Shown here piece by piece: positions 1-64,000 of a stretch of 64,000 nt of DNA (position 1 is its first letter; each line of letters opens with the position of its first letter). A model generated the notes under the pieces. The model was not told the origin of the DNA and ran no database searches. It was given only the letters and a program-made list of their open reading frames with translations. This DNA is from Sordariomycetes sp. S80-01Y (lineage: Eukaryota; Ascomycota; Sordariomycetes). Location: positions 1,798,001-1,862,000 of the forward strand of contig JAXQJY010000031.1 in NCBI GenBank assembly GCA_037042185.1. The letters are read 5' to 3'. Both the position numbers and the translations under genes were made by a program.

Positions 1-687
1 GACGGCGGCGAGACCCCAACGCCTGACCCAACTCCGGAGCCCGTTCCCTCCGTCCCTGACCAAGACTGTAACAATGTCGGCGTGGACTACGCTATTCAAC
101 GCCACCTCTTCTCCAACAATGACCCTCCGGCGTTCTCCAGCTTCGACCCGACCTTCTTCGCTCGCAACCGTCCCGTCTTCATAGGCACGACCGACCGCAT
201 CGGTATCCAGGCGCTCGGGCCGTTCTTTATCCCCTTCAGCATCTACGCCGACACACCTCCCCGCCAAATGGAATTCACCGCCGTCAACCATCAGGGGTAC
301 CTCTACGCCCCCGTCACGGGGGACTACTCCATCTCAATCCCGTCTTCCGACGATATCACCTTCGTCTGGGTCGGCAGCGACGCCTTCCAGGGATGGAACC
401 GGGCCAACGCCGACGTCGAGCAGAACTACGCGGGCAACGGCATCGAAGCCATCATCCCGCTCACGGCGGGGACCTTCACCCCGTTCAGGGTGCTGTGGGC
501 CAACGCCCAGACCGATTACAACTTCAACTTTGAGGTCAGGGACCCTGATGGCAGGATTGTTGTCAACCGTGATGGCATTGGGTCCGAGATTCTGGTGAGG
601 TTTGCTTGCGATGGAAGCACGCCTGCCTTCCCGGCCTGGGGCGATGAGAACCTGGTAGACGATGATGATTTTGTTACGGTATCTTAA
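1..687 (+). CDS. GLEYA-domain adhesin-like protein, C-terminal part (5' end outside window)
   Basis: The frame is open from base 1 and ends in TAA at 685-687, so only the C-terminal ~228 residues are present. The first ~20 residues are a Pro/Thr-rich linker (TPTPDPTPEPVP). The rest fits a GLEYA/PA14-type lectin-like domain: an aromatic-rich beta domain with a GYLYAPVTGDYSI core, the family's usual 'glycine-aromatic-x-aromatic' motif, followed by the W-V-G strand (TFVWVGSDAF). In this family the domain sits at the end of cell-wall or secreted adhesins and binds glycans. A linker followed by a terminal GLEYA domain is a known arrangement. No GPI signal follows the domain. The ligand cannot be told from sequence, and the signal peptide would lie upstream of the window. 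Confidence 0.8.
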   Translation, partial: DGGETPTPDPTPEPVPSVPDQDCNNVGVDYAIQRHLFSNNDPPAFSSFDPTFFARNRPVFIGTTDRIGIQALGPFFIPFSIYADTPPRQMEFTAVNHQGYLYAPVTGDYSISIPSSDDITFVWVGSDAFQGWNRANADVEQNYAGNGIEAIIPLTAGTFTPFRVLWANAQTDYNFNFEVRDPDGRIVVNRDGIGSEILVRFACDGSTPAFPAWGDENLVDDDDFVTVS

Positions 688-968
688 GGGAGGGCAGGTT
701 TCTATTACTTCTGCTTTCGATGGGTACTTGTTTGTTATTAGACGAACATATCTTAGGAAACGATAGTGTGCACCACTTAGATTGATCGATACTGGCTATT
801 TAATCCTGCTTCAAGCCAATCCCAGGTAGATTCCCAAGGCATCAAGTCGCGTCTGGTAACGCGCATCGATTCCATCCCAGCTTTGGAAGTTTGCGCATGG
901 AGTGAAGCAATGACGTACAGACTTCCGTTCGAGGTGACATGAGCCGTGAAGACCCTCTTACATGTTGA

Positions 969-1874
969 TCAGTAGTAAGCATCGCTCACCCCTCCATCAA
1001 CAACAAGACTAGCCCCAGTCGTGAACCCAGCCAACGGGCTCGCCAAGAACATGACGGCATTAGCAACTTCCTCCGCCTCGCCGTTCCGTCCCATCGGCAC
1101 CATCTTGCGAAGAGCCTCCTTGAAGTCCGGGTTGCCGGCCATGATGGAATGGAACGTGCTCAGCTCCTCGGTGCCGTCCGGCAGGATCGTGTTGGGCGTG
1201 GCGATCGGGCCAGGGATCACGGTGTTGACGCGGATGCCCTTCGCGGCCAGGGTCTTGGCGTAGCCCTTCCCGACAGTCGCCTGAGCCCGCTTGAAGGCAG
1301 GGTAAGGCCCCGTCAAGCTGGGGTGCTTAGCCTCCCAGCCCGCGAGGGAGGCGATGACAACTATGGAGCTGGTGTTGGGGTGCTTCTCGAGGTGGGGGAT
1401 TGTGGCCTCGATAAGGGTCACCAGGCCGAGGACGTCGGCATTGAAGGACGTTGTCCAGTCCTGAGGGGTGTTGGCATCAGCGCCAGGGGTAGCTGCGATG
1501 GTGTCAGTCGTAGGTTTCTCGGGACACCGGAGCAGAGCATACCATTTGCGACTACGATGTCGATCCGGCCAAACTCCTCAGCGGATCTCTCAACCCAAGT
1601 CTTGATGGCATCCTGATCGACCAAGTCGACTTTGGAGCCAACAGCGCGAGCGCCATCCTTTGCACCCTTGAAGCTGGCGAATTCGTCACCGCGCGTAGAG
1701 CGGCCGCAGTAGGAGACGTTGGCGCCCTCGGCCAGATAGCTCTTTGCAATGACGTGTCCGATACCTTTGTTTCCGCCTAGGTTGCTGTTAGACTGGATAC
1801 TATGCGTGATTCAAGTTGTATACCATACCTGTAACCAGAACGTGCTTGCCGGAGGCTTGTGGGGAGAAGGGCAT
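969..1874 (-). CDS. short-chain dehydrogenase/reductase (SDR)
   Basis: Three exons (1829-1874, 1543-1776, 969-1492) give 267 residues, the usual size of a classical SDR. Introns 1777-1828 and 1493-1542 are GT-AG, and removing them restores the first glycine motif (VTGGNKGIG) and the segment after VVAN. Visible motifs are the Rossmann TGxxxGIG, a degenerate NNAG (VANA), a Ser in VVIASLAG, the catalytic pair in YPAFK (YxxxK) and a C-terminal VVDGG typical of ketoacyl-reductase-like SDRs. It should be a cytosolic NAD(P)(H)-dependent oxidoreductase; the substrate is unknown. It is transcribed divergently from the regulator-like gene starting at 2679, so the two may be co-regulated. Confidence 0.85.
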
Positions 1875-2678
1875 GTTGACGGACGCCGGTGTGGTTTTTC
1901 TACGCGTTGCTGTTCTGTGATGTAGAGCTGAGAAAGCGGTGCCTCGATTGCATTTCTCCCTTCTATACTCTGGACGGGCTTTGCTTTCTTTTATACTTTG
2001 CAAGCCCCCGTCTGCTTCAGCTCGCCAGCGTGCCCCCCTGCCATGTGAAGTAGTACAAAGTGAGAGCCAGAAGTGGTAATTGCGGTAGAATGTGGGGTTT
2101 ACTTGGGTCATCGAAAAATCCATAGTGGTAATTGGAATAAAGTCGGTAGCTTTGATGACATTTGATTTACCCAAAAGGGACAATTGGTATGGAGAAGAGT
2201 GCTGCACGGTAACATAGGAGACATGGGTCCGTCGCTTAGATGGTCTTGTAGTAGGAGCCTGAGAGCCCCACGGCCTCATTCTTACAAACAAATCCTCAGG
2301 AAGCGAGTCAGAAGCCCATCCGTGATTAGAAGTCGGCCTATGACGACCCTGAGATGCTGATCGTCTCCTTCATCTGGGCTCACCATAGTCAATAGGGGGC
2401 AATCATCCCGGATGCAGAGCCGAAGTGCCAAGGAATCTCATATCCCCAATTAGGCATAGCTCGCCTCTCGCCAGATAATCCCCGACTATTCTTACACGAC
2501 AGCCCACAGTTGCGGACTCTGAGAACCGCACTGAAACTCCGCCAGCATAAGCAACCCCGTATATATCGAGCATGATGTCCAGCCGACGGTCCCCTTCTCA
2601 TTTTCCTAAACGGGGAAATCAATACTGCCATCAGTCTTTCTCGAAGCGGTAAATGTTCCCAGCTTCCAGGCCGTCAGC
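1875..2678. promoter_or_regulatory. divergent intergenic region
   Basis: An 804-bp spacer between the SDR start and the regulator-like gene start. It presumably holds both promoters. Open frames here lack domain or intron support, and I see no repeat or RNA gene. Confidence 0.4.
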
Positions 2679-4405
2679 ATGGCGTCCGGGTTCACGTTCG
2701 TCAACACCGTCAACGCACCGGCCTTGAGTCCCTCCTCGGCCAAGGCCATGCGCGCACACGTCACCAAGACGAACTTTGCCAATCGAAGGAAGCGTATTGA
2801 TGCGGAGAGCGTGCAGAGAAGGAAGGACACGTCGGTTGAGAATGCGTTTGCTCGCTTGATGAGCTTGGCTGATAACCCCATCGCGGCGGATGCCATCTCG
2901 ATTCTTAGGTCTCAGCAACCATGGCAGATTGGACCTGACAGCGGCTCTTCAAATCAGCCACGGCGGACGAAGCAGGAGCGTTCGCGTTTGTCGAAAAAGA
3001 CTAACGCCGCGGAGAAATCGTGGGATGAGTTTTCTGAAGACAATTACGATATGCTGGCTCTAATGCGGCCGGCAGATCCCTTCGTCTCACTGTCATTCCG
3101 TATGATCCTCGTCAAAACCTCCCATTTGTGTCGTTGCTCATTACGATAGTCATCCACCACTTCGCTCCAGTCATGTTCCCCTCGGAAGTCAGTCCAGTCG
3201 AAAAGCCGGGCCATCAGCTGTGGGCTTCTCTGCTCGTCAACGAGCCTGCTTTCTGCGAGGCCACCCTCGCCATAGGGATATCCTACAGGCCGGTTTCGAC
3301 TCACGACGGACGGATGTCGACGCCTGAGATCCACGCCGGGAACGCTATCTCCATCATCAACAGGCGGCTGAGTGACCCCAAAGCCGCGGTGTCTGACGGG
3401 GTCTTGGCCGCGGTCTTCTCGCTGGCTACGTGGGAAGTATGTCATCCCATCTGAGGATTTCCGACGAGTGTGCTGATTCATGAGACAGCTGAAGCTGGGT
3501 AACGAAAAGGCCTGGGCTATCCACATCGACGGCTTGGCGAAAATGATCGCCGTCCGCAACACTTCTGGCGTCAACAACCTGCCAACGTGGTTTTCCGACG
3601 TGCTTATATAGTAAATCCGTTTGATTCCTCATTGCGTTGACATGATGTGCTAATATGAAATCACAGCAATGGTTTCAGCCTCCACACGCCGTCCAAAAGG
3701 TTACACTATCAAAAAGTCCTCGACGCTCTCACCGTCGCCGGCCATGCACGTACACTCGACATCTCAACCATATCAAGTTGCATGATTCAGCTGCGTGGTG
3801 GCTTGTCAGTCTATCACAGCCGCGACATGACACCTGACGCGATCTTCCGGGAAATCCAGCAACCCATCGAGGCCTTGCACAGCATCGCGCAACGCCTCAA
3901 GCACGACAATCACGGTTTCCTCCGCGCGTCCGGCTACGCCATCATCGTCTTTCTGCACCTGTCCTGGCCGGACACCTGGGCGGGAAAGTCCAGGGAACCC
4001 CTTTCCACGCTGGCGAGCGATCTGAGGGAAGCCCTGGAGCAGTCGCAGGTCAAGCTCTGTTCCACGATCGACCTCGTGGTGTGGAAGTTCTTCATGGGCG
4101 GCGTGGCGAGCTCGCCGCAGAGCGAGGGCAGAACCTGGTTCGTGGATCGGTTGTTGAGGATCGTTCGCACTATCCCTGTCTTTCAGTGGAATGAGATGTT
4201 GGAGATGCTGGAGAGGGCTTTTCTGCCCAGCGAGGTTCTGCTAGAGAAGTGCAGGAAGTTGTGGGATGAGGTTCAGGCGAAGAGGTACTGTGTACGGAGC
4301 CTCCCTGCTGAAGGAGAAGGAAGAGTGTGTCATGCTGACAGGAACGGATGGCCAGTTCAGGTTGTGGATTGGTCGAACCTGAGACCAGGCCACTTACACG
4401 CGTAG
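2679..4405 (+). CDS. fungal transcription-factor-domain protein, one apparent frameshift
   Basis: Starts MASGFTFVN, followed by a basic stretch ending TNFANRRKR, then the fungal regulator middle region (LWASLLVNEPAFCEATLAIGI-like helices). Introns 3437-3488 and 3611-3666 are GT-AG, and splicing them gives continuous frame (WE|LKLGNEKAW and VLI-Y-NGFSLH). No Zn2Cys6 cluster precedes the domain, which is common in this group. Oddity: the frame that reads ...ADPFVSLS shifts by one base near 3094 to the frame that reads IPYDPRQNLPFVSLL. Both sides look coding and no GT-AG pair explains the switch, so this is either a one-base deletion (recent pseudogene) or a sequencing error. The C-terminal ~35 residues are of uncertain quality. 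DNA target unknown. Confidence 0.7.
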
Positions 4406-4749
4406 CCCCAGGGACTCCCTAGGACAAGAACATGAGGCCTCGCTATGTATTCAATGTTCTCACGCCTCAGTGCAGGTGGATCTGCTGCTCCTTGAGGTGC
4501 TCGCTCCAGAGTTTGTCTTTCTCCCTATATTTGGGTACGCATCGTCCAGGTCAGTCTGGAGATGATTGTAAACAAATCAATATGAGTCCGTTATCTATCT
4601 CGTTTTCGATAGTTCCATACCCCATACGGATCGAGTCCATTCATTTAGACCGACTTCTAAAAGAACAGGCCAACGCCCCAAGCCAAACACAATAATTACT
4701 AGCGCTCCGCTTGCGTGAGTCTACTCCACGATTGCCAACCATGCTACGC
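4406..4749. other. convergent 3' spacer
   Basis: Lies between the ends of two convergent genes. It should hold both 3' UTRs. I see no gene or repeat. Confidence 0.4.
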
Positions 4750-5588
4750 TTACACCGTCCCGCTGATACTCAACTCTCTTATTTCCTGCAGCACCTGCTC
4801 CACCCTCGCATCCAACTGTCCATCTGCATACTGATCTCTGGTGTCCGCGTCGAGGTACTGCTGTACCTGCGCCATACGCGAGTAAGCTTCCGCGCAGAAC
4901 CTCAACTGGATCTTGACCAGCGCCTCGAAAGTTGGATCCAGATACGGCACCCGCAGCTCGATCAGCTGAGGCACCTCCGTACTTAGCTGCTCGTTCAGCT
5001 GCTCGTAGGCCGCGCGCGCCATCTCCATCTCCTTTTCCGTGCGTGGCAGCTTCGTGGCGTCCTTGTCGGGCTTCTCCGTCAGGCGCTTGACCTTTGCGCG
5101 CAGGGCGTCGTAGTCGAGCATCTTGTGTGAGCGCTTCTTGATGCACTCGTTCACGTCCGGGAAGTACGCGCAGAATCTCGTGATGGGGTCCAGAACTGTC
5201 GTTCGGTACGGTCCGTCCAGCGCCTTGATCGTCTCCGCGTCCAGGTCCTCCACCGCTTGCTTGTAAGACCGGGACACGCCGTCCTTTGCACCGGAATCGC
5301 CGTAGAACGCATCTATCGTCTCGGCGATGCGCATTTGCGAGGCCGTCATGGCGCGCAGGGAGTCGAGGTAGCCCTTGGACTCTTTTTGCAGGCGGAGGGA
5401 GGCGGCTTCCATGGTTTTGAAGCGGCGCTCCTCGACTTCGTAGTCGCGGTCGTTAGTCTTCTCGACATGGCCCGTCTTCATCATGGCCTGCGTGGTCGCG
5501 CGGTTCACGCTCTTCTTGAACCCTGGCATCGTCAGCATGGGAGGGGCATTCGTGGTGCGGGGTGGGAGGACTCACCCGCCCACGACAT
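4750..5588 (-). CDS. hob3: BAR-domain amphiphysin Rvs161/Hob3 homologue
   Basis: Two exons (5576-5588, 4750-5522) encode 261 residues, matching Rvs161/Hob3 (about 264). Exon 1 carries only MSWA; the 53-nt intron 5523-5575 joins it to GFKKSVNRATTQ, giving the family's MSW-x-GFKK start. The whole protein is a BAR domain of long charged helices, with no SH3 domain, which separates it from the Rvs167 partner. Family role: membrane curvature sensing, as an Rvs161-Rvs167 heterodimer at endocytic sites and in cell polarity via Cdc42. The ATG at 5538 (MLTMPGFKK) is intronic sequence and was rejected as the start because it breaks the conserved N-terminus. Confidence 0.95.
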
Positions 5589-6082
5589 GATGGCGGTGCT
5601 GTGGTGGCTCTTCTAGGAACTTTTAGGTCTTTATAGTAGAAGGATATTCTGGAGAGTGTTTGGAAAGCGGTGGTAAGGACGTGAAGGGGCGTGGTGACGG
5701 TTGGGTCGCGTTGAAGTTTGGAGATGGGGAGTGACGAATACCTGCGCGATTGGCCCGAAGGCGCAGCCACAATGGCTGTCAGCCCAATTCCTCATCGACG
5801 TCAGCGCTCTGAGGCGCAAGCCGCTAGCGGCCCCACGTGATCTACATCACGTCCGTCCCTTACTGCCAACCCCTGCTTCATGAAGCGCATTGTTGAAGTA
5901 CAGAATGGGGTCACTGGGGAAGTTATAGGCGTTAATGATGTCTGGATTGAGTTCAACCCTCAGACGGCCGACCGATTGTCCTTTAAGTTCGCGTCACCAA
6001 GGTAAGCTAACTCACTTGATACTTTGATTCTCAGGACTACCGTATGCCTTTCTAACAAAGTCTGCTGCTCCCTAATACTTAT
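5589..6082. other. intergenic, promoter of the BAR gene
   Basis: Separates the Rvs161/Hob3 start from the 3' end of the next minus-strand gene. No supported gene. Confidence 0.4.
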
Positions 6083-7486
6083 TCACTTCTGGGAGCCAAC
6101 GTTCCACCTTGCTCTTCTCATTTCCTTGACAATCGCCTCATGCTCATGCTCAGCAAGTGGTGGGAGATCCATCGCACGCGCTTGTCCAGTCTTGGCCAGC
6201 ACGAACGTCGGCTCGCCTAGAACACAACCTTCCACCTCGCCTGCCACAGCCGTAACGAATCGAGCCCAGCCCTCAAAACACCGATTGGTCGCTGGGGAGC
6301 CAGGGAATAGGTGCCAAAAGCAGTGAGGCATCACCTCATACTGCTCAAGTTCGACCTTGGCACCGTCGTCCATCGCTTTGCGTGCCCAGATTTTCGACTC
6401 TTCAGCAGCCATCTCCTCGCCGATGACAACCAACACCGGTGGCGAAGCGTCCCATGAAGTCGCAGCCAACGGCGAGACCAGAGGGTGAGACAAAGCACTG
6501 TTCTCGCAGAAGATATGTCCGCGCGGGGGGTTAGCTGGCCACGCAGCACACGGCCGGGGCGTACCTCTCACGACTCCTTTCGGTGCGAGGTAATCGCATG
6601 AGGCATGATACTCCGAAGTTCGCAACGTATGCGTGAGGTCAAGCGAAGGTGAGCCTGCGATAACCCCAGCTGGCAGAGGCACATTAATCTCCGCTCCGTG
6701 GAACCTGATTTTTGGCTCACTGCTACCCGCTTCTCGACGAGCTTGGAGGAGGGTTTGTAGCAAGGCGAGCGAAAGGTTGCCGCCTGCTGAGTCGCCAGCA
6801 ATGACGATCTTCGAGGCCGGTACTGGCTCGTGATAGGAACCAGGCGGAGGGTGGAGTAGCGACAAGTAAGCCATCAATCCGTCGAGAAGAGCAGCTGGGA
6901 AGGGGTTCTGCGGTGCTAGACGGTACCGGACGGACAGGACCCGGCCGCTGATGCCTTGGGCATGCTGGGCTACAATGCTGCGCGATGTCGCAGGGTCCAT
7001 GAGATAATAAGAGCCACCGTGGAAGTACAGAATCGTGACATCACTGGCCGTCTCTTCCATTAGCCTGTTGAACTTCGTGCCTTCTGAGATCTCAGGTTCA
7101 GGCTCCTTGCTCGACACGTTGGCCCTGTAGCCTGTCCATTCCGCTTCAACGGGCACCATTTCAGGTGCAGTGAACTCCTCACCATCATGCCGCAGACCTC
7201 GAAAAGCGTCGAATAACAAATGTCTCGCGTCGTCTTCAGGAGGTGCTGGAAATTTGACCCTGCTGACCCAAAGGTTGCCCTTCACCTCACGATCCCGGGT
7301 CGATTTTGTTTGCTCCTCAGTGATGGATGGAGGTTTCGGGTCCGCGACGATGTTACGAAGAACATTGATCGTGACAGCCTCCTTTAGACTCCATTTGCTA
7401 GAGTTTGTGCCAAGCCCAATGAGGTGAAGAAATATTGTCTTGAAGATGAGTGGCGTGTTTGAGACGAGCAGTCTGAGAGCGTCCAT
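6083..7486 (-). CDS. alpha/beta hydrolase, hormone-sensitive-lipase/arylacetamide-deacetylase type
   Basis: A single 467-residue frame. The oxyanion motif HGG is at residues 156-158 (FHGGSYYL) and the nucleophile elbow GDSAGG at 231-236 (Ser233), the signature of the HSL family. A later block (WPANPPRG, then PPVLVVIGEE) is common in fungal members and carries the acidic residue. The likely catalytic His is in VMPHCFWH. The hydrophobic first ~25 residues may be a membrane-associating helix rather than a cleaved signal. Expected activity is hydrolysis of carboxylic esters; substrate unknown. It is divergent from the peptidyl-tRNA hydrolase gene, with 342 bp between the start codons chosen here. 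Confidence 0.9.
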   Translation of the reverse strand: MDALRLLVSNTPLIFKTIFLHLIGLGTNSSKWSLKEAVTINVLRNIVADPKPPSITEEQTKSTRDREVKGNLWVSRVKFPAPPEDDARHLLFDAFRGLRHDGEEFTAPEMVPVEAEWTGYRANVSSKEPEPEISEGTKFNRLMEETASDVTILYFHGGSYYLMDPATSRSIVAQHAQGISGRVLSVRYRLAPQNPFPAALLDGLMAYLSLLHPPPGSYHEPVPASKIVIAGDSAGGNLSLALLQTLLQARREAGSSEPKIRFHGAEINVPLPAGVIAGSPSLDLTHTLRTSEYHASCDYLAPKGVVRGTPRPCAAWPANPPRGHIFCENSALSHPLVSPLAATSWDASPPVLVVIGEEMAAEESKIWARKAMDDGAKVELEQYEVMPHCFWHLFPGSPATNRCFEGWARFVTAVAGEVEGCVLGEPTFVLAKTGQARAMDLPPLAEHEHEAIVKEMRRARWNVGSQK

Positions 7487-7828
7487 AGCGACTGAGTTCT
7501 CGACAGTTCAGCGCGCCTTGGAGATGAGTTCAGCCAGAAGCAAGAGGCTCTGAAAGAAGCCCACACATCATCTTCACAACGTTTTATGGCTGCCTTGAGC
7601 CCTGTGACAGGCCGTAGGTGCGTCGCACCACCGAGGTGGTTTGTTCAGCTTCACCGTTGCCTAAATAGGCACAGTGGCACCAGTTGCGGAAATAAGCCGG
7701 GCCAACCTTCTTCCGGTCTTCTCACGGTCTCCCCTTTGCATCACGTGTTTTCGCGACTCCTTTCAGTGCCCATCACTGAGCTTTCACCACCTTCAAGGTC
7801 AACCCGCCCTCACGGCGCACGCGTCACA
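7487..7828. promoter_or_regulatory. bidirectional promoter, with in-frame upstream ATG of Pth
   Basis: Shared by the HSL-type hydrolase (-) and Pth (+). An ATG at 7586 opens a frame that runs without a stop into the Pth coding region; see the Pth entry. Confidence 0.45.
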
Positions 7829-8488
7829 ATGGCCACCAGTTTCAATCCCCGCTTCCTCATCGTCTCCCTCGGCAACCCTATACCAAAGTACACCTCCCTT
7901 CACTCGGCTGGACACTTCGTCCTCAAGGGCCTTGCACCTCTCCTCCATCCTCACCCTTTCACCTACCACAAGTTTCCGAAAGAGAAATGCATGATCTCAC
8001 ACGGGCACAAGTACACGCTCATTCAGAGTCCCACTTTGATGAACGTCAGCGGTCCCTTCACCAAGGCTGCATGGCGGCATATCCTACCCGCAGATAAAGA
8101 GGCGTGGAATCAGACGGCGCTGGTCATCGTGCATGATGAGCTGGAGCGTGATTTCGGAGTTGTTCGGAGCGTGCCGTGGGATAACAGCATCAAGGGCCAC
8201 AACGGACTGAGGAGCTTAAAGAGTCTGATTCAGCAGAAGACCTACCCCGAGAGTCCATTGGTGAGGATCGCAGTTGGGATTGGGAGACCCGAGGAGAGGG
8301 ATCCAGAGACGGTGGCAGCCTATGTGCTGAATCCCATACCCAGCTCAACGACGGATGAACTCGAGGGAGAGGTCGCGAGGAAGGTCAAGATGGAACTGGA
8401 GAAGATTGAAAAAGAGTGGCGGCACGAGTTCGAGCAGGAGCAGATGAAACCCAAAGCGCCAGCGTCGAGACCATCTAAAGGGCTGTAG
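7829..8488 (+). CDS. pth1: peptidyl-tRNA hydrolase, Pth1 family
   Basis: 219 residues from the ATG at 7829, which has a CACAATGG context. The enzyme recycles peptidyl-tRNA released from stalled ribosomes. Conserved features: SLGNP at residues 13-17, catalytic His25 in a variant motif (HSAGH where bacteria have HNAG), MN at 71-72, HDEL at 102-105 with the catalytic Asp, and GHNG at 123-126. The tail from about residue 185 is charged and helical, then Pro/Lys-rich. An upstream in-frame ATG at 7586 would add 81 residues, rich in Arg and nearly free of acidic residues, which resembles a mitochondrial presequence. I prefer 7829 for the core protein, but both starts could be used. Confidence 0.9.
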   Translation: MATSFNPRFLIVSLGNPIPKYTSLHSAGHFVLKGLAPLLHPHPFTYHKFPKEKCMISHGHKYTLIQSPTLMNVSGPFTKAAWRHILPADKEAWNQTALVIVHDELERDFGVVRSVPWDNSIKGHNGLRSLKSLIQQKTYPESPLVRIAVGIGRPEERDPETVAAYVLNPIPSSTTDELEGEVARKVKMELEKIEKEWRHEFEQEQMKPKAPASRPSKGL

Positions 8489-11400
8489 AACTCTCAGCAG
8501 CCACGGTTGTAAGAATTTGTTGGAAATATGTACAACACGGGAGGTATGCATCCGGCACGGCGTTCTTCTTGTTCTTTCACTTTTGGATTGCTTGGGCCAT
8601 CAGCGAAGCGTCTTTACCAGGGGCCGATGATATTGGTCATAAGAGCAGCATGGGTAAGCTAGAGAAACAGCAAGAGGTAACGCTCTTCTTGCTTGCCTAA
8701 AGCTGGCACACACTGGCGACGACGTTGGGAGCCAGCATTTTGGACCGACCAAGCCAGGCGCAAGCTTGGCATCGTACTTGTAGTAGCTTTCACACTCCCA
8801 CTAGCAAGGACGCAAAGTTACCTTCGATCGATGAACCCATCATATACAACCTCAGCCTCAAGAGCATACCGCTCATTCACCATGTGAGACAATTTTAAGC
8901 TTATTTCATGGCCTGCACCCTGCGTCTACCCTTCGGGGAGTGATCGTCGTCCAAGCGAAGTACGCGCGGACGAACAAGAGTAACACAACAGAGAAGCGAC
9001 AGTATCGATGTCGCCGAGGCGCTTGCTTGGGTGCCAAGTGATCACTTATCAAGCTGGTTTGAAAGAGCTACAGTCAAGGAAACGACGGGACACAGTCATC
9101 GGACACGGCACAACGGAAGACAGCGATAGGTGGACAGGAGCCCATCGATGCGGCTCAGCGAATAGAAACAGAAACACTGGTCTGAGAGCGACATCAGCTG
9201 TGTGAAAGTGTCTTATCGCGGCATGTTCCATCCGATATCGAAGACGAATGAGCTCCCCGGTGGGCCTCCCAGAGTCATGCAAGCGGTCTTGGCCCCTGAT
9301 AAGCGGCTCGACCAGAGGAAAGTCGGCCAACGATGGAAGCAACGGGATGGCAAGCGGCAGCGAAACTCAGATGGTCTGACTCGGCTGATGGTTGCCGTCT
9401 TTAATCGCGAGGAGTCTGATGCTAGGCACGGCCATTGTGAACAAAAGATGGGCGTGTGGACTGCACCGCTGGTAGTCGTCAAAATGGTCAGATAAGCAGC
9501 ACCAACAGCGGTGGAGCCTCATCTCGAGGCAGAACAGCGGCCATCCACGGGGAGCTCCATGAGAAAGCTCTACGAAAGAGCGAGGCGAACGGTCATACTT
9601 TATACTCTGTCGCAGCTCCCACAAGCCGGCTTCTCCGCGGACTCGAGCTTTGCCTCCTTCTCCATGGGGTACGGGAAGGCGGGAATCTTGCGTCTCGACG
9701 CCCGCAAGAACGTGTCGTGCCCTCCTCTGGCAGGGCTGTGCGGGCGCTGGATCGTGAAAGTCTGACCTCCCCAAGATCTGGAGAAAGCTTGCCCTGAGCT
9801 TGACCCGGGCCCGTTTCAGGGTGTACGGTGTTGGTGTGGAACTCTGGCTTGCAGATGTCAAGATTGGGCTTGTGCGAGAGGCGATTGCAAGGTCAAGACA
9901 TTATCTCCCAGCGTGCGAGGACTGCAATCTCTCTGATTAGCATCTGAACGACAATGGCTCATTCTCCAATCTCTGGCACAGACACTGCTTGGTCCACGTT
10001 CCAGCCGAGTGTCTTGGCCTTTGCCGAGCACCTCAGCAGGCGCATATACACATTACATTCTCATCAAGCAAAGGGATTACCTTTTTCTTGCGTCAATTCT
10101 CACTGATAACACCAGCACCAAGCACTCTCGCTCTGTTGCTGCATTCGCATTCAACCACAGCCCCGGTTCCGTCGAAGCGGCAGCGCTAAGATCAACCGGA
10201 CCCTGTTTCCTAGCTGCACACCCCCTCTGCTATCATTCGCCAAGAGATAAGGACTATGGCACCAATCACATCACACGGATTTGGGCTGGACGGGCCACCA
10301 AGGTGAGAGGGATCATTGGGATCATGATGTGAAGGCCTATTCTTACTGAGAGTCGGGAGCAGAGGCCCCGAGATGCTCCGAGCTGTCTGTCGATTACTGA
10401 TGATGGGCGATTTAGATGAGGGAAGTTGCGTCAACGATTGCCTATTTCTCAGCAGACTAGACTAGAGGTTTAGTGATGCTCAGAGGTCGTTTCGGTTCCC
10501 GTGGGCAAAGCGAGTTGGTTGCACCCACTTTGAAGCGTTTACACGACTGGAACGCAGTGTCGCAGATGGAAGAGTCCAGTTCGTTTCATCCAATGTAATC
10601 CTTCCGATGCATGCTCAATTCTCCGGCAGCAACACAGCTTCGGTGACTTGGCAGAGGTATATTCAAGAACGCTTCACTCACAAGCCCCTGGTCGATGGTG
10701 CTCTTACAGGTCCCTAGCTCGCCACATCATCAAAATCCCCGTGTTTAGGAGACGTTGACATGGCCGGCCACTCGTCAGCAAACAACGCCAACGAGCTAAC
10801 TGTCTCACAGGACACGCGTCTTAAAACCACTTTGGTCAAATCACAGAGATTTGCAGACATTAGCTCGTCTGCCAGCGCAAGGCCCGCCGTCGTCAGAGCC
10901 AACCTTATTCCGATGCTTATTCCAAGCGCAAGACAGCGTGGGGGATTCGCAAGACCACACCGGAACCAACTGCGTCAGCGATCAACTTCTCGGAGCATAC
11001 AACGCGCTCACGATGGAGACATCGATCGTCCGGCAGTCGAAGAGCCCAGAGTTACGGTCAGGTTAGTCGCCTTCACTGAACCAATCGTCGCTCAGGCTGT
11101 CGAGCATCGTGACATCGCGCGCTCGCGTGGAGAGGGGAGGGGGCATATGATTTAAGCTTAACGAGGACCACGAGTCTTGGCCGCTAGACAGAAGCAGCGA
11201 GTCTAAAGCTCAAACGAGGCCAGAGGCTGTAGATCATGACGAGAGGACATTTCCTTTTGCAAGTCGGATTGACGGGCCATTCGTTCAATAGGGAAAGCTG
11301 CGCAGTTTTAGTCTCCGGATGGTTCGCTAGCCAGAGATAAGAAGGCACTGTTCGTCTGGGGTTCGTCCCAGCAAGCCCGAGAGTCAAGACATGGGTGGGT

Positions 11401-12434
11401 GGAGATTCAGGGGGGGGCGTGTGTCGACATGCAGGGAGGCGTTCGCTGGGCCTGTGGGAGGCTGAAGCGTTATCAGTGGGTCTTCCAACGACGACATTCC
11501 CTCGATGGAGAGGAGGAGAGGAGCGGAAAGCTGAGCGAAGCAGACGATTGCGACAGCAGAGTCGGCTGATTTGCTGGCGAACGATGAGTCTAGCGACGGG
11601 TTTGAGCTGCCAAGAGGGCTGGTGTGGCTTCTTTTATCGCATCTGATGAACGATAAGGACTGATTACTGTCATTGATTGATGGTTATTAGTATTGAGGAC
11701 AAGAGGAAGAATGCCGTGTTAGTTCAAAATGATTACGCGGCTTTAGCACTGCAGAAGCCTCTCCAAAGAGTAAACAATACAAAATGTTGACGGCTTACAC
11801 GGACTTCACCCCTGGCACCAAAGCTCACCTGGTACCAAGTTTCACAACGCCCACGACACTGCTCGATAAAGCATTCCACCACAATGCGCACCAATTAATC
11901 TAGAGCCTGTGAGCCTCGCTTGCCTGTCGTCAACATCATGGAATTCCCCGTGGCACATACATACATACTGTACGTCCCCCGGCAGCTTATCTCCCCCACA
12001 GACGGACTGACCTCCCACGCCCAGGCCAAGCCCCCTCCCCCCTGTTCTGCTCACACCCCCCCAGCACTGATACGGGAAATGGCAACTTCCCCTTCAACCG
12101 CGTCCGTGAAGAAGGGGACAGAGGTGGTTCAAGCGAGACGCGCGAGATAGAGCTAAGCTTCTTTCAAAGACACGAGTCGATCTGTGACCAGGGTCCCGAG
12201 GTCGAACCCTGGGCCGTCTTCCCTGTGGGCTCCCGCGGTGGCTTCACGTCCTTTATTAAAACCCCCCCAGTCCCGGCTCGGACTGACTGTCTTCTTATCC
12301 CTCTCCATCCTGTTTCCTCCCTCTTCAAGTTCCCTCCCTTTGCTGGAAAGAGAGGTTCGCTCCAGGCTCCGGCAGGACCAGTGACACGATACGACACTGA
12401 GACGTACGCACGACGCAACCGTCGAGTCTTCACA
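8489..12434. other. 3.9-kb stretch with no supported gene
   Basis: Only short overlapping frames on both strands, with none showing a recognisable domain or a convincing exon chain. I see no transposase, reverse transcriptase or terminal repeats. It lies upstream of the ammonium permease; the last ~0.8 kb carries several GATA-factor sites. It may hold long regulatory sequence, non-coding RNA or decayed sequence. Confidence 0.4.
11634..12150. promoter_or_regulatory. cluster of HGATAR (AreA/NIT2-type) sites
   Basis: Five matches to HGATAR or its complement precede the ammonium permease: 11634-11639 (TTATCG), 11651-11656 (CGATAA), 11864-11869 (CGATAA), 11987-11992 (TTATCT) and 12145-12150 (AGATAG). 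AreA/NIT2 GATA factors activate nitrogen-scavenging genes, including Mep permeases, through such sites. The motif is short, so some of these may be chance matches. Confidence 0.45.
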
Positions 12435-13964
12435 ATGGCGGAGGAGTACAATGGTACCACCACCGCGGCCAACGAGGGCTGGGATACCGGTGTCGCTGAT
12501 CTGAATGTCTTCTACGACGTGAGTTGCAGCACACCTTTTTGAGAAACAACACGGCTGACGAGACGCCAGACCGGCCACATGGCCTTCATGCTCATCTGCG
12601 CAGTCCTCGTCCTCCTCATGATCCCCGGCGTGGGTCTCTTCTACTCCGGTCTGGCCCGTCGCAAGTCCGCCCTCGAGCTGCTACTTCTGTCCATGCTCTC
12701 GGTTGCCGTCATTGGCTTCCAGTGGTTCTTCTGGGGATACTCCCTGACCTTCTCGCGCACCGGCAACAGCTTCCTCGGCAACATGGACATGATCGGCCTG
12801 CGCACCGTCATTGCCCAGCCCAACGGCGCCGACACCCTGCCCGACATCCTCTTCTGTCTGTACCAGGGCATGTTCGCCTCCATCACGCCCGCCCTGGCCA
12901 TCGGTGCCGTCGCTGACCGCGGCCGCGTCCTCCCCGCGCTGGTCTTCATCTTCATCTGGTCGACCGTCGTCTACGACCCCATCGCCTACTGGACCTGGAA
13001 CGGCAACGGATGGCTCTTCAACCTCGGATCCCTCGACTTTGCCGGCGGAGGTCCCGTCCACATCGCCTCGGGCACCTGCGCCCTGGCCTACTCGCTCATG
13101 CTCGGCAGGCGTACCGGCTACTCCAAGAACGCCGGCATGCCCTGGCGCCCGCACAACGTCACCAACGTCGTCATCGGCACCGTCTTCCTCTGGGTCGGCT
13201 GGTTTGGCTTCAACGGTGGCTCTGCCCTGGGCATGAACATCCGCGCCATCATGGCCTGCTACAACACCCAGCTCGCCGCCTGCATGGCCGCGCTCAGCTG
13301 GACGCTGCTTGACTTCCGCCTGGAGCGCAAGTGGTCCACCATCGGCTTCTGCTCCGGTGCCATCTCTGGTCTCGTCGCCATCACCCCTGCCGCCGGCTTC
13401 GTTACGCCCTGGGGTGCTCTGATCATTGGCATCGTGGGTGGTGTTTGCTGCAACTTCGCCACCAAGCTCAAGTTCCTCATTGGCGTCGATGAGGCCCTCG
13501 ACATCTTCGCCGTCCACGGTGTTGGTGGTATTGTCGGGAACATCCTCACCGGTGTCTTCGCTGCGTAAGTCCCCCTGGAGCATCTTATCTCGTGCTGTGT
13601 CCTAACATGATTTAGCTCCTGGATCGCCAAGCTCGACGGCGCTGAGTGGGAGCCCCTCGGCTGGATCGAGCACCACTGGGTCCAGATGGGCTACCAGTTC
13701 GCCGGCACCGTCGCCGCCTTCGCCTGGTCCTTCACCCTCACCTGCCTCATCCTCTTCCTCCTCAACCTCGTCCCCGGTCTCAGCCTGCGCGCCACCCCCG
13801 AGGAGGAGGAGCTCGGCATGGACGACGTTCAGCTCGGCGAGTTCGCCTACGACTACGTTGAGCTGACCAGGCACCTCAGCGACACCGTCTCCGTCTCCTC
13901 CGCTCCCCTGGCCGCCACCGGTGCGCCCAGCAGCGGAAGCAGCCACGGCAAGGCCGAGGTCTAA
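12435..13964 (+). CDS. mepA: ammonium permease, Mep2/MepA (Amt) family
   Basis: Three exons (12435-12518, 12570-13564, 13616-13964) encode 475 residues, normal for fungal Mep proteins. Introns of 51 nt each are GT-AG. About eleven hydrophobic segments follow an extracellular N-terminus (MAEEYNG...). Family hallmarks: GVGLFYSGL in the first helices, the first pore His in GPVHIASG, WVGWFGFNGGSA, and the second pore His in AVHGVGG. The His in the first position places it with Mep2-type rather than Mep1/3-type transporters, which carry Glu there. The cytosolic C-terminus is acidic then Ser/Ala-rich and probably regulatory. Function: ammonium uptake across the plasma membrane. GATA sites upstream suggest nitrogen control. 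Confidence 0.95.
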
Positions 13965-15007
13965 GGCACACTCGGGCTCGCGCTGATGCGACTGGCTGTG
14001 CTTTGTGTGAGAGTGAGGTTTTGGCTTTTAATTCCGTCTGGCGCACATTCATCTGGTTGTGGTCGTCGAGACGCTGGGAGTTGGACGTTGGATGCAAGCA
14101 AACAAATACCCCCCACCGCCCCCTTTATTCCGTGATACCACCCGTCAAAGTTCTGTCATTCGCCAAGAAGACAGTCTGGACATAGACACATAGCCGTTGT
14201 AATTTACAACTTAGTAATTACCTGATCTGAATCCGTGCATGCCTTTTGACTGAGAAGCAGACCGTACAGAACAGCGTGGTCTAGGACTCGACTTCTAGGC
14301 TAGGTGTTCGAGATGGGATTCTCGACGGTTAGATCACCCAGCCAGGCACGCAAGATAGCATCATGGCTCAGTGTGTTATTTGAAGAAGTCGATTTCCTCG
14401 GAGCTCATATTCTCAACTCCGCGTTCCTTTCTCTGCCGGAGACACCTTCTCTCCCTTCTATGCCAGACAACACATTACTCATGCACAAAACCCGCTCCAG
14501 CTATTACAGCCCGTACGTCGTATAGTGATCATAACCATATTCGTCATCTACGCTATCACATCCTGTGCCTTGAGTATCATCGTATCATAACGCGATCATC
14601 CATGCCAGCCCCTATGCATCGTTGCTGCACCTGTGCGTGCGCAGTCTCGACAAACGAGCCCAATTAAGGGGGAAGAAACACAAGTGCCGCCTGCCGTCCT
14701 GTCCGCCATGCTATGATCCCTTTCCGCTGACGAAAACCAATCTCAATAACTCCATGCCATCACTCGTGCAACCGGTGATGTATACCAAACCAAACAATAA
14801 TTGGGGTATCTCTACCTCGACGACCGTCATGCTTCATCCTTACGTGTGGCTGTCGCCCAGATCGCCTCCGCTACCGCTTGTCCAGCTCTTGTGCCCCGAA
14901 TCTCGAGGCAATCCATACCACCAGCCGTCGCTTAACAACGTGTATTGTCAGCAGCCAGGCCTGCCTATCTGCGGAGTGACCTGATGCGTCTGCTGCCAGT
15001 AAAGTTC
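13965..15007. other. convergent 3' region
   Basis: About 1 kb between the 3' ends of the ammonium permease and grr1. Contains the two 3' UTRs. The short frames have no domain support. Confidence 0.4.
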
Positions 15008-17287
15008 CTAACTCTGCTGCGAGTCTTGCTGATCCTGGGAATATTGCTGATCCTGCTCAAAGTAATTGTACAAGGGCGCCGTGCTCGCCCCGCCATTGGG
15101 CTGCGCGCCGGTCACTTGCGCTCCGTTGGCCTGCGGTTGGCCGTTCTGGACGTGCGGTCCGGCAATAGTCGCGTAACTGGCCTGAGGTTGCGGATGATGA
15201 ATGTTCAGCCAGCCGGTAAAGTCCGCCGCGGGGTTGTTCAGGGTAGGGGCCATCGGTTGGTTGAGGTACTGGTGCGACTCAAGAGCGAATGCTGCCGATG
15301 GTGCGTGGGGCGGACCTGTCGTGTTCGAAGCTGCGTGGCCTTCGTAATCGTCAACATCGTCTTCCATGACTTCGTCGCCTCCTTGGTCCACGTCTGGAGG
15401 CCCGGCAGCAATGAAACTTGGGGTCGTCCGGGGACATGGGTAGGCGTTCATTGGTTGCACGGGATAATACGCACGGAGATCACTGAACTCAGGTTCTGTC
15501 ATGAGGTAGTGACGGAACTTCTGAACCATGTTGCCGGAGAACACACAGAAGACATCGCGCTGGTGCTGAGTAAACTCTGGAGGCGCCGCGCGGCAGAACG
15601 GCGCGAAGTCGTCCCGTTGGAACGCGTGCACACCCGTCAAACTCAGATGCGTCAAGTTCTGGCAATTATACAGCAAGCGGTAAATACTCTGCGAAAATAG
15701 TTAGATCTCTGACCCCACTTATGGAAGACAGAAGGGGCCTACCTTTAGAGTGAGGTTGGTGCAGTAGCTGAGATGGACCCTTTCCAAGGGCGATGTATAG
15801 TCGTTCGCATGTCTACGGTGATGCCGCGATGCACTGTTGGCCAGCGTAATCACAGAGTCGTCTGTAATGTTGGCGCATTTGACTAACCCTATCCGCTTGA
15901 GCTTGGGCAAAGTAGCCAGTCGACTGACGGATAGATCCGTGAGGTTCGCGCAGCACCCGAGGTCGATGTAGCGAATGCGATTGCAGCTTTCGATGAGCCT
16001 CTTCACGCCTTCATCTGTGATCTGACCACAGTGGCCGAGATGGACGTAGTGTAAGTTCTTCCCTAACTTTGATATGGCGTTAACAGAGAGGTCGGTTATC
16101 CATCGGCACTTGGCAAGGACTAGGTTGCGCAAGCGCGGCGCAGCGTCCACAATCTTAACCACGGCAGCATCTGTCAAGCGATGACAGGCAGTCAAGTCTA
16201 GGATCCGGAGGTGCTCGAATTTCCGCGCCGGGGCCAGAGAGAGGAACGCATTGTCGTCGACGAGATCGCAGCCTGCAAGGCGAAGCTCCCTCAAGCACTC
16301 CCCTTTCGAAAGGAGGGAGTTTACTGGGCCGTTTGTGATCAGGTTGCATTGTTGCAGGTCGATCTCGAGGATCCGAGGGCAGTTGTCGGCGAAGGCGAAA
16401 ACGGCGGTGTCGTTGAGTTGTGTCAGCTCGTTGAGTTTCAACTATGACAATTAATACAATGGCAGGTTTGAGGCAAAGGGAAAGGTTTCGGAACGCACCC
16501 GCTTGATGTACTTGCAGCTTTGCGCGAGGTTGATGAGACTCTCGTTGGAGATCTGATCGCAGCCTGACACGTTGATACCTTGGAGACGTTTGCAATGCTC
16601 AGCAATGACGTTGATAGACTGCTCTGAAATGTTCTTATCGTTCATGACGTCGAGTGCCAGAAGCGATGGGCTGTTGGTCACCAAATGAATAAGTCCCGTG
16701 TCGGTGATGTTTTTGCAGTTTGGGAGAGTTAACCGCTCGATCCGAGGGCACACCGAGAGTGGCATGACACTGCCATCATTGACCTTCTCACCCAGCGCAG
16801 CAAGATTCAGACGTCGGATGAAGTCCTTGTAGCTAAAGAAGGGCTTCTCTTGGGCCAGAGTGTTGCAGATCTGGGTGTGGTTCTGCCAGTTGTTGCACGA
16901 GGGTCGATGCCATAGCAAGTCGACGGAGTTTCTAGCCCAGCGCTTGCAAACAAGCAAAGAGTGGTAAAGATCGGTCGGGGAGCTCAGTCGTGAGAAAATG
17001 CCGATAAGGATCTCGTTGGGCAGGCGGTTCACGGGCGGTTGGCACGCATCGTCGACCGCCATGTCCTGGAAGGCAGGGACGCCGAGCGATGACTCAGAGT
17101 CATTCTGATTCAGGAAGAAGTCAGATTCCTCATTATCGACGCCCTCGACGGCGACAGAGTTGCTGGAACTCGTTGAGCGACTGTCATCCTGCTCCTGCTC
17201 CTCCCTGTCAGTGGCAGAGGTTGACCGCGATGGCCGCATCGCTGCGGCGGTTGCTTCGGCGGGAGACGGCGACGGTGCCAAGCTCAT
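15008..17287 (-). CDS. grrA: Grr1-type F-box/LRR protein of the SCF ubiquitin ligase
   Basis: Three exons (16499-17287, 15743-16441, 15008-15688) encode 722 residues; introns 16442-16498 and 15689-15742 are GT-AG and fall inside LRR-encoding sequence. An acidic, Ser-rich N-terminus leads to an F-box at about residues 86-130 (RLPNEILIGIFSRLSSPTDL). Next come about a dozen cysteine-containing leucine-rich repeats (patterns such as LxLxxCxxITDxxV). The tail is Gln/Asn/Pro-rich and probably disordered. The F-box binds Skp1; the repeats select phosphorylated substrates. In yeast Grr1 controls G1 cyclins and nutrient sensing, and in Aspergillus GrrA is needed for ascospore formation. The length and domain order match those orthologues. 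Confidence 0.95.
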
Positions 17288-18649
17288 GCTATGACGTAAG
17301 GCGACGTTGGACGTGGAAAGAAATCGCGGTCGATGCGGGAGGCGATGACTCGGTTGTTTTGCTCGGAGCGTGAGGCTGCCGATGACGGCTGAGCGTGGGG
17401 TCGCTGCCTTCCCGGGCAGGGCTTCGTGGGATGGCTCTGGACGACTAGATTTGTCTGTTCGTGGTCCTTCGGTGGTTCTCTCGTGCTGGGTGTCAGGTGC
17501 TCGTCCGTCGTGAAATGATGGGCGGTCGTGGAATCGATTTGCGGTGATGAAGAGGAAATGCTGAGGTGAAGATCAGGGTTAGTAAAGGTAGAAGCCGCCC
17601 GTGAGGAGTGGAGTCTGAGGTATGCCCGCAGCCCGGCTGAAGCGTCAAATGACAGGGGCGGCTGAGAGGCTCACAGGGCGCGCCGGTCTCTAAAGCCACT
17701 ACCGCATCTAACTGAACGCGGCAATGGCGGCGGATCTCTTAGCGCTTGCCCACTAACTTGTCCACCGTGATGACTATTGAAGAGGCACTGAGCCGCGCAA
17801 TCTGACTGTTAACGGTATAGCTGTCATGCTTCGTCATATTCGCTCTACGTTCGCTCTGCGTTCGCTCTACGGCCTATCTTTTACAGCGATTTTCTTGACT
17901 TTGCATGGAGAGGCGAGGTGGCGATGTTGAGAGGCATCGGACCATCTTGCTTAATCGCTTGCTCGTTGCCTGCCAACGGTTGCGACCTATGTGTAAGCGT
18001 CCTGAAAATGCCCAACTGACGTTCAACAGGGTCCCCTTAAGTTAGCTTGCCGCAAGCGAAAGTCTACTCCATGGGGTTTTAAATATCTATGGTATCATTT
18101 CATAATGCCAGAGAATTAAACTCCCAAGTACAGGGTTGATGAATGTTGCGTTACCTGTCGGATTCATTCGCTGCGTGGTCAAGCTGGGCTCCGAGAAAGA
18201 GTGGAATACACGGCTACAACTCCAAACAGCTGGAAGAGAATACAAGCATCTGACACTAGTAACAGCAGACACGGCGACAATTTTGTGACCAGTAGACCAC
18301 AAGTATCGATTTCTAAATGATCATTCAAGCTCGTGGGGCTCAAGCTCATGTGTCGTTCCCCCGGACACAGGGTAGTTCGGAGCCAGCCGAGTGTCTCACG
18401 TGATGCCTCCAGGCTAGCGCTCGGCGCTGCTTTCGCAAGTGCTACCATCAAGCCACGGATCACTCCCTCATCTAAGCTACCACCGGATCACCAGAGACAG
18501 ATCTTTGCTGCCGGCAGCCTGTATACAGAGCTCTGTGTGTATCCGAAGATCTTCAGGGCCCATTGACGGGTTCGTCGCCTCAAACTCTCGTTGAATCGTC
18601 CCACCGTCGACCACAGTGACGTCGTGATCAGCCGCCCTCAAACCTCACG
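17288..18649. promoter_or_regulatory. divergent intergenic region of grr1 and aim18
   Basis: About 1.36 kb. It holds the promoters of the two flanking genes and the short tandem repeat at 17839-17871. No gene is supported. Confidence 0.4.
17839..17871. repeat. three 11-bp tandem repeats
   Basis: Three head-to-tail copies of TTCGCTCTACG, the middle one with one change (TTCGCTCTGCG). It lies roughly midway between two divergent genes. Confidence 0.85.
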
Positions 18650-19828
18650 ATGCTTCGCCCTACGACTCTCCGTCCGCTCCGTGCGAGCCTTCGACCGCGA
18701 TGCACCAACGTTGACCTCCGCGCCACTGTCGCGCGCACCTCCCGTCGTACCTTCATCCAAGAAAAGAGTGCGGGTCGCGCAACGCAAGACTTTGATCTCA
18801 ACAAGCTCAACAATCAGCGACGCGACTACGAGCGCAACAGGAATGCGTTCCTCTGGGCTGGTGCGATTGCCGGTGTTGTTTCTTTTGTGTACACCGCATG
18901 GAAACTGAAAAACGCGCTGGCTGAGCAATCTGCGAACAAGGCCAGTGGTAAAGTCCAGCTGGATTCGCAGATTCCCCAGGAGACGTTCAAGACTGAGGCC
19001 GGGGAGAAGAGGAAGGTTGTGCTGCATGATGATGAGGGAAGAGAGATCGTGCCGACAGGGAATAGCGTGGTCCAGACATTCCCCAGAACAATCGATGTGA
19101 AGCTGCCGACGGAGCAGAAACCCAGCAGTCCTATTGAGGCTTCGATCTCGGACAACGAAGGTATCGAGTTCACTCTCGTTGGGCTGGGGACAAGGACAGT
19201 GACGTTCCTTGGTATCCAAGTTTACGTTGTTGGATTTTACGTTGCGACCCAGGACGTGGAGAAGCTGCAGCACTACCTCGTGAAGAAGGTCAACTCACTG
19301 GCAACCACCCTGATCCCCTCCGAGAAGGAGACCCTCAAGAAGTCACTTCTGGATGCTACCGAGGGCGAAGAAACGTGGGACGCTATTCTGAAGAATTCCG
19401 GCTGCCGCAGCGCATTCCGCATCACACCCGTCAAGGACACCGACTTCCATCACCTCCGCGACGGCTTCGTCCGCGCCATCACTGGGCGGTCGCAGAAGGA
19501 CAGCAAGACTTTTGGTGACGAGCAATTCGGTGCGGCTTTGAAGGACTTCAAGGCTTTGTTCAACAGGGGACAAGTCCCTAAGAAGAAGGAGCTATTGCTC
19601 TGCCGTGATGCGGTCGGCCAGTTGGCGGTCATGTACGATGACCAGCAAAATGGTCCAAGGAAGGAGGTGATGGGTGTCGTGTCCGATGAGAGGATATCAA
19701 GGTTGTTGTGGTTGAATTACTTGGCCGGAAACAAGGTTGCTTCAGAGGGTGCGAGGCAGAACATCGTCAGCGGAGTCATGGAGTTTGTGGAAAGGCCCGT
19801 TGGGACCGTCGCTACGCAAGTCTTATAG
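18650..19828 (+). CDS. aim18: Aim18-type mitochondrial chalcone-isomerase-like protein
   Basis: A single 392-residue frame. The first ~34 residues are Arg-rich with no acidic residue except one Asp, fitting a mitochondrial presequence. A transmembrane segment lies at about residues 66-84 (NAFLWAGAIAGVVSFVYTAW). The remainder, from about 165, matches the chalcone-isomerase-like fold: VGLGTRTVTFLGIQVYVVGFYV at its start, and the DGFVRAITGR and GNKVASEGARQ regions later. Yeast Aim18 and Aim46 are inner-membrane haem-binding proteins of unclear function; plant chalcone isomerase shares the fold, not the chemistry. Frame and length fit this family well. Confidence 0.9.
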   Translation: MLRPTTLRPLRASLRPRCTNVDLRATVARTSRRTFIQEKSAGRATQDFDLNKLNNQRRDYERNRNAFLWAGAIAGVVSFVYTAWKLKNALAEQSANKASGKVQLDSQIPQETFKTEAGEKRKVVLHDDEGREIVPTGNSVVQTFPRTIDVKLPTEQKPSSPIEASISDNEGIEFTLVGLGTRTVTFLGIQVYVVGFYVATQDVEKLQHYLVKKVNSLATTLIPSEKETLKKSLLDATEGEETWDAILKNSGCRSAFRITPVKDTDFHHLRDGFVRAITGRSQKDSKTFGDEQFGAALKDFKALFNRGQVPKKKELLLCRDAVGQLAVMYDDQQNGPRKEVMGVVSDERISRLLWLNYLAGNKVASEGARQNIVSGVMEFVERPVGTVATQVL

Positions 19829-20109
19829 TCCCGCGTCAGGCCCTGTAAATTGTACAATAGACTATTGAAGGATTGTATTACTGCATCAGGTCACAGGTTC
19901 CTTCACAGGGAGAGATCTTGGGGGGCATGTACATCATTCGCGAGGGACCTCACTCAATTTAAACGATTTTGCTGATATATCTCATATTCTGATTAAATAG
20001 CACGTTCTATTGAGACATGTATAAAATGCAGAAGCAGTCTTCACAGCTTGGCTCTATGTAGCATCAGCCTCAGCCTTGGACACCACATACCCCGCCCTGT
20101 ACCGGAGCC

Positions 20110-20640
20110 TTACGCCAGAACACCAGCCTTCTTCAACAGAGGCTGCAACTCGCCCTTCTTGTCGAGAGCCTGAACCTCGGAGTTTCCACCGATGTGCTGC
20201 TGGCCAATGTAGACATTGGGAACGGTGCGCTGGCCGTTGAGCTGCTCAAGGGCGTCCTGAAGGGCGCTACCATCATCTATTGCCTCTTGGTCAGTCTCAC
20301 AGGACAACGTAAGTCGAGAGGAGGGGGGACGCACCCATCTGGTCCAGCTCGTAAACAGCAGCCTGGGCATCCATGCTGCGGAAAAGAGACTTGGTGCTCG
20401 CGCAGTACGGGCAGTAGCTCTTGGAGAAGACGACTGTGAGGGCATGCAGTCAGCACTAGGGTCTCGGGAAGATCGCGCAGGGGCGCATCTGCGATGTACC
20501 AGGCCTCAGATGGCGATTCCAGGGTATTGATGGGACGTACTCAGGTTGTTCTCAGCAATCAACTGCTGGACCTTCTGCGAAGCGTCGGCCATGCTGATGG
20601 TGGACGAGGTTCCAAAAAGACGTCGGAAGATACTTGACAT
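20110..20640 (-). CDS. dithiol glutaredoxin
   Basis: Three exons (20541-20640, 20335-20433, 20110-20276) give 121 residues; introns 20434-20540 (107 nt) and 20277-20334 are GT-AG. The active site CPYC is at residues 41-44, followed by TVPNVYIG with the cis-proline and the glutathione-binding GG in HIGGNSEV. It reduces disulfides and glutathione-mixed disulfides in the cytosol or mitochondria. A second Met at residue 17 (MADASQKV) would give the usual cytosolic length. The first 16 residues (MSSIFRRLFGTSSTIS) are basic, hydroxylated and non-acidic, so alternative starts could target one form to mitochondria, as known for yeast Grx2. Confidence 0.93.
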
Positions 20641-21417
20641 GGCTACAATGTGTAAGGCTCTGTAAACGATTTTCTTGCGACTCCGAGGCCGAGTTGAAGG
20701 GGAATGAGGCGAACTCACAGTTTTCTCTGAAGTGGGATCGAGAGACGCAGCTGATTTCGTCTACGAAGGGCAGTTGTGATGGTTATAAAAGATTGAAGTT
20801 GAGTGTTGTGATTAGCGATCTCGAGCGCCGATGACGATGATGCAATTTGCTGAGGTAAACTGTTCCGGCGGCCGAGGCAGAAGGTCGGCGATTGACCCAA
20901 TTAAATTGCAGCATGGGCAAGTACCTAAGCTTCACCTACCATGGTTGATTTCTAACGCCAGCCTTACTCATCAAGATGTATGAAACGACGCAGCGAAGCC
21001 CTTGAGGTTCACGTAGGACTGCATGATCCCTCCAGCTGCATCACTATGGACATGTCGCAAAAGAGCCGTGGCAGCCGAGTTGAAGCGAGCAAGACTGACC
21101 GCGATGTGCCTCGAAAACCGCGGGTTTCTCGACCTGACTCCTCGACCTCAATTTCCAACGGCCTCGTCCCAAAGAACCGATAAGTTTCGGTCGCCAATTG
21201 ATAGACACTGCTCAGATCTTCCAGGGACTACTTGAAGTGGATCGGTCTATTTCGGTCACTGGTGTTGAGAATGCACTTGGCTTACCCGCGGACTTCATAT
21301 TCCCCTGCTCGGGATCGAGTGTCACACGGGTTTGGGGACTGAGTATAAGAATAATCGAGTGATCGTTCGAAGAGGTGACTGGAAGCACAACACGCAGAAT
21401 ACAAACAACGAGTCATC
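20641..21417. promoter_or_regulatory. divergent intergenic region
   Basis: A 777-bp spacer between the glutaredoxin and alpha/beta-hydrolase start codons. No gene or repeat is supported. Confidence 0.4.
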
Positions 21418-22341
21418 ATGGTAACCATTGAGAAAGTCAGCTTCCTCAGCCGAGGAATCAAGGTCAGCGGCAACCTCTACCGCCCTTCATCCTCCTCCCA
21501 AGACCGCAAAGGCGCCGCCATAGTCATTGGCCATCCTATGCAAGGTATCAAAGAGCAGACTGCCGGCCTTCACGCCCAAAAGCTCTCCGAAGCAGGCTTC
21601 ACTTCTCTCGCTTTCGACGCCGCTTACCAGGGTGAATCCGAGGGTCTACCACGTCTCCTTGAAGACCCTTTCCAGCGGGTCGAAGATGTCAAGGCAGCTG
21701 TGACCTACTTGACCACTCAACCAGAGGTAAGCCTTGAGAAGATCGGGGCTTTAGGGATATGTGCTAGTGGTGGATATGTCCCTTGTGCTGCGCAGACGGA
21801 TGTTAGAATCAGGGCAGTCGCTACTGTCAGTGCTGCTTGTGTAGGAAGCATGACGAGGGAAGGGCTAAGAGGCACCAACGCTGTCATGAACAAGGAAGCT
21901 CTGTCCGGCATTCTACAGCAAGCAGCGCAGGATCGAATTCAAGAGGCCAAAACAGGAGAATCCGTCACCGTCCCAGCAGCCCCCCTCGACCCCAAGGACG
22001 TACCCGAAGGAGCCCCTGATCTCATCAAAGAAGCCGTGCCCTACTACCGCACCGCACCTTGGTGTCACCCTCGCGCTCCGGGTCTCCAGGTTCGCCGGAG
22101 CGCAGAGTTGCTTGCCACATACGACTCATATGCGTTTGTGGAGATGATCGCGCCACGGCCACTGCTCATGATTGCAGGTGGCGACGCAGACACGAGGTAC
22201 TTCAGCGAAGACGTTGTGAAGAGGATTGAAAACCACGGGGAGTTGTTCTTGGTGAACGGGAAGACGCACATCAAGCTGTACACCGACTTGGACGAGACGA
22301 TACCGAAGCTGGTGGATTTCTTTGCGAGAAACCTGCGCTGA
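21418..22341 (+). CDS. alpha/beta hydrolase (dienelactone-hydrolase-like / YcjY-af380 type)
   Basis: A single 307-residue frame starting [13 protein letters not shown]. Nucleophile elbow GICASGG is at residues 113-119 (Ser117, preceded by an unusual Cys), the acid is probably an Asp in AGGDADTR (about 254-260), and the His is in GKTHIKLY (His284). The order and spacing match a group that includes bacterial YcjY and fungal polyketide transferase-type proteins. These act on esters or thioesters; some transfer acyl chains in secondary metabolism. No biosynthetic neighbours are seen here, so a general hydrolase role is as likely. Substrate unknown. Confidence 0.85.
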
Positions 22342-23321
22342 AGCTTATTCTAGATCTAGTTCGACCAAAAATACATCACCAAATTTGCTCGTGGTACTTT
22401 GGGTTCCAAAAGTCAAATTACTCAAGTGTTTGCGGCGAAGCCCAATATGCACGGTACTACGCTGAGCAATGAACGACGGGCAAAGGATGATGGCGATAGT
22501 TTAACATTAAACATTAAGTACCTCGACAACGGCCCAGTCACGGGGTACTTTACGACTCACATGATCTTTGCCTCTCTTGCGACGTTCTATCCAAACAAAC
22601 AAAGGCTTGGTCGCCTCACTTTAACAATAAGTGCAGGGTAACCTCTAGCCCCGAGCTTCGTCGTCTTTGGAGCCACAGTGACATCACGCAGCCAATCACG
22701 ACGCCGGTCCGGTCGCTTTGGTGGATCCAAAGTAGCAAATTCAGGGTCGACGATCTCGAGCATTCGAGCAATTCGCAACACCAGCTCGACTATCACGAGA
22801 TCTCGTCCCCTCCCAGTGTGGGTCTTGTTTGCCTTCTTCATCGTGCTCTTGACGCTTCCAGGGCTGCTGTCAGCTGCAGCATCTCTTTTGAAGTCTCCAC
22901 TCCCGCGTCGCCGTCCTTTCCCGTCAGCGACATCACGTTGTCTGCCATAAGCGTAACGATCCTTTCGCCTCTGGTCTCCTGTCGACACGACGTACACGGA
23001 CCAATGCAGCTGTGCATAAGCTAGCCTTACTCCCGACCAACGCCTCGACATCATCAAGCAGCCCCCGCTCTGCCTTACGGACCCTACCGGCCCTCATCGA
23101 AACTTCTCTCGACAATCTGCCTGCCCCCACATTTGACAACTCACTGTGCGCCGCCTGTCGGTCAGCTTGCGCAAACACCGACTACTGTAACAGGGAACAC
23201 CCAGTCCCGCGCCGGCTATTCTCCCTACCCGCTGTCGTTTGTAGTGTGCGACCGCCCCCAGGTTGCGCTACATACGGATAGACACTCGATACTCTCAAGT
23301 CCGTCGGAGGTGTCCTGTTAA
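22342..23321. promoter_or_regulatory. intergenic region and probable 5' leader of the BAG gene
   Basis: Pyrimidine- and C-rich toward its 3' end. From about 23002 to 23537 there is no ATG in any plus-strand frame, as expected for a long 5' leader kept free of upstream start codons. Confidence 0.5.
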
Positions 23322-23537
23322 AGGCCACCTTGGACCAAGGCCGACAAGGTGGATTCCAGCCAGGCTGTCGTGGCTACCTCCGGTGCCTTGCAAAACTTCA
23401 CCTCCTACCTCAACGGGACTCTGAACCACCTCGGCACGGCTTTCCAAGGGTCGAGCGAATACATCTCTGAGACCTTAGGTGTACCTCCCGCGCTCGTCTA
23501 CAGCAGCCTTGCCGCAGTTGTTGCTGTTCCGCTGACC

Positions 23538-24449
23538 ATGTCACGATACGGATGGTCAAGGGGAAGCTTCTCCCCGTATAGCTCTATGACCGGAGGCCCC
23601 CCCAATGTAACCGACGAAGACTTCAGCTACATCACCTCGCAAGATCTCGACGATCCGAACCTGGGCGCGCCAATCGACGGCCACCGCGCACGATCAAATC
23701 AATCGCCAGACCCAGAAGACGATGTGCTCCTCATCAAGAACAAAGGTGTCACATACCCGGCGCACTTTCCTGCATATACGATTGGAGATGGCAAGCTGCG
23801 CGTGATGGATGTCAAGGATCGTGTAGGCCTTATGATGGACCTGTCAGACCGGACAATACGTCGCGTCAAGTTGCTGTACAAGGGGAGACAGATGAAGGAG
23901 CCCGCTGCATCTGTGCGCGAGTACGGCGTCAAGAACAAGAGCGAGATCATGGCAGTTGTGCCTGAAGGCGGAGACGGCAGCAGCGCATCAGAGGAGGAAA
24001 TGGTTATCGTTGGTGATGATCGCCCAAGCAAATCATCCAAGAAGAAGAGGAAGGCCAAGAAGAAGAAGGGCGACAAGGGTCCAGACGGCAACTCTACGAG
24101 CAGCCCACGGGATAGCAACTCGGCGTTCGAGCCTCACTCGCCTCCGGGATCAAGTGTCGGCTCAGGACCCGGAAGCAAAGCGAATAAGCAGCTGGATGAG
24201 CTCACGACTGAGTTCCGATCGAAATGGCAGCCGCTTTTCAAGGAATTCATCAAAAACACACCGAGCGATACCAAAAAGCGCGAGGACGAGCACCGCCGAC
24301 TGTCTGAATCAGTCATGCAGCATGTCATCCTCAAGACAGACGGCGTCGAGACCGAAGGCATCCCTGAGATCAGGCAAAGGCGCAAAGACCTGGTGCAAGA
24401 GGTGCAGGCTGCTCTCAAGGAAATCGACAAGGCCAAGGCGTTATTTTAA
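23538..24449 (+). CDS. BAG-domain Hsp70 co-chaperone with ubiquitin-like domain
   Basis: 303 residues from the first available ATG at 23538 (MSRYGWSRG). Domain order: Ser/Pro-rich N-terminus; ubiquitin-like domain at about 62-142 (KGVTYPAHF, then LLYKGRQMKEP); a Ser/acid patch; a Lys-rich segment at 164-180 (KSSKKKRKAKKKKGDK); and a C-terminal BAG domain at about 220-303. BAG proteins stimulate nucleotide exchange on Hsp70. Oddity: the same frame is open back to 23322 with no ATG. The extension is protein-like and ends in a hydrophobic segment (VYSSLAAVVAVPLT), like the membrane anchor of yeast Snl1. A GTG at 23349 has A at -3 and G at +4. A longer membrane-bound form by non-AUG initiation or an upstream exon is possible. 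Confidence 0.88.
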   Translation: MSRYGWSRGSFSPYSSMTGGPPNVTDEDFSYITSQDLDDPNLGAPIDGHRARSNQSPDPEDDVLLIKNKGVTYPAHFPAYTIGDGKLRVMDVKDRVGLMMDLSDRTIRRVKLLYKGRQMKEPAASVREYGVKNKSEIMAVVPEGGDGSSASEEEMVIVGDDRPSKSSKKKRKAKKKKGDKGPDGNSTSSPRDSNSAFEPHSPPGSSVGSGPGSKANKQLDELTTEFRSKWQPLFKEFIKNTPSDTKKREDEHRRLSESVMQHVILKTDGVETEGIPEIRQRRKDLVQEVQAALKEIDKAKALF

Positions 24450-25079
24450 GGCTGCTGTGGGAACATGTTCTGTCTTAATCTGCGGGCATCGAACGAAGGA
24501 GACAAGTATCCAGGAGTTATCATCAATGTATCTTAGACCGACCATTGTTGCGTTACACAGCTTACGATGCTCATGATCTTGGACGTGAGTCCGCATCTGG
24601 ATAGACTGAAAAATTAATACGGAATGTCGGACGGATCACACCGTTTTTTGCGCGGCGATACTCGGCATCGCCTGGCCGTACACGCATCCCTCCTCCAGCG
24701 CTGGTGATCATGCTGATTAAGATTTGATAAGGGCCGATAAGCCCTCTTGATAAGATACCCGGAGAGGACGCCCGGCAGATCTTCGGACCCTCTAGGTTTT
24801 CGCAGCCCTAAGCACATCTCGCCCTCAGCCCTTGCCTGGTGCGGCGAAAACTGCACCATCCCTGATCCGGCTAGCGCGCCCTCCAGCCAAAGGCACAACC
24901 ACAGTCCCAAGCGGAACCTGGAATTTTCGCCGTCCCATCATATCGCGACCCTTCAACCACCAAACACCGGGACGACTAACCCCTCCAGCACATCACAGCA
25001 ACAGCAGATTCGGTTCTGCCTGTAAATCGACAGCTGTGGTTCACCTTTTCTTCGTTTATCCGACGCAAGACAAGCAACG
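24450..25079. promoter_or_regulatory. intergenic region and L16 promoter
   Basis: A 630-bp spacer between the BAG gene end and the ribosomal protein start. It presumably holds the strong L16 promoter. I see no gene. Confidence 0.4.
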
Positions 25080-26051
25080 ATGTCGTCCTTCGAGCAGGTT
25101 GTGAGTAACCACCGCCACCATCCTACACATCGGCCGGCCGTTGGGAATTCGGGAGTGTGAGGGCATCGCGAGATGGGAAAAGCATCAGCCGATGCACGGA
25201 TGGCCATTGTCGCGGGCTGGGAATTTTGCTGGAAGTGGTGGCTTCTCAAGCTTGCCCTCACACGCCCACAACTCGCGGTTGGAATCGGTTTCGGATAGAA
25301 CTTGGGCTAACGGACTCTCCTCAGGTCGTCATCGATGGCAAGGGCCACCTCCTCGGCCGTCTGGCCTCCATCGTGGCCAAGCAGCTCCTCAGCGGTCAGA
25401 AGATCGTTGTTGTCCGCTGCGAGGCCCTGAACATCTCGGGCGAGTTCTTCCGCGCGAAGCGTACGTCGACCTCCAACCCAGGCCATGGCAGTCTAGCACT
25501 ACATGGCCTGCGCACCCTCCGAACGAGAACACATCGCTGACCCCTCGCAGTCAAGTACGCCGCCCACCTCCGCAAGATCACCCGTTACAACCCCACCCGT
25601 GGTGGTCCCTTCCACTTCCGCGCCCCCTCGCGCATCTTCTACAAGGCCGTCCGTGGCATGATCCCCCACAAGACTAGCCGTGGTGCCGCCGCCATGGAGC
25701 GTCTCAAGGTCTTCGAGGGTGTCCCCCCTCCCTACGACAAGCAGAAGAAGATGGTTGTGCCCCAGGCCCTCCGTGTTCTCCGCCTGCAGCCCGGCCGCAA
25801 GTACTGCACTGTCGGCCGTCTGTCCCAGGAGAACGGCTGGAAGTACCAGGACGTCGTCGCTCGGTATGTTTTTGTGCGAATGATTCGGCCGAATATGAAG
25901 GCTAACAGATCACAGTCTCGAGGAGAGGAGAAAGGCCAAGGCTACGGCCTACTACGAGCGCAAGAAGACCGCCGCGCGCCAATTGACCGAGGCGAAGAAG
26001 AACGCCAACACCTCCAAGACCCGTGAGCAGCTCGCCGCCCTGGGTCACTAA
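25080..26051 (+). CDS. rpl16: 60S ribosomal protein L16 (L13A, uL13)
   Basis: Four exons (25080-25100, 25325-25460, 25551-25863, 25916-26051) encode 201 residues, close to yeast Rpl16. The first exon has only seven codons (MSSFEQV), followed by a 224-nt intron, the longest placed in the window. Introns 25461-25550 and 25864-25915 follow. The protein has the uL13 core ([61 protein letters not shown]) and a Lys-rich C-terminal helix. It is part of the large subunit near the tunnel exit. A very short first exon and a long first intron are common in fungal ribosomal protein genes. I looked for a snoRNA in intron 1 and saw no C/D box pair. Confidence 0.97.
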
Positions 26052-26964
26052 ACCAGTGGCCTCGACACCCACGCATGGATACCCCACAAGGTTCCTCTTG
26101 ACGACGTCTCCGCGGGCTCCCTGCCCGCGAACAATTTCTCGTGCGTTTCATTAGATCGGCGCGGTGGTTTCACAAAGGGAATTTTAACTTGATTTTGATG
26201 ACTGGGCGGAACGTAAGGCAAAAGGCCGGGAAAGGCGGTGGCAACGGACACCTTTTGAAGCGGAACGCAAGGGGGGGATGGACAAGCGCCTGGATTGGCG
26301 CCCGGCCCTGGACACAGCATTTGCAATGTTGTCTTTGTCGTTGAGAAGAAAAAGGACTCGTTGGACGCCGTCCCCGAAATAAAGCACAGAACCCCAAAAA
26401 CCAAAATCAAAATGATGATGCCATGAGGAGCCTGGAGGGTTCATGCGTGAGGAGTCTTCATCTGTCAGATGGGTTGGGATACATCGGTTGTGATGCATAT
26501 AGGCGCAAAGGATTATGTTCTTGTTCTCCGTGTCTCCTGTGTGTCCCGTCACATCATGCTTGTGATGTTAATTGATGGCCATTGTGTCTCAAAGACGGTG
26601 CTGAGCGTTGAGGTCTAACCCTAGCGCTTCAAGAGGTTCACCATGAAATTAATATGGCATTTGTGCCGTCATGTCTGGGCGTGTTGAATTGGCATCAGTG
26701 ATGTCAATTGAGCTGGCAATGTGGGCTGTCATGTGCTGATAAGATAAGAACTTGCGAGGTGTCCTCCCTCCCCGGCGTTGAGTTGCTGTACAAACGAGCT
26801 TCGAAGGACAATTCAATACCCGACCCCGACTCAACGGCTTCAACGTCACCAAGCTTTCGAGCTCTCCTGAATAACCTCAAACCCTTGTTTAAACGTTTCT
26901 TCGAATCACACATCAGCATCTTGCAGCGATAATTATTCAGAAACGCCACGAGCAAACCGCCACC
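26052..26964. other. intergenic region
   Basis: Contains the L16 3' UTR and the Sec72 promoter. Several short minus-strand frames overlap without domain support. Confidence 0.4.
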
Positions 26965-27594
26965 ATGTCCGACCTCACGCACTTCGACCTCCAGCCGCTC
27001 TCGATAGATCCCGCGACCAAGGCCGTCTCCGTCGCGCCCACGTCCAGAAAGGCACCGCGCACCCTCGTCGCCGAGCTGGAGAAGCTGAACCAGATGCACC
27101 ACGCCCTGCTCAACACCGAGGGCGCCGTCTCCCCGGCCGGCGTGCCCCTGCCCCCGGTGCCCGTGAACCCCAAGCGCTCCGCCCAGATCACCAAGATCCG
27201 AGACAATGCCAACGCCGAGTTCAAGAAGTCGCACTACGCCGACGCCATCAAGCTCTACACGCTGGGCATCGACATGGCCGCCCAGCGGCCCCTCTGGGAG
27301 CCCAGCCAGCTCGCCCGCGAGGAGCTCAGCGCGCTGTACGCCAACAGGGCGCAGGCGCACATGTCGCTGCAGCAGTGGCCCGAGGGCGCCGTGGACGCGG
27401 AGACGAGCGTCGAGGTCAAGAGGGTGGGCAATGCCAAGGCGTGGTGGAGGAGGGGCAGGTGCTTGATGGAGATGGGCCGGATCGAGGAGGGTAGGGAGTG
27501 GGTGAGACGGGGCATTGAGACCGAAGGGGGCGACAAGGACCTGGCCGAGCTGTTGGTGGAGATTGAGAGCAGGGGGAAGAAGCGAGGAGCCTAG
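26965..27594 (+). CDS. sec72: Sec72-type TPR protein of the ER post-translational translocon
   Basis: A single 209-residue frame with an ATG in a CACCATGTC context. The N-terminal part (LQPLSIDPATKAVSV, then VAELEKLNQMHHALL) and the VPVNPKRSAQITKIRDNAN junction are characteristic of fungal Sec72. Three TPR-like helical hairpins follow from about residue 75 to 205 (FKKSHYADAIKLYTLGID; LSALYANRAQAHMSL; AWWRRGRCLMEMGRIEEGREWV). Sec72 sits with Sec62, Sec63 and Sec71 and helps receive chaperone-bound precursors through its TPR. No transmembrane segment is present, as expected. High GC in third positions fits a well-expressed gene. Confidence 0.9.
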   Translation: MSDLTHFDLQPLSIDPATKAVSVAPTSRKAPRTLVAELEKLNQMHHALLNTEGAVSPAGVPLPPVPVNPKRSAQITKIRDNANAEFKKSHYADAIKLYTLGIDMAAQRPLWEPSQLAREELSALYANRAQAHMSLQQWPEGAVDAETSVEVKRVGNAKAWWRRGRCLMEMGRIEEGREWVRRGIETEGGDKDLAELLVEIESRGKKRGA

Positions 27595-28427
27595 GAAGCT
27601 TATTGCCTTATGGAGTGGCCGAGGAGGACGAGCCGCGGTAACGGACTGTAGAAGTCGCGGGCATCAGAGCTGAGACGGTTCGGTGGCAGGAGAGTTGCGC
27701 TGGGGCGTGGGCTATGTATGGATTGCTGGGAGTCCGAGTGAACTACTTCAAGCAGTCCCACACGGGACACAGCTCAGTCGGCGCGAGGATTGCTTACTGC
27801 TGCTGGTAGAGTATGCGTACGGCGTTACTGGGCATTGCTTTTGGGATAGGTCATAGTCGAGGCTAGAGACTTTTAGAGAATAAGGCTGAATTAGCAGTAT
27901 CGAATGGAATGATTGCATTGAACAGAACGCCTTCAGAATGATATGTGTGGGGGCCTCTTCTGTCCCTCCTCCGTGTTCCGTCTTGCCAACATCAAAAGCC
28001 TTCTGTGGTATCGTCTAACCCCTTGTCCAACCCGACTGACAAAGGAAACGCAAGCGCAATGTCGCCACGTGCGAAGCTAGTCTTTAACTTCAAGCCGTGA
28101 AAACCAATTAAGCAAGCATGCTTCCCAACAGTACCATCAATCGCGTGCTTGTATCGTTTAAAAATGCCTCCGAGGTGGTTTCATCGCCCAGAACCAGTAT
28201 CCAAAGGTGTATAGAGTCTGTTCGTGGGCTCAAGTCATTGCATCAGAGCATCGTTCTTCCGTCGCTCAGAAGCACATCCAGCTGCTGAACCGTCGTCGCC
28301 GAGGTATGGCAGTCAAATCTCGAGCCTGAAGCCGGGTCCTCCCCCTTTTCTCTCGTGCCTCCTGACCAGGAATGCGTGTTGCACTCGAAGCAGCACTGCC
28401 CGGAGCCCCATCAGCTAGGCGACTACT
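27595..28427. other. convergent 3' region
   Basis: An 833-bp spacer between the sec72 end and the small minus-strand gene. Contains 3' UTRs; no gene supported. Confidence 0.4.
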
Positions 28428-28775
28428 CTATTGCGCCTTCTCATCGTCGTTGACCTTCACGCTCGCCTGTGTAGGAGCGATGATCTTCTTGCCGCGGGGC
28501 CTCATGACGGCGTCTTGGCTGCTCATACGGTGGTTGAGAGCGCGGTCGAGCTTGGCGCCGAGGGCTAGCTTGTGCAGGTTGTCCGTCTTCTCCTCGCTAA
28601 GGGCGACGCGCTGGGAGGACAGAGCCTTGTTTTCCATGCGGTCGAGGCCGGTGGCGATGTCACGGATCTCGTTGGTGGCAGAGTCGTTGGTCTCAACAGA
28701 GGGAGCGGCGACGCTGTAGGTGCTGTAGCGGACCGAAGTGCGTGCCTTCGAGCGGGATGCGACGTCAGCAGGCAT
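28428..28775 (-). CDS. small charged helical protein, unknown function
   Basis: 115 residues from an ATG in a good context (CAACATGCC) at 28775. The same frame extends upstream to 28913, but that part is low in coding character. The sequence is hydrophilic: a Ser/Arg N-terminus, then a probable amphipathic helix or short coiled coil (residues about 35-80, NEIRDIATGLDRMENKAL and SSQRVALSEEKTDNLHKLAL), then a basic segment (MRPRGKKIIAP) and a charged tail. No signal peptide or membrane segment. I do not recognise the family. It probably lies in the nucleus or cytosol, and the helix suggests a binding partner. The frame's even composition and clean start argue for a real gene. Confidence 0.6.
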   Translation of the reverse strand: MPADVASRSKARTSVRYSTYSVAAPSVETNDSATNEIRDIATGLDRMENKALSSQRVALSEEKTDNLHKLALGAKLDRALNHRMSSQDAVMRPRGKKIIAPTQASVKVNDDEKAQ

Positions 28776-30728
28776 GTTGATGGAATTTGTCGTTTCGACT
28801 AGAGAAGTTGGGCGAGATGGGTAGAGCAAGACGCGCGTGGTAAAACGTGGGAGTGTGTACGCGGTTATGCGAGGTGCACGTCTTGTATTGTCGCAGAAGG
28901 GGAAATGGAGCAATGTAGGGAGGCAGAGACACTAGCTCAAACACACGTGAAGCAGAGCGCGAGGTTGAAACATTCAAGGCGAGGAGTGGGTGAGAAGGGC
29001 TGGGTCTCGGAGGCGATATGGGGACGGGGAGGGGGGGCAACGTACCGAGGGCGCCATCATGGGGCGGGAAGAGTCTAGCGACGCGGGCATCTTGATGACA
29101 GGCTGGGCGGGCACCGACTTGGAACTACCAGGGCGATAAAGCCGAGCGACTGAGACGTGAATAGGAGAGCGATCAACGCCCTGAGAAGCCCGCAAGATGA
29201 GAAGTGGGTATTCTCACGGTAGTGGTGCGCGCGCGGTCGGCAGCTAATGGCTAGAGGCGGTGATGGCGGTGGTCGCTCGTCGTGCCGCGGAATGAAGACT
29301 CAGATGGATGACAGACTGGGACAGCGACTGGCTGGTCTGGTGGACGAGAAGCAGGAGTTGAAGTGGCTTGGAGGAGAGGTTGATAAAGGAAGAGGAGACC
29401 AGACGAAACGACGACGTCGAGGCGGTTTGATGTGGCAGTTTGGGCGCCGGGGTCAGCCTTCAGGGTGCGACTGCGGCGTCGGCAGGTGGGGATCCAGTTC
29501 AAGTGTCACTCAGGCCCAGGCTCAGGATGCAGTGGCAGTGGCAGTGGCAGCGGAGTGGCACTGGCAGTCCCAGCGTCGTGTCGTGATGAAGGACCTACAG
29601 TGCAGCAGCCGTAGCATGTTAACTGCATACCGCTTATTGGGCGTGGGCAGGTGGTAAGATTGTGATCCAGAATACAGTCCCGTCGTCAACACGCACAGTG
29701 GGATCCCGCTGCACGCGCATTGCTTGCCTCGGCAGGTACCACGCGGCCAACGGTCCTGCCTGCCCGTTCGTCTACATCGCTTAATCTCTTTGACAGCTCA
29801 TCACGACAATCCTCTACTCCTTCATGCACTTACCGCTGTCATCGCCACCGGTGCGAAACATGAGTGCCGCAACAACACGCCCACCCGACTGCGCACGGTG
29901 CGTCTGTGCCGTTCATGACGATCCGCACACTACGACCCCCCAGGGCCCTTGTCCTCCGGAGCCACCAGCCACGCGCGCGCCGAGTTCAGTGACCACCTTG
30001 TCACCACATGTGCATGCATGAGGGTCCTTGTTCTCCGGCAGTGATCCCAAGACCGGCCTATCGGCTCTGTTACATCAAGACGGTAGCTTTATCTCGACGT
30101 CTACTGCACGGAGCACTCAGCAAGACTCTCTTTGTTATATCGTTGTTTCGGAAAATCGCCACGACGCCAGGGCCCTTGACGCGCTGGAATGTCGTTGGTC
30201 GAGGCAAGCTTTCGGCCCCTGAACGATATCACAGAAAATGACCAATCACATCTGCCGACGCTCACAGCGACCAACGGTTCACACGTGGTTGCGGCAAACC
30301 CGAGCTGTCACTGCTGCCAAAGCCCGGGAGCCGTCTCTCCTTTGCTTTAAGAGATCCTCTATGTCAATCATGACGGCTAAATGGATGACCTCCGTCACAT
30401 TTTGCTCACATTGACGCAATCTCAACGAGCTGTTCAGGCGGTATAACATGGAAAATCGCCCATTTTGATAACGACCTTTCGATCAACGAGTGATCGCGCA
30501 ACATGTCATCATACCAACATCAAACGGAAGCACGTACAATCGCTACGACGACCTAGCCAAGCCATGCCGATGCAAGTCTATTCGGGTCGCGTTCGTCAAC
30601 GCTCTGTCTACCTTGTTACATAGGCCTATCTGCCACTGTCGTGACGGCATATGTACCCATTAAACCAAGCCTGTCTTCGCGACCGCCCCCACGAACCTAG
30701 CGACGATATCGCTAAGGATAACCGTGTG
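28776..30728. other. gene-poor stretch, left edge of the Cys-rich island
   Basis: About 2 kb with only short overlapping frames and no domain or intron support. Includes a small hexamer repeat at 29531-29550. Confidence 0.4.
29531..29550. repeat. short AGTGGC tandem repeat
   Basis: Three perfect copies of AGTGGC plus two bases, with degenerate copies just after. Probably simple-sequence noise. Confidence 0.7.
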
Positions 30729-31550
30729 TTATCTGCGAGTCTTGTGGCTAGCAGTTTTGGATTTCTTTGTTCGGCTATCAGTCTCCTTGCCCTTGTCTTT
30801 CCGCTTCTTCTCTACCGACAGAGACTGCACGGGGATCTGCTCGACAGGCCGTTCAGCCCAGCACATATTCACACCTGACTCTGGATGCACGTCGATATCC
30901 GGATCGTCGTTGGTGTTGGGAGGCGAACCGTACGGGACGTATCTGTCGTAAAAGCTACGCAACGCAGCATCAGGCGGCCCGAGGTACCCGGTGTAGTTAC
31001 CCTCAGCTGGGCTATGAGGACTGCTGTTGGGGCTGCTTTTGTAGCTCTCACTACTCGAGCTTATGCCCCAGAACGAAGCTCTCGAGCCGGTAGATGATGA
31101 CTCACACCCACCACCGCGGGCATTCATCGGCAAATGCAAGTTATTGCCCGTGGAGAGAGGTAGCTGATGCTTGCCTTGGTAGAAATGGTCAGAAAAGGTA
31201 TGGAAAGGCGACGGCAGGGAGACTCTACCTTTGACCCTGACACAATGCTTACAGCAGCCGTGGTCGCATGTTGCTGCGCCCATATCTGACCACGGAAGCG
31301 TTGGATGAAGAGATGGCATCGTGCACCAGCCGGTGTAGTTGGGCCCGCCCTGGCAGTGGCAGCATATCCAACCTTTGTCCCTTTTTGAAAACTTGCAGGA
31401 CTTGAGCGGGCATGCGTTCATGGACTCTTCGCCGCGAAGGAAGTTCACGTTTTGGCATGGTTGATCTTGCCTGGACTCCTTCGCTGGACAGTGAAGCCAG
31501 GTGACCGACGTGTGGGAGCAAGGGTGGTACATGGGGTTGGCGATGCACAT
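30729..31550 (-). CDS. Cys-rich family protein A (unknown, putative zinc-binding)
   Basis: 273 residues starting with MC. The N-terminal ~105 residues hold the shared module: C2, C11-x-H13, C21, C32, then C47-x4-C52-x8-W61-x-C63-C64-x-C66-x9-C76, and C95-x-H97-x-C99-C100-x2-C103. The two other island genes carry the same core with identical spacing, which shows common descent. Only this copy has a long C-terminal extension: Ser-rich at about 145-180, an acidic patch, then a Lys-rich end (KKRKDKGKE) that could be a nuclear signal. A possible 54-nt GT-AG intron after the module would keep frame either way. There is no signal peptide, so the cysteines more likely bind zinc than form disulfides. 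Function unknown. Confidence 0.65.
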   Translation of the reverse strand: MCIANPMYHPCSHTSVTWLHCPAKESRQDQPCQNVNFLRGEESMNACPLKSCKFSKRDKGWICCHCQGGPNYTGWCTMPSLHPTLPWSDMGAATCDHGCCKHCVRVKGRVSLPSPFHTFSDHFYQGKHQLPLSTGNNLHLPMNARGGGCESSSTGSRASFWGISSSSESYKSSPNSSPHSPAEGNYTGYLGPPDAALRSFYDRYVPYGSPPNTNDDPDIDVHPESGVNMCWAERPVEQIPVQSLSVEKKRKDKGKETDSRTKKSKTASHKTRR

Positions 31551-31688
31551 GATTTCGGCCCACTGCAGAGTTGTTTCGGCTTAGGGATCGGACATTGGCC
31601 TGATGGCGAGGGTATCAAGATCACAGATCGGAAGAGATGAACGACAAGACGCTAGGCTGTCGCTGCCTGGCTCATGTCCCCAGAGCGC

Positions 31689-31694
31689 TTTATA
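31689..31694 (-). promoter_or_regulatory. TATA-like element of paralogue A
   Basis: TATAAA on the minus strand, about 139 bp upstream of the start codon of protein A. Confidence 0.4.
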
Positions 31695-33274
31695 CCTGCG
31701 TCTCCTGTCTTTTTCAGCTGGATGCTCTCTTGGCTCAATTTACCAGATGTGAGCTGCAGGCGTGCTGCACTGGTTTTGTGTCAGGCTGAAGGAACATCTG
31801 ATCCGCGGAGAAGCAGGCCGGAAAACAAAAGTTAATTTGTCCACGGTGATGCACAGACAGGCCTTTGCGGGATTCGACGACATCATGAATCACCTCGAAT
31901 CGTCGACAAGGCTGCTCAGAAGCTGCTGGCGCTGCCATGCTTGTCATTCAGTCTCGAAGTCCGAGTTCCAAAAGAAAAGTGTCTTCAAAAAGGTGCATTC
32001 TCAGCCGGCGCCATATCCATGTTGAAGTTGCAGCTGCGAGAAAGCGGAAAACAAAATCTGCCTGCAATGTCTCAAGACAAGGGGGATAGTCTCCCTGGCA
32101 CCACAAGCTACGATCAGATGGGACCCCGAGTCCGGTCCTCGGTGGAAAGGTTGTCCGGCGTTGCGGCTTCCTGCATCTCTTCGCTGATCGGATAGGCTGA
32201 CAAGTGTCCCGAGAAACAAACCGCACAGAGCCCCCCGCTCTTGGCTGTGATTTTGGGGTCTCGTGTTCGGTGTTCTCCTTGGACCACTTGGCTCAGCATC
32301 TGTCGGTAACCTGTTGCGTAGGGATCAACAAGTGTGGTAACACAAGCGACCCCATGTCTTTTCTGAAGAAGCTTCAGTGGCGCAGCTTCCTCTGACAGAT
32401 AAGCTTGCGAGAGGCGAGATGCAATATATATGGAGCAATCCCAGATGCTGCAGGTCTGAATCGGGCGGCTGATGACAGCCTAGATGGCGGTGATGAGAGA
32501 TTGTCGTCCTTTTCGAGAGGGGCTGTTGAAGAAGAAATCGGGGCGCCGAGATGTTCAAATCGCTTGAACAACACTGCACATCTCCACAGCATGAAAGCTG
32601 ACCAAGAACCAGGCATGGCTTCTGTGTCGTGTTTGATATGACGAGGGCGAGATACCAAACCCCTCATTCAACATGGATCGCGTTGGAGGTCTGGAGGGAA
32701 CCGCCGAGGGGAGAGAAAAGGCCTGCGAAGTGGGCGCTGTTGTCATGCATCTGTCATTCAAGCAAGCGCTCACCCTTGCTGAGGATCCCCCACAAGCAAT
32801 AGGGAAATCTCGTGCATCAGAATGGGCAACCGATCGCTTGGCATCAACTCTTGTTTCCGCGGTCAAGCCGACGCCAGCTTCACACCGAGGAGGTCTCATC
32901 AGATGTTGCCGTGCAGGCTTGGTCTTCAGCATCCGTTGCTTTTCCTAATCCCTCGGCGCGCGCAGCCTTGCAGCAATGCATGTCCAGACTCCGGCCCCGA
33001 AGACCTTTCCTTTTTCTGCGTATCTGCAGCTCCGTTGTCCGCTTCCTGCATCCGAACTACTGCAGTTTGGCCGGGGAATCAGCAAGAATCTGTACATGCA
33101 GTGTCATGATATACGTCTGTTGAGTAATCTAGCTGCAAGAAATGCGTCTAGCTATGCGCTCGGAGCAGACCCTCAGCTAAACAGCAGGGATCGGGCATGC
33201 ATGTGTGCATTTTTGGCATCGTACCATCCCCTTGAATTCAAGAGAGTCAGGGTCCGCCTGGCTCTGTGATGCCG

Positions 33275-33313
33275 ACCCGGAAGCCCGGGGAAACGAGCGC
33301 GGAGCTTCCGGGT
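33275..33313. repeat. 10-bp perfect inverted repeat, 19-nt loop
   Basis: ACCCGGAAGC at 33275-33284 pairs with GCTTCCGGGT at 33304-33313. It lies about 210 bp downstream of the paralogue B stop codon. About one such repeat is expected by chance in a window this size. Confidence 0.7.
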
Positions 33314-33523
33314 GGACGATGCGCTGGTATGTCTCTAAACGTATCGCGTTTGAGACTTTCCCTGACAACGAGATCCTATCATCTCGGCAGCTTGCGAGGA
33401 GAAGTCTCTATAGTTCAAGTGGAATGACGGACTTGGGGAGCATCAGAGAAAGTGGAACAGAGATGGATGTGTGTTGAGAAAGCATAGCTGCGCTACCATC
33501 GGTCCTACTAGCTACAACCCACT

Positions 33524-33856
33524 TCATCTTTTAGAGGCGGGTTCACATGTGACGCAGCAGATGTGCTCGCATCGGTACTCGCCCCCTCCCACGATCATTA
33601 CACACGAACACCTTCCGACATCGTTTCCTGCCTTTCCACACCAGCAACAGTTCCAGTGTCTACCCATCTTCTCGTAGGGACAGTCCTTGAGCTGGCAGGT
33701 AGCCGCAGGAGGAGGGTAGTCGTCCCAGCTAGTGCTGACATCGTGGCACACTTTACGGTCTTTGCCTTTCGACGTGCGTGGCGCTCGGGAGCAATGCTTC
33801 GTAGGCTGGTAGTAGACATGCTCACAAACGAGCGTATATGCATACTGGTGGCACAT
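33524..33856 (-). CDS. Cys-rich family protein B (unknown, putative zinc-binding)
   Basis: 110 residues from MCHQYAY. Conserved positions: C2, C11-x-H13, C22, C37, C54-x4-C59-x8-W68-x-C70-C71-x-C73-x9-C83, and C96-x-H98-x-C100-C101-x2-C104, ending six residues later. It is thus the minimal module. The frame stays open upstream to an ATG at 34147, but that ATG overlaps a TATATAAA element at 34131-34138. The start at 33856 therefore fits better and matches the MC start of both paralogues. No signal peptide or membrane segment. Same strand as A and C. Function unknown; a zinc-binding protein-interaction domain is the simplest guess. Confidence 0.65.
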   Translation of the reverse strand: MCHQYAYTLVCEHVYYQPTKHCSRAPRTSKGKDRKVCHDVSTSWDDYPPPAATCQLKDCPYEKMGRHWNCCWCGKAGNDVGRCSCVMIVGGGEYRCEHICCVTCEPASKR

Positions 33857-34130
33857 TGTCGATGGTCCGGAAATTGCAGTGCAGTGGGAGTATCGAAGTG
33901 GCACTCGTCTTGAAGGTATGCCCTGGTGGTTTGCAGCACAGCAATTGAGGCTAATAGATCCGACGGGTCGGTAAGTGTTATGGTTGGTGCATGTACGAGG
34001 CTGTAAAGGTAAGGCTCCCAAAGCTGAGTTGGGTAAGTCAGATGAGGTGCATAATGTACCTGTGACGGCGACTAGAAAACGGCCCTGATTATGGCCAGGA
34101 AGAAGGTGAAAAGAGGTGGATGTCCCGACA

Positions 34131-34138
34131 TTTATATA
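34131..34138 (-). promoter_or_regulatory. TATA box of paralogue B
   Basis: TATATAAA on the minus strand, 275 bp upstream of the MC start codon. Its position argues against using the ATG at 34147. Confidence 0.5.
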
Positions 34139-34283
34139 CGCGTTCACTTGTCTTATGCTTTATGGGCGCCTCAGACTCCTTGAGCTGCCATCATCGTAAT
34201 TCTGTCCTCTTCGAGTGCTATCTTTGCGAGCTCAAGCTTAGGGCTAGGCCTCTTGGGCAGAGCTACCTTTACAAATAAGGACA

Positions 34284-34309
34284 TGCGATCGCGGAAGCGG
34301 GCGATCGCA
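34284..34309. repeat. 9-bp inverted repeat built on two GCGATCGC palindromes
   Basis: TGCGATCGC at 34284-34292 and GCGATCGCA at 34301-34309, 8-nt spacer. It lies about 430 bp upstream of the paralogue B start, so it could be an operator-like site. Confidence 0.6.
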
Positions 34310-35455
34310 GGACAATGTCTTAATGTCGCCATCCGTAAGAGATCCCGCACGATAAGCGAAAACGAGTTCCAATACGTCCCTGATCATCGGAGTCAGTGGC
34401 TAAGCTGCAAACAGCTTCGTTGAGCCGGCGGCAAACCACCCACAGCCGAGAAGTCTCTACAGTTTGAACGGTGACCTATGGATTCTTCAGCAAAGATGAG
34501 AACTGTTCGGCTATTGGAGGGATAACTATGAATATTGAGCCTGCGAACTAAGTAGAACGTGGCAGCCAGGTCTTGCACGTATTGGGCCCGGCCGGTACAG
34601 GGCGAGCGAGCGGTGAGAGGTGGTCCAGATGGCCAGATCACTCCTCAATGGTGGTCTCATCGCGCGAGCGAACAGGGGAAAGCTGCGGATCATCGGAGGA
34701 GGTCATGTCTGAAAGGACAAGAGAGCGGTGTCTTCGAGCCAGGCTGAGATGGCGACGTGCCAGGCGGAGGCTGTCGACAAGCGCAACCGAAGGACCAGCC
34801 AGGATGCAAATGGCAAAATGATAGGTCTGATTTAGGTTGATTGCCTGCGTCATCTTGTACAACTGACTCTGGGGTGTCTGTCTCTGGGATCCAGGCGTCC
34901 GGATGGACTGGGTGTGGAGATGCGTCGGCTCGAGAGGGAAATGTCTGGAGGGCAACATAGAGGTAGACGGTGTGAGTGTCTGGCCACAAGGCAGCAGTTC
35001 AACTGGGGGATGGGAGAGTGCTGGGTTGCAATTCTTACGGCTCACTGAGGACCTTGTGCAAATTGGTTACAATTTAGCCGGACATATGGAATCTATAGCG
35101 GTAGAAATGACAAACACCCGTTTCTCTTTCACACTGCCCCTGGCCAGAAGGACGATCGCACGAAAGCTTGGCAACAACACACTTGGACGCTATTGACAGG
35201 ACACCCCCAACCAGAAAGAACCAAGCCTTAGAGCTCTAACCCTCTTTTGTGCGCTTGGAGACTTAAGAAACCAGCCTTGAGTCGCGCCTCGCAGCTCTTC
35301 CCGGGAGGCAATGTCTCGCATCGGCAACCTATTGGTGAACCCTCCAAGCCTCCATACCCGATCCCTGACTCGTTTTATTTTCACCTCGAATGCTCTGGCT
35401 CCGCATTCAGTCCCATCGACATTGCCCCGTGGAGGTCACTCCCCGCCGGGTCCCA

Positions 35456-35821
35456 TCAAGACCTATCCTCCTTGCAGCCGTGGCAGACGGTGTGGTAGCA
35501 AAAGGTATCCGGACTCCCCTTCTTCTTGTGTCTGCACCACCGGCTCGTGTTTCTGCCCCTCTTGCACCGGCAGCAAACCCACCTGCCCCTCAGGTCCGCC
35601 AGGCGACAGCCCCCGCTGGTACACTCGGGGGCGGGGAGGCAGTTGCCTGAGGAGCAGACGGCGGACGCGCTGGGGTCGACGAAGACCTGGGAGCAGGGGG
35701 AAGCCTGGCCCGTCATGGGGTTGAGGGTCGCCATGGAGCACCAGGAGAACTGCTCCTGATATTCTGTGGGACGGTTGCAGGGGTGGACGTGGTGGTGGTG
35801 GAGGTAGAAGGCGATGCACAT
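35456..35821 (-). CDS. Cys-rich family protein C (unknown, putative zinc-binding)
   Basis: 121 residues starting MCIAFYLHHHHVHPC. Conserved positions: C2, C15, C28, C43, C56, C67-x4-C72-x8-W81-x-C83-C84-x-C86-x9-C96, and C108-x-H110-x2-C113-x2-C116, ending five residues later. The core spacing equals that of A and B, while the N-terminal cysteines are more widely spaced, with an added His run at residues 8-13. There is no signal peptide. The sequence between Cys positions has diverged strongly from A and B, so the duplication is old or evolution is fast. Function unknown. Confidence 0.65.
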   Translation of the reverse strand: MCIAFYLHHHHVHPCNRPTEYQEQFSWCSMATLNPMTGQASPCSQVFVDPSASAVCSSGNCLPAPECTSGGCRLADLRGRWVCCRCKRGRNTSRWCRHKKKGSPDTFCYHTVCHGCKEDRS

Positions 35822-38689
35822 CTTGGGGGTGGCCGGCCCTCGAGGGCTTGAGCGACCTAGGCGGGGAGAGAAAGCTATCCTGGACTGGAGGGAGGCGCTC
35901 CGTGATGCGGCCGAGATGTGATAGCTCAGGGGAGGCGTGTTGTACCTGGGCTCGTACTTGGCTGATGTGTCTCGGGCTACTGCTGTTGCGCCGGCTGGGA
36001 TAGGGTTGCGCAGGCTCGAGTTGACACTTGACGATTGTGCTGGGAGGGGTTTTATTCGTATGTCAGAGGGGCTGATAAATTGACAGCTGCTTCTCGTATT
36101 TGACGGATCTTTGAGAGTTGCGACTTTGCGGTGAGGCGCTGGCGTGGTGACCGGCAGTGCTGGCGGGAGGAGACGTAGGTACCCGTCTCAGGGGCTGGGG
36201 GCAAGCAGATGGCAGAGTTTTCCTCGACTCAAAGCTAGACGCCTGGTCTTTGGCTGTTCGAGTAGAGTGCTCTGAGAGAAGATTTGACTATGAGGTATAG
36301 CTAGCCTCTTGGGAAATTGGTCCTGTGTGGCTTCGCGGTAGATATTCAAGTGGCGTCTGAGGTCTTTCGCCCAGCAAAGCATAGCGCGAAGAGTCTGGGG
36401 CAGTCAGTGATCAGCACAGAAACCCCAGTCTGCGAAACTAGACGTCTTTGCCCTCGTCTTATGAGTCTATTCCAACGTGGTCGCGGGGTTGCAGCTTTGC
36501 CGGATCCTCAGCCGTCGTTTCAACTCTCGAGTCGCGGTGCGACTTGCGGGCCGTGGGGACGTCTGACTCTGCAACTCGAGGGCTTTCTCCGGAAACAACG
36601 AATGGCTCTCTCGGGGGTAACAGGGAGCTGCTGTGCGCTGCCAGAATGTCTGATACTGCAAGTCTCTGTGGGCTGGCCCGCTGTCGGCTCTGCGTCTGTC
36701 GCGGGGGAGGCTGTCGAGCGAGCGTTCGTGATGTTGATGAGTAGGAGTCATCTCCAGAACCGCCGCGACCATTCCATCTTATACCCAATCGCCTCAGCCG
36801 CCAGTTGTGATTCCCATCGCAGCCCTGGACGTACCGGCGCCTCTCATGGTCAGCCCTCGTCCTCAACACCCTCGGGTCATCTCGCTCAGCGTTCACATCA
36901 ACCTCGTCTCGTCCGGTATCCATCTAAGCCATGTCCAACCCACCCTTGTGACAAGAAGCGCGCAGCTTCCTGCATAGTTTGCACGTGGCGTTCGCATGGT
37001 CTGGCGCCGCTGTGACGGCCAGTTGGGCCGCGCGGGCGTGGGATGGTGAGACGAGAGGACGAGGGAATTCTGAGACATCGTCCAGACTGTGAGCACCGTG
37101 ACGTATATTCGGGCCTCAGACGACGGGCGGTTTTCGAATAGAGTGGTCTTGGAGTAACAAGCGCGCAACCAAGCGAGCGGGCCGGTTCGGATGAAGGCGA
37201 TGGAGTCCAGCCGTAGCTTAATAGACCGGAACCGTTCCTCGTAACAGAAGTTACTCTCGGAGCAGAAGAAAGCCTCTATTGGTCGTTGCTCATCCGTCGG
37301 CGAGCCGTCGTGAGCCAAGGCAACCCCGTGCAACGGAAGCTTCAATATTCTTCTGGAAGGTTTCCTGGTCGACGAAGCTTGGGTAACCAAAGACGGATGA
37401 CAACGTGAGGTCTGTCCGCACTAAGGACCGAATGTGCTCGTCGGTGCTGTTCCTGTCATTCGGCGCCGGCATGACCCCTGAAAGTCCGGACGAGAATAGG
37501 GGTTGCCGCTCGCTTGGCTCCGAGGCCGTTAAGAAGCGGCCGCTTGCGAGACGTAATTGTGCTGCTGTAAATGTGACAGGCAGTGCAGGAGGACCGGTCC
37601 AGGTGCTCCGAGGGGAATGTTGACGTAGGCCAACCCAGACCCTCATGGCTACAGGGGTTTCGTGGAAGTGAGGACCTTCGAGGTCCGCACGCCGTGCAAT
37701 CACGCTGGAACCACAGTGAGCACACACGGAATGCCAGGCCAGCGGAAACGACATTGGTGCGAACTGGCCGTTTCCTACCGTCTTGTCAGTGAACAATGAG
37801 TATGGTCTGGCCGCAGAGCTGTCGCTGCCGAAGTGTCAACATTGCTAACACCGTGCGTGCAGTTGTACGGTGACAGTAGAATGCGCAGGCCGGGCTTGTG
37901 CATGCTTAACAGGCTACTGCAAGCAGAGTTCGTCCGATCAAGGGGCTCCTAGTCCGTCACCGTTGCTTGGTGGCACAACAACGTGCACCGCGTCTCGAGA
38001 CAAGGGCTCGGGCTCGCGACGTTTTGGTAGTTCTTATGAAGGATGCAGCTCTCACGCTCTCCGTCTGCATGGAAAACGGCACGTCCGGGGAAACCCACGT
38101 GGTGTCACTCAGGGGTCCCTTTGAAGCGAAGGCTGATACCAGGGGCGTCGACAGCAGGAAAGCAACTCTGTTGGGTCAGCGATGGATAGTCAGGGAGTTC
38201 TCACAGAGCGAGGGGCATGGCTTCAACGACCGACCCGAGATTTGCAATAATGGTGCCGTTCGTGGGCTTTACGACTTCCTTCTCCAGCCTGCCATACGTT
38301 TGATCCTGGAAAACCCATGCTGCATGAACCTGCCGGCGCTTCGGCGGACCATGCATGAGCGTCAATTAAGACATGCTTGGGACGAATGTTCCCCCATCGG
38401 TTGCACAGGCGCAAGTCCCTACCAAGGTAGTCTGTACGACTTCGTTCCGCTACCGGCGAGGTACCCGTAACAGGAGAACGCCGAAATCCTAGCACGGCGT
38501 CGGTCCCATTGGACCCGTGGGCAAGGAACCTTTGTTAAGCAACCGTGAAGTTAGGCGAAGGAAAGCGAAGAGGAGAGCTTCAAGTGAATGTGAAACAAGT
38601 GTTTATTGTAACGCCGGTTTTGCCAGTACGGCAATGCCCAAGATATCCAAAACGCCTTACATGCTGTACATTGGCAATCGTAACGTGGC
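35822..38689. other. 2.9-kb stretch without supported genes, right edge of the island
   Basis: Several medium-length frames occur on both strands (for example 36317-37015 plus, 36459-36923 minus, 37290-37796 minus, 37967-38470 plus) but overlap each other and show no domain or credible exon chain. A minus-strand frame near 36940-37080 has one C-x2-C-x6-C, half of a zinc cluster, and then stops; probably chance. A diverged or decayed gene cannot be excluded. Confidence 0.35.
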
Positions 38690-40102
38690 TCAAAACCTGG
38701 GGATTATCAGTCGCTGTCTGCATTAAGGTTGCCGCAAGGTATACTGACCTTATCTCATATGATCCAGCTCTCGTCATGTAACGCACCCACTTGACACTTG
38801 AGTAGTTGTTCTTCTCAAACACCTTGAGGTACCGAACCAGCAGCCCGGAGCTCGTAAACATGAGCAGGCTGAAGTTCATGCTCAGGGGCGGCCTGCTCCA
38901 AGCACGCTGGTTGGTCATACTCGTAAGCAAGGCCTCTGCGCTGAGCACAAACTCGCTTTGGCCAGTGAAGCGGGAGATCTTCCAGACAATGACGTTTTCC
39001 GACGGCTCGTACTTGGCCTTGCCGTTTGTGCAGCGCTCAATGATCTTGGCAGTGTTCAGTGGCGTTGGAATTTTAATGACGACGTTGGTTGCAAAGAGCT
39101 TGGGACCGAAGTTGGCCTTCACACCGATGCTGTACTCGACCTTGGACCGGCCAACCTCATTGACAATAGCGTGGACCTTGAAAGGCAGGTTGACGTTCTC
39201 CGTGGCTCGATAGCGCATCAGCTCGAATTCGCCGTCTGGGGGCACGAAGCTGATGATTCGGTCCGTGTCAAACTTGCCCAACTTGACGCACTGGTGGAAC
39301 TGACAGTCCTCCAACGTCACACTGCCAGCTGCGGCCTTGGTAGCCTTGGTGCCCATGCGGTTCCCGCTAGGAAGGGTGTGGAGACCATCGTTATCGAGGA
39401 GGAGACGGTCGTTCAGGCCGAACTTGCACTCGGGCGTGCCTGAGAGATAGGCGCGCATCACGATCTGACCGCTGACATCGGCGCGCAGAACAGCTCCGGT
39501 GGCTGACATGAGGAGGTTAATGTCCTCAATGACGTCGACGAATGCCTCGTTCTTGCGATACTTGACATCTGCTTTCCGCCACGACAGCGCGCCGGTGGCT
39601 TGCATGGTGATCTTGGAGGTGTCTTCGGGCCGCGACTCGGACTTGACGCCTTCTGTGGTGATGTACATTTTCAGGGTATCGGTCTCGGTGTTTTGCGGGT
39701 AGCCAAAGTCGATGATTTCTGGTCAAGTCAGCAGCAATTCTTACAAGTTGATGTTTACGCCGTACCGTCCAACAGCTCGTAAACAAGAACAAAGTTGTTT
39801 TTGACAGCCTCCTCGTCGAATTTGCCAAAGTATCCCTTTCCAAGCTGAATCAAGCGGTACAAGAACTCGAAGACAAGCGCAGCATTGGCGTTGCTCTTGG
39901 TAATAGCCACCAGGTATATGTTCTCGTGCTTGACATGGCTGAAGGTGGTGCTGCCCAGCGTCAAGATGGGCGACCGAACCTGCGCATTGGAAATGACCTG
40001 GATGCGGAAGACATCGGCGAGGCGCGGGCGGCAGTCGTTGCGAAAGGCGCGGAAGATGAGGTTCTCGCCCTTCTGATTGAAGATGAGGACGCCTGATAGC
40101 AT
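38690..40102 (-). CDS. apm4: AP-2 clathrin adaptor complex mu subunit
   Basis: Three exons (39766-40102, 38749-39718, 38690-38696) give 437 residues, the normal length. The N-terminal longin-like domain begins MLSGVLIFNQKGENLI. Splicing of the 47-nt intron 39719-39765 restores the family block ELLDEIIDFGYPQNTE. The C-terminal mu-homology domain spans about residues 175-437 and binds tyrosine-based cargo signals. The last intron (38697-38748) leaves a final coding exon of 7 nt that supplies the last two residues (RF) and the stop, completing the conserved WVRYMTRAGSYEIRF end. The unspliced frame would add about 40 unrelated residues. Role: clathrin-mediated endocytosis and polar growth. Confidence 0.95.
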
Positions 40103-40735
40103 GATGGCGGTGCGCGGCCGGATGCGCCTCGAGCCTTAGTCGCGATCGGGGGGTTGGAGGGGAACAGCACCAGCTTCGTTGAAGGCTCGAAGTCGGTCGC
40201 GATATGGTGGGGAGCTGCTGATTGACAGGGGGTAATAAGGGGTGGGACCCTTTTGGGGGACGCTGCAGTGGGCGAGTCATGGTGCGCTATCGCGCCTGGA
40301 AGGCCCGGAGCCGGAGTTTCTATTCGGCGCTGTTCACATCCTTACACAACCCCTTTTGTGTCATCTCAGCTGAACAGGGGAGGATCACAGTATGTGAAAA
40401 CTCTCATTAAAAGATTGGAGATATCCATGGTTTAGGGATCGATTGAGGGGGAGTAAGGCATCAACTCGTCAGCCTTGAAGCACTACTCGCAAATCTGTTA
40501 GTGGCGCGGCACCGCCGTTAGTGGCGCTGGTGCCCAGTGGCGCCCTGCAGACGCTATTAACCGCGTCACCAAATTGCGGCGAGACATCCATCCATAGATC
40601 ACCATCGCCTCTTGTCGACCTCATCTCCCATTTCTCGTCACTCATCCATTCTCAATCGCCTCTTTTCACTTTGCTCACCATCCAACGCGATGCATCGGTG
40701 AGGCTCGGCGCAAGTCATTGTCACTGTCCGCCGTC
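40103..40735. promoter_or_regulatory. bidirectional promoter of AP-2 mu and the PLD-family gene
   Basis: A 633-bp spacer between two divergent start codons. No gene is supported. Confidence 0.45.
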
Positions 40736-42184
40736 ATGGCCTCGCATGCCGACTTTCCGGAGTCCTTCGTCACCCCCTGGACGGCGCGGCTCCGAGCTCA
40801 CCGAGATGAGCAGCTCGACGACTTTCCTTGCTACTATGTCTCGAGACCCGAGTCCTTGATCACGACAAGCATTCCAAGAGCTCTCTATGTCGGCACGGGC
40901 CACAGCATTTTCCTTCGTGCATTGCTTCCCGCCATACTCAACGCCAAGCACTCGGTGCACTTTGTCACCTGCTACTGGGCTGAGTCGCCAACTTTAGATT
41001 CGTTCAAGGAGGCTCTCGAGAAGCTGGTGGAGGCCCGTTTGAACGACCCAGAAACCGGAGCGTCGTCTTTGAAGATCACCATTGGCTTCTCGTCAAGTGG
41101 TCTCTTCCAAAAGCTGCTCCACACCTCGTCTCGAGATGGCCGTGTCTATCCCGCATCAAGCTGGGGCAAGCTGGGACTTCCTGATGAATCGACGCTCCAG
41201 AACGCCGGCATTGAATTGACGGTCAAGAGTTTGTTCTTTACGCCTTTCAGTGTCATGCATCCAAAGTACCTCCTCGTTGACGGAGCCAAGGCCTGGATTC
41301 CAAGTTGCAATGTCAGTTGGGAGAGGTGGTTTGAGGGCTGCGTCGAGGTCGAGGGCGCTGTTGTCCCGGATCTGATGCGCTTCCACGACAATGTCTGGGG
41401 AGCGGAGGGCTCAACCGACTCGTTCCCGATGAGAAGGCAGTCGTCGGCGACCCTCCAGGCACCCAACAACCGCTCTAAGAGAGCATCACTCCATTCTGGC
41501 GGCATGGATCTGTCAGCAACACAGGCGCTCAAGTTCTCAGCTACGGTACCCGTGCCGACAATATTCCTCCCCTCATCGCATCATCGGAATCCTCGCTTCA
41601 GCTTCTTCCCCTTCCTGTCGCAGTCGAAACCACCCATGACGCCTCTCAACGCTGCACTCTTGACGCTCTTCGAGAATGCTCAGCGGAGCATCCACATCGT
41701 GACGCCGAACGTGACCTCATGGCCGGTCATGGATGCCTTGCTGAGCGCGCTGGCAAGAGGTGTCGACGTCCAGATCAGGACCAGCAAAAGCATGATGGTG
41801 ATCGAGCAACTCGTCACTGCCGGCACCACGACTTCCTGGTGCTTGAATAGATTCATCCAGAAGTACAAAAAGATGTTTCTGAACGCCAAGCCCGACCCCG
41901 AAGCACCGAGCCAGGGTGCCGGAAGACTCGAGATTCTCTACTACCATTCTTTGGAAAGCAGGCAGGGCGAAGAAGACGAGCCCGTCCTGAGTCACTTCAA
42001 GATGACCATGGTGGACGAGGAGTTCGTGGTGCTCGGCTCCGGAAACCTAGACCGCGCAAGCTGGTGGACGAGCCAGGAGATCGGCTTGTTGTTCCACGTG
42101 CCAGACTTCGAGGGCAAGCAGCTGTGGGAGGGTGTGCTCGAGAAGCGGGCAGAGGTTGTCTTTCGATCGCAGGACCTTTACTAA
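40736..42184 (+). CDS. phospholipase D superfamily protein (two HKD motifs)
   Basis: 482 residues, no intron seen, ATG in a GTCATGG context. The two catalytic motifs are H175-x-K177-x4-D182 (HPKYLLVDG) and H420-x-K422-x4-D427 (HFKMTMVD), each followed by the Asn/Ser-containing strand (SCNVSW; GSGNLDRASW). Two HKD halves form one active site that works through a phosphohistidine intermediate. No PX or PH domain is present, unlike classic fungal PLD1, and no signal peptide, so it belongs to the small PLD-like group. It may act on phospholipids such as cardiolipin or phosphatidylglycerol, or on another phosphodiester; the substrate is not evident. Confidence 0.88.
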   Translation: MASHADFPESFVTPWTARLRAHRDEQLDDFPCYYVSRPESLITTSIPRALYVGTGHSIFLRALLPAILNAKHSVHFVTCYWAESPTLDSFKEALEKLVEARLNDPETGASSLKITIGFSSSGLFQKLLHTSSRDGRVYPASSWGKLGLPDESTLQNAGIELTVKSLFFTPFSVMHPKYLLVDGAKAWIPSCNVSWERWFEGCVEVEGAVVPDLMRFHDNVWGAEGSTDSFPMRRQSSATLQAPNNRSKRASLHSGGMDLSATQALKFSATVPVPTIFLPSSHHRNPRFSFFPFLSQSKPPMTPLNAALLTLFENAQRSIHIVTPNVTSWPVMDALLSALARGVDVQIRTSKSMMVIEQLVTAGTTTSWCLNRFIQKYKKMFLNAKPDPEAPSQGAGRLEILYYHSLESRQGEEDEPVLSHFKMTMVDEEFVVLGSGNLDRASWWTSQEIGLLFHVPDFEGKQLWEGVLEKRAEVVFRSQDLY

Positions 42185-43021
42185 TCGTCGGACCGAACGC
42201 CCGACCACATAGACGTTCGCTGTAAGCTATTGTATAGGATTAGCAAGCGATACCACCCTTACTTAGACTCGTAACACAGTTTCCATTGTTGGTTAGACCA
42301 CACAGATTCCCCTCCCTTACAATACGATTACTACTAGTAAACAGGACCCCGACCTCTTGCAACAGGAGGGGCTGCACTCCGGATCTCATTGTGGGACTCC
42401 GAAGCTCCGTGTCGAAGACAGCATCGGTCTCGGAATGTAGGAGGTGGGGCCGGACGACCGAGTTGGAGATACCACCTTGCTTCGTCATGGGTGAGGCCAC
42501 TCCCAAGATACTCGACCATGACGAGCCTAATGTGCAGTCTTGACCCTTGGAGAAGACCATGAAAGGATCCTTCGACCTTCGGAAAATATTTGAAATCAAT
42601 GCCCTAACTCAATGGAAGTGGCAGTGCTGCATTGATCATCCTATAACGTTATCACCCCCCGATCGAGGCACTAGATCCACCCGCCACGGCCCAGGTCCAC
42701 AGTCTAGCGGGATGACGCCATGACTGCCCTCGATGTATGGAGTACGGAGTGTCCTAGAAGAATCTTATGGAGTAGTGGCCTCGGCATTGAGCTTTTCACC
42801 CTAGGCCGACGCTTGGTAAAGCAAGATGAGCTCACCAAGACGCCATGTCGGAAGTCCAGGGCCGAGCGTTCAAGGCCGAGTGGCCGAACACCCTTTTAAG
42901 ACCCTAGGCCGCCCCAACTTCCTGCTGTAATCCTATCATACAATTCACTATAATACACAGCTATACTTGCTTGTAGATATATCCTTGCTCACATAGACCA
43001 CCCTTGAAAACACAATTCACC
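42185..43021. promoter_or_regulatory. intergenic region and OYE promoter
   Basis: An 837-bp spacer. Includes a CGG-N4-CCG near 42452-42461 that could bind a zinc-cluster regulator, but I found no CGG-N11-CCG copy matching the one at 46188-46204. No gene supported. Confidence 0.35.
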
Positions 43022-44474
43022 ATGGAGCCCAAACGCCAACCCGCCGAGGATGTCAGTCCCGCTCCCCTCGCTCAGCCCCTGCACTTCGCATTCAGCAACA
43101 CAACCGCCCCAAACCGCTTCTTGAAAGGCGCCATGACTGAGCGTCTTTCGAGCTGGCACCCCACAAACCTTCCCCTCCGCGGTGTGCCGAGCCCAGAACT
43201 CGTCAATGTCTACCGTCGCTGGGGCGAAGGCGGCTTCGGCCTCATCCTCACCGGAAACGTCATGATCGAGTACGACCAGCTCGAAGCGGCAGGCAACCCC
43301 ATCATCCCTCGGGACGCCCCGTTTGAAGGCGAGAGGTTCCAGCGCTTCAGCGAGATGGCCAAGCAGGCCAAGAAGGGAGGCAGCTTGGTGCACGCCCAGC
43401 TGAGCCACCCTGGACGCCAGGTCGCTGATCACATCCAGCCGAACCCCATCTCGGCGAGCGATGTGCAGCTGGAGGGAAATGTCATGGGTCAGACCTTTGC
43501 GAAGCCCAGGGCTATGGAGAAGAAGGACTTTGAGGCGGTGATTGAGGGGTTCGCCCACGCTGCCGAGTACTGCCACAAGGCTGGATTTGACGGTGTCCAG
43601 CTGCACGGAGCCCAGTAAGTGTCTCGGAATCTATCCTGATGAACTATATCTGACAAGGCTATAGCGGTTATCTGTTGGCTCAATTCCTGTCCAAGACTAC
43701 CAACAAGCGCACGGATGAGTATGGCGGCTCGGTGCTCAACCGGTCGCGTCTGATCTTCCAGATTTCTGACGCCATCCGCGCCCGCGTCCCTGACCCCTCC
43801 TTCAGCATCGGCATCAAGGTCAACTCCGTTGAGTTCCAGGCCGACGGTTTCACTCCCGAGGACTGCGCCACCCTGGTCGCGGAGCTCGAGAAGCACAAGT
43901 TCGACTATGTTGAGCTGAGCGGTGGAACGTACCAGAGCCTTGCCTTCCAGCACAAGCGGGAGAGCAGCAAGAAGCGGGAGTCCTTCTTCTTGGACTTCGC
44001 CGAGGAGATTGTGAAGAAGCTGGACAAGACCAAGGCGTACGTCACCGGCGGCCTGAGGAGCACCAAGGCCATGGTCGACGCCCTCAAGACTGTCGACGGC
44101 ATTGGCCTGGCCAGACCCGTGACCCACGAGTTCGACCTTCCGAAGAAGATGCTTGAAGGCAAGGTCAAGAGCGCCATCGACACGTTGTTGGATGAGCAGG
44201 ACTTTGGAATCACCAACGTTGCTGCTGGAACTCAGTAAGTGTTCAGCCTCATCCTCACAATTGATAAATATTAACAACTATCAGGATCCGTCTCGTAGGC
44301 AAGGACAAGCAACCGCTTGACCTGAGTCGCGAGGACCACAAGAAGATCTTTGACCAGTCCATGCAACAGTGGGGCGCAATGATGGCGGACAACAGCGACG
44401 GCTCCAAGTATGGCTACGTCGACATCAATGGAGTCAAGCTGGAGCCTTTCGGCACAGCCTACGCCGCAGCTTAA
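43022..44474 (+). CDS. NADH:flavin oxidoreductase, Old Yellow Enzyme family
   Basis: Three exons (43022-43614, 43665-44234, 44285-44474) encode 450 residues; introns of 50 nt each are GT-AG with typical branch sequences. A TIM barrel with FMN-site features is visible: the N-terminal NRFLKGAMTE, HAQLSHPGRQ, the active-site block HGAHGYLLAQFLS (restored by intron 1 removal), then RTDEYGGS and NR, and the phosphate-binding GLARP. It lacks the C-terminal flavodoxin-like and Fe-S domains of bacterial dienoyl-CoA reductases. Such enzymes reduce activated C=C bonds with NAD(P)H, in detoxification or secondary metabolism. It converges on an SDR next to a Zn2Cys6 regulator, suggesting a shared pathway. 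Confidence 0.92.
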
Positions 44475-44787
44475 AGGATGCAATCCAGGATGGACATCCA
44501 TGAACAATTGAGGGAAGCGAATGAGTAAATTCAGAGCGGAGTTTTAGGCCAGGATAAAATGAGTAAATTCACACTAGACGTAATAGTTTTTGGCGATCTC
44601 CCCAAGTCAGTAGACGTGACACTGGCCATTCTTGTCATTCATGAAGTAATTTATTCAAGACCTGGAGACACATGCATCGAACAACAGGTAACCCTGTAAA
44701 TCGGATCTAAGTGCGAACTCTAACATTGTTGCATCCGGCAAAGCAAGAAATTAAACCAAACTAGATCTCTCAGCGACGTGGCTGATA
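44475..44787. other. convergent 3' spacer
   Basis: 313 bp between the OYE and SDR 3' ends. Nothing seen beyond probable 3' UTRs. Confidence 0.4.
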
Positions 44788-45856
44788 TCAAGACACGTTG
44801 GTCGAGATTCCAGGATGGATTGCGTCAAGCTTCTGCATCAGCTCTTTGTAGAAGTTCTTCTGGATCTCCTTGCCAGACTTGTTGGTCACATGGCATGAAG
44901 GGCTATGCAAGTGATTAGCAAACCAGGTACCAAAGCAAAGCGGTAGAAACAAAGACTTACGCCTGGACGTGGCAGTTGGTGAGGTACTGCCCATTACTCT
45001 CCTCCCCACACAGGACGCCATGCACCAAAGCCCGACTGCCCTCCTCCGTAGAGCGAGCGAGAAGGTTCTCAAAGGTCTGCATACCAGGGTCACCCTTCAA
45101 CTCATCTGCGAGATTGGACTTGCAGAAGCTCGGGTTTGGCGTGTTGATGATGACCCTCGGCTTTCCGGACGCAGCGTCACGTTCGGCGAGCTCTCGCGTG
45201 ACATATACGACGAGAAGCTTGGTGAGGTTATAGCGATCACTCATGTTCGACTTCTCGGCGTCGTTGAGCTCTTCCATGATGGTACCGGTCTTGGGCTGCA
45301 GGTGGTTGAGCTGGGCGAGGAAGTGCAGGGCGCTGTTGGGGACGGTGAAGCGGCAGAGATTGCCCGTCTTCTTGCCCGATTCGCGCATCTTGGGCGCCAG
45401 GAGGAGATACAGATAGAATGTGGCGATGACATTCACGTTGATACTCGCTTCGAAGCCTTCGCTCTGTCGGAAATTCCTAGTCATGATACCCGCATTGGCA
45501 AGGACGCCGTCCAACCGGTCGAGTTGCTTCGCCTGTTCTACGAACAATCTGATTGACTCGTAGCTATCCATGTCAAGATGCCAGACTTCAATCGAAGATT
45601 CTGGGCGGTTGGTGGTCTCGAGGATGTCTCTCTTCGCAGCCTCGCCCTTGGATGGGGTGCGACACGCCATGATGAGCTTCCCAGCTCCAAGGCGGGAGAG
45701 ATGACGGCATGATTCGAGTCCCAGTCCTGTGTTTGCCCCGCTGACGATGAAAGTCTGCTGTTGAATTGAGGCGTCCGCGGTTGGAACCGGGAGGGTGACG
45801 AAGGTGTTGGATAGCACGGTGGACACGGTGCCTTGTAGTGCGGAGAAGGAAGCCAT
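44788..45856 (-). CDS. short-chain dehydrogenase (retinol-dehydrogenase-like SDR)
   Basis: Two exons (44961-45856, 44788-44902) encode 336 residues; intron 44903-44960 (58 nt) is GT-AG. The N-terminal ~35 residues precede the Rossmann motif VSGANTGLGLE (TGxxxGxG pattern with S for T). The NAG motif is LANAGI, the Ser lies in TVPNSALHF, and the catalytic YxxxK is YNLTK. The extended C-terminus and TPNPSFCKS loop fit the fungal WW-domain-oxidoreductase or retinol-dehydrogenase-like group. It should use NADP(H) on a lipophilic alcohol or ketone. It shares a 460-bp divergent promoter with the Zn2Cys6 regulator and converges on an OYE-family reductase. Confidence 0.9.
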
Positions 45857-46316
45857 TGTTTCTTGGGGTTGTGTTGTTTATGATCTGAAGCAGAGAAATA
45901 GCTGTGAAATGCTGAATGTGTTGCTATGGGACCATTAATGTGAGCGGCCATGATGTCCGGCTTATATAGATCTTGGTTCTACGTGCTTCGGCGGAGTGAC
46001 ACTATGGCCGCACGGGGCTGTAATAAGTCCACTCCATGATTTCCAGCCAGATATCAGCCCCACAAACGAGTGCAAATGAGGTCCCAAAAATAAGGCTGAA
46101 TCTTAAGCTGAAAGAGGAAGTCATCAGAATGGAACTGGGCAGCACATAGGCTGAGCGTGGGCCATGCAGGCTTACATCCGCGGCGCGCGGGGATAATATC
46201 CCCGCGCCTCCCAATTCCGTCCCTGCACCTCCGTGCTTTAATCCTAGTACTTATCAAAGCGCTCAATCTCACTCGCATTGCAATTTGCTTACTTGTTTAT
46301 ATTCACTTCATTCATC
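45857..46316. promoter_or_regulatory. divergent promoter of SDR and Zn2Cys6 regulator
   Basis: 460 bp between two divergent start codons; holds the palindrome at 46185-46207. Confidence 0.55.
46185..46207. promoter_or_regulatory. perfect 11-bp palindrome with CGG-N11-CCG
   Basis: GCGCGGGGATA (46185-46195), one central A, TATCCCCGCGC (46197-46207). It contains CGG at 46188-46190 and CCG at 46202-46204 with 11 bases between, the half-site layout bound by Gal4-type Zn2Cys6 dimers. It lies about 110 bp upstream of the regulator's ATG and about 330 bp from the SDR start. Candidate operator for autoregulation and pathway control. Confidence 0.6.
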
Positions 46317-48573
46317 ATGGATAGCGCCTTTCGCAGAGTCGAAAAGCGCAATCGTCCGCCTGTGTCGTGCGAGCCCTGTCGGACGCGAAAGTAAGTCTCG
46401 GACACGCCACCGACGTGTCTCCCAGCTTCCCTCTGCTGCTGAACCAGGACGCAGGTTGAAATGCGACCGAAACCATCCCTGCGACTCTTGCGTAAGAAGG
46501 AACAAGACATGCCAATATGCCTCCAACGCCACACGCGGTTCGACCAAGCGTCCCGCGAACAGGACCCATGGGTTGGTCGACCGCCTCGACAGCCTCGAAA
46601 CTCTAGTATCGTCGTTCCTAGCGACAAATAAACCTGAGCCAAAAGCCGAAACTTCTCACGCTTCGAGTGCATCCCAGCCGGCACCGGATGGACTGACACC
46701 AGAGACGCCACGCCTTCAGACATCTGAAAATGGGGAGGTCAACTACATCGACCCTGGTCACTGGCAGTCAATTTTGGAAGACATCAGAGAAGTTAGGGAC
46801 CATCTGTCGCCATCTCAAGAAGTACAGGATGAGCAGGCCGCACAAGATACGCGGCGGATTAGAGACAAAGATGCTGGCTTCGTCTTCGGATCAAGGAGCG
46901 ATGTTGACATTGATGATATTCTAAGTGCACTTCCGCCCCAGCCAATTTGCGACATGCTCTTATCATGGTATTTCGGTATCCAGTATATGTCTTTGTGTGA
47001 GTACAACGCACACTTCAAGCTATGACATGGGTCCTGATCTGGAATCACAGGTATTGTACATCCGGTCAAGTTCCAAGAAGAGGTGCGTTCGCCCGTTGAT
47101 ACGCTGCCAACAATCAAGCTTACAGGTTTTGCCAGTACAAAGCTTTCTGGGAATCACCCTCCACAACGTCGCCCCTATGGATCGCCCTGCTCCTAGCCAT
47201 CCTCAGCATAACAGCAAGTCTTCGACAGCGAGCCAGCATGAACGGCGCAGAGGGCGGGACGGTGCCTCATCCGAAAATCTTACAAGACGCTTGCACCCAA
47301 GCCCTGACCCTGGGAAGGTACGCAACGGCCAACGCCTATGCGCTTGAAGCGTTCTTGCTGCACGTGCAGAGCGGCTTCATAACCAATGCTGGACGCCCTA
47401 CTATTGATTCCTGGTTCGAGATGGGCACCACGTGTCGACTAGCTTTCAGGATGGGCTACCACCGTGACCCGGGGAGCTTATCGGGGATTTCTCCCTTTGA
47501 CGCCGAGATGCGTCGTCGATTGTGGCTCAACATTGTCCAGATTGATGCCCTGATGTCATTTCAGATGGGGTTCCCCAGCATGATCCCTCCGCAGTTCTGT
47601 GATACCGCTGTGCCGAGGAACTTGGAGTTTTCGGACCTGCGACAGGACATGACCGAGCTTCCCCCTTCGCGACCCTTTGCTGAGCGCACCCCAACCATGT
47701 ACACCATTGTCAAGGCGAGCATCATGAATGTTTTCAAGAAGATTGCCTCACACACTCAGCTGCCTGCCATACCTTCACACGACGCAACCCTCGCTTTGGA
47801 GGCGGAGATGAGGAGCACCTACGCCGCGGTGCCCGAAATCTACCAGCGGCGAAGTGTCAGCCAATCCTTCATGGACCCATCAGGTCTCATAATGGAGAGA
47901 AGTTCGATCGAGATCCTCTACCTCAAGGGGCTCATTGTTCTGCTCCGCCGATACGTGAGCTATGATCTCAAAGCCTCATCGACGTACGAACCATCCAGAC
48001 AAGCATGCGTTGAGGCGGCCTTGGCTGTACTGGCGCGACAGGCCGATATTCACAGTGCGTGTCAACAAGGCGGGCGGCTTTACGACGACCGATGGATGTT
48101 TACGGCGATTTCCATCCATGACTACCTCTTGGCGGCTATGGTGGTATGCCTCCATCTCTCCGTTCACATGGGCTCCCGCGGAAACTTTGAGTCATTGACC
48201 AACCAAGAGCTTGCGGAAAGGTCTCGCAAGGCCCTCCAAACAGCGTATCAAATCTGGAAGTCCCAAAGTGCAGCGTCGAAGGAGTCAAGGACGGCTGCGG
48301 AGGCCATCGAGCTCATGCTGCGCAAGGTCACGACACAGGACAGTGCGCCAGCCTGGGATCACAATCAAAGGACGTCTGGCGTGGTCGTCGCTCCTGAAGA
48401 GTTCGATCTGCCCTATGCAGGGACCATGTCGGAGATGATTGACGGCAATGAGATCATCGACTGGGTACGTTCAGTAGCGGCTTGGACGAACGCTTGGCTA
48501 ACCGGACGTGTAGAACCTGCTGGACCAGTATTTCCAAGGAACAGATGCGTTTGACTATAACTTTGAGCCGTAA
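46317..48573 (+). CDS. Zn2Cys6 fungal transcription factor
   Basis: Five exons (46317-46390, 46455-46996, 47051-47082, 47136-48464, 48514-48573) encode 678 residues; four GT-AG introns of 49-64 nt. The first intron splits the zinc cluster, which is complete after splicing: C18-x2-C21-x6-C28-x5-C34-x2-C37-x6-C44. A linker and probable dimerisation helix follow (VDRLDSLETLVSSFL), then the fungal-specific middle homology domain (FRMGYHRDPG, FDAEMRRRLW). For intron 3 I chose the acceptor at 47135 because it gives the expected FQEEYKAFW. It likely acts as a nuclear dimer. Its position suggests it controls the divergent SDR and the nearby OYE gene. Confidence 0.93.
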
Positions 48574-49274
48574 GTGGGGGAGGAGCCAGGCGGGAATCTG
48601 ACGTCGTCACGATAGGCACATCGGGATCAGGATGTGGGAGTTGTCGTGGTGAAACCCATTATCACCCACCCATTGATGGCCAAACAAATATGTGTTACCT
48701 GCAACAATATGACTGATACCGCCCTGGCCTTTCGTCTCTGCACAAATCACACCGAGGCGCACCCCCAGACCATTCAAGTCATTGGAAGCTTCTGCAGTCC
48801 TCTGCGACCTCGCCACTATTGAAATCGTCTCATCCACTAGAGCATCGCCGCTAATCTATTCGTGGCGCCCACCATCCTCTCCTCGTCGCCCAGAGAAGCG
48901 TGCAGCCACCCGGGCGCGTCCCTGTAGCAGCCGATTGGGTTGGCAAGCTTGTTCCAAGAGCCAATCACATGTCATACATGCCTCCCTCCAAGCCCTGAGA
49001 TGCAGGAGTGTGCCCACTGTAAAAGCCTCGAGACCACTGAGATCCTTCCTGTCTGTCGCCTCAGCCGCTCCTACCCTGCTACATTCGGGAGTCATGGTTC
49101 CCGAAAGACTCGGAGAGGGCAGGTGCGATCATGTGGGAAGCACTTGAAGGTTGCCCTCCTCCCCCCACTTCCCTTTTGCTTCTCAACCTCGTGAGACCTT
49201 CCATCTTCAAATCTCTTCCGCGTATTCGAGGTTATGACGACGCAGTCGATGGACGTGTGCGCCGTCTTGCCACA
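48574..49274. promoter_or_regulatory. intergenic region and lipase promoter
   Basis: A 701-bp spacer. The frame of the lipase stays open upstream to 49131, but the conserved-context ATG at 49275 is preferred. Confidence 0.4.
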
Positions 49275-51119
49275 ATGGGCTTCTTCACGAGAAAGGATAA
49301 GGTGAAGCAGCCGTCGCCCGCCCCGACGTCATCCCCTCCCAAGTCGCGAGCGAAACTCAAGCAGCAGGAGTCGTCCTTCTTCGACCCGCCCAATGTTTAC
49401 ACGTCGCGTGGCACGACATACAACAGCCACCACCACGCCGCTCCTCAGCCACAAGCTCGCCCATATCGTCACCGAAGCGCGAATGTCTCGTCGCCTCAGC
49501 TTGCGCTGCCAGCGCCGCCCACGGGACACCAATGCCAGCCCGTGATCGTGAACCAGCACTACTACATCAACCAGCAGCCGCAGGCTCAGGCGGGCCAGCT
49601 GCAGCCGTATTCGAACCCCTACGAAAATGGAGCGAGGTTTGGGCGGTCTATGGCCAATCTGGCTCGCGATTTCGGGGCGCTGCCGACATGCGACGATGGG
49701 CTGACGGGGTGGTATGGTTACACGACGAACTTGGTTAGCTCCACGGTCAATGCCTGCGATGAGGTCGCGAGCCGTCTCAACAATGTTCTGACGCTCATCG
49801 ACAGCGAGCACATGAAGGGTCATGAAATGGATCTTTTCACCTGCCGCCAGCCACTCCAGCAACAAATAGTGAGGTCGTCAACCGAGGAAGAACGATCTGG
49901 AAAAGCCCCAAAGAAGATCCGTGATAAGGACAGAAGTCGAGAGAGGGAGAAGGGGAGAGACAAGGACAAGTCAAAGTCCCAGACTACCGATGTTGCCGCC
50001 TCAGTCGTGAAGGGAAATTATTTCTCCAAGGTCGAGCTCTACGCAAACTCGAAGCTCCCAAAAGACGTCGCCCCTTTTGCTGTCTACGTTCCAACGTGGC
50101 CGCTGCTCTGTCTCGCGGCACAGTACTCCCTCGCTGTCTATGAGCGTCCCGCTGGCGCCGAGAGAGAGGCTCATGTGTCGGCGGACTGGCGCACAGGCTC
50201 TAAAGCCATGTGTATCAAGTCCGTGCCCATGGACCACATGCACACCATCGTCTTTGCGATTCGCGGCACTGCCTCGTTCATGGACTGGGCTGTCAACCTG
50301 AATACTGCGCCGGCTCAGCCGAAGGGTTTCCTTGACGATCAAGGAAACCTGTGCCATGCTGGGTTCTTGTCGGTGGCCAGAAAGATGGTCAAGCCAGTAG
50401 CAGCGCGACTGCGGCAGCTGTTACAGGAAGATCCTTCTCGTTCAAGATACAGCCTCTTGATCACGGGGCACTCCGCTGGTGGGGCTGTAGCTGCATTGCT
50501 GTATGCACATATGCTTGCCGCGAGCAAGGCTGCTGAGAGCGAGCTCAATGTTCTGACGGGGAGCTTCAAGAGGGTTCACTGCGTCACGTTTGGAACACCG
50601 CCTGTCAGCCTTCTGCCCATCACGAAGCCCGACCGACCGGAGTTGAAGAACAGCGTCTTCCTCAGCTTCGTCAATGAGGGCGATCCTGTTACGCGAGCGG
50701 ACAAGGCTTATGTCAAAAGCCTGCTCGAGCTGCTGGCCTCACCGGCGCCAGAAAGCACCAAGGCGAAGGAATCGAAAAGCACAAAATCGAAGAGCAGCCG
50801 GTCTAAATCCAAGTCACGAAGTAAGCCATCGAAACCCAAGTGGCCTGTCCCTCCGTGCAGCCTCAGCAACGCTGGCCGTATCGTCGTCCTCCGCAGCGGG
50901 CGCAGCGAGGATTCTCAAAGACCAAGAGATCGAATGACGATAAGAGACAGACTTGATGAAGGCGTGGTCGCAAATGTCTGTCGTGAAGATCAGCTTCGCG
51001 GCCTGATCTGGGGCGATCCCGTGGAACATCTAATGAAGCTATACGCTGGCAGGATTGAAACGCTTGCTGTGCAGGCCGTCACTGTTGGCGGGAGGAGGGA
51101 GAAGTCACGAAGATCATGA
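49275..51119 (+). CDS. class 3 (alpha/beta hydrolase) lipase, intracellular type
   Basis: 614 residues, no intron seen, ATG in CACAATGGG context. The first ~230 residues are low complexity (Pro/Gln/Ser-rich), followed by a charged Lys/Arg/Asp run (REREKGRDKDKSKS). The lipase 3 domain covers about residues 270-480: VFAIRGTASFMDW, then the nucleophile elbow GHSAGG at 398-403 (Ser400), then VTFGTPPVS. The acid is probably the Asp in NEGDPVTR. The domain is interrupted by a second Ser/Lys-rich insertion (about 490-520). There is no signal peptide, so it is probably cytosolic or membrane-associated, with triglyceride, diacylglycerol or phospholipid as substrate. Resembles the Sn1-specific diacylglycerol lipase group by domain, but without its membrane segments. 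Confidence 0.85.
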   Translation: MGFFTRKDKVKQPSPAPTSSPPKSRAKLKQQESSFFDPPNVYTSRGTTYNSHHHAAPQPQARPYRHRSANVSSPQLALPAPPTGHQCQPVIVNQHYYINQQPQAQAGQLQPYSNPYENGARFGRSMANLARDFGALPTCDDGLTGWYGYTTNLVSSTVNACDEVASRLNNVLTLIDSEHMKGHEMDLFTCRQPLQQQIVRSSTEEERSGKAPKKIRDKDRSREREKGRDKDKSKSQTTDVAASVVKGNYFSKVELYANSKLPKDVAPFAVYVPTWPLLCLAAQYSLAVYERPAGAEREAHVSADWRTGSKAMCIKSVPMDHMHTIVFAIRGTASFMDWAVNLNTAPAQPKGFLDDQGNLCHAGFLSVARKMVKPVAARLRQLLQEDPSRSRYSLLITGHSAGGAVAALLYAHMLAASKAAESELNVLTGSFKRVHCVTFGTPPVSLLPITKPDRPELKNSVFLSFVNEGDPVTRADKAYVKSLLELLASPAPESTKAKESKSTKSKSSRSKSKSRSKPSKPKWPVPPCSLSNAGRIVVLRSGRSEDSQRPRDRMTIRDRLDEGVVANVCREDQLRGLIWGDPVEHLMKLYAGRIETLAVQAVTVGGRREKSRRS

Positions 51120-51199
51120 TCCATCCGCATAATATCTTTTGGAGTCGGGTTTGATTAGAAGATACCACCATCGAATGCTTGTTACACGCGTATTATTTA

Positions 51200-51754
51200 T
51201 CACCCACCCACGGCACCATACTCAGACACCTCCCTCGCTTCAGCGGCGTGGGGCGCTTCCTCTACGTGAAACCGAGCACCCACATCGTTTGCACTGAGGC
51301 TTGGCCATCGTGTATGTGACGCATCATCAAACTGAGCCTCAATCTCTTGCCGTCTAGCCAGATGATAATAATCCCATCCGCTGTTTCTCCTCAAGCCTTT
51401 ATCTCCCCTAGAACCTCCCGGGTTAGCTATAGCAGCCGGTCTCAACATCTGAAGCTGGATAGGAGGTCGCGGCAGAGCTGTCGCTTGGTGCTCATACGGT
51501 CGAGGTGCCGTATGTGTAGCGACCCTTCTAGTGAACCTCTCACGTGCTTTCTGTAGCCAAGCGTGCACCCCATTGCGTCCTTTGAAGATACATATAACAA
51601 CGATCATGAGAAGGGCCAGGACACAGAGCCCGATGAGGCAGCCGAGGACGATGATGTCGACCTGAATGCGGGTTGGGGCTGTAGAGGAGGTAGCAATAGC
51701 AGGAGACATCCACATCGAAGGCAGTGCGAGGGATGGTAGAAGATGGATTTTCAA
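51200..51754 (-). CDS. small single-pass membrane protein, unknown
   Basis: 184 residues from MKIHLLPSLALPS. A short N-terminal part of ~32 residues precedes one strong transmembrane helix at about 33-57 (VDIIVLGCLIGLCVLALLMI). A basic flank (KGR, KARERFTRR) gives the tail a cytosolic side by the positive-inside rule. The tail is Pro/Arg- and Ala-rich and polar, with no known domain. The first residues may instead be a signal peptide, which would make it a type I protein with a very short lumenal part. I do not recognise the family. A similar small membrane protein lies next to it on the same strand. Confidence 0.55.
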   Translation of the reverse strand: MKIHLLPSLALPSMWMSPAIATSSTAPTRIQVDIIVLGCLIGLCVLALLMIVVICIFKGRNGVHAWLQKARERFTRRVATHTAPRPYEHQATALPRPPIQLQMLRPAAIANPGGSRGDKGLRRNSGWDYYHLARRQEIEAQFDDASHTRWPSLSANDVGARFHVEEAPHAAEAREVSEYGAVGG

Positions 51755-52143
51755 AAAGAGGTACTGGTTTTTGAATGCGTATTGTCAATTGTGAAGTGAT
51801 GTTGACTAGGAGAGGACAAAGGTACGATGGCAAAGAAGCTCTTGACCTAATACCTGTCAGACTAAGTCATCTCTCAATGGGTGATTGTGCTGGACACACG
51901 AGAACAGACGACTGGGTGTGACAGGCAGTGCATTATTGATTGGGAGCAAGTGGATCGTTACCAGTCCTAGAACACCAGCTTCAGGACGCCGTGGGCTATA
52001 CACAGCGACAATAGCTTTGTTGCCTCCGTAAGCTCCTCCCGCAGACCGAACAACAACCCAGGATCCGAAACTATACTGCCTCACCAACAGCGCAGGTATA
52101 GTAAAGCCCATCAAAGACTGCTGATATGTCGCTCTAGAGCCAC
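51755..52143. other. spacer between two small membrane-protein genes
   Basis: 389 bp. An 85-codon frame lies here without clear coding character. Otherwise nothing seen. Confidence 0.35.
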
Positions 52144-52569
52144 CTATGATCTCTCCCTGCCCTCTGGCACCACCGGGAACGGACTGGCAGTGGGATCACT
52201 CATCCGCTGCCCCAGGCTAGGAATGCTCCCATAATCTGGATGTCCACGTCTGATCTGCTCCCTCTCGGCATCTGAAGCCGCCGAAGCCATGCGCACGGCG
52301 CGATTCAGCTCCTCCCGGTCCCGATCGTAGCCATCCACCAGGTTTCTCAGCCTGTCAGAAGACAGGGGCCTGTTAAATTTGCGGTTGATGGCGAAGGTTA
52401 CGAGGGCGCTGACGAGTATAGCGATAATTATAAGGCCCGTGTCGATGAGAAGGCAGGAGAAGCATGGCTCTTTGCTCCTGGGCAGATCGGCTGCGTACAT
52501 GAGGAGTTCTTGGGACTGGCTGCCGCTTGATGTGTCGGCGCTAACTGTTGCCTTGTGGTGGGACTTCAA
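52144..52569 (-). CDS. small single-pass membrane protein, unknown
   Basis: 141 residues from MKSHHKATVSADTS. A polar, Ser-rich N-terminus of ~35 residues ends in CFSC, followed by one transmembrane helix at about 40-61 (LLIDTGLIIIAILVSALVTF) and a basic stop-transfer (NRKFNR). The cytosolic-side tail includes a charged helix (DGYDRDREELNRAVRMA, SDAEREQIRRG). The layout (short N-terminus, one helix, basic flank, polar tail) resembles its neighbour at 51200-51754, though sequence similarity is weak. No recognised domain. Possibly a small plasma-membrane or endomembrane adaptor. Confidence 0.55.
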   Translation of the reverse strand: MKSHHKATVSADTSSGSQSQELLMYAADLPRSKEPCFSCLLIDTGLIIIAILVSALVTFAINRKFNRPLSSDRLRNLVDGYDRDREELNRAVRMASAASDAEREQIRRGHPDYGSIPSLGQRMSDPTASPFPVVPEGRERS

Positions 52570-53792
52570 GTGTGAGAGATCACGGTGAGATGTTCATTGA
52601 AGAACGAAGTGGAAGGAGTCGTAATTTGGAACTAATTCTTGTATGTCTCTCCTACCGTGAGTCTTGTGCTGCCAAACTCAAACCTACGATCTCACCTACT
52701 CTGCCTTGGTTGGACTCCGCTATCTACTTTCAAACCCAAACGCTCTGACTACTCTACAAGAGATACCGGAACACCCCACATTGTTTCTAGGCCATGAATC
52801 TTTGAAATTATCAAACTGTAAAGCCAAGATGCCTCTGGCACTCCCTCGGTGGTGTGCAATGGCAACGGATGAATGCGCTGCCCAAACCCCTGGAGGACGG
52901 GCAGACACATGAAGCCGCGAAATCCCGTCCTTAGGCGACGCCCGAACACATAGTAGAGCCAATAATGACTTCACCGGGCACGATTCTGAGGCGCAATCAG
53001 CATTGGCTGAGCTTGATTGCCTGGAGCGGTCGTACTGGCGGACAAGTGCTCAGGTGGTTTCACCGTACCACGCCAATGCTGACTCACTGTTCACAAAGTT
53101 ACTTACAATGGGACAGCGCGTGCCGTACAAGTCACACTCTCGAGTTCACGTGAGCGAACCCAGGGGTTGAGGAAAGTGTGAAGAGGACACTACTGCGTGG
53201 CTCGACTGACCGAAGAGTCAAAATGTGGATCCGGGCCCCCCTTTTCACAGCCCTGAGGCCAGCGCGGAACCTCCGTCGGGCGTCGCTATCACGACCGCCT
53301 CCTCCACCTAAACCTTAGGAATCACTGCTGAAGTTAGCCTTGCAGGTTTGGATGAGGGCCTTGCTCTTGGACAGCCTGGAATCCCGCACCCGGCGCCGTT
53401 CTTAGAGCTCCATGGCTTATTCCTCTACGTGTACCTTTGAGCAATCCATCGATGATCAACCCAGGCACCGTCAATTACAAGAATTGCCATGGTTATCACG
53501 GCATATGTATCTGTTCTGCCAAAGGTCTGGAGCGAAATCCTAAAGGCCGACACGGGAGTTGTTGGAATGGGTTTCAGTTGGTACAGTACCAGGACACCCA
53601 CGGAACATTCACACCGGCCTTTCAACCACCTGTCTGTCACCTCATAGCTTACAGGTATCTTTTATGCTCATTCAATAATCAATTTGTGATTCTATCACGA
53701 GGCTACCGATCATCATCATACAGCATCTATGAAGTCATCTAGCTTAATGGCCCTTCTGCTGCTGGCCAGTTTCTGTTCGTAGGAGAACTGTC
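52570..53792. other. intergenic region
   Basis: 1.2 kb. A plus-strand frame at 53437-53742 encodes a Cys-containing 101-residue sequence without signal peptide or upstream exon evidence; not accepted as a gene. No repeat seen. Confidence 0.4.
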
Positions 53793-54788
53793 TCACTCAC
53801 CATCCGTCCCTCCATCCATCTCCACGAACCAACGAGCAACTCCCTTCGCAACGACCCAGGTATCCCATTCCTTCGTGCAGAAGGCGTGCTTCACGCCGTT
53901 ATCCTCCACCACGACACGAAGCCTCCCCTCCATCGCCTGCAGGAACTCATCCCTCCCGTGGCTGTCCACCCAGTGGTCTTCCTTTGCGTAGAACAGGAAG
54001 AAGCGGGGACTCGGCGCCATGGCTGACGGTTCGGGATGCGTGGCCTCCCAAAGATCGTCCTCCCACGCGTTGTCGTTGATGGTCTTCATCTCGTCCATGC
54101 CCAGGTATAGTCCTTGCCGGACTCCATCTCTGCTCTTCAGCCAATCGGCCGTCACGGCGGCCGCTTCCCTCGTGAAGCCCATAATGTTGGCTAGTAGCCA
54201 TTTCAGAACCACCAGCGGTAGCAAGAGAAGTAGGGCCTTGGCTATCAAGTGCGCATTGTCTGCTAGCGTCGGCATCTTGGTCAGGCTGACTAGCTTCCTC
54301 CCGCTCGGACTCTGCGCGATATGCAGCAGCGTGGGAAACAGCAGCACGCCATTCCTCAACTCGACAGAGTCCTCCCCCTTCCCATCGACAGCAAGCTTTC
54401 GCGCCTTGGCCCACCGCGCAAACACCTCGACGCCAATGTAGGCGCCGACGCTGTGGCCCATCACAACCACGAACTCATACTGCCCACCTTTCTCCGCGAC
54501 GGTGCGCTGCACATGTTGAATCTGCGCTTCTAGATTGAACGGCGCGTTGTCGCTAGAGAAGGGCGCGTGTGACGCGTCTGCGAAGCCAAGAAGATCCTGG
54601 CCGTAGATGTCGTAGTCAACGCGCGTGGACTGAGCGTGCAGAAGCGAGGAGAGGAGGTTGAGGAAGGGAGTGTAGAATTGGATGAGACCTGGGTTGCCGG
54701 GTATGAAGTATACGAGAGCTCTGCTTCTCTTCTCCTGATCAGGCGTCTTCTCTTGATCAGGTGAAGGTATGAAGGTTTGTGCTGACAT
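53793..54788 (-). CDS. lipid-droplet-associated hydrolase (LDAH) family
   Basis: A single 331-residue frame. The family start FIPGNPGLIQFYTPFL lies at about residues 28-43, the nucleophile elbow GHSVGAY at 111-117 (Ser113), the acid in AKEDHWVD, and the His in GVKHAFC. A hydrophobic helix at about 180-204 (LIAKALLLLLPLVVLKWLLA) probably anchors it to lipid droplets, as known for LDAH. The N-terminus has a small duplicated PDQEK. Animal LDAH influences sterol ester and triglyceride turnover and has weak esterase activity; the fungal substrate is uncertain. All three catalytic residues are present. Confidence 0.9.
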   Translation of the reverse strand: MSAQTFIPSPDQEKTPDQEKRSRALVYFIPGNPGLIQFYTPFLNLLSSLLHAQSTRVDYDIYGQDLLGFADASHAPFSSDNAPFNLEAQIQHVQRTVAEKGGQYEFVVVMGHSVGAYIGVEVFARWAKARKLAVDGKGEDSVELRNGVLLFPTLLHIAQSPSGRKLVSLTKMPTLADNAHLIAKALLLLLPLVVLKWLLANIMGFTREAAAVTADWLKSRDGVRQGLYLGMDEMKTINDNAWEDDLWEATHPEPSAMAPSPRFFLFYAKEDHWVDSHGRDEFLQAMEGRLRVVVEDNGVKHAFCTKEWDTWVVAKGVARWFVEMDGGTDGE

Positions 54789-55199
54789 TGCGCTTGTTAT
54801 CGGTGTGATTTGTGTATGTGTATATGAAAAGAAGGGAGTGTCGTAGTTGTGGACGCAGCGGCAGATATAGGTGGCGGGGGCTGTGACTGCACTTACCCTA
54901 CACTCAGAACTCCAGGTGTCTCAGAAGATGGGGATAATTATAAGAGTCTTGGGTTAACCAGATCGGAGATTATCATACATATAACATCAAGTTCGATTCA
55001 TTCATAGGTACGTAACGCATCCGCCCCCAAAACTTCCGAAATCATCACGTTGCAATCATCAACTTCAACACCAAGTACTCCTGCACACGCCATAGCCACC
55101 GATAGACGTAACCCTCGAAAGCGAAAGTTCCCAGGAAAGCTATAGTGTGGATATGCATTACGCTATCCTTCCACATGTAAGAAGCAAAGCATGGTGCAA
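54789..55199. other. intergenic region
   Basis: 411 bp upstream of the LDAH start and downstream of the M28 protease gene. Nothing seen. Confidence 0.4.
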
Positions 55200-58100
55200 T
55201 TACCGCAGCTTGTAAGTCTTCTTGACATCAACCAAGCCAACCCCTGCCTTCGTTACTGCGGCCCAGCTGGGCATGAACTGCTGCAACTCATGGAGCGCAG
55301 GGATAGTGCTTCGCTTGTTCGCATCACTCCAGCGACAGGTGACTGTGACTTCCAAGTCGTTGGTGCGTTTCTTGAGCTCGTCTAAGTCGTCGACCTGCTC
55401 CGCGGCTTCCGGCTTGCCTGTTGACTCAAGGTGCTCCAAAGAGCCGCCACCGTAGTTGGCGGGACGCGCTGTGCTATAGGCGTCGATCGACTTTGTGCTC
55501 TTCTCCACATCAAGGGTGATGTTCCACGTTCCGTCCCAAGTGCGACGCCAGAGGTCAATATTCCTGAACCCATGCTCTGGAATCGAGCCAAGACGTTCGT
55601 CCCGCTTTGGAGCACCGTCGACGGTGAAGCCATGAATGGGCTTGCTTAGTTCCAGAACGCATGTCCTCGTGTCCAGGGCATCGATGGTGAAACGCACCTT
55701 CGACGAGTCCTTGGATTTTGGTACAGTGACGGTGATCAGTTCATTCAACTGCTTTCCCGCCACGAGTTCTGGTGCGAGGCTGGTAGCGTCGTACTGACAT
55801 CTTTGCAGACCACGCTTGATAGTCTCGTCGTCGCATTTGATAAGCTGTCCCGCAGCCGAAGGCACTGAATCGATGATGGGGCGTAAAAAGTCCTCCAAAC
55901 CGTACAGCTGCACAACGTCCGTTCCAGAATCGAGGTCGACAACTTGCTGGAAGAAGAACTTGAATCGGGATTCGATCGAAAAAGGGAAAGCGATCATGTT
56001 GTAGATGAAAGAACCAATAAACACCAGCAGTAAGAACAAGGGAACGTGGTGTGTGACTCTGTGGATGAAAGGAGCAACAGGGAGAAGCAGGAATATCGTG
56101 ATCACCCCGAACGTCAACAGTGGTGTAAGAAGACTGCTGCCATCGGAGCCAGTCATGCGCAGAGACGTCATGGCGGTCAGTCCTAGGTTGCCCATGAGGA
56201 TGACGGGGAAAGGAGCCAGTAGTAGGAACTGTAAGAACCAAGTCCACTGCGGGAGACGTCCGGACCAAGACTGCTCTCGCTCGTATGGAGGGGCGTGGGC
56301 GATCTGGGTGTCTGAAGAGGCCGGAGCTGACACAGACTGCCTATAAGTGCTAGCAAATGTTGTCTGCTGGTTGTCTGAGCCATAGCCTTGCTCACCCGCC
56401 CTAAGGGGTGTCGTCTCAGTGGGCGTGCCGGGACCGGCGCTACCCTCATCGTTGGCCGTCTCACGCTGCTGTGTGCGGCTGTTGCTGCTGTCGCCGTTTC
56501 CATGGGCATCCTGAGCCTGATGGGCGTCGTGAAGCGACCGGGCAAAGTTCTGCTTCCCAGGAAGGGCGGACATCTCGAGTAGGGAGATCAGCAGTGAGAA
56601 AAAGATTGCTGACTGCAGGAATGCGGTCGAATACAAGGACCCGATCTTCCAGCGATCTTCCGCGACTGCAGCGAAGACTTGCATAGCCCAACCCAGGATG
56701 AAGAGCCAGATGAGGGTAAACCCGCGATGGAGGGCGCTTGGACGGACAAAGCTCGAGCCCCGCATGATGAGCCAGAAGGAGAAATAGAAGAGCGAGACCG
56801 TCATCGCCCAGACCGCATACGCACTGCTGTAGATGATCAGCGGATTGAACTTAGCTATCAACAGTGTCGATGCAATCGTCAGTGCGCTGGCAAAGATGAA
56901 CGCTAGTGGGAAACGGAAGAGGCCCTTCCAGCCACCGATTCGCACCGGATCATCGTTAAGCTCCGTGTGAATCTTCACATCCCTGGCAAAGAAATAGTAC
57001 TTGTCCTTGCGCGCCAGCAGGAAAGTGACAACAAGGAGGACCAAGGGTGTAGCGACGAGCAGAGTCAGCGACCACGCAAACAAACCCCTAAGAGCTAATG
57101 CAGCCCATGCCCTGCCAAAGATGTCGAACCAAACGCCCTTGGTGGGCTTGCCGTTTTGGACCTTCTTCTCGTCTCCATCCCGACGGTCTCCGCTGAAGAC
57201 TGTGTTGGAGGTTTTGGACAGCTGCTCGGTCGAGGCCAAGGCTGCGGACAGCATGTGCCAAACGCTGTCAACGGAGGCATGTCGGGAGTCGTCCTGATCG
57301 GTATGGTAACGCGCTCGTGGACCGTAGAAGGCTATATCCATACCGCGCTCGCCGTAGATCGACTCAAAAATCTCATAATCGGTGCCGCTCCTGATCAGAC
57401 CCTGTTTGAAAGCATCCGCGGCAACGATAGAACCAAAAGGATGTGGGCTGTGGGAGTAGGCTTTAGCGATCTCGAGATCAGTCGCGCGGAACAGGATGGC
57501 TCGACCACCAGCTCCAGCTCCTTCGAGGTTGACAAAGGTATGAATGAACTCCCAGACAGCGCTCTGTCCGAAGGCGTTGGCGCCCAGCAAGCCATCCTCC
57601 TCTGCGTTGTTGAACAACAAGATGATTCCATTTTTCGGCTGTCGACCGCTCGAGGTGAAGTAGCTAAGGAGCTGAAGGATGGTCACACAGCCGATGCCAT
57701 CATCGGTGGCACCGAAGCCAGTCGAGACCGAGTCGAAGTGACAGTTGACGAGCACGCCTCCCTCTCTATGGAGCTTGCGATAGCTCGAACCTTCCCTCCA
57801 CCAGTCGCCTTTGGCATCCTCTGTGCCTCTGATGTAGATGTAGAAATTATTGCCCTCGAAGTATGTCCCGCCAGTTGACCAGCGGCTGGCGCTTTGGATG
57901 CGCGTGAAGTTGGAGGTGTTGTCATCGAACAGCGTTACAAGATCAGACTTGGGGGAGCTGCTACCGCGAGTTAACCGTGCCCATCCGCTCTCTATGCTGC
58001 GAGACCTACCTGTTTGACCACACACTGCCCTCTGGCTCCCCGTCAACACTGTATTTGACATTATGCCTTGTAAGGATTTCCTTTGACCGATCGATCAGGT

Positions 58101-58329
58101 ACTGCCTGACGCGATCATTGTCATGGCTATTGAAGGGATGGTGGTTCGTGGTGATCGTTTGCAAGTCGAGCCACGCCTCCGTCAGATTAAGACCGCGGTA
58201 TGTCGAGTGATCGTTTGGTGCGGGAGGAACGGTCTCGTGGACCCAGATCAAGGGAACGAGAAGGGCGAGGTAGACGATGGTGGTCCAAAAGGTGACCTGG
58301 GCCGGGCGGAAAGCGAAGGGGTTCTGCAT
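55200..58329 (-). CDS. pff1: vacuolar membrane M28 metalloprotease (Pff1/FXNA type)
   Basis: Two exons (58010-58329, 55200-57960) joined by a 49-nt GT-AG intron encode 1026 residues, close to fungal Pff1 (about 980-1000). An N-terminal membrane anchor lies at residues ~12-30. The lumenal M28 peptidase domain has zinc ligands in HFDSV (His181), ATDDG (Asp193/194), NAEEDG (Glu227/228) and YHTDQDD. It is followed by about eight transmembrane segments from ~370, a large low-complexity cytosolic loop (~560-640) and a long lumenal C-terminal domain. Orthologues are vacuolar membrane proteases; the animal relative FXNA/ERMP1 is in the ER. Zinc aminopeptidase-type activity is expected. Confidence 0.93.
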
Positions 58330-59260
58330 GGCGTCGAAGTCGGCTTGGGAAGCCGTCTTGGGCGATCAGTGGGTTGTCGATACGAGCATTACAGTATTCA
58401 ATCAGGTGCAGCCGGGATCGTAAATCTGCAGAGGTAGAAAGGCGATAGGTGTGGTACGTAGGATGACGGCGCGCGCGGTGGGAAGGGAAGCTGGCCCGGG
58501 GGTTTTGGAGAGGGTTGGAGTCGGTCACGTCATGAATACCGTTCGTCTCTGGAGGGCTGCCGAAGTTAGTGTCGGACCTTGTCGAAAAGCAGCTGCAACA
58601 CTGCCAGCCGGGCGCTGGAGCTGGTAGGTTCACTTTGCGAGGCAGGAAAACCCTAGACACGCCAGGGCATAATAAGAGGAGAAGAGGAATGCTGAGGCAT
58701 CACGAGGCAGGCAAGCTCCAAGACTCTGGTCGCTCTTTTCCCCAATCGTTCCTGCACATGACGCTCCAATGCACGAAATGCGGGGTGCTGTGCAGAGCGC
58801 ATAATCTTTGCATAACCTGGTTTCACGAGCATCACCAGCAATAAAGGGGGTTGCGTCCAGTTCTTCATACTTACTTACATTACTGCGTAGTATCAAATCT
58901 GCTATTAGAAAGTCTAGCTATTCATACAAGGTCCAGTATTGGTCGTGCCTGTTGCTGTTATTCTTCGGCTCGTGCTAGTGAGTATTTCCCGTCAACGCCT
59001 GTTCCTCTGGAAACCCAATATCATTTTAGTCAGCCTCTTTGGATGTCGACGCTCGCAGTGCGATTCAAGTCGTGGCACGAGGGATGTTAGCCGCAAGAGG
59101 TACTTTTAAACTGATGGCAGTGTCTCAGCTCTCCCCTTCAAGTCGATCGGTCGTTGCGAGGCGACGGCGAGTCGGACATCCTCGTTCGAGTGGGCTCCTC
59201 TTGCTTCAAGTTAGATGGTGAGCCCCAGCTGTGAGGTGATCCAAAGTCGAAAGGCATTCC
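58330..59260. promoter_or_regulatory. intergenic region and M28 gene promoter
   Basis: 931 bp. Contains the M28 promoter and the 3' UTR of the branchpoint-binding protein gene. No gene supported. Confidence 0.4.
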
Positions 59261-61273
59261 CTAGTTGCCCGGCGGAGGGGGAGGAGGTTGCTCGCCAGGG
59301 GGTGGAGGTGGTGGCTGGTCACCGGGAGGCGGCGGCGGGGCCTCTCCCGAAGGGGGTGGAGGAGGAGGAGCCTGCGAGTATTGCTGGATGAGAGCGTTAA
59401 GACCCTGGGACTCCATACCCGGCGGAGCACCCTGAGGCAAGCCAGGAGGTGCGCCAACACCAGGAGCAGCACCTCCGTAGCCACCATACCCAGCATAGCC
59501 ACCGTAACCGGGAGCCTGCGATTGTTGCTGCCAGGGTGCTGCACCCGACTGACCGTAACCTTGGTCGTAGCCTTGACCATATCCTCCCTGTCCACCGTAG
59601 TAGTCCTGCTGACCGTAGCCGCCACGGTCGTCGTCTCGGCTGCCGCGGTCACGGGCCCAGGGCGCAGCGCCTCCATCATTTCCAGAGTCTTGATTGCGAG
59701 AGCGCCAGGGAGCAGCAGCGCCGGTCGGGCCACGCTGCCAGGGCTTCTGAGATTCGGCGCCACCCTGATCGTACCCGCCAGGACCGGCTTCGATCTGTGC
59801 GGGGGCAGAGCCGCCACCGAGTTCCTGCATGAGTTGCTACGAAGAATCAGTGTCAAATCATCGAAGAGGGCGAGTGGAAGAGAGCTTACCTCCATTTCGC
59901 GGTCAACAGCGTCGCCTCCGCCGACCTTGGCGGCGGGACGACCATCGTTGCGCCAGCTGGCACCCTTCTGACGATCAGGACAATCACGGGCCATGTGCCC
60001 AGCGTTACCACAAACGCGACAGATGATGCTAGCAGTGTAGTTCTGCTTCTCGGGACAGTCGTACTTGCGGTGGCCGATCTTGCCGCAATTTTGACAAGCC
60101 TGATTCTCGTCGTCTCGAAGGGTACCGTTCAGCGCGGCCAGCTCACGCAGTTGGTTGCGCTTGAGCTCGTTCTGGCCTTCGGGGATGGAAGCAGCCTGGG
60201 AGATATTAGCAACCCGCTTGCAGCGCCGGGGGTCTCGACTTACAGTCTCGATGACGTTGTGGATCAGCTGCTTGGCCTTATTGATCTTTTCCTCCGACTC
60301 GGCCATGATGAGACAGTGCAGGTCTTCTTCCTGGTTGCTGGAGTGAGCGGCGTCAGAGCGACCCTTTCCTTCCTTGACGGAGCCTTTGCCACGGATAGCA
60401 ATCTTGGCGCCTGACTCGTTCTCCATCTTCTTCAGCGTGTTGCCACGGGGGCCGATAAGCAGTCCAACTTGGGGCTATGTGTTAGTATCGTGTGTGTTTT
60501 TCAAGTGTTAAGATTAAATGTAAGTGCTTAGGTTAGGAAAGATCCAACGCGGAGGATCAAGGAGCTCAGCGCACGCGACACCACCTGAGATTGATCGGAC
60601 TCCAGACGCGGATGGGTGAGAACAGCAGGGGTTATTGTGGAGGGTTAGAAGGGAGTTAGCAATCATACTGAAGTTAATCTCGGGATAGTCGTTGACAGGC
60701 ACGTAGACCTTCTCCTGAGTCTTGGTCGGCCTGCGGTAGTCCTGCGGCGCGTGGTAGTTGGGGATAGTCTTCATCGCCTTTTCGATGAGTTTGTGGCGTT
60801 CGTCTTCGAGGCGCTTCCTGTATCGGTACTCGCGCGTGTTGATGCGGCGACCATGGTTATCGTACTGGGGTGGGGGCGATGGTGATCTATGAGTGTCAGG
60901 TCTGAAGATCAAGGATGGTATCATGGAAAGCAGCTTACCTGTCACCATCGGCAGGTACGACATCGTCGATGCGCAGCTTCTGGGAGATTTCTTCGATGCG
61001 CAGATGCAGCGTGTACGCTTCGAGCTGCTCGGCCGTCATGTTGGACATGATGGCCGTCGTCAAGCCCATCAGGCCAGCAGCCTTGTTCTCGGTCTGGTCG
61101 CCCCATCTGTTGCGCTTGCGACGGCGGCGAGGACCATCTGCCACGGGTTCGGGGTCGCGACCGCGCTTCAAGTCGCGATCAGGCTCAGGACCATCGTCGT
61201 CGCCTCCGATGCGCCGACGGTTGCCGAGCGGGATGTTGTTCGATCCAGTGATGCCTTGGTTTCTCCACGACAT
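59261..61273 (-). CDS. bbp: branchpoint-binding protein (BBP / splicing factor 1)
   Basis: Five exons (60939-61273, 60669-60886, 60244-60467, 59890-60195, 59261-59836) encode 552 residues. Start is [13 protein letters not shown]; a basic segment and an SF1 helix-hairpin region follow ([18 protein letters not shown]). The KH-QUA2 domain is interrupted by a 201-nt intron (60468-60668), and its acceptor at CCAAG is chosen because it gives [18 protein letters not shown]. Two CCHC zinc knuckles ([28 protein letters not shown]) and a Gly/Tyr/Gln-rich then Pro-rich tail follow. BBP binds the intron branch site with U2AF in early spliceosome assembly. Oddity: intron 60196-60243 is 48 nt and stop-free, so retention would insert 16 residues in frame. 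Confidence 0.95.
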
Positions 61274-61509
61274 TTTGACGGTGGGTTGCTGATGTCGGTG
61301 ATGTAGGTCCCAAGTTTGAAGTTCGCGGGCAGATTTGGCCCTGCGCGTAGGACGTATAGGTGGTCCGTGCATCTCATTTTTCGCAACCAAACAGCAACGG
61401 CAGTCATGTGACATCCTTCACTGTTGATACCAGAAATTTCACATCTTAGCAGGGCTCTGCACTTGGAATACTCGATTTTGTTGTCTGCACGATTACCTCT
61501 CTATATTCT

Positions 61510-62691
61510 CTATCCAAAGACGAATTCTTTGTAGTTTTCGGCTATCCTTCTCACGCCATCATCGAGCCCCCATCCCTTCACTTGGCAAATAAAGCGGTAC
61601 ATCTCCTGAATCTCAGCGTCCATCCTATCGCCCGCTGCGTGTAAATCACTTTCAACCAACACCCTATTGGCCGGTATTGATTCCAATGCATCTCTCGTCT
61701 TGGCTTTCTCGCCCTCGTTCCGTAAATTATTCGTCGCTGCAAACGAGTAGAAGATACTTGCAGGTATCGAGGGCTTGAGGTACTGCTTTACAGCATCGCT
61801 TTTCCCGCTGAAAGAGTGCAGGCATATACGAGGCGGAAATGGCTTTGAAGTTGGTACCTCCGAGTCAAAGACGACAGCATCCTTTGTTTTGGCTCTGTGG
61901 TTGCGGCCCCTGAGCTCGTGGCCGTTCCAGCAACCGGTCAGTAGATCGTATAAAGTGCCGTGAGCCTGCACCCCATGAACGCTGACCGCCCGTCCACTCT
62001 CGCCAGCAAGCTTGAGATGTGCCAAGAGGACTGCCTTCTGATGATCCATTTTGATGCGGTGAGGACTCAGCGGCCGGCCTTGCCTGCCACCCGGTGTGCG
62101 TTCAGGATCTTTGTCCTTTAGTGAGACATCCTCCCATGGCATCGCGAGACGGAAAGGTTTGTCGAGCCCGATCTCTCCAATCATTGCGAAAGGATCCAAA
62201 TCTAGACGCGCTTTCGTTGCGGCTATGAATTGGCTAAGAGGTTCTGGGGTTGGCAGGTCGTGCCAGAAAGCCGGGTCTTGAGGTGCTGGTTGCAGTATTG
62301 CTTTGTAATGACGCTCCTTGGCCGACTCGACATCCTCTCCATGATTGTGGACGAAGGTAGGCTCTGGAACAGTGTCGTCGTAAATCGAGTGGGAGAACCA
62401 CGGGTGTGTTCCATAACTCGCGATGATGACATTGGGCTGGTCTGGTGATAGGTCCGCCATTGCCTTGATGCCATGGGATTTGGCCATATCGACGACAAGA
62501 TCCTGATCTTGAATTCGAGTGGCCATGACTGCGAGAGCTTTTGTTTTAATTGCCTTCAGTTGCTTGATTGAGCTTGGTCTCTCCGCGAGATGGCAATGTG
62601 CATCGTACACCCCCAAGTACCATGGGAAAGGGCCATCGTCGGGGAGCGGCTGTTGCGGCTGAGAGTCCTGCAACTCACCCTGTCCACACAT
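61510..62691 (-). CDS. scn1: TatD-family metal-dependent hydrolase, Scn1-like
   Basis: A single 393-residue frame. Metal-binding motif DAHCH is at residues 30-34 (YDAHCHLAERP), with GEIGLDK supplying the central Glu, HSFSG the third His and ESDLH the catalytic Asp. The domain is split by fungal insertions (around 130-160 and 225-260), as in the fission yeast Cut9-interacting protein Scn1. TatD proteins are 3'-5' exonuclease-type nucleases; the Scn1 group is linked genetically to the anaphase-promoting complex. All metal ligands appear intact. Upstream and divergent lies an MFS transporter gene. Confidence 0.9.
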   Translation of the reverse strand: MCGQGELQDSQPQQPLPDDGPFPWYLGVYDAHCHLAERPSSIKQLKAIKTKALAVMATRIQDQDLVVDMAKSHGIKAMADLSPDQPNVIIASYGTHPWFSHSIYDDTVPEPTFVHNHGEDVESAKERHYKAILQPAPQDPAFWHDLPTPEPLSQFIAATKARLDLDPFAMIGEIGLDKPFRLAMPWEDVSLKDKDPERTPGGRQGRPLSPHRIKMDHQKAVLLAHLKLAGESGRAVSVHGVQAHGTLYDLLTGCWNGHELRGRNHRAKTKDAVVFDSEVPTSKPFPPRICLHSFSGKSDAVKQYLKPSIPASIFYSFAATNNLRNEGEKAKTRDALESIPANRVLVESDLHAAGDRMDAEIQEMYRFICQVKGWGLDDGVRRIAENYKEFVFG

Positions 62692-63242
62692 TTTCGTGAC
62701 AGTAAGATCAACAAGAAAGTGTAAAGAAGTTACAATGAGAAGCCAACGTCACGCGAGAAGGTGGTATGAGCATGCCGTGACTCACCATCAGCGGTCGCTT
62801 GCAGGCTGTGCTGGAAAGAAATGTTGGTGTGGATATGACAAAGTGTAACCCAATCAAAATGGCCGGACTCCTTCAAAAGTCACTGACATGCTCAGTTAGT
62901 GGTGTGAAGCCATTGTGAGCCCGCTTCAGCTTCATCGGTCTTAGAAAGCGAGAGTTGCCGACGACGTTGGAAAGTGGGCATGGGCTCTGCCAGCTGTGAA
63001 TCCTAGCCTAGGAGTAGCGGCCTTGGCCTATAACGAACCCCACCTGTTCCACCAATCCGGTAACTAGGAATCCGATCGCATCCAGCTTCATCTGACAGCT
63101 CGCTTCGGAGGCTCTGGAACAATTGCTTACGAAGATATCCGTAGATGCAATGGTTCGACATAAAATGCAATCTCTCTCAGAGGTTTGAGACCTTTCTTTG
63201 TCACCTTTTATTTGCCGGACTGTTTGAGCTCGAAGACCCACA
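62692..63242. promoter_or_regulatory. divergent promoter of scn1 and the MFS transporter
   Basis: 551 bp between two divergent start codons. No gene or repeat seen. Confidence 0.4.
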
Positions 63243-64000
63243 ATGTCAACAACCATCTTGGAAGCTCCAATGGAGGCGCCCATAAGTGCTACTACTGGTG
63301 GACAATTGAGCCTTTCCAGTACCAGGCAGAACGATACCCAACCTGCGATAAGCAGCCCCAGTGGAGGAACGTTGCCAGCCGAGCCCGAAGCTCCGGACAG
63401 ACATCCGAGCTCATCAGGCATGTCAATGATACAAATTGCAACCTTGATGATGTGCCTGTGCGCCTGCATCTTCATCGCCGCTCTCGACATAACGATCGTC
63501 ACCACCGCGCTCCCCGCTATATCCTCAACTTTCGCCTCGGGAGCCGGCTACGCCTGGATCGGCACGTCATTTACTCTTGCACACACAGCCAGCACACCAT
63601 TGTGGGGCAAACTCTCCGATATCTGGGGACGCAAGCCCATGCTGTTGTGGTCAAACGCCATCTTCTTTGCCGGGAGCTTAATGTGTGCATTAGTGAAGGA
63701 CATGGACAGATTCATCGCTGGTCGGGCTCTCCAAGGTCTGGGTGCCGGTGGGATGCAGACTATTGTCAACATCTGCATCAGTGATCTGTTCAGCCAGAGG
63801 GATCGGGGCGTTTACTATGGGTTGACAAGCCTAGTTTGGGCTTTGGCCAGTGGCGTCGGGCCCGTAATTGGCGGTGTCTTCACGAGCAAGCTCGACTGGC
63901 GATGGTGTTTCTGGATCAATTGTATGGCATTCCGAAAAAGAAACTCAATGTGGAGGCTAACCCCTTTTTAGTGCCCGTCACTGGGTCCGTCTTCCCTCTG
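63243..64000 (+). CDS. MFS drug:H+ antiporter (DHA2, 14-TM type), 5' part
   Basis: The window ends inside the gene. Exon 1 is 63243-63921 and intron 63922-63971 (50 nt, GT-AG with a CTAAC branch) leads to an exon beginning 63972, which completes WINLPVTGSVFPL. The Ser/Pro-rich N-terminus of ~58 residues is cytosolic. Then come TM1 with the DHA2 motif LDITIVTTALP, TM2, motif A (GKLSDIWGRKPM), TM3, TM4 with motif B (RALQGLGAGGMQT), and TM5 with motif C (GVGPVIGGVFTS). Such transporters export toxins or drugs. Its substrate is unknown. Confidence 0.92.

What the first reader, a model, noticed from the sequence alone, without database searches (positions are those of the whole stretch)
30729..35821. 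Three same-strand paralogues of an unrecognised Cys/His-rich family
Three genes (31550, 33856 and 35821 as starts, all minus strand) begin with MC. They share an exactly spaced core C-x4-C-x8-W-x-C-C-x-C-x9-C, then C-x-H-x(1,2)-C-(C)-x2-C after a variable gap of 11-18 residues. Between these positions the sequences are unrelated, so the cysteine scaffold is under strong selection while the rest diverges. No signal peptide is seen, so a zinc-binding intracellular fold (cross-brace or treble-clef-like) is more likely than a disulfide-rich secreted protein. I recall unnamed fungal proteins starting 'MC...C-x-H' but cannot place this core in a named family.
Basis: partly seen in the sequence, partly recalled or inferred. 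Interest (0 to 1): 0.75.

Follow-up and report, generated by a model that had tools for sequence, protein, structure and literature searches.

The report
Unnamed fungal zinc-like paralogue trio
Three neighbouring genes in a fungus encode distantly related small proteins built on the same cysteine/histidine skeleton; relatives, often apparently on the same stretch of chromosome, occur widely in one large class of moulds, yet no protein-family database that was searched names them and what they do is unknown.

Summary
Confirmed. The three minus-strand genes carry exactly the described core: three occurrences in the window's six frames, none in 60 random resamples. They are homologous by profile comparison. 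Searches returned 179 proteins in three groups (A, B, C), one per window gene. The named hits listed are Sordariomycetes, as far as looked up or recalled. The genes look like an old cluster transcribed C-B-A. This is inferred from pairs: in 8 of 8 named assemblies with two groups listed, both share a printed contig length or have near-consecutive locus tags, and one Cytospora gene model fuses C to B. No named assembly showed all three. No significant Pfam, NCBIfam or PDB match was found, and the predicted folds match no solved structure significantly.

Zinc binding, localisation and function are inferred, not shown. RING, RanBP2 and PHD consensus patterns fail in all 182 proteins tested. A real, unnamed family: moderately interesting.

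The parts
30729..31550 (-). Gene A (group A): exon 1 31229-31550, predicted in-frame intron 31175-31228, exon 2 30729-31174; 273-codon ORF, 255 aa if spliced
31488..31547 (-). Gene A N-terminal module, C2 to C21 (C-x8-C-x-H-x7-C)
31323..31412 (-). Gene A core C-x4-C-x8-W-x-C-C-x-C-x4-N-x4-C (C47 to C76)
31242..31268 (-). Gene A tail motif C-D-H-G-C-C-K-H-C (C95 to C103)
31175..31228 (-). Predicted 54-nt in-frame intron of gene A (GT...AG)
   Evidence: relative P0062 lacking the stretch
33524..33856 (-). Gene B (group B), 110 aa
33791..33853 (-). Gene B N-terminal module, C2 to C22 (C-x8-C-E-H-x8-C)
33608..33697 (-). Gene B core (C54 to C83)
33545..33571 (-). Gene B tail motif C-E-H-I-C-C-V-T-C (C96 to C104)
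35456..35821 (-). Gene C (group C), 121 aa
35738..35818 (-). Gene C N-terminal module, C2, HHHH, C15, C28
35534..35623 (-). Gene C core (C67 to C96)
35474..35500 (-). Gene C tail motif C-Y-H-T-V-C-H-G-C (C108 to C116)

Best explanation
The three genes are ancient paralogues forming a probably conserved cluster (transcribed in the order C, B, A) that encodes an unnamed family of small intracellular proteins folded around structural zinc ions. An N-terminal Cys/His module (C2, a Cys with a flanking His, a third Cys, and the later invariant Cys) and a C-terminal knuckle domain (C-x4-C, W-x-C-C-x-C, C, C-x-H, C-x2-C) would together hold about three zincs. The rigid surface left between the knuckles would bind protein or RNA. 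A's long Ser-rich tail ending in Lys/Arg clusters would take it to the nucleus; B and C would act as free-standing modules or partners. Shown: homology, scaffold conservation, three groups, no N-terminal hydrophobic stretch, basic A tails. Inferred: zinc, number of sites, nuclear location, binding role, partnership.
For: Core and paralogy: (hhalign probabilities 96.8, 97.9, 98.7). In a 64-member alignment 11 Cys/His columns plus one Trp and one Asn are identical in 64 of 64, and C2, C15 and C28 in 63, 63 and 62 of 64. Groups: A 77, B 56, C 46 of 182 proteins, 3 unassigned for lack of a tail motif; B and C are single clades with support 100/100 and 100/99. No hydrophobic N-terminus in the three window proteins (maximum 10-residue Kyte-Doolittle mean 0.19-0.40 with Cys set to 0), and 58 of 61 A-group proteins with a tail of 40 or more residues have a 20-residue stretch with at least 7 Lys/Arg. 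AlphaFold model of C: mean pLDDT 88, five models 85-88, with residues 71-121 at 91-96 although beyond residue 76 there is only one strand of three or more residues, as expected of metal-stabilised knuckles. Linkage: with names. Purifying selection between gene A and its diverged copy: dN 0.13, dS 0.71.
Against: No metal-site geometry could be measured. Gene B's model is poor in four of five runs (82.3, then 55.8, 53.5, 42.5, 41.0). No fold match supports a known zinc fold. No expression, localisation or binding data. The tree rests on 64 columns, its bootstrap had not settled, and it does not make A a single clade.
Confidence: 0.55

Rival explanations
1. Metal-buffering or metal-sensing proteins: the many thiols bind or chaperone Zn, Cu or Cd in a metallothionein-like way, and the cluster is induced by metal or oxidative stress.
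For: 15 Cys in 110 aa (B), 15 in 121 (C), 16 in the 273-codon A ORF. CCCCT, recalled as a stress-response-like motif, occurs four times in 400 nt upstream of C (not tested against chance).
Against: Invariant Trp and Asn, one invariant His and fixed spacings suggest a folded structural domain; metallothioneins are recalled as having few aromatics and little fold. The C model is confident as a folded domain.
Confidence: 0.15
2. RING-like half-domain acting in ubiquitin transfer or as a partner of a RING protein.
For: C-x-H-x2-C-x2-C matches the middle of RING sequences: PF00097 in 1 of 7 members at E 0.0047, below its cut-off; TRAF6 and RNF4 at E 0.41 and 4.3 in the PDB sequence search. Five Parkin and HOIP chains are among the 19 Foldseek rows, all at E above 5.
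Against: The final C-x2-C pair of RING is absent: 0 of 182 match a full RING pattern. At least half of the B and C proteins end within eight residues of the last Cys (median tails 6 and 8). All RING matches are insignificant.
Confidence: 0.1
3. Unconventionally secreted small Cys-rich effectors with disulfides.
For: Small, Cys-rich; several hits come from genera recalled as plant-associated.
Against: No hydrophobic N-terminus. The window's B and C have an odd number of Cys, and the scaffold includes an invariant His, Trp and Asn. Hits also come from genera recalled as mainly saprotrophic (Chaetomium, Xylaria, Coniochaeta, Trichoderma), and conservation is class-wide rather than host-specific.
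Confidence: 0.07

Closest known systems
RanBP2-type zinc finger (consensus R/K-x-G-D-W-x-C-x(2,4)-C-x3-N-x6-C-x2-C, passage of PMC7154859 read)
   Same: W-x-C-x2-C followed by an invariant Asn and a further Cys; small self-contained zinc module
   Different: Asn comes after four residues instead of three; the next Cys after four instead of six; the distal C-x2-C is replaced by C-x-H...C-x2-C at a distance; 0 of 182 match the pattern
RING finger (PF00097 and relatives)
   Same: C-x-H-x2-C-x2-C central segment
   Different: The closing C-x2-C is missing; 0 of 182 match; only sub-threshold or insignificant profile hits
Unnamed 'hypothetical' proteins of Sordariomycetes, e.g. CTRU02_211558/211559, MCOR27_000583/000585, VDAG_07213
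   Same: These are the true relatives: same core, N-terminal module and tail
   Different: They fall in three groups with group-specific tails (CEHICC; CYH; CDHGCC or CGHGCC in most) and linkers. The name fields seen call them hypothetical, uncharacterised or unnamed, apart from P0088, which one source labels CCHC-type domain-containing, and P0111 and P0120, whose source names are not functional names

Membership tests
RanBP2-type zinc finger | W-x-C-x(2,4)-C proximal half | tested here: met
   W-x-C-C-x-C in all 182 proteins
RanBP2-type zinc finger | C-x3-N-x6-C-x2-C distal half | tested here: not met
   0 of 182 match the pattern; they have C-x4-N-x4-C
RING finger | Eight-ligand pattern with closing C-x2-C | tested here: not met
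   0 of 182; the pattern used was recalled
RING finger | Pfam RING profile above its cut-off | tested here: not met
   Best 17.2 bits against 21 in 1 of 7 members; none for the three window proteins
RING finger / treble clef | Cross-brace or treble-clef fold | tested here: inconclusive
   No significant Foldseek or VIA match; coordinates not available
PHD finger | C4-H-C3 pattern | tested here: not met
   0 of 182; pattern recalled
Metallothionein-like protein | High-stoichiometry metal-thiolate binding | not testable with these tools
   Needs protein and metal analysis
Secreted cysteine-rich effector | N-terminal signal peptide | tested here: not met
   Maximum 10-residue hydropathy 0.19-0.40 in the first 40 residues of the three window proteins; a rough measure, not a signal-peptide predictor
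The unnamed A/B/C family | Core spacing, N-terminal Cys/His module and C-x-H-x(1,2)-C-(C)-x2-C tail | tested here: met
   Core in 182 of 182, with the exact spacing in 172; tail in 179 of 182; N-terminal C-x-H form in 77 of 77 A and 53 of 56 B; HHH form in 30 of 46 C, and 10 of the 15 C misses printed have H-Y-H-H
Conserved C-B-A gene cluster | Members of different groups adjacent in other genomes | tested here: inconclusive
   8 of 8 named assemblies with two groups listed have the same printed contig length (7) or tags two apart (1), plus a fused C-B gene model; no named assembly had all three listed; intergenic DNA was not read

The most novel reading that the evidence does not exclude
The three paralogues are subunits of one class-wide (Sordariomycetes) hetero-oligomeric zinc complex with a new zinc fold, acting in the nucleus on RNA or chromatin and kept together as an old co-regulated gene trio, an unrecognised regulatory module of these fungi.
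Probability: 0.15. Interest if true: 0.65.

Novelty: new variant of a known kind. Interest (0 to 1): 0.45.

Why it matters
A protein family with a nearly unchanging Cys/His skeleton spread over at least eight orders of fungi, and an apparently long-kept trio of its genes, has no family entry in the databases searched and no known function. Genes kept side by side for that long often work together, so the trio is a concrete target for finding a new zinc fold and a new piece of mould biology, in saprotrophs and pathogens alike.

Tried and rejected
Pfam and NCBIfam on the three proteins: 0 Pfam; one NCBIfam chance match (E 0.025, 14 bits against a 340-bit cut-off). Pfam on 42 B-group members listed 34 families at E up to 10 (25 shown), none for the window's B. 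The lowest E-values were DUF4614 (0.0013, 9 members) and AP3D1 (0.0021, 2 members); I read these as matches to the Ser/Lys-rich linker, not to the core, but did not see the aligned stretches. PDB by sequence: none for B or for the B profile; for the mixed profile only two weak RING hits. Foldseek (PDB only; no library of predicted cellular structures was on hand) and VIA with both models: nothing significant. Five ribosomal-particle rows with chains of 50-52 aa and five Parkin/HOIP rows among the 19 are all at E above 4 and were not taken as evidence. A zinc-ribbon/paralogue literature search, a lineage-specific-gene search, a RanBP2 search and a zinc-fold search were seen as listings; no listed title or abstract start concerns these genes. 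Passages of two papers were read. Twelve locus tags and six motif strings gave 0 papers. One search required two terms to match and so tested little; five of its tags were repeated with one term required. Upstream 400 nt: a TATA box in A and B but not C, CCCCT only in C; no common element among the three patterns looked for. The weak second hit of gene B in its own genome (E 2.14) was rejected as noise. The broken second copy of A shows more C-to-T and G-to-A (29 of 60 differences) than the reverse (16 of 60), but the locus' dinucleotide indices (0.92 and 1.15) are not clearly RIP-like, so RIP was not claimed.

Not reached: expression data, DNA of related fungal genomes, model coordinates, and the 70 hits beyond the 120 listed. 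The host fungus was not identified beyond likely Sordariomycetes. The 179 relatives were found with queries carrying the core, so core retention among them is partly ascertainment. PHROGs and PADLOC were not searched.
Full report
WHAT WAS CHECKED. The window lies in an unnamed 30.9 Mb assembly of 16 contigs. The three genes start at 31550 (A), 33856 (B) and 35821 (C) on the minus strand, each with MC. In the window's six frames the exact core occurs three times, in these genes only, and 0 times in 60 first-order Markov resamples.

First, the N-terminus is conserved too. A and B start C2-x8-C-x-H-x7/8-C, and C starts C2...HHHH...C15...C28. In an alignment of 64 members of all three groups, C43, C67, C72, W81, C83, C84, C86, N91, C96, C108, H110, C113 and C116 (C numbering) are identical in 64 of 64, and C2, C15 and C28 in 63, 63 and 62. 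Group C has two more conserved Cys (C56 nearly invariant, C61 invariant among 37) that repeat the C-x4-C spacing. Second, gene A has a predicted 54-nt intron at 31175-31228 that keeps the frame open, so the 273-codon ORF overstates the protein; the spliced form is 255 aa. P0062, a 254-aa relative, lacks that stretch, although P0061 (100% over residues 1-110, 273 aa) is recorded unspliced. The second genomic copy has a 55-nt GT...AG stretch with an in-frame stop at the same place. Third, a diverged A-type copy lies at C15:109039-109359 of the same genome (74% identity, one in-frame stop in the coding part). Against gene A over 107 codons, less the stop codon, dN is 0.13 and dS 0.71, so the sequence was mostly under purifying selection before or apart from the break.

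RELATIVES. Three protein searches gave 60 of 78 candidates (alignment of the three), 5 of 5 (gene A) and 190 of 1248, of which 120 were listed (mixed A/C alignment): 179 different proteins in all. With the three window proteins (182), the exact core including the Asn is in 172 and a version with slack of one or two residues is in all 182. These were found with queries bearing the core, so this is partly ascertainment. By tail motif they sort into A 77, B 56 and C 46, with 3 lacking a tail. A maximum-likelihood tree of 168 distinct cores (from 178 of 182 with core and tail matched; 64 columns) makes B and C single clades (100/100 and 100/99). A is one side of a branch in none of 200 bootstrap trees, so B or C may have arisen from an A-like gene; the tree is rough, its bootstrap had not settled. 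Profile comparison makes the three groups homologous: B-C 96.8%, B-A 97.9%, C-A 98.7%. Named hits come from Colletotrichum, Xylaria, Pyricularia, Sporothrix, Coniochaeta, Scedosporium, Sarocladium and Rhypophila, whose lineages I looked up (Sordariomycetes, eight orders), and from further genera that I recall as Sordariomycetes; the Discula look-up was ambiguous. Among the listed rows I saw no A-type hit from a genus that I recall as Sordariales, Diaporthales or Magnaporthales, but 70 rows were not shown.

A PROBABLY CONSERVED TRIO. Of the named assemblies with two groups among the listed hits, 8 of 8 show linkage (rows picked by eye and tabulated). Seven share the printed contig length: C. 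cereale (B, C; 85 kb), C. truncatum (B, A; tags 211558 and 211559), C. tanaceti (C, A; tags 11702 and 11704; 126 kb), Cladorrhinum PSN259 (B, C; 421 kb), Xylariaceae FL1651 (C, A; 284 kb), Xylaria nigripes (C, A; 2.4 Mb) and Plectosphaerella cucumerina (C, A; 6.5 Mb, so weak). In Pyricularia oryzae MCOR27 the tags are 000583 (C) and 000585 (B), with slightly different printed contig lengths for the two protein clusters. Three unnamed contigs (25.6 kb, 32.6 kb and 939 kb, the last near-identical to this window) and one Colletotrichum contig (245 kb, through a cluster of three sequences) also carry two groups. In Cytospora chrysosperma one gene model (P0003) runs from a C-type N-terminus into a B-type core, as expected if C lies just upstream of B on the same strand, as here. 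Against: no named assembly had all three groups among the listed rows, so the trio outside this window is put together from pairs. Equal printed contig length is not proof of one contig. Verticillium dahliae has A and C hits from different strains and cannot be compared. I did not read the DNA between these genes elsewhere.

MECHANISM. Most likely these are intracellular structural zinc proteins. Support: invariant Cys/His scaffold with invariant Trp and Asn, no hydrophobic N-terminus, and a strongly basic, Ser-rich tail in 58 of 61 A-group proteins with a tail of 40 or more residues, which suggests the nucleus. Zinc, site number, location and ligand are inferred. Rivals are metal buffering, a RING-like role and unconventional secretion.

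VERDICT. It is an unnamed fungal family of zinc-finger-like proteins with a probably conserved gene trio. In the open-licence library twelve locus tags and six motif strings gave no paper; that is a small sample. The neighbours looked at are ordinary, for example an adaptor medium subunit at 38.6 kb and a PLD-like protein at 40.7 kb.

Noticed in passing
L004:1501-2305 (G000:C15 about 109 kb): A diverged second copy of gene A with one early in-frame stop and a non-frame-keeping intron; detectable homology to gene A starts only about 40 nt before the ATG.
   Followed up: partly
L004:413-940: An ORF beside the broken copy weakly matches PigL_N (PF17111, E 0.002, below its cut-off).
   Followed up: no
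window 35738-35821 and group C: Group C replaces the C-x-H of A and B by a run of His before the second Cys (HHHH or HYHH in most) and adds a second C-x4-C; a possible change of zinc ligand.
   Followed up: partly
P0003 (Cytospora chrysosperma VSDG_06336): Public gene model that appears to fuse a C-type gene to the B-type gene downstream; probably a mis-annotation.
   Followed up: partly
window 35822-36221: Four CCCCT motifs in 400 nt upstream of gene C, none upstream of A or B; not tested against chance.
   Followed up: no
window 38583-39668 and 23349-24446: Clathrin-adaptor medium subunit C-terminal part and a BAG-domain protein with a weak ubiquitin-like match flank the trio at some distance.
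   Followed up: no
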